From positions 1-35,465 of the forward strand of contig JAPOJV010000018.1 in assembly GCA_029978085.1 (NCBI GenBank): DNA of 35,465 bases. Reading direction: 5' to 3'. This stretch comes from a bacterium. Lineage in GTDB: Bacteria; Planctomycetota; Planctomycetia; Pirellulales; UBA1268. The position numbers and the translations under genes are program-made. The notes beneath the pieces are model-generated. The model was not told the origin of the DNA, did not search any database, and worked only from the letters and a program-made list of their open reading frames with translations. Below, in pieces: positions 1 through 35,465 of this stretch; position 1 is the stretch's first letter; every line of letters starts with the position of its first letter.

Positions 1-1266
1 GACAAGGTGATCGATGGCTACGCCCTGCGGACGAACCGGCCGGCCGCTGCGATCACCGACATGCTCTCGGGCGACGAGGCCGCGGTGCGCCGGCTGCTCG
101 CGCCTTCCGGTGCGGTCGAGCGGACGGACGCCTTCTGGGGCCTGACGCCGCTCGCGTGGGCCACGATGCGCGGCGACCCTGCGACTGTGGCAGCCGTGCT
201 CGATGCCGGCGGCGACGCCAATGAACGCGACGGCAGCGGCAACACGCCGCTCCACCATGCCGCCTACTTCGGTCGGGATGCGGCTGCGAAGCTGCTCATG
301 GAGCGGGGAGCAGACCCGACCGCCGTGAACGCGGTCGGCCGGATGCCGGCGGCGATGCAGAGTCTGCCGGCCGATCTCGTCAGCGAATTGGCGCCCCTCA
401 CCGACATGCGTCCCGTCGGCGTCGATGAGGTGCTCGCCGGTCGTGAGCGGCTGCGTGCCATTCTGCCCACGGGGCCGAATCCGGAGGGCACGCTCGGTGG
501 GCCGCTCGACCGGGCGACGCTCGCGTGGTCCGATCTCCTGTCGGCGGAACGGCTTCGTCTGCGCGTCGGTTCGCGGTCACTGCACCTCGTGCAGACGAAT
601 GTCTTCCACCATCTCTGGTTCCTCTGGTTCCTGTGCTGGCTCGTCGCCGCGTTCGCGATCCTCGCCAGCACGGGCCTCCTGCCGACGGGCCGCAGCCGCT
701 GGTGGCTCGTGATGGCATCGTGCCTGCCGCAGCTCGTGATGGGGATGTCGATGGCGGCAGGCTACGGCCCCGACTCGTCGTTCGGGATCCTGCCGCGGCC
801 GCACGTGCTCGCCTTCTATGCCTGCTTCTATTTCTTCGGCGTCGCCACGTTCGCCGCGGAAGGCCTCGACACGCGGCTCGGCCGCCACTGGAAGTTCCTC
901 ATGCCGGCGGCGATCGTGCTCTTCGTTGCCGGCATCGCGACGATGAACGACCGGCTGCTCGCCAGCCTGCTACAGCCCGCCTACGCGTGGGCGATGTCGC
1001 TGGGGCTGATCGGGCTCTTCTCCCGGTTCTGCTCCCGGCCCAGCCCGCTCGTGTCGTGGCTGGCCGACGCCTCGTATTGGATGTATCTCGTGCACCCCCC
1101 GCTGGTGATGGTGGCGCAGATGATCGTCCGCCCGTGGGCGATGCCCGCGGACCTGAAGTTTCTCGTCGTCATGGCGATGGTGACGCCGGTTCTGCTCCTG
1201 ACCTATCGCTACGGCGTGCGCCATACGGCGATCGGCAGCCTGCTCAACGGCCCGCGGAGCACGTGA
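1..1266 (+). CDS. Acyltransferase-3-like membrane protein with internal ankyrin block (5' end missing)
   Basis: The frame is open to the left edge of the window, so this is the 3' part of a longer gene; the GTG at 7 is probably internal. Visible residues run from a soluble stretch with two to three ankyrin repeats (around residues 38-110, motifs TPLAWA and NTPLHHAA) into a region with about seven hydrophobic segments (from about residue 195 to the end). The membrane part contains HHLWFLWFL and, near the end, ASYWMYLVHPPLV. Both resemble the middle and last helices of acyltransferase-3/OpgC-type enzymes, which O-acylate surface glycans. If so, the N-terminal catalytic helices lie upstream and the ankyrin block is inserted in a loop between two halves of the membrane domain. 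The acceptor substrate cannot be told. It converges on the yceH-like gene after a 39-base gap. Confidence 0.7.
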   Translation, partial: DKVIDGYALRTNRPAAAITDMLSGDEAAVRRLLAPSGAVERTDAFWGLTPLAWATMRGDPATVAAVLDAGGDANERDGSGNTPLHHAAYFGRDAAAKLLMERGADPTAVNAVGRMPAAMQSLPADLVSELAPLTDMRPVGVDEVLAGRERLRAILPTGPNPEGTLGGPLDRATLAWSDLLSAERLRLRVGSRSLHLVQTNVFHHLWFLWFLCWLVAAFAILASTGLLPTGRSRWWLVMASCLPQLVMGMSMAAGYGPDSSFGILPRPHVLAFYACFYFFGVATFAAEGLDTRLGRHWKFLMPAAIVLFVAGIATMNDRLLASLLQPAYAWAMSLGLIGLFSRFCSRPSPLVSWLADASYWMYLVHPPLVMVAQMIVRPWAMPADLKFLVVMAMVTPVLLLTYRYGVRHTAIGSLLNGPRST

Positions 1267-1305
1267 GGCGGCGGCTGAGGGTTCGGAACCGGCTGAGGGC
1301 GACGT

Positions 1306-2064
1306 TCAGCGGCCGAGATCCTGCTCGAGCGATGTGAGTCGGGCGACGAGGTCGGCGACCTGGGCTTCGAGCCGCGCGACGCGGTCGGCGATTTGCGGGC
1401 TGCCGGCGGCCGGTCGCTCGACTGCCGGGACAGGCGGAGCGGCCGGTGCCGGCTCGCTGATGGCCGCGACGTTGGCCGGAGGCTCGGCCTCGGCAGGTGC
1501 AGCCGCGGCTGCCGCCGTCATCCCGAGTTGTGACCGTACCTTCTCGAGCTTCTCCGCAGGCAAGAGGCCGTGCGTGAGCAGTCGGCCCCGGCCGGGAGGC
1601 GAGAGCCAGACGACGAGGCTCTTGGCCGCGAGCCGGTCGAGAAAACCACGGAGCAGGTCGAGATCGGGAATCGGATCCATCCGGCTGGCGCGGCCGCGAA
1701 GATCTCCCTCCGACTGTTCCCCGCGGAGCAAGAGTTCGCCCATGATCGCGAGCTCTTCCTTCTCCACGCCGAGCCACTCGTAGGCGAGGTGGCGATACCG
1801 CGGGATCTTGCCGCTGCCGTAGACCTCGGCCACGGCGCCGGCCTGCCGCAGGCTCGTGAGGGCCCGCATCACCTGCTCCTCGTCGAGCGTCATCACCGGA
1901 TCGCGGTTGCTCTTCTGATTGCAGCCGGTGACCACGCCGTTGAGTGAGAGCGGATACTGGTCCGGCGTGGTCTTCGCCTTCTCGATCAAGACGCCGAGCA
2001 CCCGCCGCTCGTTGGCATCCAGCGGCCGCACCGCATGCCTCGCACTCTCCCCGGTGTCGGTCAC
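1306..2064 (-). CDS. yceH: YceH-like DUF480 / UPF0502 protein
   Basis: This 252-residue protein matches the UPF0502 (DUF480) family, whose structure is a tandem winged helix; the biochemical role is not established. The diagnostic stretch RRVLGVLIEKAKTTPDQYPL at the N-terminus is followed by NGVVTGCNQKSNRDPVM. A second winged-helix half follows (ELLLRGEQSEGDLRGRASRM) and ends near residue 175. An Ala/Pro-rich linker then leads to a short C-terminal heptad-like coiled coil (around residues 225-252), as is common in this family. The start is a GTG that overlaps the stop codon of the upstream DUF1501 gene in a GTGA quartet, so translation is probably coupled. It is the last gene of a three-gene minus-strand operon. 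Confidence 0.9.
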   Translation of the reverse strand: MTDTGESARHAVRPLDANERRVLGVLIEKAKTTPDQYPLSLNGVVTGCNQKSNRDPVMTLDEEQVMRALTSLRQAGAVAEVYGSGKIPRYRHLAYEWLGVEKEELAIMGELLLRGEQSEGDLRGRASRMDPIPDLDLLRGFLDRLAAKSLVVWLSPPGRGRLLTHGLLPAEKLEKVRSQLGMTAAAAAAPAEAEPPANVAAISEPAPAAPPVPAVERPAAGSPQIADRVARLEAQVADLVARLTSLEQDLGR

Positions 2065-3554
2065 GCGAGGAGTTCCTTGACGATGCGGGCATGCTCGACG
2101 CCCGTGAGCTTGAAGTCGAGGCCCAGATGGCGGTAGGTGAACCGCTCGTGATCAAAGCCCATGAGGTGCAGCACCGTGGCATGGAAATCGCGGATGTGCA
2201 CCGGGTCCTTCACGATGTTGTAGGAGAAGTCGTCGGTCTCGCCGTAGATCTGGCCGGGCCGCGAGCCGCCGCCGGCCATCCACATCGTAAAGCACCGTGG
2301 ATGGTGGTCGCGGCCGTAGTTCTCCTTCGAGAGGCCGCCCTGGGAGTAGACCGTGCGGCCGAACTCACCTCCCCAGATGATGAGCGTCTCGTCCAGGAGC
2401 CCGCGGGCCTTCAGGTCCTGCACGAGCCCATAGCAGGCCTGGTCGATGTCCTTGCACTGGCTCGGCAGGCGGCCGGCGACGTTGCCGTGGTGGTCCCAGT
2501 TGTTGATGTAGACCTGCACGAATCGGACACCCCGCTCGACCATGCGGCGGGCCATCAGCACCGTGTTGGCGAACGTGCCTGGCTTCTTCGCCTCGTCGCC
2601 ATAGAGGGCGAAGGTGTTCTCCGGCTCGGATGCCAGATCGGTGAGCTCCGGCACGCTCGACTGCATCCGGAACGCCATCTCATACTGCGAAATCCGCGTC
2701 TGCGTCTCCGGGTCGCCGAGCTGCTGGAGCGTCCGCTGGTTCAGGGCCTGCAGGCCGTCGAGCGTCTTGCGGCGGACTTCGGCCGACACGCCGGGGGGAT
2801 TGTTGATGTAGAGGATCGGATCACCGGCCGAGCGGAAGCTCACGCCCGCATGCTCGCCCGGCAGAAAGCCGCTGCCCCAGAGCCGGGCGCCGATCGCCTG
2901 GTTCTGCTCGTTGTTGGTGGGCCGGGCGACGAGCACGACGAACGTCGGCAGGTCCTTGTTGAGCGACCCCAGGCCGTAGCTGAGCCAGGCGCCCAGGCAG
3001 GGGCGGCCCGTGATCTGGTTGCCGGTCTGCATATAAGTGATCGCCGGCTCGTGATTGATCGCCTCGGTGTGCATCGAGCGGATGAAGCACATCTCGTCGA
3101 CCATCTTCGCCGTGTGCGGGAGCAGGTCCGTGACCCACATCCCGTTCTGCCCGTGCTGCGCGAACTTGAACTTCGACGGGGCGATCGGAAACCGTGACTG
3201 GCCGCTCGTCATCGTGGTCAGACGCTGGCCGTTGCGGACGCTCTCGGGGAGGTCCTTGTCGTACCAGTCGTTCATCTGCGGCTTGTAGTCGAACATGTCC
3301 TGCTGCGGCGGGCCGCCCACCATGTGCAGGTAGATCACGTGCTTCGCCTTCGGGGCGAAGTGGGGGCCGATCGCCCCCGCCACCCGCTGCACGCCGTCCG
3401 CGGGCGGCGTGGCCGTGTTGCCCAGGGCGGAGTCCTGCGCGAGCAGCGACGCGAGCGCCGCCCCGCCGAGCACGTGGCTGCCGCGCTCGAAGAACCGCCG
3501 CCGCGTGAGGCTGAGGCCGAGTTCATCGAGCGGTGAGAGGATGGGAGGGTTCAT
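2061..3554 (-). CDS. Tat-exported DUF1501 protein (sulfatase-like fold)
   Basis: A 497-residue DUF1501 protein, a family greatly expanded in planctomycetes and structurally related to the alkaline phosphatase/sulfatase superfamily; its substrate is unknown. The N-terminus has a twin-arginine signal (LTRRRFFERG, residues 16-25, then a hydrophobic stretch ending near LAQDSALG), so it is exported folded, presumably with metal bound. Family-typical blocks are HVIYLHMVGGPPQQDMFDYKP, FVQVYINNWDHHGN and LIIWGGEFGRTVYSQ. The ATG at 3554 is preceded at normal spacing by AAGGGGA; an in-frame GTG at 3575 overlaps the preceding stop (GTGA) and is the alternative start. It follows a PSCyt1/DUF1553 gene directly, a gene pair repeated many times in planctomycete genomes and thought to work on polysaccharides. 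Confidence 0.93.
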   Translation of the reverse strand: MNPPILSPLDELGLSLTRRRFFERGSHVLGGAALASLLAQDSALGNTATPPADGVQRVAGAIGPHFAPKAKHVIYLHMVGGPPQQDMFDYKPQMNDWYDKDLPESVRNGQRLTTMTSGQSRFPIAPSKFKFAQHGQNGMWVTDLLPHTAKMVDEMCFIRSMHTEAINHEPAITYMQTGNQITGRPCLGAWLSYGLGSLNKDLPTFVVLVARPTNNEQNQAIGARLWGSGFLPGEHAGVSFRSAGDPILYINNPPGVSAEVRRKTLDGLQALNQRTLQQLGDPETQTRISQYEMAFRMQSSVPELTDLASEPENTFALYGDEAKKPGTFANTVLMARRMVERGVRFVQVYINNWDHHGNVAGRLPSQCKDIDQACYGLVQDLKARGLLDETLIIWGGEFGRTVYSQGGLSKENYGRDHHPRCFTMWMAGGGSRPGQIYGETDDFSYNIVKDPVHIRDFHATVLHLMGFDHERFTYRHLGLDFKLTGVEHARIVKELLA

Positions 3555-3571
3555 GATGCTGCGTCCCCTTT

Positions 3572-6500
3572 TCACTTGCAGAGGGCTTCGTCGAGGTTCA
3601 TCAGTTCGTTCGTGAGCATCGTCCAGGCGGCCAGTTGGGCTGCGTCGGCCGTGGTGGCCTTGGCATCTCCCACGGCGACGAGTTTCTGGGCCTCGTCGGG
3701 ATGTCCGCCGTACCAGGCGGAGAGATCAGAGAGCGACTGTTGCACGATCGCCAGTTCGTCGGAGGCGAACGGCCGCGACAGGACCCGCTTCACGATGAAG
3801 TCGATCCGGGCTTCGTCGGTGCCGGCCGTCTGGATCGCCCGGTCGGCCAGGATCCGGGCCGCCTCCACGAACTGCGGGTCGTTGAGCGTGACGAGCGCCT
3901 GCAGCGGCGTGTTGGTCCGCTCCCGCTTGACCGTGCAGGTCTCACGCGAGGGCGCATTGAAGATCTCCATCGACGCCGGCGGCGCCGACCGCTTCCAGAA
4001 CCAATACATGCTCCGCCGGTAGAGGGCGTCCCCCTTGTCCCGTTGGTAACGGCTCGTGTTGCCGCCCATCGACACCGCCTCCCATACACCGTCGGGCTGA
4101 TAGGGCTTCACGCTCGGGCCGCCGATCTGCTTCACGAGCAGGCCGCTCGATGCCAGAGCAGCGTCGCGGACCATCTCGGCGTCCATGCGGAATCGTGGGC
4201 CGCGGGAGAGCAGGCGGTTGGCGTTGTCTTTCACGAGCTTGTCGGGCGTGGTCGCCGCACTCTGGCGGTAGGTGGCGCTCGTGAGCATGAGCCGGAACAG
4301 TTTCTTCACGTCCCAGCCGCTCTCACGGAACTCGATGGCCAGCCAGTCGAGCAGCTCAGGATGACTCGGCAGTTCGCCGGTGATGCCGAAGTCGCCCGCC
4401 GTCCGCACGAGCCCCGTGCCAAACACCTCCTGCCAGAACCGATTGACCGTCACCCGCGTCGTGAGCGGGTGATCCTGGAGCAGGAGCCACTTCGCCAGAC
4501 CGAGCCGATTCTTCGGCAGCTCCGCCGGGAAGGCCGGCAGGACCGCTGGCGTGGACGGCTGTACCTCATCCTTCCGCTTGTCGTACTCTCCGCGGTCGAG
4601 AATGTAGGCCTTCGCCATCTCGTTCTTCTCGTTCATGACATGGGCGACGGTGCCCCGCTTGCGGATGTCGGCATGCTCGCTCTCGAGCTGGGCCAGATCG
4701 GCTGTCGCCGCCTTATACGTCTCGTCGAGGCTCGCGAGCCACCAGTCGTAGAGCCCGGCGGCCGCCTTCACCCGCTCCTCGGGCGCGAGCCTCACGATCT
4801 GTGCCAGTGCCTGGGCCTTGGAGAGGCTCTCCACTTCACCGGCCGTCAGGGCCCGACCCCAGAGTTCGATGCCAGCCAGGCCCACGCCATGGGCCGTCGC
4901 CGCCTGCGACCGGCCGCCGATCACCAGCGGCGTCTCGGTCTTGATCGTGTGCTTCTTGAACGTGTTGGTCTCGACCTTCGGCTTCTGGAGCTTGCCGTCG
5001 TAGTAGATCTTCACCCCCTCGGCCTTGCCCGAGCCGTCGTAGGTGACCGACACGAGCGTCCAGGCATCGGCCTTGAGCTGGGCGGACGACACCACCTTGA
5101 TCGCGTCGGCGGGAAACGCATGGATGAGATGCATCGCGATGCGGCGGCCCTGCACCCAGACATCCCAGCCGCGGAAGGCATTCGCCTCGTCCATCCGGGC
5201 GATCACGGCATACGACGTGTCGTTCGCCGGCGGCCGGATCCAGAACGTCGCGCTGAACGGCTGATCGTGCTCGAAGTCGCCGACGGTCGGCAGCTCCGCC
5301 GCCCGGCCATCGAGGAGCACCGCGGCCGCGCCGCTCGGGCCGGCCTGCCACTTCGTGGTCGTGGTCAGCGGCAGGTCGGTGTCCTTGCCCACGAGGCGGG
5401 CCCGTGTTTTCGTGCCCTCGCCTTCGAGCAGGTCGAGCTCCAAGAGCGGCGTGTCCTGCGGCGCGGCCTTCGCCACTGCATCCGGCGTCGCCTCTTTGAT
5501 CCAGCCGTCGAACTCGGCGCGGGCCGCCTGCTTCCGGGTTTCGACCGCCTTGCGGCCTGCGGCCAACTCCTTTTCGAGCGCGGCGAACCGCTGGCGATCC
5601 TCGGACTTCGGCACCACGACGATCGGCGGCGTGTCGTGGATGTTGCCGTCCATCGCGGCCTGCGTCGTGTTATTGAAGAAGGCCGCCAGCTCGTAAAACT
5701 CCTTCTGTGAGAGCGGGTCGAACTTGTGGTTGTGGCAGACGGCACAGCCCGCCGTGAGGCCCAGCCAGACCGCCGCCGTCGTCTCCGTGCGGTCGCGGGT
5801 GTAGAGCACGAGATACTCCTCGGCGATGGCCCCGCCTTCGTTCGTCGTTATGTTGCAGCGGTTGAACCCGCTGGCGATCTGCCGGTCGAGGATGTCGTCG
5901 GGGCTGCCCTCCGCCTCATTGGCCATGAGGTCGCCCGCGAGCTGCAGGATCGTGAACTGGTCGAACGGCAGGTTGCGGTTGAACGCGTTCACCACCCACT
6001 GCCGATAGGTCCACATCTCGCGATAGTTGTCGTAGTGGATGCCGTGTGTGTCGGCATAGCGGGCGTAGTCGAGCCAGTGGCGGCCACGGTGCTCGCCCCA
6101 CTCGGGCTTCGCCAGGAGCTGATCGAGGAGCTGCTCGTAGGCGTCGGGCCGCGTGTCGGCGACGAAGGCCTCGACGAGGGCCGGCTCCGGGGGCAGCCCC
6201 GTAATGTCGAGCGCGACCCGGCGGGCCAATGACCGCCGATCGGCCTCGGGGGCGGGCGCGAGGCCTGCGGCTTCCAGCTGGGCGAGAATGAACCGGTCGA
6301 TCGGATTCTTGACCCAGGCCTCGTTCTTCACGGCCGGCGGCTGGGGACGCGCGGGCGGGATGAACGACCAGTGCGGCTGATACTCGGCCCCTTCGGCGAT
6401 CCACCGCTTCAGCAGTTCCTTCTGCTCGGCCGTGAGCACCTTCTTGAGGCTCGGCGGCGGCATGACCTCTTCGGGGTCGTCCGAGAAGATGCGGTCGAGG

Positions 6501-6769
6501 GCCACGCTCGAATCGGGGTCGCCCGGGGCGATGGCGCCGCTTTCGACCGCCGCGTCGCGGTCATCGAGGCGAAGGTCGGCCTTTCGGCCGGCACTGTCGG
6601 CCCCGTGGCAGCCGAAGCAGTTCTCCACGAGAATCGGCCGGATGTCCTTGTTGTAGGACAGCGGGGCGGCCGCGGCCGACGGCACGCCGGCCAGGCACAG
6701 GGCAATGAGCGGAAAAACGGCCAGCATGGCGTGCCGGCTCATGGGTGCGCTGCAACGAGGCTGACGCAT
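3572..6769 (-). CDS. PSCyt1 / DUF1549 / LamG-like / DUF1553 secreted cytochrome-like protein
   Basis: A 1065-residue secreted protein of the large planctomycete-specific family that carries a cytochrome-c-like domain. A Sec signal peptide covers residues 1-35. PSCyt1 follows, with heme motif CFGCH at 51-55 and a likely axial Met103 in EEVMPPP. Next comes DUF1549 (about 140-360), itself holding a second CxxCH (CAVCH, 342-346). A concanavalin/LamG-like jelly-roll lies around 450-650 (FSATFWIRPP, WTLVSVTYDG, KIYYDGKLQ) and DUF1553 occupies about 780-1040 (RVTVNRFWQEVFGTGLVRTAGDFG; SRETCTVKRERTNTPLQAL). The ATG at 6769 is chosen because AAGGAG sits just upstream and a clean signal peptide follows; the frame extends further upstream without these signals. 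The LamG-like domain suggests binding of a glycan, and the heme suggests redox chemistry, but the reaction is unknown. It is the first gene of the operon. Confidence 0.93.
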   Translation of the reverse strand: MRQPRCSAPMSRHAMLAVFPLIALCLAGVPSAAAAPLSYNKDIRPILVENCFGCHGADSAGRKADLRLDDRDAAVESGAIAPGDPDSSVALDRIFSDDPEEVMPPPSLKKVLTAEQKELLKRWIAEGAEYQPHWSFIPPARPQPPAVKNEAWVKNPIDRFILAQLEAAGLAPAPEADRRSLARRVALDITGLPPEPALVEAFVADTRPDAYEQLLDQLLAKPEWGEHRGRHWLDYARYADTHGIHYDNYREMWTYRQWVVNAFNRNLPFDQFTILQLAGDLMANEAEGSPDDILDRQIASGFNRCNITTNEGGAIAEEYLVLYTRDRTETTAAVWLGLTAGCAVCHNHKFDPLSQKEFYELAAFFNNTTQAAMDGNIHDTPPIVVVPKSEDRQRFAALEKELAAGRKAVETRKQAARAEFDGWIKEATPDAVAKAAPQDTPLLELDLLEGEGTKTRARLVGKDTDLPLTTTTKWQAGPSGAAAVLLDGRAAELPTVGDFEHDQPFSATFWIRPPANDTSYAVIARMDEANAFRGWDVWVQGRRIAMHLIHAFPADAIKVVSSAQLKADAWTLVSVTYDGSGKAEGVKIYYDGKLQKPKVETNTFKKHTIKTETPLVIGGRSQAATAHGVGLAGIELWGRALTAGEVESLSKAQALAQIVRLAPEERVKAAAGLYDWWLASLDETYKAATADLAQLESEHADIRKRGTVAHVMNEKNEMAKAYILDRGEYDKRKDEVQPSTPAVLPAFPAELPKNRLGLAKWLLLQDHPLTTRVTVNRFWQEVFGTGLVRTAGDFGITGELPSHPELLDWLAIEFRESGWDVKKLFRLMLTSATYRQSAATTPDKLVKDNANRLLSRGPRFRMDAEMVRDAALASSGLLVKQIGGPSVKPYQPDGVWEAVSMGGNTSRYQRDKGDALYRRSMYWFWKRSAPPASMEIFNAPSRETCTVKRERTNTPLQALVTLNDPQFVEAARILADRAIQTAGTDEARIDFIVKRVLSRPFASDELAIVQQSLSDLSAWYGGHPDEAQKLVAVGDAKATTADAAQLAAWTMLTNELMNLDEALCK

Positions 6770-6871
6770 GCGATCTCCTTGGGGCAGACAGGCCGCCGCG
6801 GTCAGACCGGCACGGCTTTCGGCGTTGGATACCAGGAGTCGGCGTTGCGCTCCGCCGGCTCGGCATTCAGG

Positions 6872-6877
6872 AGTATA
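6872..6877 (-). promoter_or_regulatory. Possible -10 element for the PSCyt1/DUF1501/yceH operon
   Basis: On the minus strand this reads TATACT, five of six matches to the sigma-70 -10 consensus, about 100 bases before the PSCyt1 start codon. The sequence 17 bases upstream (TGGTTC) is a poor -35, so the call rests on the -10 alone. It lies in the 275-base divergent spacer shared with the macroglobulin gene. Confidence 0.3.
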
Positions 6878-7044
6878 GCCTCCGGTTTCCGGGTGAACCA
6901 CCGCGGAGTACGGCTGATAAAACCGCCTACCGCATACACTTTGCCCTTCCAGACTCCGTGCGTGTAACGGTTGTGCCGCAGGGGCGTCATATGAGCGGCC
7001 TTCTCGACGACGGGGCCATCCATATTCATTTGGAGAAACGTGTC

Positions 7045-10000
7045 ATGCTCCTCTCGTCGCGGCGGCCGGCCGCCAGCGTCCTGATCGGCCTCGTGATCCT
7101 CGGAGGAATCGCCGTGATGCACCGCTCGAGTCAGGGTGCCGAGCCCGCCACCGGCCCGCGGGCCGCAGCCTGGGGCCGCGTGCAGCAGGCGCTCGACGAA
7201 GGGAAGCCGAAGACGGCACTCGAATCGCTCGCAGGCATCGAACAGGCGGCCATTCAGGAGAAGGCCTGGGCCGAGGCGGCCCGCGCGATCGCCACGCGGA
7301 TTCTCGCGGAAACCGGCGACCGCCCCGGCGACGACCCCGAACGGGTGATCCGTCTCGCCGCCGCAATCGACAACGCGCCCGCCGAGACGCGAGGCGTGCT
7401 CCAGGCGATCCGCGCCAACTGGACGTGGGGCTACTTTCAGGCGAACCGCTGGCGGTATCAGCAGCGGACGCCAGGTTCCGTGCCGACGCCGCAGGGCGGC
7501 GCGGACCTCGCGAAACTCGCCGAGTGGGATCTGCCGACGATCGTGGCAGAGATCCGCAGCCGGTTTGCCACAGCCGTCGGCGCTACCGGCAGCGCTGAGC
7601 GAACGCTGCTCCAGTCGCTCCCCGTGGCCGACTGGTCGCTGCTGATCGAGAAGGGCACGCAGCCCGATGCCTATCGACCCACCGTCTGGGACGTGGTCGT
7701 CCGCAATGCGATCGAGTTCGCCGCGTCGGGGGAGCGGGGCCTCGTCGATCCAGAAGACGCATTCGAACTCGTGGCCTCGAGTCCTGCCCTCGGCACGCTC
7801 GACGAGTTTTTGGCCTGGAAGCCGGCAGCCGACGCGACGGTGACCGACACGGCAGCGCCCGTGCTCGACACGCTGCGGCTGTATCGCGAACTGATCGCGT
7901 TTCATGCAGCCGACGCCGACAAGACGGCTCTCCTCTCGGCCGATCTCGACCGGATTCTGTGGGCGGCCGGCGCGGCAGTGCCCGACGACGGCCCCGAGAC
8001 GCTCGCTGCGCGGAAGCGGCAGGCACTCGAGGCCTTCGCCGCGCGGGCGGGCAATCACGAGACGGCGGCGCTGGCCACGTATCACGTCGCCGAGAGCGTG
8101 CGCGACGCAGGGGATCTCGTCGCGGCACGGACGCTCGCCGCCGGCGTGATCGATGGGCAGCCGAAGTCGCCCGGTGCGGCGATGTGTCGCAACCTGATCG
8201 CCGAGATCGAGGCGAAGAATCTCTCGCTGGCGACCGAGCGGTCGTGGGCGGCGCCCTGGCCCGCGATCCGCGTGAGCTATCGCAACCTCGCGAAGGTGCA
8301 CCTCCGGCTCGTGAAGGCCGACTGGATGCAGCGGCTGCGGGCCGGCAAGCAGCTCGACTGGTTCGACGACGAGGATCGTGCCGCGCTCCTGAAGCTGCCC
8401 GCGGTGCGGGAGCAGGCCGTCGATCTGCCCGCCACGCCCGACTTTCGCGAGCGGCATGAGGACGTGCCCGTCACCGTGCTCGATCCGCAGGGGCTCGAGC
8501 CGGGAGGCTACTTCGTGATCGCGAGCGCACGCCCCGACTTCGGCGGCAGCGACAACGTCGTGGCGGCCGCATTCGTCCGCGTGACGCGGCTGGCGATCGT
8601 CATCGAGCAGGGCGGAGCCGGGCACGTCGTGAACATCGCCACGGGCGAGCCGGTGGCTGGCGCGACCGTGAAGGCATATGTCGGCTCATGGGACAACGCC
8701 CAGAGCCGGCAGGTGTTTCAGGAGTACGGTCCCACGACGACCGACAAGGACGGCCGGTTTTCGCTGGAGCTGCCCGAGCCGGCTCACAACGTCGTAATCG
8801 TGGCGTCGGCCACGCTCGACGGCGCCACGCACGAAGCGGCCACCGATCGGACGCACGTGTGGCAGCAGCATCGGCCACACCCGCACGGCGCCGTCGTGCT
8901 CATCACCGACCGCGGCATCCACCGGCCCGGGCAGATCGTGCACTACAAGGGCATCGTCTGCAGTGTGGATCAGGCCGGGGCGAAGTATGCCGCGGCGGCG
9001 AACGTCGCCGTCGATGTCGTGTTCCGTGATGCGAACGGCCGCGAGGTGGCGAAGGGGCGACACACGACGACGGCCAATGGGTCGTTTCACGGCAATTTTC
9101 CGATCGCGACCGGCGCGCTCCCCGGCCAGTGGTCGATCCAGGCGCAGGCGGCCGGGCAGCAGCCGGCCGCGGGGGGCGTGGGCGTGCGGGTCGAGGAGTA
9201 CAAGCGGCCGAAGTTCAAGGTCGAGCTGGCGAAGCCCGCGCAGGCCACGCCACTCGGCGGCACCGTGACGCTCACCGGCACGGCCACCACCTACACCGGC
9301 CTCCCGGTGGCGGGGGCGAAGGTTGCCTGGCGGGTCGAGCGGCAGGTCCGCTGGCCGATCTGGTGCCGCTGGTTCTTCCCCTGGCTGCCGTTCGACTCCG
9401 GTGCCCAGCGGATCGCGCGGGGCACTGCCGTCAGCGATGCCAACGGGGCATTCACGATTGCGTTTCCGGCGAAGCCCGACCGCAGCGTGCCCAAGGACTC
9501 GCTGCCCGTGTTCACGTTCGCCGTCACGGCCGACGTCACCGACGCCGGTGGCGAGACGCGCAGTGCAGACCAGAGCGTGAGCGTGGGCTACACCGACGTC
9601 GAGGCCGCGGTGACGACCGATGCCTGGCAGGCCGTCAACGACGCGGGCGAGCCCGCGGCGGTCGCAGTGACGGTCAACACGACCACGCTCGACGGCGTGG
9701 CGAAGGGAGCTACCGGCACGCTCACGGTCTCGCGGCTGGTGCAGCCGGCCGAGGTCGATCGCGGCAGCTTCGCCGGGCCGATGCCACGCCCCGTGCCAGT
9801 GATGCGCGGCGGTCAGGCCGGCCTTCCTCGGCCGCCCGAGGTCGATCCCGCGAACCCCGACACGTGGGCCGCGGGCGAGGCCGTGCTCACGGAAAAGCTC
9901 GTCACCGACGCCGCCACCGGCAAGACCGTCGCTACGGCGAAGCTCCCGGCGGGCATCTATCGCGCAGTGTTCGCGATTCCCGCCGCGGGCGACGTGCCGG

Positions 10001-13000
10001 CGGTGAAGGCCGAGCAGGTGATCGAGGTGCTCGATCCGCGAGCCGAGCGATATGGCGTCAAGCGAGCTCTCGCGCTCATCGCACCCAAGACCACCGTCGA
10101 ACCGCTTTCCGACTACACGGGCCTGATCGGCACCGGCTACGACCGCGGGCGAGCGTTCGTCGAGATCTCGCAGGCGGGCAAGGTGCTCGAGCGGTTCTGG
10201 ACGCAGCCGGGCCGGACGCAGTGGCCCGTCACGTTCAAGGTGGCCGCCGAGCACCGCGGCGGCTTCACCGTCCGCACCTGGATGGTCCGCGACGGCCGCC
10301 TGCACGACCGCACGCAGGTGGTGGACGTGCCGTGGACCGACAAGAAGCTCGCGGTCAGCTGGGAGCGGTTCACCCGGCGGCTGGAGCCGGCAGCGAAGGA
10401 AGTCTGGCGGGCGAAGATCGTGTCGGTAGCCGATCCGGTTGCGGGGCCGGCTGCGCCAGTCCAGGCTGAACTACTCGCCCTCCTCTACGACCAGTCACTC
10501 GATGCGCTCGCCGCACACGACTGGCCGGCTGCGGGGCTTGCGGGCCTCTTTCGCAGCGAGTCGGGGCCGTTGCCGCTCGCGTTCACGAACTCCGGGTGCG
10601 GACTCGCGCAGCTCCTCTGGGCGTTCGACGTAAAGCATGTGGACGTGCCCGAACTGACCTACCGGCAGTTCCGCGAGCCGTTTGGCCCGCAGCCGTGGGG
10701 GATGTTCGGCGGCAGACCGAGGCTGATGCGCGGCGGCCGGATGATGGCCGAGCGCGGGATACCGATGCCGGCCGTGGCGATGGCGGCCGATGCCGCGGTT
10801 GCCGATGAGGCGCCAACGGCAGCACGGCGGGAGAAATCAGCCAGCAACGCCGCCGAGGCCGGCAAGGGCAGCCCGCCCCCGCGGACCGGCGGACCGGCAG
10901 CCGCGCCGCCACCGCCCCGGAAGAACCTCGTCGAGACGGCGTTCTTCCTCCCTGCCCTCTCCTCCGACAAGGAGGGCAACGTGACGATCGAGTTCACCGT
11001 GCCCGACACGCTCACGACGTGGCAGTTCAAGGCGCTCGCCCACGATGCCGCCCTGCGAAGCGGCACGCTCGTGGACACCTGCGTGTCGGCCAAAGACCTG
11101 ATGGTCGAGCCGCTCATGCCGCGGTTCCTCCGCGAGGGAGACGTCGTACAGATCCCGGTGAAGGTGAGCAACAAGTCCACGGGCCGGCTCACCGGCACGG
11201 TGACCTTCGCGCTCTTCGATGCGCGAACGGATGCGTCGCGAGACGACCTCGTGGAGGGCAAGCGCGAGCAGGCATTCGACCTCGCGGCGGGTGAATCGAA
11301 GCCCGCGGTCTTCACGGTGAAAGTGGCCGACGGCACCGACGCGCTGCGGTATCTCGCCACCGGCCGCGCCGGCACCGCGAGCGACGGCGAAGAGGCCATG
11401 ATCCCGGTGCTGCCGCGGCGGGTGCTCGTCACGGAGACGGTGCCGGTCACGATCCGTGGGCCGGGCGAACGCGCCGTGTCGCTCGACCGGCTCGCGAAGA
11501 GCGCCGGCACCGACATCCAGAGTCAGTCGCTGGTCGTGCAGGCGGCATCCAATCCCGCCTGGTACGCCGTGCTCGCGCTCCCTGCGATCATGGAGCAGAC
11601 CGACGAGAGCACCGAGACGCTCTTCACGCGGCTCTACGCCAACACGCTCGCCCATCATCTCGCCACCCGGGATCCGCGGATCGCCAAGGTGTTCGAGCAG
11701 TGGAAGGGCACCGACGCCCTCACCAGTCCGCTCGAGAAGAACACGGATCTCGTGAAGACGCTCCTCGCGGAGACGCCGTGGGTCCGCGATGCGGTAGACG
11801 AGACCGAGGCGCGGGCCCGGATCGCGTTGCTCTTCGACGCCACCCGCGCGGACAACGAAGCGGCGGCGGCCCTGCAGCGGCTCGCGGCCCTGCGCAACGG
11901 CGACGGCGGCTGGCCCTGGTTCTCCGGCGGTCAGACCTGCGACTCCGTCACGCTCGGGATCATCGCGGGCTTCGGTCGTCTGCGGGCGGCGGGCGTGAAG
12001 CTCGACGTGCAGCCGGCGCTCGAGGCGATTCCCTGGCTCGACGGCCGGCTCGTTGAAGAGCGAACTCGGGCGAAAAAGAGCTGGGGCGACAAGCCCGACG
12101 ATGTTGTGCTCACGCCGATCGGCGCCTACGCCCTCTATGCGCGGAGCTTCTTCCGTGACGACGCACCGCCGCAGGGCGAGGCGGCCGGCGCCATCCGCTG
12201 GGGCCTCGACGTGGCGAAGCGTAACTGGGCCAAGCTCGACGGCCGGATGACGCAGGGGCATGCGGCGATCGCACTCGTGCGGGCCGGTGAACGAGAGACG
12301 GCTCTCTCGATCGTCGACAGCCTGAAGCAGCGGGCCGTGGATGCCGACGTGCAGCCCGGCGCGGAGAAGGACTCCTGGCAGGGGATGTGGTGGCGCGACC
12401 CGCATCCGGGCTGGTGGAGCTGGAACTACGCCCCGATCGCCACGCAGACGATCATGATCGAGGCCTTCGACGAGGTGGCCGGCGATGCCCCGAGCGTCGA
12501 GGCGCTCAAGGTCTGGCTGCTCTCGCAGAAGCGAACGAGCCAGTGGCCGGGGAGCCGGGCCACGGCCGATGCCGTCTCGGCGCTGCTCGGCCGCGGCACC
12601 GACCTGCTCGCCTCGCAGGAGCTCGTCGAGGTCACGATCGGCGGCGAGCGGATCGAGCCCGTGAAGGTGGAGGCCGGCACCGGCTTCTTCGAGGAGCGGC
12701 TCGTCCGCCGGGAGATCACGCCGCAGGCCGGCGCGATCAGGCTCGTGAAGAAGGATGCGGGGCTGGCCTGGGGAGGCGTCCACTGGCAGTACCTCGATGA
12801 CATCTCGCAGGCGCCCGCAGCCGGACGCGAGGAGCTGGCCATCGAGAAGCAGCTGTTCGTGAAGCGGTTCACAAAGGCGGGGCCGGAGCTCGTGCCGATC
12901 GCAGGGGCCGCCGGCGTCACGGTCGAGCCCGGCGATGAGCTCGTCGTGCGGCTCGTGGTGACGAGCGACCGCGACTATCAGTTCCTGGAGCTGGCCGATC

Positions 13001-13257
13001 ACCGGCCGAGCCTCACCGAGCCGGTGGACGTGCTCTCCGGCTGGCGGTGGGGGGACGGCGCCGGCTGGTACGTCGCCATCCGCGACGCCTCCACGCAGCT
13101 GTTCTTCGAGCGGCTGCCGCGGGGCACGCACGTGTTCGAGTATTCGCTGCGGGCGGCCCACCGGGGCACGGCCTCGAGCGGCTTTGCCACGATCCGCAGC
13201 CGCTACGCCCCCGAGTTCAGCGCCCACTCCGCAAGCGTGAACCTCGAGGTGCAATAA
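7045..13257 (+). CDS. Alpha-2-macroglobulin-like protein with degenerate thioester
   Basis: A 2070-residue secreted or membrane-anchored member of the bacterial alpha-2-macroglobulin family, which traps or inhibits proteases at the cell envelope. The ATG at 7045 has GGAGA about 8 bases upstream and opens a hydrophobic signal/anchor (residues 10-26); the frame runs further upstream without better signals. MG-type beta domains follow, including the characteristic GVVLITDRGIHRPGQIVHYKG-like block near residue 620. A Gly/Met/Arg/Pro-rich low-complexity stretch (about 1213-1293) stands where a bait or linker region is expected. The MG-to-TED block FFLPALSSDKEGNVTIEFTV comes next, then an alpha/alpha-toroid TED-like region from about 1510. 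The usual ECxEQ thioester site aligns with ESTET (1521-1525), so both the Cys and the Gln of the thioester are missing. No pbpC (PBP1C) partner gene is adjacent. The stop codon abuts a palindromic repeat. Confidence 0.9.
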   Translation: MLLSSRRPAASVLIGLVILGGIAVMHRSSQGAEPATGPRAAAWGRVQQALDEGKPKTALESLAGIEQAAIQEKAWAEAARAIATRILAETGDRPGDDPERVIRLAAAIDNAPAETRGVLQAIRANWTWGYFQANRWRYQQRTPGSVPTPQGGADLAKLAEWDLPTIVAEIRSRFATAVGATGSAERTLLQSLPVADWSLLIEKGTQPDAYRPTVWDVVVRNAIEFAASGERGLVDPEDAFELVASSPALGTLDEFLAWKPAADATVTDTAAPVLDTLRLYRELIAFHAADADKTALLSADLDRILWAAGAAVPDDGPETLAARKRQALEAFAARAGNHETAALATYHVAESVRDAGDLVAARTLAAGVIDGQPKSPGAAMCRNLIAEIEAKNLSLATERSWAAPWPAIRVSYRNLAKVHLRLVKADWMQRLRAGKQLDWFDDEDRAALLKLPAVREQAVDLPATPDFRERHEDVPVTVLDPQGLEPGGYFVIASARPDFGGSDNVVAAAFVRVTRLAIVIEQGGAGHVVNIATGEPVAGATVKAYVGSWDNAQSRQVFQEYGPTTTDKDGRFSLELPEPAHNVVIVASATLDGATHEAATDRTHVWQQHRPHPHGAVVLITDRGIHRPGQIVHYKGIVCSVDQAGAKYAAAANVAVDVVFRDANGREVAKGRHTTTANGSFHGNFPIATGALPGQWSIQAQAAGQQPAAGGVGVRVEEYKRPKFKVELAKPAQATPLGGTVTLTGTATTYTGLPVAGAKVAWRVERQVRWPIWCRWFFPWLPFDSGAQRIARGTAVSDANGAFTIAFPAKPDRSVPKDSLPVFTFAVTADVTDAGGETRSADQSVSVGYTDVEAAVTTDAWQAVNDAGEPAAVAVTVNTTTLDGVAKGATGTLTVSRLVQPAEVDRGSFAGPMPRPVPVMRGGQAGLPRPPEVDPANPDTWAAGEAVLTEKLVTDAATGKTVATAKLPAGIYRAVFAIPAAGDVPAVKAEQVIEVLDPRAERYGVKRALALIAPKTTVEPLSDYTGLIGTGYDRGRAFVEISQAGKVLERFWTQPGRTQWPVTFKVAAEHRGGFTVRTWMVRDGRLHDRTQVVDVPWTDKKLAVSWERFTRRLEPAAKEVWRAKIVSVADPVAGPAAPVQAELLALLYDQSLDALAAHDWPAAGLAGLFRSESGPLPLAFTNSGCGLAQLLWAFDVKHVDVPELTYRQFREPFGPQPWGMFGGRPRLMRGGRMMAERGIPMPAVAMAADAAVADEAPTAARREKSASNAAEAGKGSPPPRTGGPAAAPPPPRKNLVETAFFLPALSSDKEGNVTIEFTVPDTLTTWQFKALAHDAALRSGTLVDTCVSAKDLMVEPLMPRFLREGDVVQIPVKVSNKSTGRLTGTVTFALFDARTDASRDDLVEGKREQAFDLAAGESKPAVFTVKVADGTDALRYLATGRAGTASDGEEAMIPVLPRRVLVTETVPVTIRGPGERAVSLDRLAKSAGTDIQSQSLVVQAASNPAWYAVLALPAIMEQTDESTETLFTRLYANTLAHHLATRDPRIAKVFEQWKGTDALTSPLEKNTDLVKTLLAETPWVRDAVDETEARARIALLFDATRADNEAAAALQRLAALRNGDGGWPWFSGGQTCDSVTLGIIAGFGRLRAAGVKLDVQPALEAIPWLDGRLVEERTRAKKSWGDKPDDVVLTPIGAYALYARSFFRDDAPPQGEAAGAIRWGLDVAKRNWAKLDGRMTQGHAAIALVRAGERETALSIVDSLKQRAVDADVQPGAEKDSWQGMWWRDPHPGWWSWNYAPIATQTIMIEAFDEVAGDAPSVEALKVWLLSQKRTSQWPGSRATADAVSALLGRGTDLLASQELVEVTIGGERIEPVKVEAGTGFFEERLVRREITPQAGAIRLVKKDAGLAWGGVHWQYLDDISQAPAAGREELAIEKQLFVKRFTKAGPELVPIAGAAGVTVEPGDELVVRLVVTSDRDYQFLELADHRPSLTEPVDVLSGWRWGDGAGWYVAIRDASTQLFFERLPRGTHVFEYSLRAAHRGTASSGFATIRSRYAPEFSAHSASVNLEVQ

Positions 13258-13321
13258 AGGTGCCAGCCACCAAATCTGGGTAATCTGCCAGCTTCTCCAG
13301 ATTTGGTGGCTGGCACCTTTT
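13256..13321. repeat. Palindromic element A, copy 1 (terminator-like)
   Basis: Near-perfect inverted repeat: 24-base arms at 13256-13279 and 13297-13321 (arm core GGTGCCAGCCACCAAATC) flank a 17-base centre. It starts inside the TAA stop of the macroglobulin gene and ends in TTTT, so its RNA would form a strong hairpin plus U-tract and could terminate transcription. The same arms occur at 16895-16961 with a related centre in the opposite orientation. That pattern marks a dispersed REP/MITE-type element rather than a gene-specific terminator. Confidence 0.9.
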
Positions 13322-13341
13322 CCGGAGTAGACTCGGCGGGG

Positions 13342-13775
13342 ATGGCTGATCCGATTGCCGACGAACCGTTCTCGCTTACGAATGAACTGGCTCGCGAACG
13401 CAACCGCGAGGCGGCGGATCGCACGCTGCTCGCCTGGATTCGCACGAGCCTGGCGATGATCTCACTCGGCTTCGGCATCGAGCGGCTGGGACAGGCGGCC
13501 CTTGCCTTCGACGGCCGCATGATCGGCTTCTCTCCACTCAAGACGCGGCTCTTTGGCACCGTGCTCATCGCGCTCGGCGTCGCGGCGACACTCGCAGGGA
13601 TGTGGGAGCACAAGCGGGTGCTCCAGGCCGTCTCTCAGGACGACTACCGGTATACCGACCGGCCGCCGATCGCCCGCTACATGGGGATGGCGCTCGTCAT
13701 CGTGGGGCTCGCGGCGCTCGCGCTGATGCTCGTGCACTTCTCCAACCCGGAGGCCCAGGGCCCCGTGGGCGGCTG

Positions 13776-13776
<1 letters not shown>
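13342..13776 (+). CDS. DUF202 (YidH-like) small membrane protein
   Basis: A 144-residue membrane protein of the DUF202/YidH family. The family signature is clear: NREAADRTLLAWIRTSLAMI followed by a glycine-rich first transmembrane helix, then helices at about 72-90 and 112-130. Function in the family is not established. The ATG at 13342 starts just after palindromic element A and is preceded by a G-rich stretch (GGCGGGG) rather than a classic Shine-Dalgarno. The TGA stop shares a base with the ATG of the lactate permease (TGATG), so the two are probably translated together. Confidence 0.88.
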
Positions 13777-15458
<1,682 letters not shown>

Positions 15459-15546
15459 CACGCCTGCGCCCGAGGGCACGCGAGTGGGTATGCTCTCCAC
15501 GCGTGTTCAGCGCACGCGACGCACACTCTCTCGGAGAAACCGTTCC

Positions 15547-16125
15547 ATGGCGAAGAAGAAGGCGAAGGCGGGCAAGGGGGCGACGGGGCGGATCATCCTG
15601 CGGACGGGTGAGGCGCTCGTGGAGGACGAAGCCGCATGGAGCGCCGCGGAGCCGGAGGTGGTGATCGGTGAGCTCGACGGCCCGGTGGGCTACGCGATCG
15701 CCAATCTCATCGGCGACCAGACGAAGGGGCACTCCCGCGTGTTCGCGATCCTCAATTCCGACGTGCAGGTCCGCCCCGCCACGCTCATGGTGAGCAAGGT
15801 GACGGTGAACAACTCGAAGTACACCAACATCCTCATGGGCACGGTGCAGGCAGCGATCGCCCATGGCGTGCTCGACGCCGTCCGCTCAGGTGACATTCCC
15901 GAGAAGAAGGCCAACGACCTCGGCATCATCGTCTCGGTCTGGCTCGACCCCTCGATCACCGAGGTCGACTACGACCCCGAGATCCTGTTCCGTACGAACC
16001 GCGAGGCGACGGCCAAGGCGCTCCGTAAGGCGATGAACCACGAGCCGTCGATCAAGTGGCTGCTGGCGAACCAGGCGAAGGTGCCGCACTACTTCCACGA
16101 CCTCGCCGTCAAGGGCGAGCTCTGA
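15547..16125 (+). CDS. Formaldehyde-activating-enzyme-like protein with altered active site
   Basis: A 192-residue homologue of Fae, which in methylotrophs joins formaldehyde to tetrahydromethanopterin. The core aligns without gaps to my memory of the Methylobacterium enzyme over about 48 residues, from VIGELDGPVGYAIANL to PATLMVSKVTVNN. GEALV at the start, DAVRSGDIP and the helix NREATAKALRKAMNHEP also match. The residue matching the catalytic His (in AHIDLIIG of true Fae) is Glu35 here (AEPEVVIG). A basic leader (MAKKKAKAGKG) precedes the domain. The ATG at 15547 has GGAGA 9 bases upstream. It is therefore probably a Fae paralogue with a changed reaction, or a binding protein, rather than a standard Fae. 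The 3' end overlaps the convergent apbE gene by 17 bases. Confidence 0.85.
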   Translation: MAKKKAKAGKGATGRIILRTGEALVEDEAAWSAAEPEVVIGELDGPVGYAIANLIGDQTKGHSRVFAILNSDVQVRPATLMVSKVTVNNSKYTNILMGTVQAAIAHGVLDAVRSGDIPEKKANDLGIIVSVWLDPSITEVDYDPEILFRTNREATAKALRKAMNHEPSIKWLLANQAKVPHYFHDLAVKGEL

Positions 16126-16969
16126 CGGGCAGCTCGATCGTGCCATCGACGCCGGGCGGAATGCCGAGCACAAGTGCGGCGACCGCCCAGGCGTCGGCAC
16201 TGGCACATGACGACGACCGAACCGTGGCCGATATGGCCGACGGGCTTACGACCCGTCCCGTCCGCGGATCGATCGGCGATCGGCCGGAGCGGCTCGTCGC
16301 TGTTGCCAGCGCGAGGCCGTCAGCCAGTTCGATCACGCGTCCGCCCGCGCCGACCGCCATTCTCCAGGCCGTGCCGTCCGGCCGCCGCCCCCACGCCCGC
16401 ACCTCGCCCCCCAGCTCAACAAGGTGCGCCATCGAGCCGAGTTCGCTGAGCCGATCCCCGATCGCATCGACCCCGTAGCCGGGGCCGATTCCGCCCACGT
16501 CCAGCGCGATGCCGTCGACGTCTTTCCGGAGGGCTGCGGGGGATTGCCGAGTCTCGACGTGTTGCATGCCGAAGGGGCGGCCACTGCCGGGCGGTGCGAA
16601 CGTGATGTCGAAAGCTCCCTGCGACTCGGCGTGCACCGTGCGGGCGATCTCCACGACAGCCACGAGATCGTCAGCCACCTCCACCCGCTCGCCCGCCGCG
16701 GCGCGGTTGAAGCGGCTGACGTCGGAATCGTCCCGCCACGTGTTGAGTGCCCGGTCGAGCCGCGCAAGCACGCCCTCCACCTCACGATGCACCTCGCCGA
16801 TCGCCATGCCCTGAATCCCGCGGGCCAGCGTGACGCGAAACGTCGTGCCCATCGCCGGGCCGGCGAACGTCAGCAGCCCGTCGGCAGCCGCTGAAAAAGG
16901 TGCCAGCCACCAAATCTGGGCAAGACAGCAAACTACCCAGATTTGGTGGCTGGCACCTTTTCTGTTCAT
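16109..16969 (-). CDS. apbE: ApbE-like FAD:protein FMN transferase, divergent, with repeat-encoded signal peptide
   Basis: A 286-residue ApbE-family protein. ApbE attaches FMN to a Thr/Ser in exported FMN-binding domains, and the upstream neighbour has such a domain. Family motifs are FAGPAMGTTFRV (35-46), DSDVSRFN (81-88), ESQGAFDITFAP (115-126), ALDVGGIGPGYGVD (155-168) and IDPRTG (233-238). Three points are odd. The Lys of the usual GGIAKGYA is Pro163. The loop before IDPRTG is shortened by roughly 15-20 residues. ADALAT reads ADAWAV (258-263), losing the Thr that helps bind magnesium. Residues about 4-25 are encoded by palindromic element A and form the hydrophobic core of a Sec signal peptide ending SAAAD. 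The ATG overlaps the NosR-like stop in an ATGA quartet, which fixes the start upstream of the repeat. Activity is uncertain. Confidence 0.85.
   Translation of the reverse strand: MNRKGASHQIWVVCCLAQIWWLAPFSAAADGLLTFAGPAMGTTFRVTLARGIQGMAIGEVHREVEGVLARLDRALNTWRDDSDVSRFNRAAAGERVEVADDLVAVVEIARTVHAESQGAFDITFAPPGSGRPFGMQHVETRQSPAALRKDVDGIALDVGGIGPGYGVDAIGDRLSELGSMAHLVELGGEVRAWGRRPDGTAWRMAVGAGGRVIELADGLALATATSRSGRSPIDPRTGRVVSPSAISATVRSSSCASADAWAVAALVLGIPPGVDGTIELPVRARP
16895..16961. repeat. Palindromic element A, copy 2, inside the apbE reading frame
   Basis: Inverted repeat with 25-base arms at 16895-16919 and 16937-16961, nearly identical to those of copy 1 at 13256-13321, around a 15-17 base centre. 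Read on the minus strand, the centre aligns with that of copy 1 at about 14 of 21 positions, so the two are homologous elements in opposite orientation. This copy begins 8 bases after the A of the apbE start codon, keeps the frame open, and contains no stop in that frame. Confidence 0.9.
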
Positions 16970-18690
16970 TGGGGCCACCAGTGGACGAGGGTGGCGACGG
17001 CGAGGCAGGCGACGAGCAAATAGTCACGCCACGTGATCCGGTCAGCCTTGCCGTGGAACCGGAGGTGATCGAGCAAGGCGCCGGTGGGGCAGCCGTGGCG
17101 GCAGTAGGCCATCGGGAAGAAGGCACTAGCCACGAGGCTGACGACGAAGATCGCGACCGCGGCGGCGCCGGCGACCGCCGGCAGATAGCCGTCGAAGGGC
17201 TCGATGTCCACGAGTGAGAGCGGCAGATGGAGCATGGCCGTGAGGATCGCCACCACGAGAAGTGCCCAGGGCAGACCCGTGAGCCAGGGCCGGAGTTTCG
17301 CGGGAATCGTCCGCTTCGGCTTCACGAACCGCACGAGCAGCTGCTGTGCCGCGCCGTGGGCACAGAGATGCGCGCAATAGACATTGCGGCGGGTCGTCAC
17401 CGGGAGCACGACTGCCGCCACCGCGAGGGCCGCCAGCACGACCGCCCCCCGGGGCACGCCGGCTTGGGCCCAGCCCCACATTTGCGCCTGCGAGAGCAGA
17501 GCGCCGGCTCCGAAGCCAAGATAGAGGAGCACCGTAATCGGGAGCGCGAGCCGTCCGAACCACGTGCCGCGCAGCCGGGTGAAGGCCGTCACGATGCCTG
17601 CGGCGATCACGCCGAGCGCCCCGAGCCTGGGCCCGTCGAGGCTGCGCAGGATCCCGCTCCAGCCTCCGGCATCCGCCCGCGTGTCGCGCGCGGCCACCTG
17701 CTGCCGTGCGGCCAGCACGATCCCGCGGGCCACCGCCTGGCTCGTCATCGTGGCGCCGCTCACGCCCTCGACACCCGTATCGCCATCGTCGATGCCGGCC
17801 ACCTGCTCGAACGTCATCCCGCGATACACGCCGCGAAACGCCCCGTCGTCACGGACGTAGCCCACGTAGGGGTCGTTGTCGTAGCTGGCGAGCACGGCGA
17901 CGCCTGCGACTTTTCCGGTGGCATCGAAGCCGATCACGGCATCGGTCGGCCCCTGGTAGCCGATCACGCGATCCGCCGCCGGGCTCGTCCGCAGCGCCCA
18001 GCCGAGCGGTATCCGCTCGGCGGCATACACGCGGATCACGGTCGGATCACCGGCGTCCGCTTCGATGGCGACGGCCTCAGGAAAGATCTGCTGGAGATCG
18101 ACGAGCGTGGGCGCCGTCTCGAAACGGCTACCACCGACGGTGCCGCCGAGCCGGAGTGCAAGGGACTCGGCGATCGCGATGCAGGTGAGCGTCGAGCCAC
18201 CGACGGCATCGGCCCGGCCTGCATCCCGGGCGGCAAGCTGATCGAGCGACGTGCCGACGAACGACTTGAGGAACGTCGCATCACGCTCGATCGCCGCCAC
18301 GTGGTCGCGGGTGTCGCGGCTGGCGAGGATCTCGACCCCTGCCACGCGGAGGTCTGCATCGCAGACGACGAGCAGATCGGTCGGCCCCGAGAACCCGATC
18401 GCCGTATCGCCGGCCGGTGACGTGCGAAACATGGCACCCACCCGCTCGCCGGCTCGATCGAGGAGATCGACGCCCCCCGCAATCGCCGGCGACGGTCCGC
18501 CGATCGCAGCCGCCGTGCCCAGGTGCCGCTGCACCCGCGAGACTGGCACTGCTTCGATCGCGGCGGCCTGCTGCCGCCCAAGAAACGCCACGTGCTCGGC
18601 ATGCACGAGCCACACGAGCGCCGCCACGACGGCGACGCGGCCGCCATGCGTGAGGAGACGACGAAAACGGGTGCTGTCGTGCGGCCGCAT
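16966..18690 (-). CDS. NosR-like membrane flavoprotein with two FMN-binding domains and Cys pairs
   Basis: A 574-residue inner-membrane electron-transfer protein resembling NosR/RnfG-type systems. An N-terminal transmembrane anchor (about 17-30) leads to two tandem periplasmic FMN_bind-like domains. The first (about 75-185) ends in a weakened acceptor motif, GGST (164-167). The second (about 220-330) has a canonical covalent-FMN motif, SGATMTS, with Thr314 as the predicted flavinylation site. Five to six membrane helices follow (from about 355), with two cytoplasmic-type Cys pairs: C439xxxC443 in NVYCAHLCAHGAAQQ, and C530xxxC534P in AYCRHGCPTGALLDH. These resemble the NosR CxxxCP motifs. The separate C-terminal ferredoxin domain of full NosR is absent. 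The ATG at 18690 is preceded by a G-run. No nosZ or nitrous-oxide genes are near, so the partner is probably another periplasmic reductase. apbE follows by ATGA overlap. Confidence 0.82.
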   Translation of the reverse strand: MRPHDSTRFRRLLTHGGRVAVVAALVWLVHAEHVAFLGRQQAAAIEAVPVSRVQRHLGTAAAIGGPSPAIAGGVDLLDRAGERVGAMFRTSPAGDTAIGFSGPTDLLVVCDADLRVAGVEILASRDTRDHVAAIERDATFLKSFVGTSLDQLAARDAGRADAVGGSTLTCIAIAESLALRLGGTVGGSRFETAPTLVDLQQIFPEAVAIEADAGDPTVIRVYAAERIPLGWALRTSPAADRVIGYQGPTDAVIGFDATGKVAGVAVLASYDNDPYVGYVRDDGAFRGVYRGMTFEQVAGIDDGDTGVEGVSGATMTSQAVARGIVLAARQQVAARDTRADAGGWSGILRSLDGPRLGALGVIAAGIVTAFTRLRGTWFGRLALPITVLLYLGFGAGALLSQAQMWGWAQAGVPRGAVVLAALAVAAVVLPVTTRRNVYCAHLCAHGAAQQLLVRFVKPKRTIPAKLRPWLTGLPWALLVVAILTAMLHLPLSLVDIEPFDGYLPAVAGAAAVAIFVVSLVASAFFPMAYCRHGCPTGALLDHLRFHGKADRITWRDYLLVACLAVATLVHWWPQ

Positions 18691-18727
18691 GTCCCCCACT
18701 CTACGCGAGAGGCGGTTCTCGCGTCGA

Positions 18728-18764
18728 TTGACGGAAAGCCATTTTGGCCGTATGGTTTTCCATA
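18728..18764 (+). promoter_or_regulatory. vapBC promoter with overlapping operator; probably leaderless transcript
   Basis: TTGACG at 18728-18733 and TATGGT at 18751-18756 are separated by 17 bases, a good sigma-70 arrangement. The expected transcription start, six to eight bases past the -10, falls on or beside the vapB ATG at 18764, so the mRNA would have little or no leader. The inverted repeat TATGGTTTTCCATA (18751-18764) covers the -10 and reaches the start codon. That is a natural place for the VapB or VapBC complex to bind and repress its own operon. This is inferred from position only. Confidence 0.5.
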
Positions 18765-18988
18765 TGAAGACGACCCTGTCTATCAGCGACGCGACGATGC
18801 GGGCGGTGAAGCGTGAGGCCGCCCGTCGCGGGCAAACGATGTCTGAACTCGTCGAGTCGGCCCTGCGGCAGGCGCTCGGGCAGGCGAGGCCGATGAAGAA
18901 ACTACCGCCGTTGCCCATCCATGCCAGCGGGGGAGCCCGCGTGGACATCTCGGATCGCAAGGCTCTCTACGACGCGATGGGGCGGTAG
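18764..18988 (+). CDS. vapB: VapB-type ribbon-helix-helix antitoxin
   Basis: A 74-residue antitoxin. The N-terminal half (MKTTLSISDATMRAVKREAARRG through MSELVESALRQAL) is a typical ribbon-helix-helix DNA-binding unit: one beta strand with alternating residues, then two helices. The C-terminal tail (about 45-74, Pro-rich then RVDISDRKALYDAMGR) would wrap the toxin, and its Asp-Arg-rich end is typical of this class. The toxin gene follows after one base. An in-frame ATG at 18752 is an alternative start but lies inside the predicted -10 element. It is divergently placed from the NosR-like gene. Confidence 0.88.
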   Translation: MKTTLSISDATMRAVKREAARRGQTMSELVESALRQALGQARPMKKLPPLPIHASGGARVDISDRKALYDAMGR

Positions 18989-18989
18989 C

Positions 18990-19457
18990 GTGTTCGTCGT
19001 CGACACGAACGTGCTGGTATACGCGGTCGATCGCGACGCGGCCGATCACGCCGCCTGCCGGAGCCTGGTGGAGCGGTGCCGGGCGCAGCCAGAGCCGTGG
19101 TATCTGACCTGGGGTATCGCATACGAGTTTCTGCGGGTGACCACCCACCCAGGCATCTTCCGAAACCCGCTCGCGACGAAAGACGCCTGGGCGTTTCTCG
19201 AGGCCGTGTTCGCGTCACCGGGCCTGGACATGCTGCTCGAAACCGAGCGGCACGCCCACGTCGCGGCCGAGGTGTTCATCGAGGTTCCGAGCGTCGCCGG
19301 CAATCTCGTCTTCGACGCCCATACTGCGATCCTGATGCGCGAAAATGGGGTGCGGGCCATCTACACGCACGATGGCGATTTCAACCGCTTCGCTTTCATC
19401 GACGTGCTCGATCCCGCCACGGGCCACCGGCGATCATCATCCAAGCGACACCGCTGA
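18990..19457 (+). CDS. vapC: VapC-type PIN-domain ribonuclease toxin
   Basis: A 155-residue PIN-domain toxin; VapC enzymes are magnesium-dependent RNases that cut specific RNAs, often tRNA or rRNA, and are held inactive by VapB. The acidic active-site residues are present in order: Asp5 (FVVDTNVLVYA), Glu46 (AYEFLR), Asp109 (VFDAHTA) and Asp128/Asp130 (THDGDF). It is therefore expected to be active. The start is GTG, one base after the antitoxin stop, with a G-rich stretch (GGGGCGG) upstream. The basic C-terminal tail (RRSSSKRHR) is extra to the core domain. Confidence 0.9.
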   Translation: MFVVDTNVLVYAVDRDAADHAACRSLVERCRAQPEPWYLTWGIAYEFLRVTTHPGIFRNPLATKDAWAFLEAVFASPGLDMLLETERHAHVAAEVFIEVPSVAGNLVFDAHTAILMRENGVRAIYTHDGDFNRFAFIDVLDPATGHRRSSSKRHR

Positions 19458-19469
19458 GCCGTCCACACT

Positions 19470-20696
19470 GTGTGGCACGTTCCCCGCGCTGGAAAGGAGC
19501 TCCGTCTGCCGATCGTCGTCCGCAATCTGCAGAGCCGCTCCACGAACGGCGCCTTCGACTGCACCGCAACCGTCACGCTCGACGGCGTGGAACGGCCGCT
19601 TACGCTCAGCCGCTACGGCGACCATCCTGAACTCAACCGCCGGGTCGACACCTGCGATCCCTTCGCGGTAGCCCTGCTCGTGCCGGCGATGCTCCGCGGC
19701 GACCCGCTGGTGATCGAGGGAAGCATCGACGAGATGCTGCTGGAATCGCTGCGCGGCCCCGTGCAACACACGCTGCGGCTGATGGCGCCGGGCTGGCGAT
19801 ATGTGCCGATCGAAGCGGATGCCCGACCCGCGTCATCCTTGACCGACTGGACACGGGGAGCGGCGATGGCCATGAGCGGGGGCATCGACAGCATGCATCT
19901 CGCCCGCCACAGGATCCTCGCCGCAGATGTGCCCGAGCCGCTCCGGGTGCGGCTACTCGTGCATCACCACGTCGGAGCGCATGGCGACGACGATCGAGCG
20001 TTCGAGGAGCAGTTCGCCCACGCCCGGCGCATCGCCGATCGGCTGGGGCTGCCGATCGTGGGCACCCGCTGCTCGCTCACCGCCGCCTTCCGGGGCCTGA
20101 AACACATCTACTCCGTGACGACGCGGAACCTCGCGGCCTCGCTGGCACTCGACCACCTGTTCACTGCTTTTCATTACGCCTCGACGGAGCCGATCGGTGA
20201 GCGGCCCCAGATGAGCGAGATGGGTGGCGCGTCGATCCTCGACGCCACGCTGCTGCCCCTCTTCAATACGACGAGCACGGTCTGGCTCCCCTTCGGCGGC
20301 GATACGACACGCCTCCGGAAGACGACCGACGTGATCTTCGACGACCGACTCTGCGGTGAGTTGCTCGTCTGCGTCCGCGGCTTTCGCCGCGACCGGGCCG
20401 CACTCAACTGCGGACGCTGCTACAAGTGCGCCAGAGTGCTTCTCCAGGCCGAGGCCGACGGCCGATTCGACACCGTCGCCAGCATGTTCGACGTGGCGGG
20501 CTATCGTCGCGGCAAGTCACACTCGATCCTCAGACTGCTCCGCTGGTCGCTCGGCACGAGCCGCAATGTCAACGAGGTCGACCTGGTGAAGCATCTCTAT
20601 GCCCGTCGGTATCCCTTTCCGGACTGGGCCTGGCCCGGCGTCGCCCTGACGCTCCTGCTGCACGGCACGACACCCAGCGGACACCCGTTGCCTTAG
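19470..20696 (+). CDS. PP-loop ATP-pyrophosphatase-like protein of unknown function
   Basis: A protein of up to 408 residues with an adenine-nucleotide alpha-hydrolase core. AMSGGIDSMHL (SGGxDS PP-loop at 136-141) adenylates substrates in tRNA-modifying, QueC/ExsB and asparagine-synthetase relatives. A Cys cluster, CGRCYKC (314-320), resembles the zinc site of QueC-type proteins but the rest does not match QueC. The N-terminal 130 residues form a separate domain (DPFAVALLVPAMLRGDPLVIEG) seen before PP-loops in proteins near polysaccharide loci, as I recall. The substrate is unknown. The in-frame GTG at 19470 has no ribosome-binding site, whereas a strong GGAAAGGAG at 19491-19499 points to a start near 19506 (CTG, LPIVVRNL), giving 396 residues. 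It starts 12 bases after vapC and ends two bases from the convergent FAD oxidoreductase. Confidence 0.75.
   Translation: MWHVPRAGKELRLPIVVRNLQSRSTNGAFDCTATVTLDGVERPLTLSRYGDHPELNRRVDTCDPFAVALLVPAMLRGDPLVIEGSIDEMLLESLRGPVQHTLRLMAPGWRYVPIEADARPASSLTDWTRGAAMAMSGGIDSMHLARHRILAADVPEPLRVRLLVHHHVGAHGDDDRAFEEQFAHARRIADRLGLPIVGTRCSLTAAFRGLKHIYSVTTRNLAASLALDHLFTAFHYASTEPIGERPQMSEMGGASILDATLLPLFNTTSTVWLPFGGDTTRLRKTTDVIFDDRLCGELLVCVRGFRRDRAALNCGRCYKCARVLLQAEADGRFDTVASMFDVAGYRRGKSHSILRLLRWSLGTSRNVNEVDLVKHLYARRYPFPDWAWPGVALTLLLHGTTPSGHPLP
19491..19499 (+). promoter_or_regulatory. Strong ribosome-binding site inside the annotated 5' end of the PP-loop gene
   Basis: GGAAAGGAG is the best Shine-Dalgarno match nearby. 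It has no ATG/GTG/TTG in the right frame at normal distance. An in-frame CTG at 19506, seven bases past the AGGAG, is the best candidate start and would remove 12 residues. Confidence 0.45.
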
Positions 20697-20698
20697 CG

Positions 20699-22528
20699 TC
20701 AGCCTGGCGACGGAGACTTCGCGTCCTCGTTGCGCTCCACGGGTGGCCGGGGCCGCCGGGCATTGCCGGGGAGTTGCAGGAGTTCGTCCAGCTCGCTCCA
20801 GTGCTTCTCATAGACGCCCCGCGGCGTCGTGCTGTGCCTGAGCGCCACGCTCGCCGCCTTGCCCACCACTTCTCCCATCATCCCGCACGTCTTCATTACC
20901 CGGACGGTGCCAAGGGCCTCGTGCGTGACGGAGATGCAACGCCCCGCCATGAACAGGTTCTCCACGTCCTTTGAATAGAAGCAGCGGTAGGGAATGGGGT
21001 AGCCGTACTTGCGGTCGATGCGGTTGTCATGCACCGCGATCGAGATGAACGGGTTGTCAGGAAACTTTTTGGCGTACTCCTTCTTCGGGTAGTGGAGGTC
21101 GATCGACCACGTGCTCGGCACGCAGCCGTCGACAAAATCCTTCTTGCCGACGATATCGTCCTGCGTGAGCACCACGTCGCCGAGGATCTGCCGGCTCTCG
21201 CGCGGGCCGCCCACGTAGGCCACCCACGTGAGCGCGGCCTTCGGGTGCTTGGCGGCGCCATCACCGTTTTTCATGGCGTTCCACGCGCCGAAGACGGCCC
21301 GCAGGTTCCAGTCGCGGATGCCCTCGGCGTCGCCGAGCGGGTCCTTGTCGTAACCGCTCTCCCAGAACCACTCGGCATGAAAGTTTCGCGGATAGGGGAA
21401 GTCGGCCATTTCCAGAGGCAGGGCCCACGGCGTCTCGGGAAACGACTGTGGCGTGGTCTCCTCTGCCCACGTCCACATGTTGCTCATGCCCATCCGCCCC
21501 TTGGCCTCCATCACCGTCTCAGCGCCGGCGAGGTGGGCGATCGTGGCATGGCCGGTGGCGTCGCAGAAGAACGTGCCCGTGAACGCGAGTTCGCGGCTCG
21601 TCTTCGTGTCGAGACAGGTCACGCTGGTGATCCGGTCGCCCTCCCGCGCGACCGCAAAGGCGTGCGTGTTGAGAAAGAGATCGATGTTCGGCTCGTCGCG
21701 AACCACCTGCTCCTTTTTCGCGTCGCCAAACTCCTCGTACGTGCCCGGGCTCTTCTTCGCCTTGTCGGCGAATTCGTCCACGATCTCGCCGATGTGGGGA
21801 TATTTGCCCCGCTTGATCAGCCCCATCGCCCACACGCGGATCTCGCTCGAGCCGTTGCCGCCGAGCACGGGCCGGTCTTGAATGAGCGCCGCCTTCAGGC
21901 CCATCCGAGCGGCGGAGATCGCGGCCCCCATTCCGGCATAGCCGCCGCCGACCACGACCAGGTCATACGGCCCCTTCGTCTCGGGCGCTTGCGGCAGGCC
22001 GAGCGCCTCCCGCCGCCAGGTGGCCAGAATCGCCGAGTCGTTCGGCGGCGGGCGATCCTCGGTCGTGAACGCGATGCAGTCGCAGCGGCCGTCGAAGCCC
22101 GCGAGATCGTGCAGCGCGATCGTCGTCTCGCCAGCCGGCACGTTCACCGTGCCGCCATCCTGCCAGCCCCAATCCGCCCCCTGCGTGCCGAAGGTCTCCG
22201 CGAGGGGAGCGCTGTTCACCAGCACCTGAAACCTCCCTGGCGTGCCCGGGGCATTCCACCTCGCCACCCAATCCTTCGTCCGCACGAACACGCGGTAGGT
22301 GCCCGCTGCCGGAAACACCACCTTCGTCGTGGCGTCGGCCACAGGTCTTCCCAGGCCGTGGGCCAGCAGATAGGGCGACCCCATCTCGCGGATGAACTGC
22401 GTGTCGAGGCTCCATCCGCCATGGTCGGTGAAGCTCTCGGCCTCGACGAACACCGTCGCGGCGGAGGCCTTGTTGCAGACCACGCTGCATACCACAACCA
22501 GGATCAACACCAGTCCACGACGCCACAT
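20699..22528 (-). CDS. Secreted FAD-dependent oxidoreductase with N-terminal carbohydrate-binding-like domain
   Basis: A 609-residue exported flavoprotein of the FAD_oxidored (PF12831-type) family abundant in planctomycetes. A Sec signal peptide (MWRRGLVLILVVVCSVVCNKASA) is followed by a beta-rich domain of about 140 residues beginning TVFVEAESF, a start typical of CBM6/galactose-binding-like folds. The Rossmann FAD motif YDLVVVGGGYAGMGAAISAARMG comes next, then LGGNGSSEIRVWAMG. The C-terminal part includes NLFMAGRCISVTHEALGTVRVM, the second FAD-contacting region of the family. The ATG at 22528 is preferred because GGGAGG lies 7 bases upstream; another ATG at 22534 abuts that site. Substrate is unknown; a sugar or polysaccharide is a reasonable guess. 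It is divergent from the DUF808 gene. Confidence 0.88.
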   Translation of the reverse strand: MWRRGLVLILVVVCSVVCNKASAATVFVEAESFTDHGGWSLDTQFIREMGSPYLLAHGLGRPVADATTKVVFPAAGTYRVFVRTKDWVARWNAPGTPGRFQVLVNSAPLAETFGTQGADWGWQDGGTVNVPAGETTIALHDLAGFDGRCDCIAFTTEDRPPPNDSAILATWRREALGLPQAPETKGPYDLVVVGGGYAGMGAAISAARMGLKAALIQDRPVLGGNGSSEIRVWAMGLIKRGKYPHIGEIVDEFADKAKKSPGTYEEFGDAKKEQVVRDEPNIDLFLNTHAFAVAREGDRITSVTCLDTKTSRELAFTGTFFCDATGHATIAHLAGAETVMEAKGRMGMSNMWTWAEETTPQSFPETPWALPLEMADFPYPRNFHAEWFWESGYDKDPLGDAEGIRDWNLRAVFGAWNAMKNGDGAAKHPKAALTWVAYVGGPRESRQILGDVVLTQDDIVGKKDFVDGCVPSTWSIDLHYPKKEYAKKFPDNPFISIAVHDNRIDRKYGYPIPYRCFYSKDVENLFMAGRCISVTHEALGTVRVMKTCGMMGEVVGKAASVALRHSTTPRGVYEKHWSELDELLQLPGNARRPRPPVERNEDAKSPSPG

Positions 22529-22568
22529 CGCCATACCTCCCACAATGATCTTTACGTCGTCGCCGGGT

Positions 22569-22596
22569 TTGCTGTCGAAGAGCGGCCAAGTATAAC
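22569..22596 (+). promoter_or_regulatory. Promoter of the DUF808 gene, near-leaderless
   Basis: TTGCTG (22569-22574) and TATAAC (22591-22596, five of six matches) are 16 bases apart. Transcription would begin about 22602-22604, at or a few bases before the ATG at 22605, leaving almost no leader, as at vapB. Confidence 0.45.
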
Positions 22597-22604
22597 GCGA
22601 TGCC

Positions 22605-23561
22605 ATGGCCTCCAGCCTCCTGCTCCTGCTCGACGACATCGCGACGGTCCTCGACGACGTGGCGACGATGACGAAGGTCGCCGCGAAGAAGACGGCGGGC
22701 GTGCTTGGCGACGACCTGGCGCTCAACGCCAAGGAGGTCACGGGCGTGCAGCCTGCCCGTGAGCTAGCCGTCGTCTGGCGGGTGGCCCGCGGCTCGGCGC
22801 TCAACAAGGCGATCCTCGTGCCGGCGGCCCTCGCGCTCAGCTGGCTCGCACCGTGGGCGGTCACGCCTCTGCTCATCGCCGGCGGCGCCTACCTCTGCTA
22901 CGAGGGTGCCGAGAAAATCCTGCACCGACTCCTGCATCCTGCCACCGCTGGCCACGACGGGCACGCCCACGCAGCTCACGCGGCCCCATCACGATCCGCT
23001 GATGCGGGCGACTCAACTGCGCTCGAGTCGCAGAAGATCGCCGGTGCGATCCGCACCGATTTCATCCTCTCGGCCGAAATCATCGTGATCACGCTCGGCG
23101 TCGTGTCGGGCAGGCCATTCCTCATCCAGCTGGCCGTGCTGCTCGCCATCTCCGCCGCGATGACGGTCGGCGTCTACGGCCTGGTGGCCGCGATCGTGAA
23201 GCTCGACGACGCCGGTAGCCTGCTGGCAACTCGGCGAGAGCCGTTCCTTGCGGCCGTCGGCCGTGGCATTCTTGCCGCAGCCCCGTGGCTGATGCGCGGG
23301 CTCTCCATCGCAGGGACGGCCGCGATGTTTCTCGTGGGCGGCGGCATCATCGCCCACGGCGTGCCGGCCATCCATCACGCCCTTCACGATCTCACGGCTT
23401 GGCTCTCCGCGAGCGGCCACGCTCCGTCGCCATGGGCCACACCGCTCGAGACGGCAGTCAACGCGATTGTCGGCGTGAGTGCCGGCCTACTCCTCGTCGG
23501 TGGGGTCACCGTCGTACGCGCGGCGTCGGGGTGGAAGAACGGCTCAGGACGACACGCCTGA
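22605..23561 (+). CDS. yedI: DUF808 (YedI-like) inner-membrane protein
   Basis: A 318-residue membrane protein of the DUF808 family. The diagnostic N-terminus SSLLLLLDDIATVLDDVA, then KKTAGVLGDDLALNA, GVQPARELAVVW and SALNKAILVPAAL, match the family closely, as do YLCYEGAEKILH, QKIAGAIRTDFILSAEI and the late helices with GGGIIAHG. Six or so hydrophobic helices are visible, with a His-rich cytoplasmic or periplasmic loop around residues 110-135 (HDGHAHAAHAA). The family has no established biochemical role. The 3' end overlaps the convergent unknown gene by 18 bases. Confidence 0.92.
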   Translation: MASSLLLLLDDIATVLDDVATMTKVAAKKTAGVLGDDLALNAKEVTGVQPARELAVVWRVARGSALNKAILVPAALALSWLAPWAVTPLLIAGGAYLCYEGAEKILHRLLHPATAGHDGHAHAAHAAPSRSADAGDSTALESQKIAGAIRTDFILSAEIIVITLGVVSGRPFLIQLAVLLAISAAMTVGVYGLVAAIVKLDDAGSLLATRREPFLAAVGRGILAAAPWLMRGLSIAGTAAMFLVGGGIIAHGVPAIHHALHDLTAWLSASGHAPSPWATPLETAVNAIVGVSAGLLLVGGVTVVRAASGWKNGSGRHA

Positions 23562-24440
23562 CCACCACCCGTAGGTGCAGACTGGCAGTCTGCACACTGA
23601 CCGCGGCCCGCACTCCGCAGGTTGGACAACCTGCGGCTCCAGCGGGACGACCTGTGCACCGAACCGTGGGCGGCCGCCGAGCGTTTGCGCGAGGGCGTAG
23701 GCAAGCAGGAGTGCCGATGCCGCCGTGGCCGCCGCGACGAGCAGCATGCGCGTGCGGTCGCCGAGTCCGGCCCGCCGCGCCGCCCATGCGACGAACGGCA
23801 GCCACTGGATCGCATGGATCACCACGCCGTGCGGAAACTTCACGACGCCGGCCGCCCCGAAGATTTCCGGTGGCCGGCCGGCGGCCACCTGCATGTCGCC
23901 ATACGCGCCCGCCCAGATGCCGAGCAGGCACGAGACGACGAGTAGCACGAGCCCGGCCCGCGCGGCCAGGAGCATGTCAGTCGCCACCGGCGGCCGCGCA
24001 CGACACCAGCGGACCGCGAGGTCGATGATCACGGCGGTCACGACCAGAATCAGCCCGCCCATCACGTCGTAGAGCCACGAGTCGAGCGGCGTCTGCCGAT
24101 TGAAGTGGCTGGCCACGCCCCGCCACCGCTGCAGGTCGATGAGTGCCACCTCGATCAGGAGCGCCCAGGCCGTGAGCCGGGCGAGCCACACGTCACCCCA
24201 CCGCTCGCCCAGCTTCGACCAGGCCCAGCCCAACGAGATCGCCGTCGCGCCGCCGGAGATGCCAAACAGGATCGGCTTCCGCCACGTGACCGGCCCCTCC
24301 CACGGCCCGCCGAGCACGGCCCACACCACGAGATGGATCACACCGCTCGCGACGAGCACGAGGCCGATCGCGGCCAGCGGCCACGCGCGGCGATCGAGCC
24401 ACCAGCGGTTCGGGCATCCGGTCGATGGGGCGGCAGGCAT
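23544..24440 (-). CDS. Unknown multi-pass membrane protein with repeat-encoded tail
   Basis: A 298-residue hydrophobic protein with about seven to eight predicted transmembrane helices and no family I recognise. Recurring features are an early PWEGPVTWRKPILFGISGGAT block, a central LDSWLYDVMGGLILVVTAVI segment, and KFPHGVVIHAIQWLPFVAW. The last two suggest a possible His-containing membrane site. The final 30 residues or so (from EPQVVQPAECGPRS onward) are not membrane-like and are encoded across two palindromic repeats at 23575-23636, so the original stop may have been lost. The ATG at 24440 is preceded by a GTG codon at 24443; no clear ribosome-binding site is visible. It is divergent from the aldo/keto reductase gene, 63 bases away. 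Confidence 0.7.
   Translation of the reverse strand: MPAAPSTGCPNRWWLDRRAWPLAAIGLVLVASGVIHLVVWAVLGGPWEGPVTWRKPILFGISGGATAISLGWAWSKLGERWGDVWLARLTAWALLIEVALIDLQRWRGVASHFNRQTPLDSWLYDVMGGLILVVTAVIIDLAVRWCRARPPVATDMLLAARAGLVLLVVSCLLGIWAGAYGDMQVAAGRPPEIFGAAGVVKFPHGVVIHAIQWLPFVAWAARRAGLGDRTRMLLVAAATAASALLLAYALAQTLGGRPRFGAQVVPLEPQVVQPAECGPRSVCRLPVCTYGWWSGVSS
23575..23636. repeat. Two adjacent perfect palindromes (element B pair)
   Basis: The first, 23575-23595, has 9-base arms GTGCAGACT and AGTCTGCAC around GGC. The second, 23615-23636, has 10-base arms CCGCAGGTTG and CAACCTGCGG around GA. They lie just past the DUF808 stop and inside the 3' end of the convergent membrane-protein gene. They look like REP units and could also act as a two-way terminator for the convergent pair, though no T-run follows. 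Confidence 0.8.
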
Positions 24441-24503
24441 CACACATCGAGTCTACCGCCGATCCGCTGGCAGGTGGCCAGCCGATCGGTCACACTCCCT
24501 CGC

Positions 24504-25490
24504 ATGAATACTCGCACCTTCGGACGGACGGGCTGGCAGGTTTCCGAGATCGGCTTCGGCGCCTGGGGCATCGGCGGCGGCCAGTGGGGCGGCGCCGACG
24601 AGGCCGAATCGATGCGGACGCTCCACACGGCCCTCGACGCCGGGATCAATTTCTTCGACACGGCCGACGTCTACGGCGACGGACTCTCCGAGCGGCTCAT
24701 CGCCAGGCTGCGGCGCGAGCGGACCGAACCCTTTTATGTCGCCACGAAAGCGGGCCGGCGGCTCCCGTCCCAGACCGTGGCCGGCTATTCGCGTGAGAAC
24801 CTTACCGCATTCGTGGACCGCAGTCTCTCGAACCTCGGCGTCGAGCGGCTCGACCTGCTCCAGCTGCACTGCCCCCCCACCGACGTCTACTACCGGCCCG
24901 AGGTGTTCGGCATCCTCGATGACCTCGTAGCCGCTGGGAAAATCCGGTTCTACGGCGTGAGCGTGGAGAAGGTGGAGGAGGCGCTCAAGGCGATCGAGTA
25001 TCCACATGTGCAGAGCGTGCAGATCATCTTCAACGCGTTTCGCCTCCGTCCATCGGAGCTGTTCTTCGAACAGGCCAAGCGGCGGAACGTGGCCGTGATC
25101 GCGCGGGTGCCGCTGGCGAGTGGCCTGCTCTCTGGCCGGTTCACGCGGCTCACGGAGTTTCCGGCGGATGACCATCGCGCCTTCAACCGCGAGGGTGCGA
25201 TGTTCGACCGCGGCGAGACCTTTTCCGGCGTCGACTACGACACGGGACTCGAGGCCGTCGAGCGGCTCAAGTCGCTCGTGCCACCCGGGGCCACACTGGC
25301 GCAGTTCGCGCTGCGGTGGATTCTGTCGTTCGAAGCCGTCTCCTGCGTGATCCCCGGCGCGCGGCGGCCGGAGCAGGTTCGCGACAATGCCCGGGCAGCC
25401 GATCTGCCTCCGCTCGACGCCCCCACGCTGGCGGCGGTGCAGGAGATCTACGACGCCGCGATCCGTCCGCTCGTGCACCAACGCTGGTAG
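24504..25490 (+). CDS. Aldo/keto reductase
   Basis: A 328-residue cytosolic NADPH-dependent aldo/keto reductase with the complete catalytic tetrad: Asp52 and Tyr57 (FFDTADVYGDG), Lys82 (VATKAG) and His122 (LQLHCPP). The TIM-barrel C-terminus includes LAQFALRWILS and VIPGARRPEQVRDNA, where the coenzyme 2'-phosphate is usually bound. The closest subgroup is the general stress/tas-like AKR type, and the physiological substrate is unknown. The ATG at 24504 begins the conserved MNTRTFGRTGWQVSEIGFG; no clear Shine-Dalgarno precedes it. The next gene begins two bases after its stop, suggesting one transcript. Confidence 0.93.
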   Translation: MNTRTFGRTGWQVSEIGFGAWGIGGGQWGGADEAESMRTLHTALDAGINFFDTADVYGDGLSERLIARLRRERTEPFYVATKAGRRLPSQTVAGYSRENLTAFVDRSLSNLGVERLDLLQLHCPPTDVYYRPEVFGILDDLVAAGKIRFYGVSVEKVEEALKAIEYPHVQSVQIIFNAFRLRPSELFFEQAKRRNVAVIARVPLASGLLSGRFTRLTEFPADDHRAFNREGAMFDRGETFSGVDYDTGLEAVERLKSLVPPGATLAQFALRWILSFEAVSCVIPGARRPEQVRDNARAADLPPLDAPTLAAVQEIYDAAIRPLVHQRW

Positions 25491-25492
25491 TG

Positions 25493-26752
25493 ATGGAGAC
25501 CACCGACATTCTCGTCGTCGGCGCGGGCGCGGCAGGCCTGTTCGCGGCCACGTGGGCGGGCCGCGCGGCCCGGGCTACGGCGGCGAGTGATGCGCGGCAG
25601 CGGATCCTCGTCGTGGATGGCGCCCGCAAACTCGGCGCGAAGATCCTCGTGGCGGGGGGCGGCCGCTGCAACGTCACACACCACGTAGTCAGCGAGGCCG
25701 ACTACGCCGGTAGTTCCCCGGCCGCGATCCGCAAGGTGCTCAGGCGATTTTCTGCGGCCGACACGATGCGGTTCTTCGAGGAGGCGGGCGTCGCCCTCAA
25801 GCAGGAAGACACCGGCAAACTCTTTCCCGTCACCGACTCGGCCCGCACGGTGCTCGAGGCCCTGATCGCCGAGGCGACCCGCGCCGGCGCCGAGATCCGC
25901 CATCCGGCCCGCGTGACGGAGATCGTGGCGACTCCGAATGGCTTCACCATCACGACCGACGCCGGCCCGATCGAGGCCCGCCGCGTGATCCTCTGCACCG
26001 GCGGCAAGTCGCTGCCGAAGTCGGGCTCTGATGGCGGCGGCTTCGCGCTGGCGCAGAGCCTCGGTCATTCACTTGCCGAGCCACTCGTGCCGGCCCTCGT
26101 GCCGCTCGTGCTCGCCACCGGCCACTGGATCACCGGCCTCTCCGGCCTCACGCTGCCAACCACCGTCACGCTCACCACGGCCACGGGCAAGCGGCTCGTG
26201 TCGTTCACCGGCAGTACGCTCTGCACCCACGTCGGCCTCTCCGGCCCGGCGATCCTCGACATCAGCCGCCACTGGCTCATCGCCCGTCATACCGATCCGG
26301 GCGTGGCACTCGCCATCAACTGGCTGCCGGGTGTTTCCACCGACGACTGCGACCGGCTGCTCGTGGAGGGGCAGCGCCGCGGCGCCGTCGCCGTGCTCCG
26401 CGACATGGTCCCCGACCGCCTCGCCCGCACGCTCTGCGAACTCGCCGGCGCACCACCGACGGGTGACGTGCCCCGCGATGCGCGGCGGCGGCTGGCGACG
26501 CTCGCCACGGCCACGCCGCTGCCCGTCACGGGCGACCGCGGCTTCGCGGTGGCGGAGGCCACGGCCGGCGGCGTGCCGCTCGCCGAGGTGCGGCTGGAGA
26601 CGATGGAGAGCCGGATTCGCCCCGGCCTGTTCTTCGCCGGCGAGGTGCTCGACGTCGACGGCCGCATCGGCGGCTTCAATTTCCAGTGGGCCTGGGCCAG
26701 CGGCTTCGTCGCCGGCTCCGCCGCGGGCCGGCGCGAGCCGAGTCGCCCGTGA
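25493..26752 (+). CDS. BaiN/HI0933-family FAD-dependent oxidoreductase
   Basis: A 419-residue flavoprotein of the HI0933/BaiN (YhiN-like) family. The FAD-binding motif ILVVGAGAAGLFAA is at the N-terminus. The family hallmark RKLGAKILVAGGGRCNVTH follows, then LKQEDTGKLFPVTDSA, CTGGKSLPKSGSDGGG and the C-terminal FFAGEVLDVDGRIGGFNFQWAWASG. Activity in the family is poorly defined, although BaiN has been linked to steroid/bile-acid reduction in gut clostridia. No such pathway is visible here. It starts two bases after the aldo/keto reductase stop, so the two are likely cotranscribed. The 3' end faces bamA across a 40-base spacer holding palindrome C. Confidence 0.92.
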   Translation: METTDILVVGAGAAGLFAATWAGRAARATAASDARQRILVVDGARKLGAKILVAGGGRCNVTHHVVSEADYAGSSPAAIRKVLRRFSAADTMRFFEEAGVALKQEDTGKLFPVTDSARTVLEALIAEATRAGAEIRHPARVTEIVATPNGFTITTDAGPIEARRVILCTGGKSLPKSGSDGGGFALAQSLGHSLAEPLVPALVPLVLATGHWITGLSGLTLPTTVTLTTATGKRLVSFTGSTLCTHVGLSGPAILDISRHWLIARHTDPGVALAINWLPGVSTDDCDRLLVEGQRRGAVAVLRDMVPDRLARTLCELAGAPPTGDVPRDARRRLATLATATPLPVTGDRGFAVAEATAGGVPLAEVRLETMESRIRPGLFFAGEVLDVDGRIGGFNFQWAWASGFVAGSAAGRREPSRP

Positions 26753-26762
26753 AGCTCCGCAT

Positions 26763-26786
26763 CCGGTCACGGCGTGACCGGGCTAC
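26763..26786. repeat. Palindromic element C, copy 1 (convergent junction)
   Basis: The core GGTCACGGCGTGACC with flanking CC/GG forms a perfect hairpin, followed by GGGCTAC. The same 22 bases recur at 33813-33834. It sits between the stop codons of the BaiN-like gene and bamA and could act as a two-way terminator or mRNA-stabilising hairpin. Confidence 0.8.
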
Positions 26787-26792
26787 GCGCCG

Positions 26793-29700
26793 CTACCGGG
26801 CGAAGCCCACGAAGAAGCTGAAGAGCTGCTTGCTGTCGTAGGGTGCGTAGACCACCGGGAAGGCGAAATCGAGTGCGATCGGGGCCGGGCCCATCGCCGG
26901 CAGCGTGATTCGCATGCCCACACCCGGCGACACGCGGAAGTTCTTGATCGACACGTTCGACTCGACGGTACCGAAGTCGGTGAACACCACGCCGCGGAGC
27001 GTGTCGTCGGCCGTGATCGGGAACAGATACTCGACCGTGTTGAGCCACTCGAACGGACCACCGACGATCGCCAGCTGGCCGTTGGGGCCGGCCTGCCGCG
27101 GGCTCGCCCCACGGAACACGAAGCCGCGGAGGGTGTTGTAGCCGCCCGCGAAGAAGTTGTCGTAGGCGGGCGTGTCGGGACCGCTCATGCCGAGCACCGA
27201 GCCCACCGAGAGCACGTGGCGGCCCGAGCCGTCGGGCCGCTCGTTGAGCAGGAAGTATTGCCGCCCTTCGAAGATGCCGCGCGGATAGACGAACGTGCCG
27301 ATCACCTGCTCGAACTCGAACGTCGCCAGGTGCCCCTGCGTCGGCAGGAACGGGCTGTCGCGGGTGTCGTGGACGATGCCGCCGGAGAAGCCGTAGACGG
27401 AGTTGGTGCCGAGCATGTTCACGACGTCGGGCGCGAGCACCCGCGGATTGAACACATCGACGCTCTCGCCGCGGAAGCCGGCGTTGACGGAGAGGTCGGG
27501 GGCGAACTGGAACTGGTAGCCGAGGCCGACGCGGCCGCCGGTACGGGCTTCGGCCCAGTCGTAGAAGAACCGGGTGTAATAGGAGGCCGAAAGCGACAGG
27601 CCGATCCGCGTGTCGAAGAGATACGGCTCCTGGAACGTGGCCATGTACCGCTGCAGCTGCGTGCCCGGCGAGGCCTCGAGCCGGAACCGCTGACCCGCGC
27701 CACGGAAGGCGGTGCCGTTGCGAATGTCGTCCCAGCTCCGGGGAAGCCGGAGGATGTCGAAGTTCTGCTCATCGATGACGATGTTGCCCACGAGGCCGGC
27801 ATTGGAGTTGACGCCCGCACCGATCATGAGCCGGCCGGTCTGCGTCTCCTCGGCATCGACGTCGACGATCACGTAGGGCTCGTTGCCCGGGTAGACCTGC
27901 TGCGGCGTGCCGAAGTCGGGCACCATGCCGGGCTGCTGGAAGGCGCCCGGCTGATTGGGATCCTGACCGTTGAAGGGCAACCCTCCCGGGAAGCCCGCGG
28001 CCGGCCCCCCCGGAAACCCGGGCTGCGTCTGCTGCTGCACGGTGTAGACCGGCGGCTGACCGGGCATGCCCACGGCCGGCTGCGCCGGCGGCGGAGCGAC
28101 CATCCGCGAGTAGTCGAGCGCCTCGGGGCCTGTCGGCGCCAACGGCCGGCCGCCCCACGGCTGGGCCTGGGGCGCGGCCTGCCCGAATGGCTGGGCAATC
28201 GGCTGCACGCCGGGCTGCATCGGAGCCTGTTGATAGACGGGCTGCTGATACGCGGGCTGGGGATAGCCGGGTTGAGGATAGACCGGCTGCTGAAACCCGC
28301 CCTGTGGCTGCTGGGCCACTGCCGCCGGAAACACCTGCGGGCTCTGACCGCGCCATACCGGCTGCGTGGCGACTGGGTTCGGGGGCGGGTTTGCTGCGGG
28401 AGCTGCCACCGTCGGCGGCTGCGGCGCTGCGGGCGCCGTGAGCCCCTCCGCGGCGTCGTTCCAGTCGCCTTCGATCACGAGGTCGATCACCTCGTCGAGT
28501 TCGGCCTCGTCGGGACTCTGGCCGCGGAAGCCCGGTCGCTCACCTGGCGGCGGCGTGCGGGCCGGCTCCTCGGCCACCCGCGTGCCCATGTCGTCGGCCT
28601 TCGAGAACACGATCTTCGGCCCTTCCCCCTTGGCCGCGTCGGCCAGGAAGAGGCTGCTCGACTTCAGCCGTCGCTCGTCCTCGCGGAGCTTGCGGAGGTC
28701 GAGGATATCGCCGGGCCGCAGCGAGAGGCGATTGAGCACGGTGCTATGCCGCGTGTGCGGATGGTCGCCGCGGATCCGCACGTTGATCTTACCGACGCGA
28801 TACCGCTGCCCCTCCTCCACGTTGTAGACGAGGTCGAGCTGGCCCGGCGTCTCGAGGAACCGCGGATCGGCCCGCACGTCGGCGAAGACGAACCCACGGC
28901 CGCCGTAGATGTCGCGGATCAGGTTGAGGTCCGAATCCATCTTGGCCTGGTTGAAGTGTTCGCCCCCCTTGAGCTTGATGTCACGCTCGAGGAACTCCGA
29001 CTTGAACTTGCTGTTGCCGATGAACGACACGTTCCGCACGGTGTACCGAGGTCCCTCGCTGATCACGAACGTGAGCGTGGTCCAGTCGCGATTGCCCTCG
29101 TGCACGACCTCCACCTCGCGGCTCACCTTCGCCTGGAAGAAGCCGAGGCTGCGGTAATAGGCCGTGAGCGCCTCGACGTCCTGATCGATGACTTCGCGGT
29201 CGATGTCACCGCCAAGGAGCCAGAAGATGCCGGGCTTCGACTTGATCTGCGTGAGGAGCCGCGCGTCACTGGCGATCGTGTTGCCCACGAAGCTGGTCCA
29301 GAGCGCCTTCCGTCGCTGCCCCTCGTCGATGAGGAACACGGCTCCCTTGTCGCCCGGCTTGCTCCCCTCGACGGTCGTTACGCGGGCCGCGTCGTAGCCC
29401 TTCTCGTGGTAGTACGACTCGATCCGGCGGCGGGCCTCCTCGACGACGTAGGGATCCATCGAGTCGCCGACGTCGATCTCGCTCTTCTTCTTGAGCGTGC
29501 GGTTCGTGACCGAACGATTGCCGACGTACTTGACGTAGCGGAGCATCGGCCGCTCGACCACCTGGAAGATCACGACCACGCCCTCGGGCATCCGCACGTA
29601 CTTCGGGTGGACGTCGACGAACTTCCGCGAGCGATGCAGCGTGCGGACGTCTTCCTCGATCGCCTGCGGATCGAAGATCTGGCCGGCACGGGTGACGAGC

Positions 29701-29942
29701 TTGGGGAGCTTCGAGGCCTCGGTGGCATGGTTACCCTCGATCCGCACTTCGATGATCCGGTCGGCCGGGTTGCCTGCCGTGGCCGGCGGCAAGGGCTCGA
29801 CCGGCGGCAGCGAGGCCGGCGGGGCCGCGTCTGTCGGCAGCTGGCCGTTGGCCGGGGCCGCCATGAGCAGGCAGGCGCAGGCCAGCGACAACAGCGGCAC
29901 GCACACGGCCGGGCGAACGCAGGGCGAAACGCGGATGAGCAT
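26793..29942 (-). CDS. bamA: BamA-type outer-membrane protein assembly factor with long Pro/Gln-rich linker
   Basis: A 1049-residue Omp85 protein, larger than the roughly 800 residues usual for BamA, which inserts beta-barrel proteins into the outer membrane. A signal peptide (cleavage near ANGQ, about residue 34) and a Pro-rich leader precede about five POTRA repeats (roughly 50-430; examples RYVKYVGNRSVTNRTLKKK and YTVRNVSFIGNSKFKSEFLERD). Residues about 450-685 are Pro/Gln/Gly-rich low-complexity sequence with repeats of the type YPQPGYPQPAYQQPVYQQ. The C-terminal 16-strand barrel follows (from about 690), with the conserved loop motif LRGF (YNTLRGFVFRG) and a final aromatic strand LFSFFVGFAR. 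The ATG at 29942 gives the signal peptide; the frame continues upstream. It confirms a diderm envelope. No ompH/skp gene follows. Confidence 0.9.
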   Translation of the reverse strand: MLIRVSPCVRPAVCVPLLSLACACLLMAAPANGQLPTDAAPPASLPPVEPLPPATAGNPADRIIEVRIEGNHATEASKLPKLVTRAGQIFDPQAIEEDVRTLHRSRKFVDVHPKYVRMPEGVVVIFQVVERPMLRYVKYVGNRSVTNRTLKKKSEIDVGDSMDPYVVEEARRRIESYYHEKGYDAARVTTVEGSKPGDKGAVFLIDEGQRRKALWTSFVGNTIASDARLLTQIKSKPGIFWLLGGDIDREVIDQDVEALTAYYRSLGFFQAKVSREVEVVHEGNRDWTTLTFVISEGPRYTVRNVSFIGNSKFKSEFLERDIKLKGGEHFNQAKMDSDLNLIRDIYGGRGFVFADVRADPRFLETPGQLDLVYNVEEGQRYRVGKINVRIRGDHPHTRHSTVLNRLSLRPGDILDLRKLREDERRLKSSSLFLADAAKGEGPKIVFSKADDMGTRVAEEPARTPPPGERPGFRGQSPDEAELDEVIDLVIEGDWNDAAEGLTAPAAPQPPTVAAPAANPPPNPVATQPVWRGQSPQVFPAAVAQQPQGGFQQPVYPQPGYPQPAYQQPVYQQAPMQPGVQPIAQPFGQAAPQAQPWGGRPLAPTGPEALDYSRMVAPPPAQPAVGMPGQPPVYTVQQQTQPGFPGGPAAGFPGGLPFNGQDPNQPGAFQQPGMVPDFGTPQQVYPGNEPYVIVDVDAEETQTGRLMIGAGVNSNAGLVGNIVIDEQNFDILRLPRSWDDIRNGTAFRGAGQRFRLEASPGTQLQRYMATFQEPYLFDTRIGLSLSASYYTRFFYDWAEARTGGRVGLGYQFQFAPDLSVNAGFRGESVDVFNPRVLAPDVVNMLGTNSVYGFSGGIVHDTRDSPFLPTQGHLATFEFEQVIGTFVYPRGIFEGRQYFLLNERPDGSGRHVLSVGSVLGMSGPDTPAYDNFFAGGYNTLRGFVFRGASPRQAGPNGQLAIVGGPFEWLNTVEYLFPITADDTLRGVVFTDFGTVESNVSIKNFRVSPGVGMRITLPAMGPAPIALDFAFPVVYAPYDSKQLFSFFVGFAR

Positions 29943-30057
29943 CAAGTGCGGCACTGCAGAGGGGGTTCGGCGGAGCCGCGGAGAAATAGCGGAGCGGTGG
30001 GCCGCGTCACAAGCCGAAAAGTGTCGCTTTCGGGGCCTCTTGCCCAGACTGTGATTC

Positions 30058-30087
30058 TTGACTGGCCCGCTCAGACCGCGGTACCGT
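30058..30087 (+). promoter_or_regulatory. Possible promoter of the YrdC-YwlE fusion gene
   Basis: TTGACT (30058-30063) and TACCGT (30082-30087) are 18 bases apart, in the 247-base divergent spacer between bamA and the fusion gene. The -35 is good and the -10 weak. It would leave a leader of about 95 bases that contains two competing hairpins. Confidence 0.3.
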
Positions 30088-30116
30088 TGCGGGTGCGGTC
30101 GGCAGTGTGGCCGCGA

Positions 30117-30147
30117 TGCAACCGCAGCCCTGCGTTGCAGTCGCAAC
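30117..30147 (+). other. Two mutually exclusive small hairpins in the leader of the fusion gene
   Basis: GTTGC at 30134-30138 can pair with the upstream GCAAC at 30118-30122 (as part of a nine-pair stem with one bulge) or with GCAAC at 30143-30147 (five pairs, loop AGTC). The two cannot form together. No ligand or leader peptide is recognised. Confidence 0.3.
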
Positions 30148-30189
30148 GTTGGCCCATCCGATTCACGGCTGCCCCCGCCGGCTCGTCTC

Positions 30190-31317
30190 ATGCCGATGGT
30201 CATTGATCTGCGTCGCTCCGAGGATGCCCGCGACGTCGTGCACCGCGCGGTGCAGGCGCTCGCCGAGGGGCGGGCGGTGGTCTTTCCGACCGAGACCGAC
30301 TACGTGATCGCGGCCGCCGCCCGGGCCGCCGGGGCCGCCGATCGCCTCCGCGGACTGGCCGCGACGCATCCCGACGAGCCGCTGCTCACGCTCGCGCTGA
30401 AGAGCGCCGACGAGGTCCTCGATTGGGCGCCCGCCATGCCGCCGATCGGCCGGCGGCTGTCGCGCCGGTGCTGGCCCGGCCCGGTGGCGATGCTCGTGCC
30501 CGACGACCACGCCGAGAGCCTGGTGTATCGCCTGCCCGAGGCGTCGCGGCAGGCGTTGGTGAACGCGGGGCGGCTGCGGCTGCGGATCCCCGGCCATCCG
30601 ATGCTCGCCGAGTGCATGAAGATGCTGGCAGGTCCCGTGCTCCTGGCCGAGCCAGGCGATGCACCGGCCGTGACGGCGGCGGAGCTGATGGCCCAGGCCG
30701 ACGGGGCTGTCGCGCTGGTGCTCGACGATGGCCGCACCCGCTACGCCCAGCCGGTGTCGACGATCGCGGTCGAAGACAATGCGTTTCGCATGGTGCGGCA
30801 GGGCGTGGTGGCCGAAGAGACCGTGCGGCGGCTGGCGAGCCTGATGGTGCTCTTCGTGTGCACGGGCAACACCTGCCGCAGCCCGATGGCGGAGGCGGTC
30901 TTCCGGCGGCTCGTCGCGGAGCAGCTCGGCTGCAGGCCCGACGAGGTCGACCAGCGCGGCGTCGTGGTGGCCAGCGCCGGCCTCGCGGCGTGGGGCGGCG
31001 GCCCGGCCAGCGCCAATGCCGTCGAGGCCGCTGCCGAGCTGGGGGGCGACCTCGGCGGCCACGAGAGCCAGCCGCTCACGGAGGCGCTCGTGCGTCAGGC
31101 CGACGTGATCCTCACGATGACGGCGGCCCACCGCGACGCGATTCTGGGGCAGTTTCCCGAGGCTGGCGGCCGCGTCGCGATGCTGGCACCCGACCGCCGG
31201 GACGTGATCGACCCCATCGGCGGGCCGCTGGAAACCTATCGGAAATGTGCCCGACAGATCCACGGGCATCTGGTCGCAAGAATGGATACACTCAAGGGCG
31301 ACCTCCCGCGGCAGTGA
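30190..31317 (+). CDS. Fusion of a degenerate YrdC/Sua5 domain with a YwlE-like protein-arginine phosphatase
   Basis: A 375-residue two-domain protein. Residues 1-215 resemble YrdC/Sua5/TsaC, which makes threonylcarbamoyl-AMP for tRNA. Only the fold markers remain (VVFPTETDYV at 31-39 and SRRCWPGPVAML at 91-102). The KxRP motif is replaced by AATHPD (57-62) and the SANxSG motif by AEPGD, so synthesis is doubtful. Residues 219-375 are a low-molecular-weight phosphatase with P-loop C224TGNTCR230S and general-acid Asp341 in VIDPIGGPLETYR. The P-loop Thr228 and DPxGG match Bacillus YwlE, a protein-arginine phosphatase, rather than tyrosine phosphatases with Ile there. rpiB follows 41 bases on, the same order as Bacillus ywlC-ywlE-ywlF. 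The start at ATG 30190 lacks a clear ribosome-binding site; ATG 30196 is possible. Confidence 0.87.
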   Translation: MPMVIDLRRSEDARDVVHRAVQALAEGRAVVFPTETDYVIAAAARAAGAADRLRGLAATHPDEPLLTLALKSADEVLDWAPAMPPIGRRLSRRCWPGPVAMLVPDDHAESLVYRLPEASRQALVNAGRLRLRIPGHPMLAECMKMLAGPVLLAEPGDAPAVTAAELMAQADGAVALVLDDGRTRYAQPVSTIAVEDNAFRMVRQGVVAEETVRRLASLMVLFVCTGNTCRSPMAEAVFRRLVAEQLGCRPDEVDQRGVVVASAGLAAWGGGPASANAVEAAAELGGDLGGHESQPLTEALVRQADVILTMTAAHRDAILGQFPEAGGRVAMLAPDRRDVIDPIGGPLETYRKCARQIHGHLVARMDTLKGDLPRQ

Positions 31318-31358
31318 GCGGGGGTTTCGACCCATCGTCACGGAGTGTGTCGTCCATC

Positions 31359-31814
31359 ATGCGGATTGCAATCGGCAGCGATCACCGGGGTGTCGCAGCG
31401 CGGCAGCGGCTCATGGGGCTGCTTCAGAAACTCGGCCACGAGATCGTCGACTGCGGCTCGCATGGCGAGGAGGCCGTCGATTATCCCGACATCGCCGCCG
31501 ACGTGGCCCGCCGCGTGAGCGAGGGCACGGTCGATCGCGGCATCCTCCTCTGCTGCACCGGCGTCGGCATGGCGATCGCGGCCAACAAGCTGCCGGGCGT
31601 GCGGGCGGCCACCTGCCACGACGAGGTCACGGCCGAGATGAGCCGGCGGCACAACGACCTCAACGTGCTCTGCCTCTCCGCCGAGATGATCGGCCCGGAG
31701 GTGCAGGACAAGCTCATCCAGACCTGGCTCACCACCCAGTTCGAGGGAGGCCGCCACGCCCGCCGCGTGGCCAAGATCGCCGCCCTCGAGCCCGACTGCT
31801 CCGACGCAAACTAG
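31359..31814 (+). CDS. rpiB: Ribose-5-phosphate isomerase B
   Basis: A 151-residue RpiB/LacAB-family sugar-phosphate isomerase that interconverts ribose 5-phosphate and ribulose 5-phosphate in the pentose phosphate pathway. Motifs are IAIGSDHRG at the N-terminus, DCGSHGEEAVDYPDIA, the catalytic-Cys loop ILLCCTGVGMAIAANKLPGVRAATCHD, and RRHNDLNVLCLSAEMIG. Length and motifs are normal for an active enzyme. The ATG at 31359 is preceded by GGAG at a rather long spacing. It lies downstream of the YrdC-phosphatase fusion and is probably cotranscribed with it. Confidence 0.95.
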   Translation: MRIAIGSDHRGVAARQRLMGLLQKLGHEIVDCGSHGEEAVDYPDIAADVARRVSEGTVDRGILLCCTGVGMAIAANKLPGVRAATCHDEVTAEMSRRHNDLNVLCLSAEMIGPEVQDKLIQTWLTTQFEGGRHARRVAKIAALEPDCSDAN

Positions 31815-31963
31815 TCAGCATGTGGCCCCACGGCCGCTGGACGTGGCAAGCGGGCGACGCACGGGGGTTTTGCAAAACGGGTGAAGCCGCGGAAAGTCGG
31901 CGCGTCGTAGCGGTCGTACCGGCCCGACGGCCAAAAAACCGTGGATTTCGGCCGGCTGATTCG

Positions 31964-31991
31964 TTGAACCGCCCGACGGGCTGGGTATCGT
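31964..31991 (+). promoter_or_regulatory. Possible promoter of the unknown gene at 32059
   Basis: TTGAAC (31964-31969) and TATCGT (31986-31991) are 16 bases apart, four of six matches each, about 65 bases before the start codon. They lie within the 244-base spacer after rpiB, which otherwise shows nothing recognisable. Confidence 0.3.
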
Positions 31992-32058
31992 CGAATCCGT
32001 GATCCCGCGGCCCGGTGCAGGTGCGCTGAGCCGACTTTCCCCCTGGAAGTGTCACGGC

Positions 32059-32631
32059 ATGCCCCTCGCTCACCACCCGGATTCGGAAGAAGTCGACTGC
32101 CTGCTCCGCAACGCCGAACTGCGGGACGCCATCGAGCCCTATCTCGACGAGGCGATCTGGGAGATCGACTTCCGCTCGCTGCCGACCGCTGCCGAGAACC
32201 GGTTTCTCGAGTCGATGCTGGCCTGGGAACTGGCACCGCTGGTGCCCGTGGCCCGCTGGTTCGACCCGCCGCTGGCGATGCAGCCGGCCTGCACGCTCGA
32301 CGACGAGCAGGTGCGGGAGCGGCTCTGGGAGACGATCGACCGCCTCTACGAGAAGCGGATCGTGCTCGACTTCACCGACCACCTCTGCGATCGCGAGCTC
32401 TATTCGCTGATCCGGCGCGACATCCTGCCGGCACTGCTCAAGCAGGTCGATCTGCCCGACAACTACACCCACTGGGATTGCAGCTGCGCTGGCGACGACG
32501 ACCGCTCCGTGTGGCTGATGTACTACGCCAGCGATGACGAGCGGGAAGAGTGGCGGCTGGAGGAAGGCCGCGAACTGCCCCCCCGGCTCGTGCCCCCGTA
32601 CCCACGGGCCATGCCCGCCGCCCCGGCCTGA
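32059..32631 (+). CDS. Unknown acidic cytosolic protein
   Basis: A 190-residue soluble protein with no signal peptide, no membrane segment and no family I can name, though it has the feel of a conserved planctomycete protein. It is rich in Asp, Glu, Leu and Trp. A predicted helical first half (ELRDAIEPYLDEAIWEIDFRSLPTAAENRFLESMLAWE) leads to a stretch with LDFTDHLCDRELYSLIRRDILPALLKQV. A Cys/Trp motif, HWDCSCAGDDDRSVWLMYYASDDERE, lies near residues 145-170. The ATG at 32059 has GGAAG about 10 bases upstream; the frame extends to 31999 without better signals. It stands alone between rpiB and the cyclase-like gene. Confidence 0.75.
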   Translation: MPLAHHPDSEEVDCLLRNAELRDAIEPYLDEAIWEIDFRSLPTAAENRFLESMLAWELAPLVPVARWFDPPLAMQPACTLDDEQVRERLWETIDRLYEKRIVLDFTDHLCDRELYSLIRRDILPALLKQVDLPDNYTHWDCSCAGDDDRSVWLMYYASDDEREEWRLEEGRELPPRLVPPYPRAMPAAPA

Positions 32632-32699
32632 GCATTTCCGTTGCGGGTCCTCGACGCCTATCATTGCGGCACGTCCACTTTTTCGCTGGAAGGTGCCAC

Positions 32700-33800
32700 A
32701 TGCTCCTCTCGCGCTCCGTTCGTACGTCGCTCGCCATCGTCGCGGTCGCGGCCTTCACCCCGACGTCCCGCGCCGCCGATCCCGCCGCCATCCGCGCGGC
32801 GATCGCGAAGGCATCCGCGTTCCTCGCCGAGAAGGCTCAGGCCGATGATGGCAGCTTCTCGGCGGAGGCGGGCCCCGCCATCACGGCACTCGCCGTGACG
32901 GGCCTCGTGCGGTCGGGCACGCCAGCCGACGCGCCGGTCGTGAAGAAGGGGCTCGCCTATCTCCTCTCGTTCCGCCAGCCCGATGGCGGCATCTACCAGC
33001 CCGGCTCGCCCGTGGCCAACTACGAGACATCGATCGCGATGCTCGCGTTCGCGGCATGCAACGGCCAGGGAGCTTACACAGCAGAGATCAAAGGAGCCGA
33101 GACATTCGTCCGCAACCTGCAGTGGGATGGCGGCGAAGGAAAGGACAAGGCCGACCCGGCCTACGGCGGCGCCGGCTACGGCAAGAAATCGCGGCCCGAC
33201 CTCTCCAACACGCAGTTCCTCATCGAGGCCTTGCGGACGATCGGCGCCAGCGAGAACGACCCCGCCATCCAGAAGGCGCTCACGTTCGTGTCGCGGACGC
33301 AGAACCTCGTGGGCCCCGACAACCCGACCCCCTTCCCCGAGAAGAACCCGGACGGCGGCTTCTACTACACGCCCGCCGCCGGCGGCGAGAGCCAGGCCGG
33401 CACGCTCCCCAACGGCGGACTCAGGAGCTACGGCTCGATGACCTACGCGGGCCTGAAGAGCATGATCTTCGCGGGGCTGAAGCAGGACGATCCTCGCGTG
33501 AAGGCGGCCACGGAGTGGCTGCGGAAAAATTACACCTTCGCCGAGAATCCGGGGATGGGCCAGGCAGGGCTCTTCTATTACTTCCACACGGCCGCCAAGT
33601 CGCTCGACGTGCTCGGCGAAGATACGTTCACCGACGCCGCCGGAAAGCCGCACGACTGGCGGGCTGAACTCTCCGACGTGCTCCTGGCCAAGCAAAAGCC
33701 CGACGGCTCGTGGACCAACGAGAACCCCCGCTGGATGGAGGACAATCCGACGCTCGTGACGAGCTACGCCCTTCTCGCCCTCGCCTACTGCCTGCCGTAG
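32700..33800 (+). CDS. Secreted prenyltransferase/squalene-cyclase-like repeat protein
   Basis: A 366-residue exported protein. A Sec signal peptide (MLLSRSVRTSLAIVAVAAFTPTSRAAD) precedes an alpha/alpha-toroid built of prenyltransferase/squalene-oxidase repeats with recurrent QW-like turns: AQADDGSFS, RQPDGGIYQPG, KNPDGGFYYTP and KQKPDGSWTNENPRW. The DxDD motif of class-II terpene cyclases is absent, and export rules out a cytosolic hopanoid cyclase. It is more likely a structural or binding toroid, as in many planctomycete relatives. The ATG at 32700 has GGAAGG six bases upstream. The gene converges on hemA across 30 bases holding palindrome C. Confidence 0.88.
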   Translation: MLLSRSVRTSLAIVAVAAFTPTSRAADPAAIRAAIAKASAFLAEKAQADDGSFSAEAGPAITALAVTGLVRSGTPADAPVVKKGLAYLLSFRQPDGGIYQPGSPVANYETSIAMLAFAACNGQGAYTAEIKGAETFVRNLQWDGGEGKDKADPAYGGAGYGKKSRPDLSNTQFLIEALRTIGASENDPAIQKALTFVSRTQNLVGPDNPTPFPEKNPDGGFYYTPAAGGESQAGTLPNGGLRSYGSMTYAGLKSMIFAGLKQDDPRVKAATEWLRKNYTFAENPGMGQAGLFYYFHTAAKSLDVLGEDTFTDAAGKPHDWRAELSDVLLAKQKPDGSWTNENPRWMEDNPTLVTSYALLALAYCLP

Positions 33801-33812
33801 GTCCGGCGGGCA

Positions 33813-33834
33813 GGTCACGGCGTGACCGGGCTAC
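33813..33834. repeat. Palindromic element C, copy 2, containing the hemA stop codon
   Basis: Identical over 22 bases to 26765-26786: GGTCACGGCGTGACC followed by GGGCTAC. The CTA at 33831-33833 is, on the minus strand, the TAG stop of hemA, so the repeat supplies the terminator codon of that gene. Both copies lie between convergent genes. Confidence 0.85.
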
Positions 33835-35105
33835 TCCTTCAGATCGAAGAGCCGCTTGAGGGCGTCGAGCAGGCCGTGGGGCGGGCCGGCGCGGCTCTCG
33901 CTCCGCAGTGAGGCGAGCGGTGGATGCAGCAACTTCGCCGCATAGCGCTCGAACGCCTGACGGATCTCCCCCCGCTGGGCATCGTCGAGGCCAGGGAGCC
34001 GCCGGAAGAGCCGGTCGAGTTCAGCCTCGCCCGTCTCGCTCCAGCCGGCCCGCAGTTGCTCGATCACGGGCGCCGTCGACCGGTGGTGGAGATCGCCCAT
34101 GAAGCGGCTGGTCTCCTCCTCGATGATCGCCCAGGCCGCCGGCATCTCCTGCTGACGGCTCTTACGATTGGCATCACAGGCCGCGGCCAGATCGTCGACC
34201 GAGTAGAGCCACACACCGGCCCGGTCACCGATCCGTGGATCGAAGTCGCGGGGCACCGCGAGGTCGAGCACCACGAGCGGCCGCCCTTCACGCCGCGACT
34301 CGACCTGCCGGAAGGCGTCGAGCGTCACGACCGGCTCCGTCGCGCCCGTCGTGCTCACGACGAGATCGGCGGCGGCGAGTTCCGCCACGAGTTCGTCGAA
34401 CCGGCCGGGCCGGCCGCCGAGTCGTGCCGCCAGCTCCACCGCGCGGCCCGCCGTCCGATTGACCACGGTCACGTCGCGGGCCCCCGCCTCCCGCAGGTAG
34501 CGGAGCGTTTCGGCGGCCATCTTGCCGGCGCCGAGCAGGAGCACCCGTTTGTCGTCGAATCGCTCGAAGACGGCGCTGGCGAAGTCGGCCACGGCCACGC
34601 TCGGGATCGACACCCGCTCCCGGCCGAGCGCCGTCTCCGTCGCCACCCGTTTCGCGGTGCGGAGCGCCGCCTGGAACATGCCGCCGGTGAGCGGGCCGGC
34701 CGTGCGGCTGTCTTGGGCCAGCGCCCAGGCCTGCTTTACCTGTGCGAGGATCTGCGGCTCGCCCAGCACCATGCTGTCGAGGCCTGCCGCCACGCTGAAC
34801 AGGTGCCGGGCCACGCCCTCGTCGTGCTCCCGCGCGAGGACGGGCTCGAGCTGCACCGCATCGATGCCGCGGCACTCCGCCAGAAACGCCACGAGCTGGT
34901 CGGCGGCCGGCGGTTCGGCTCCGGTCTCGCCGGCGGCGTAGAACTCGACGCGGTTGCAGGTGGACAGCAGCACGCCCTCGCGTCCGGGAAACCGATCGCG
35001 AAACCGCGTCAGGGCGGCGGCCGCCTGTTCGGCCGAAAAGGCGAGCCGCTCGCGCATGGCGAGCGGCACCGTGCGGTGTGTTCCGCCGACGAGCGCGAGC
35101 GTCAT
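33831..35105 (-). CDS. hemA: Glutamyl-tRNA reductase
   Basis: A 424-residue glutamyl-tRNA reductase, which reduces glutamyl-tRNA to glutamate-1-semialdehyde, the first step of C5-pathway heme synthesis. The catalytic domain includes Cys50 in LLSTCNRVEFYA and the block FSVAAGLDSMVLGEPQILAQVKQA. The NADPH Rossmann domain starts near VLLLGAGKMAAETLRYL and includes VVLDLAVPRDFDP. The C-terminal dimerisation helix (ERYAAKLLHPPLASLR) is complete. The ATG at 35105 overlaps the stop of the upstream HemX/CcsA-like gene (ATGA), indicating translational coupling; the frame is open further upstream without that logic. Confidence 0.96.
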   Translation of the reverse strand: MTLALVGGTHRTVPLAMRERLAFSAEQAAAALTRFRDRFPGREGVLLSTCNRVEFYAAGETGAEPPAADQLVAFLAECRGIDAVQLEPVLAREHDEGVARHLFSVAAGLDSMVLGEPQILAQVKQAWALAQDSRTAGPLTGGMFQAALRTAKRVATETALGRERVSIPSVAVADFASAVFERFDDKRVLLLGAGKMAAETLRYLREAGARDVTVVNRTAGRAVELAARLGGRPGRFDELVAELAAADLVVSTTGATEPVVTLDAFRQVESRREGRPLVVLDLAVPRDFDPRIGDRAGVWLYSVDDLAAACDANRKSRQQEMPAAWAIIEEETSRFMGDLHHRSTAPVIEQLRAGWSETGEAELDRLFRRLPGLDDAQRGEIRQAFERYAAKLLHPPLASLRSESRAGPPHGLLDALKRLFDLKE

Positions 35106-35465
35106 GGGGCGGCCTCGCTCGGCGCTGCGGCCGGCTCGCTTCGGCCGGCCGGCGGCATGCCGTGGCGGGTGGTGCCGAAGAGCCCCCACACGATCGACAG
35201 CGTGAGCACCGCCAGACTGGCGAGCGACAGCCAGGCCATGAGGCGGGCACCGCCGGGCCGCCGGCGGGCCGCATGCGCCAGCGCGTCGGCAACGATCAGC
35301 CAGGCCACGAGGGCCGCCATGCGGAGCACGACGGGATCGGTCCAGGGGACCGTTTCGAGCAGCCCACGCTGTCGGTTCACCGCATTGAGCACGATGCCCG
35401 ACACGAAGCCGGCGGCGGCGGTCCAGGCGGCGACGGCGATCGTGCGGCTGGTCACGTTGGCCAGC
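35102..35465 (-). CDS. Probable C-terminal part of a CcsA/HemX-like cytochrome c assembly protein (partial)
   Basis: The frame is open to the right edge of the window, so the 5' part is missing; about 121 residues are visible. Three hydrophobic helices (about residues 9-28, 45-63 and 75-95 of the visible part) and the pattern GLLETVPWTDPVVLRMAALVAWLIV followed by a last helix and GLFGTTRHG resemble the C-terminus of CcsA/HemX proteins. A polar tail (PPAGRSEPAAAPSEAAP) follows. Position directly before hemA, with an ATGA overlap, is typical for hemX/ccsA in many bacteria and supports the call. The WWD heme-handling motif would lie outside the window. Confidence 0.6.
   Translation of the reverse strand, partial: LANVTSRTIAVAAWTAAAGFVSGIVLNAVNRQRGLLETVPWTDPVVLRMAALVAWLIVADALAHAARRRPGGARLMAWLSLASLAVLTLSIVWGLFGTTRHGMPPAGRSEPAAAPSEAAP

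Follow-up and report, generated by a model that had tools for sequence, protein, structure and literature searches.

The window analysed here, a stretch of 35,465 nucleotides from a Pirellulales contig (JAPOJV010000018.1), carries on its minus strand an apbE gene just downstream of a gene for a NosR/NapH-like flavoprotein, and an early stretch of apbE codons falls within one copy of a palindromic repeat. The features relevant to the present analysis are as follows:

About 13255–13321: palindromic element copy 1, intergenic, directly past the TAA of an upstream open reading frame.
16109–16969, minus strand: apbE, FAD:protein FMN transferase of 286 aa, with PF02424 at residues 40–271 (E 6.4e-42).
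16883–16969, minus strand: predicted signal peptide M1–A29, with n-region MNRKGASHQ, core IWVVCCLAQIWWLAPF and SAAA before D30, the cleavage site being deduced from sequence.
16894–16961: palindromic element copy 2, with arms at 16899–16919 and 16937–16957 and A and T tails outside them, spanning codons 4–25 of apbE.
16966–18960, minus strand: NosR/NapH-like flavoprotein gene with FMN_bind (PF04205) and Fer4_5 (PF12801) domains, the 5′ end of the reading frame being uncertain.

The FMN_bind and Fer4_5 combination is the domain make-up of NapH-like flavinylation systems (as described in excerpts of PMC8238504), and an exported ApbE is therefore expected at this locus. At its 3′ end apbE is overlapped by a convergent gene for a formaldehyde-activating enzyme (Fae, PF08714; window 15547–16125).

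The apbE ATG (16969–16967) overlaps the TGA of the NosR-like gene (16968–16966) as ATGA, and the overlap on which the original prediction fixed the start is thus real; an in-frame GTG three codons upstream would add three residues if used and otherwise have no effect. Copy 2 is a 68-base palindrome that begins at the end of codon 3 and contributes 22 codons without a stop, part of MNRKGASHQIWVVCCLAQIWWLAPFSAAADG. The earlier description of an element starting about three codons past the ATG and staying open for about 22 residues needed only small corrections, namely the boundaries listed above and the residues ASHQ, which it had omitted, and the second copy reported outside genes is indeed found just past the stop of a gene. 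Element-free orthologues begin at the same ATGA overlap with ordinary leaders (MKRVLVPLLTLACVAAARAAEP in the related genome G021, MRTCAIGLWLLLTAASMAAELP in G064 and MKSIVAILYVVISLSAVAGELP at locus L157), which supports the proposal that copy 2 is an insertion and not native coding sequence.

A genome search of the kind suggested at the outset recovered 23 short copies and one long pair of the element in the 3.3-Mb genome of origin (G000). The 21-base arm itself has 24 forward and 25 reverse matches at up to 3 mismatches, and because a reversed-arm control in the same genome and at the same mismatch limit gives 0 forward and 0 reverse, these repeats are not due to chance. All 23 short copies are dispersed inverted doublets, with folding computed on the apbE copies only; their 21-base arms start 37–73 bases apart, and the usual element ends are AAAAGGTGCC/GGCACCTTTT. 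The long pair lies on another contig (C99), where arms at 3632 and 4409, 777 bases apart, enclose a transposase gene:

C99, 3991–4329: Y1/RAYT-type transposase domain (PF01797, 3.6e-12), between the arms at 3632 and 4409.

The same repeat thus flanks a RAYT-type gene, the protein of which scores 77.1 bits against the NCBIfam model REP_Tyr_transpos, just below the cut-off of 80, and the same RAYT-sized arrangement, with arms 778–785 bases apart, recurs in G018, G021, G016 and, with a changed arm, G001. In G001 the changed arm, GGTGACAGTCACC, is present at both the RAYT-sized pair and a short copy (L131 on C468, L130 on C447), as if repeat and transposase change together. The element is of a kind likely moved by a transposase, putatively by this RAYT.

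Two known types of RAYT-associated repeat offer themselves for comparison. Like REPINs, as portrayed in excerpts of PMC3116915 and PMC2817692, the element consists of two inverted copies forming a hairpin, is dispersed mostly outside genes and is linked to a RAYT; it differs in its few copies (23 found), in arms that directly flank the RAYT gene, in the coding role of the apbE copy and in having no fixed GTAG head, GTAG occurring anywhere in only 5 of the 23 own copies and near the outer end in 1. TIRtrons share with it a RAYT-like gene between long inverted repeats and moderately abundant repeats elsewhere, and the same source names R. baltica as rich in tyrosine transposase genes with flanking repeats (excerpts of PMC3733652); the excerpted account of TIRtrons includes no coding role of the TIR repeats, whereas the apbE copy is coding.

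The position of the copies relative to genes follows a pattern. With genes called on the intact sequence by a small codon-usage script of our own, 14 of the 23 own copies have a stop codon between 3 bases inside and 12 bases outside the element, and in 6 further ones the stop lies deeper within the element or slightly further away; over all 89 copies the same measure gives 36 and 23. We also ran an empty-site control, a rough one in that joining the flanks created false open frames in some cases, in which 11/23 own copies lay −6 to +15 bases from a stop, vs. 29/484 random intergenic positions and 58/4600 random points, and in the other genomes 23/65 (66 copies, one lacking a distance) vs. 117/2514 and 179/13000. 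The apbE copy fits this gene-end rule relative to the stop of the NosR-like gene.

Within the family, apbE is present at E ≤ 1e-40 in 35 of 72 genomes, and among the 29 in which the leader was read, four carry an element leader (G000, G010, G063 and G086). A leader shared with relatives in whose genomes the repeat is not found elsewhere had been named as evidence against the insertion; all four genomes hold other copies. In G010, the closest relative found, the element is identical at 68/68 bases, compared with 682/782 for the rest of the gene and 1360/1503 for the 1.5 kb upstream. A search with the leader (residues 1–46) over 5.77 billion proteins gave 18 proteins at E ≤ 1 from 22 candidates, all of them ApbE, and its repetition with a dummy length of 601 aa, for proteins of ~330–1050 aa, gave 5 from 16 candidates, again all ApbE. 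A full-length search listed 120 of 491 matches. The 122 ApbEs obtained in all from the matches listed were sorted by eye into 49 element-type, 53 native and 20 unassignable proteins, the last with an annotated start that is internal or too short. Most of the 49 element-type proteins, known as protein sequences, come from metagenomes in which chimeric assembly is possible.

The lengths of the two leader types bear on how the element came to occupy its place. Among the matches listed, native leaders measure a median of 25 residues to GPAMGT (range 25–73, n = 53) and element leaders a median of 36 (range 35–49, n = 43 full-length), and plain insertion into a native leader would give ~47. By eye, a native-type core behind the element was found in none of the 43 full-length element leaders among the matches listed, and an intermediate with both cores was not seen. 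The original prediction had allowed that the element either replaced or lengthened the leader; the evidence favours replacement over lengthening. The converse, descent of native leaders from element leaders by decay, was rejected, as native leaders of ~25 residues occur in several genera.

A different account of the same locus would have apbE start further down, at the ATG of AMGT, leaving the palindrome as untranslated 5′ sequence only. The Pfam ApbE match does start at M40, some database entries are annotated from MGTTYR, and most REPs in N-terminal coding regions may represent misannotated starts (according to excerpts of PMC3733652). We nevertheless regard such a start, which the original prediction had named near FAGPAMGTT as a result that would overturn it, as highly improbable: in neither G000 nor G010 does an in-frame ATG, GTG or TTG occur between the first apbE ATG and that of AMGT, the start in relatives falls on the same ATGA and is followed by an ordinary leader, and the LPTxAGPA stretch just ahead of M40 is mostly conserved in element-type and native proteins alike. 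In addition, the 49 element leaders are in frame and free of stops, in a type of search that finds intact genes only, and a start at M40 would place a leaderless ApbE beside an FMN-binding partner expected outside the cytosol. The misannotation warning is answered here in that the start lies in the ATGA overlap, other start codons are lacking and the native leader is missing.

What the element encodes has, by composition, the features of a Sec signal peptide, with a basic n-region, a hydrophobic core and an AXA site. Of the six frames, apbE uses the one with the highest hydrophobicity (12-residue Kyte-Doolittle mean 1.98, octanol sum 9.6). Among 36 readings of non-apbE copies of the same size class, taken in that frame on both strands, 9 contain a stop, and 24 run through without one and match or exceed the lowest apbE leader in hydrophobicity. 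The element is therefore often suited to a leader role by its nature, copy 1, for example, reading KGASHQIWVICQLLQIWWLAPF. On the Kyte-Doolittle scale the median core value of element leaders, 1.57, is lower than the 2.17 of native ones, which counts against a signal-peptide function; on the octanol scale, which favours Trp, element cores are higher than native. A Trp-rich core of 16 residues could also point to an uncleaved membrane anchor instead of a cleaved signal peptide, and ApbE is called membrane-bound in a review (excerpts of PMC12052999). We hold this to be a real but doubtful possibility, against which stands the AXA-like pattern that follows the core, on a loose definition and among the matches listed, in 42/43 full-length element leaders and 53/53 native ones. 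Retention in frame across species together with these predicted features lends indirect support to the earlier suggestion that the element works as an export signal, and codons 4–25 likely stand in for the native leader as ApbE's Sec signal peptide.

The element could, on the other hand, owe its retention to the nucleic acid and not to the peptide, with a DNA or RNA hairpin acting as a terminator, an attenuator or a switch coupled to NosR translation and the leader coding as a by-product. Strong hairpins are predicted after the start codon in all four apbE element DNAs (−56 to −70 kcal/mol, vs. −13 to −32 kcal/mol for eight native leaders, of which shorter stretches were folded); such a hairpin may act on expression, including by the tuning of translation that the original prediction raised, and it should hinder translation, which itself counts against the signal-peptide reading. 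The element DNAs of G000 and G010 are identical at synonymous sites too (0/22 codons differ), an identity that is no proof of protein selection because the arms are nearly invariant in other copies as well; by the same token, conservation says little about a hairpin role at the apbE site. From the residues alone, perfect arm pairing is possible in 23/43 full-length element leaders, whereas in the other 20 a minimum of 1 to 5 of the 21 pairs must be mismatched. Among arm residue pairs, assigned in 42/49 element leaders (SW 25, WW 7, WC 5, RC 4, RW 1), a right-hand Cys occurs only with a left-hand W or R, paired changes that favor a conserved hairpin but that separate subfamilies explain as well as compensation does.

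The idea that diverged leaders have lost the palindrome altogether failed on these pairing figures. Forced mismatches in the most diverged leaders, P0103, P0057 and P0045, number 4, 4 and 5 of 21, and still at least 3, 4 and 4 with G-U pairs allowed, and all three keep a basic start and a hydrophobic core despite the broken pairs; in P0103 the change of W to G together with that of Q to P could even preserve a base pair. From the residues, then, the palindrome weakens in some lines without vanishing, and the peptide features persist. Selection at the protein level alone does not account for the synonymous identity and the many pairable leaders. Without the element-coded residues no signal peptide would remain, and we consider a pure hairpin role decidedly improbable.

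Element leaders span forms from intact to strongly changed, P0001 and P0103 differing at 10/36 positions, the latter with a more basic start (MKRRR) and an unchanged AXA-like end. In the G086 leader (L148, CAMAVC010000030.1), MKNISAWHRIWGICVVAIAQFAQIRCQAPILEAADLP, the coding element has arms GTGCCTGGCACCGAATCTGG, ATC/GAT ends and a 53-base spacing, all matching resident copies in its own genome, where a Y1 transposase gene (PF01797, 1.1e-10) lies within an arm pair 784 bases apart; the G063 leader (L154) shows yet another form of the arm, a third one, of which that genome too has resident copies. As the G086 leader stems from another subfamily, resident with its own RAYT gene, there have been at least two insertions, perhaps more, and the swap of native leader for element has likely happened more than once. 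In a tree of 40 mature domains (21 element, 19 native), from which ten distant element-free loci were left out, the leader type changes 8 times, with at least 7 changes forced by well-supported branches; a quick-method tree of 114 domains (52 element, 62 native), which used 12 loci and none of the remaining loci or of the 20 unassignable proteins, has 24 changes, at least 12 of them forced.

Those changes could also stem from one old insertion, the leader having spread by homologous recombination and the other types having arisen by conversion with resident repeats. Leader exchange fits both P0009 and P0004, which share a leader (34/35 residues) on different bodies (206/262), and P0016 and P0070, which have different leaders (element and native) on bodies alike at 285/286 residues, and these pairs point to recombination or to chimeric assemblies. 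The G086 copy, however, differs in arm subfamily, spacing (53 vs. 38) and ends, all as in its own genome, and element-free relatives fall between element groups in the trees. Recombination probably took place inside the g8 group, but we regard a single origin for all copies as unlikely. Two further leaders deserve mention in their own right: that of P0013 has two left arms (MKEKGASHQIWAIWRAKGASHQIWAIGQITQIWWLAPF), perhaps through nested or repeated insertion, and that of P0066, MRKGDSHQIWIIWQIAQIWWLSPF, fits an arm form dispersed in other genomes, GGTGACAGCCACC, and is perhaps a fourth subfamily at the same apbE site.

Scanning the 89 copies for other element-coded N-termini gave 34 gene-copy cases open through the element, counting the apbE copies of G000 and G010; in 16 of the 34 a start lies at the element or no more than 75 bases before it. 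The clearest case besides apbE, a gene for a DUF1501 protein (PF07394; L008/L215, G000 C70:5129–6628), holds the element between an ATG, again in an ATGA overlap, and a Tat-like RR motif; the insertion amounts, by our reading, to a net +87 bases in frame, and G010 has a clean empty site (L216). It was rejected as a safe second case, since translation might begin anew at a TTG at the end of the element. The same genome has another DUF1501-like gene (L060, ~1500–1600), 54% identical to the first, whose frame is open through an element directly before its RR motif; an ATG in the element loop could serve as its start. At L062 (G000), L123 (G016) and L145 (G005) elements lie directly upstream of the same gene, whose protein starts with MDKQN and which we take to resemble a glycyl-tRNA synthetase; these may be old insertions shared between species.

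Taken together, several points are seen directly: the copy is an insertion read in frame, no native leader is left, the closest relative found shares the leader, and in other genera the site holds other subfamilies. We consider it probable, with good confidence, that a dispersed, RAYT-flanking palindrome forms apbE codons 4–25, likely serving as a Sec signal peptide, the native leader being absent. The course of events may have been simple. The RAYT transposase would move short palindromes, which often settle right after a stop codon; as the NosR-like stop overlaps the apbE start in ATGA, "just after the stop" would here mean codon 3–4 of apbE. One frame of the palindrome appears export-ready, with a lysine, ~16 mostly hydrophobic residues and a proline, and a copy inserted in that frame could do the work of the native core, which has been lost. 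Export through Sec, cleavage behind AAA and retention by selection would complete this putative sequence.

Closest in kind are the Rickettsia palindromic elements, compared here by description, which are likewise palindromic repeats read in frame inside genes, some of them at the N-terminus (excerpts of PMC10969869 and PMC3733652). They occur in many unrelated genes and, in those excerpts, their effect on the protein is unexplored, whereas the family described here is linked to a RAYT, occupies the leader of a single gene and takes the place of a functional part. Among the open-licence PMC papers listed we found no report of REP, RPE or RAYT repeats as signal peptides. As far as those excerpts go, in-gene palindromic repeats are known without a clear function; the apbE copy would have a definite one, as an enzyme's export signal. 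We lean, by a small degree, toward the broader view that RAYT palindromes are a self-spreading supply of ready-made signal peptides: any subfamily resident in a genome could drop behind a stop codon, end up in a next gene that overlaps it and supplant the export signal there. On this view the native leader of ApbE in this family has given way to such a palindrome several times, and the two types are still being exchanged. The occurrence at the same site in three genera, with different subfamilies and with leaders that range between intact and heavily altered, provides a natural series on the origin of a signal peptide, and insertion after a stop that overlaps the next start would be a simple rule by which selfish DNA turns into protein.
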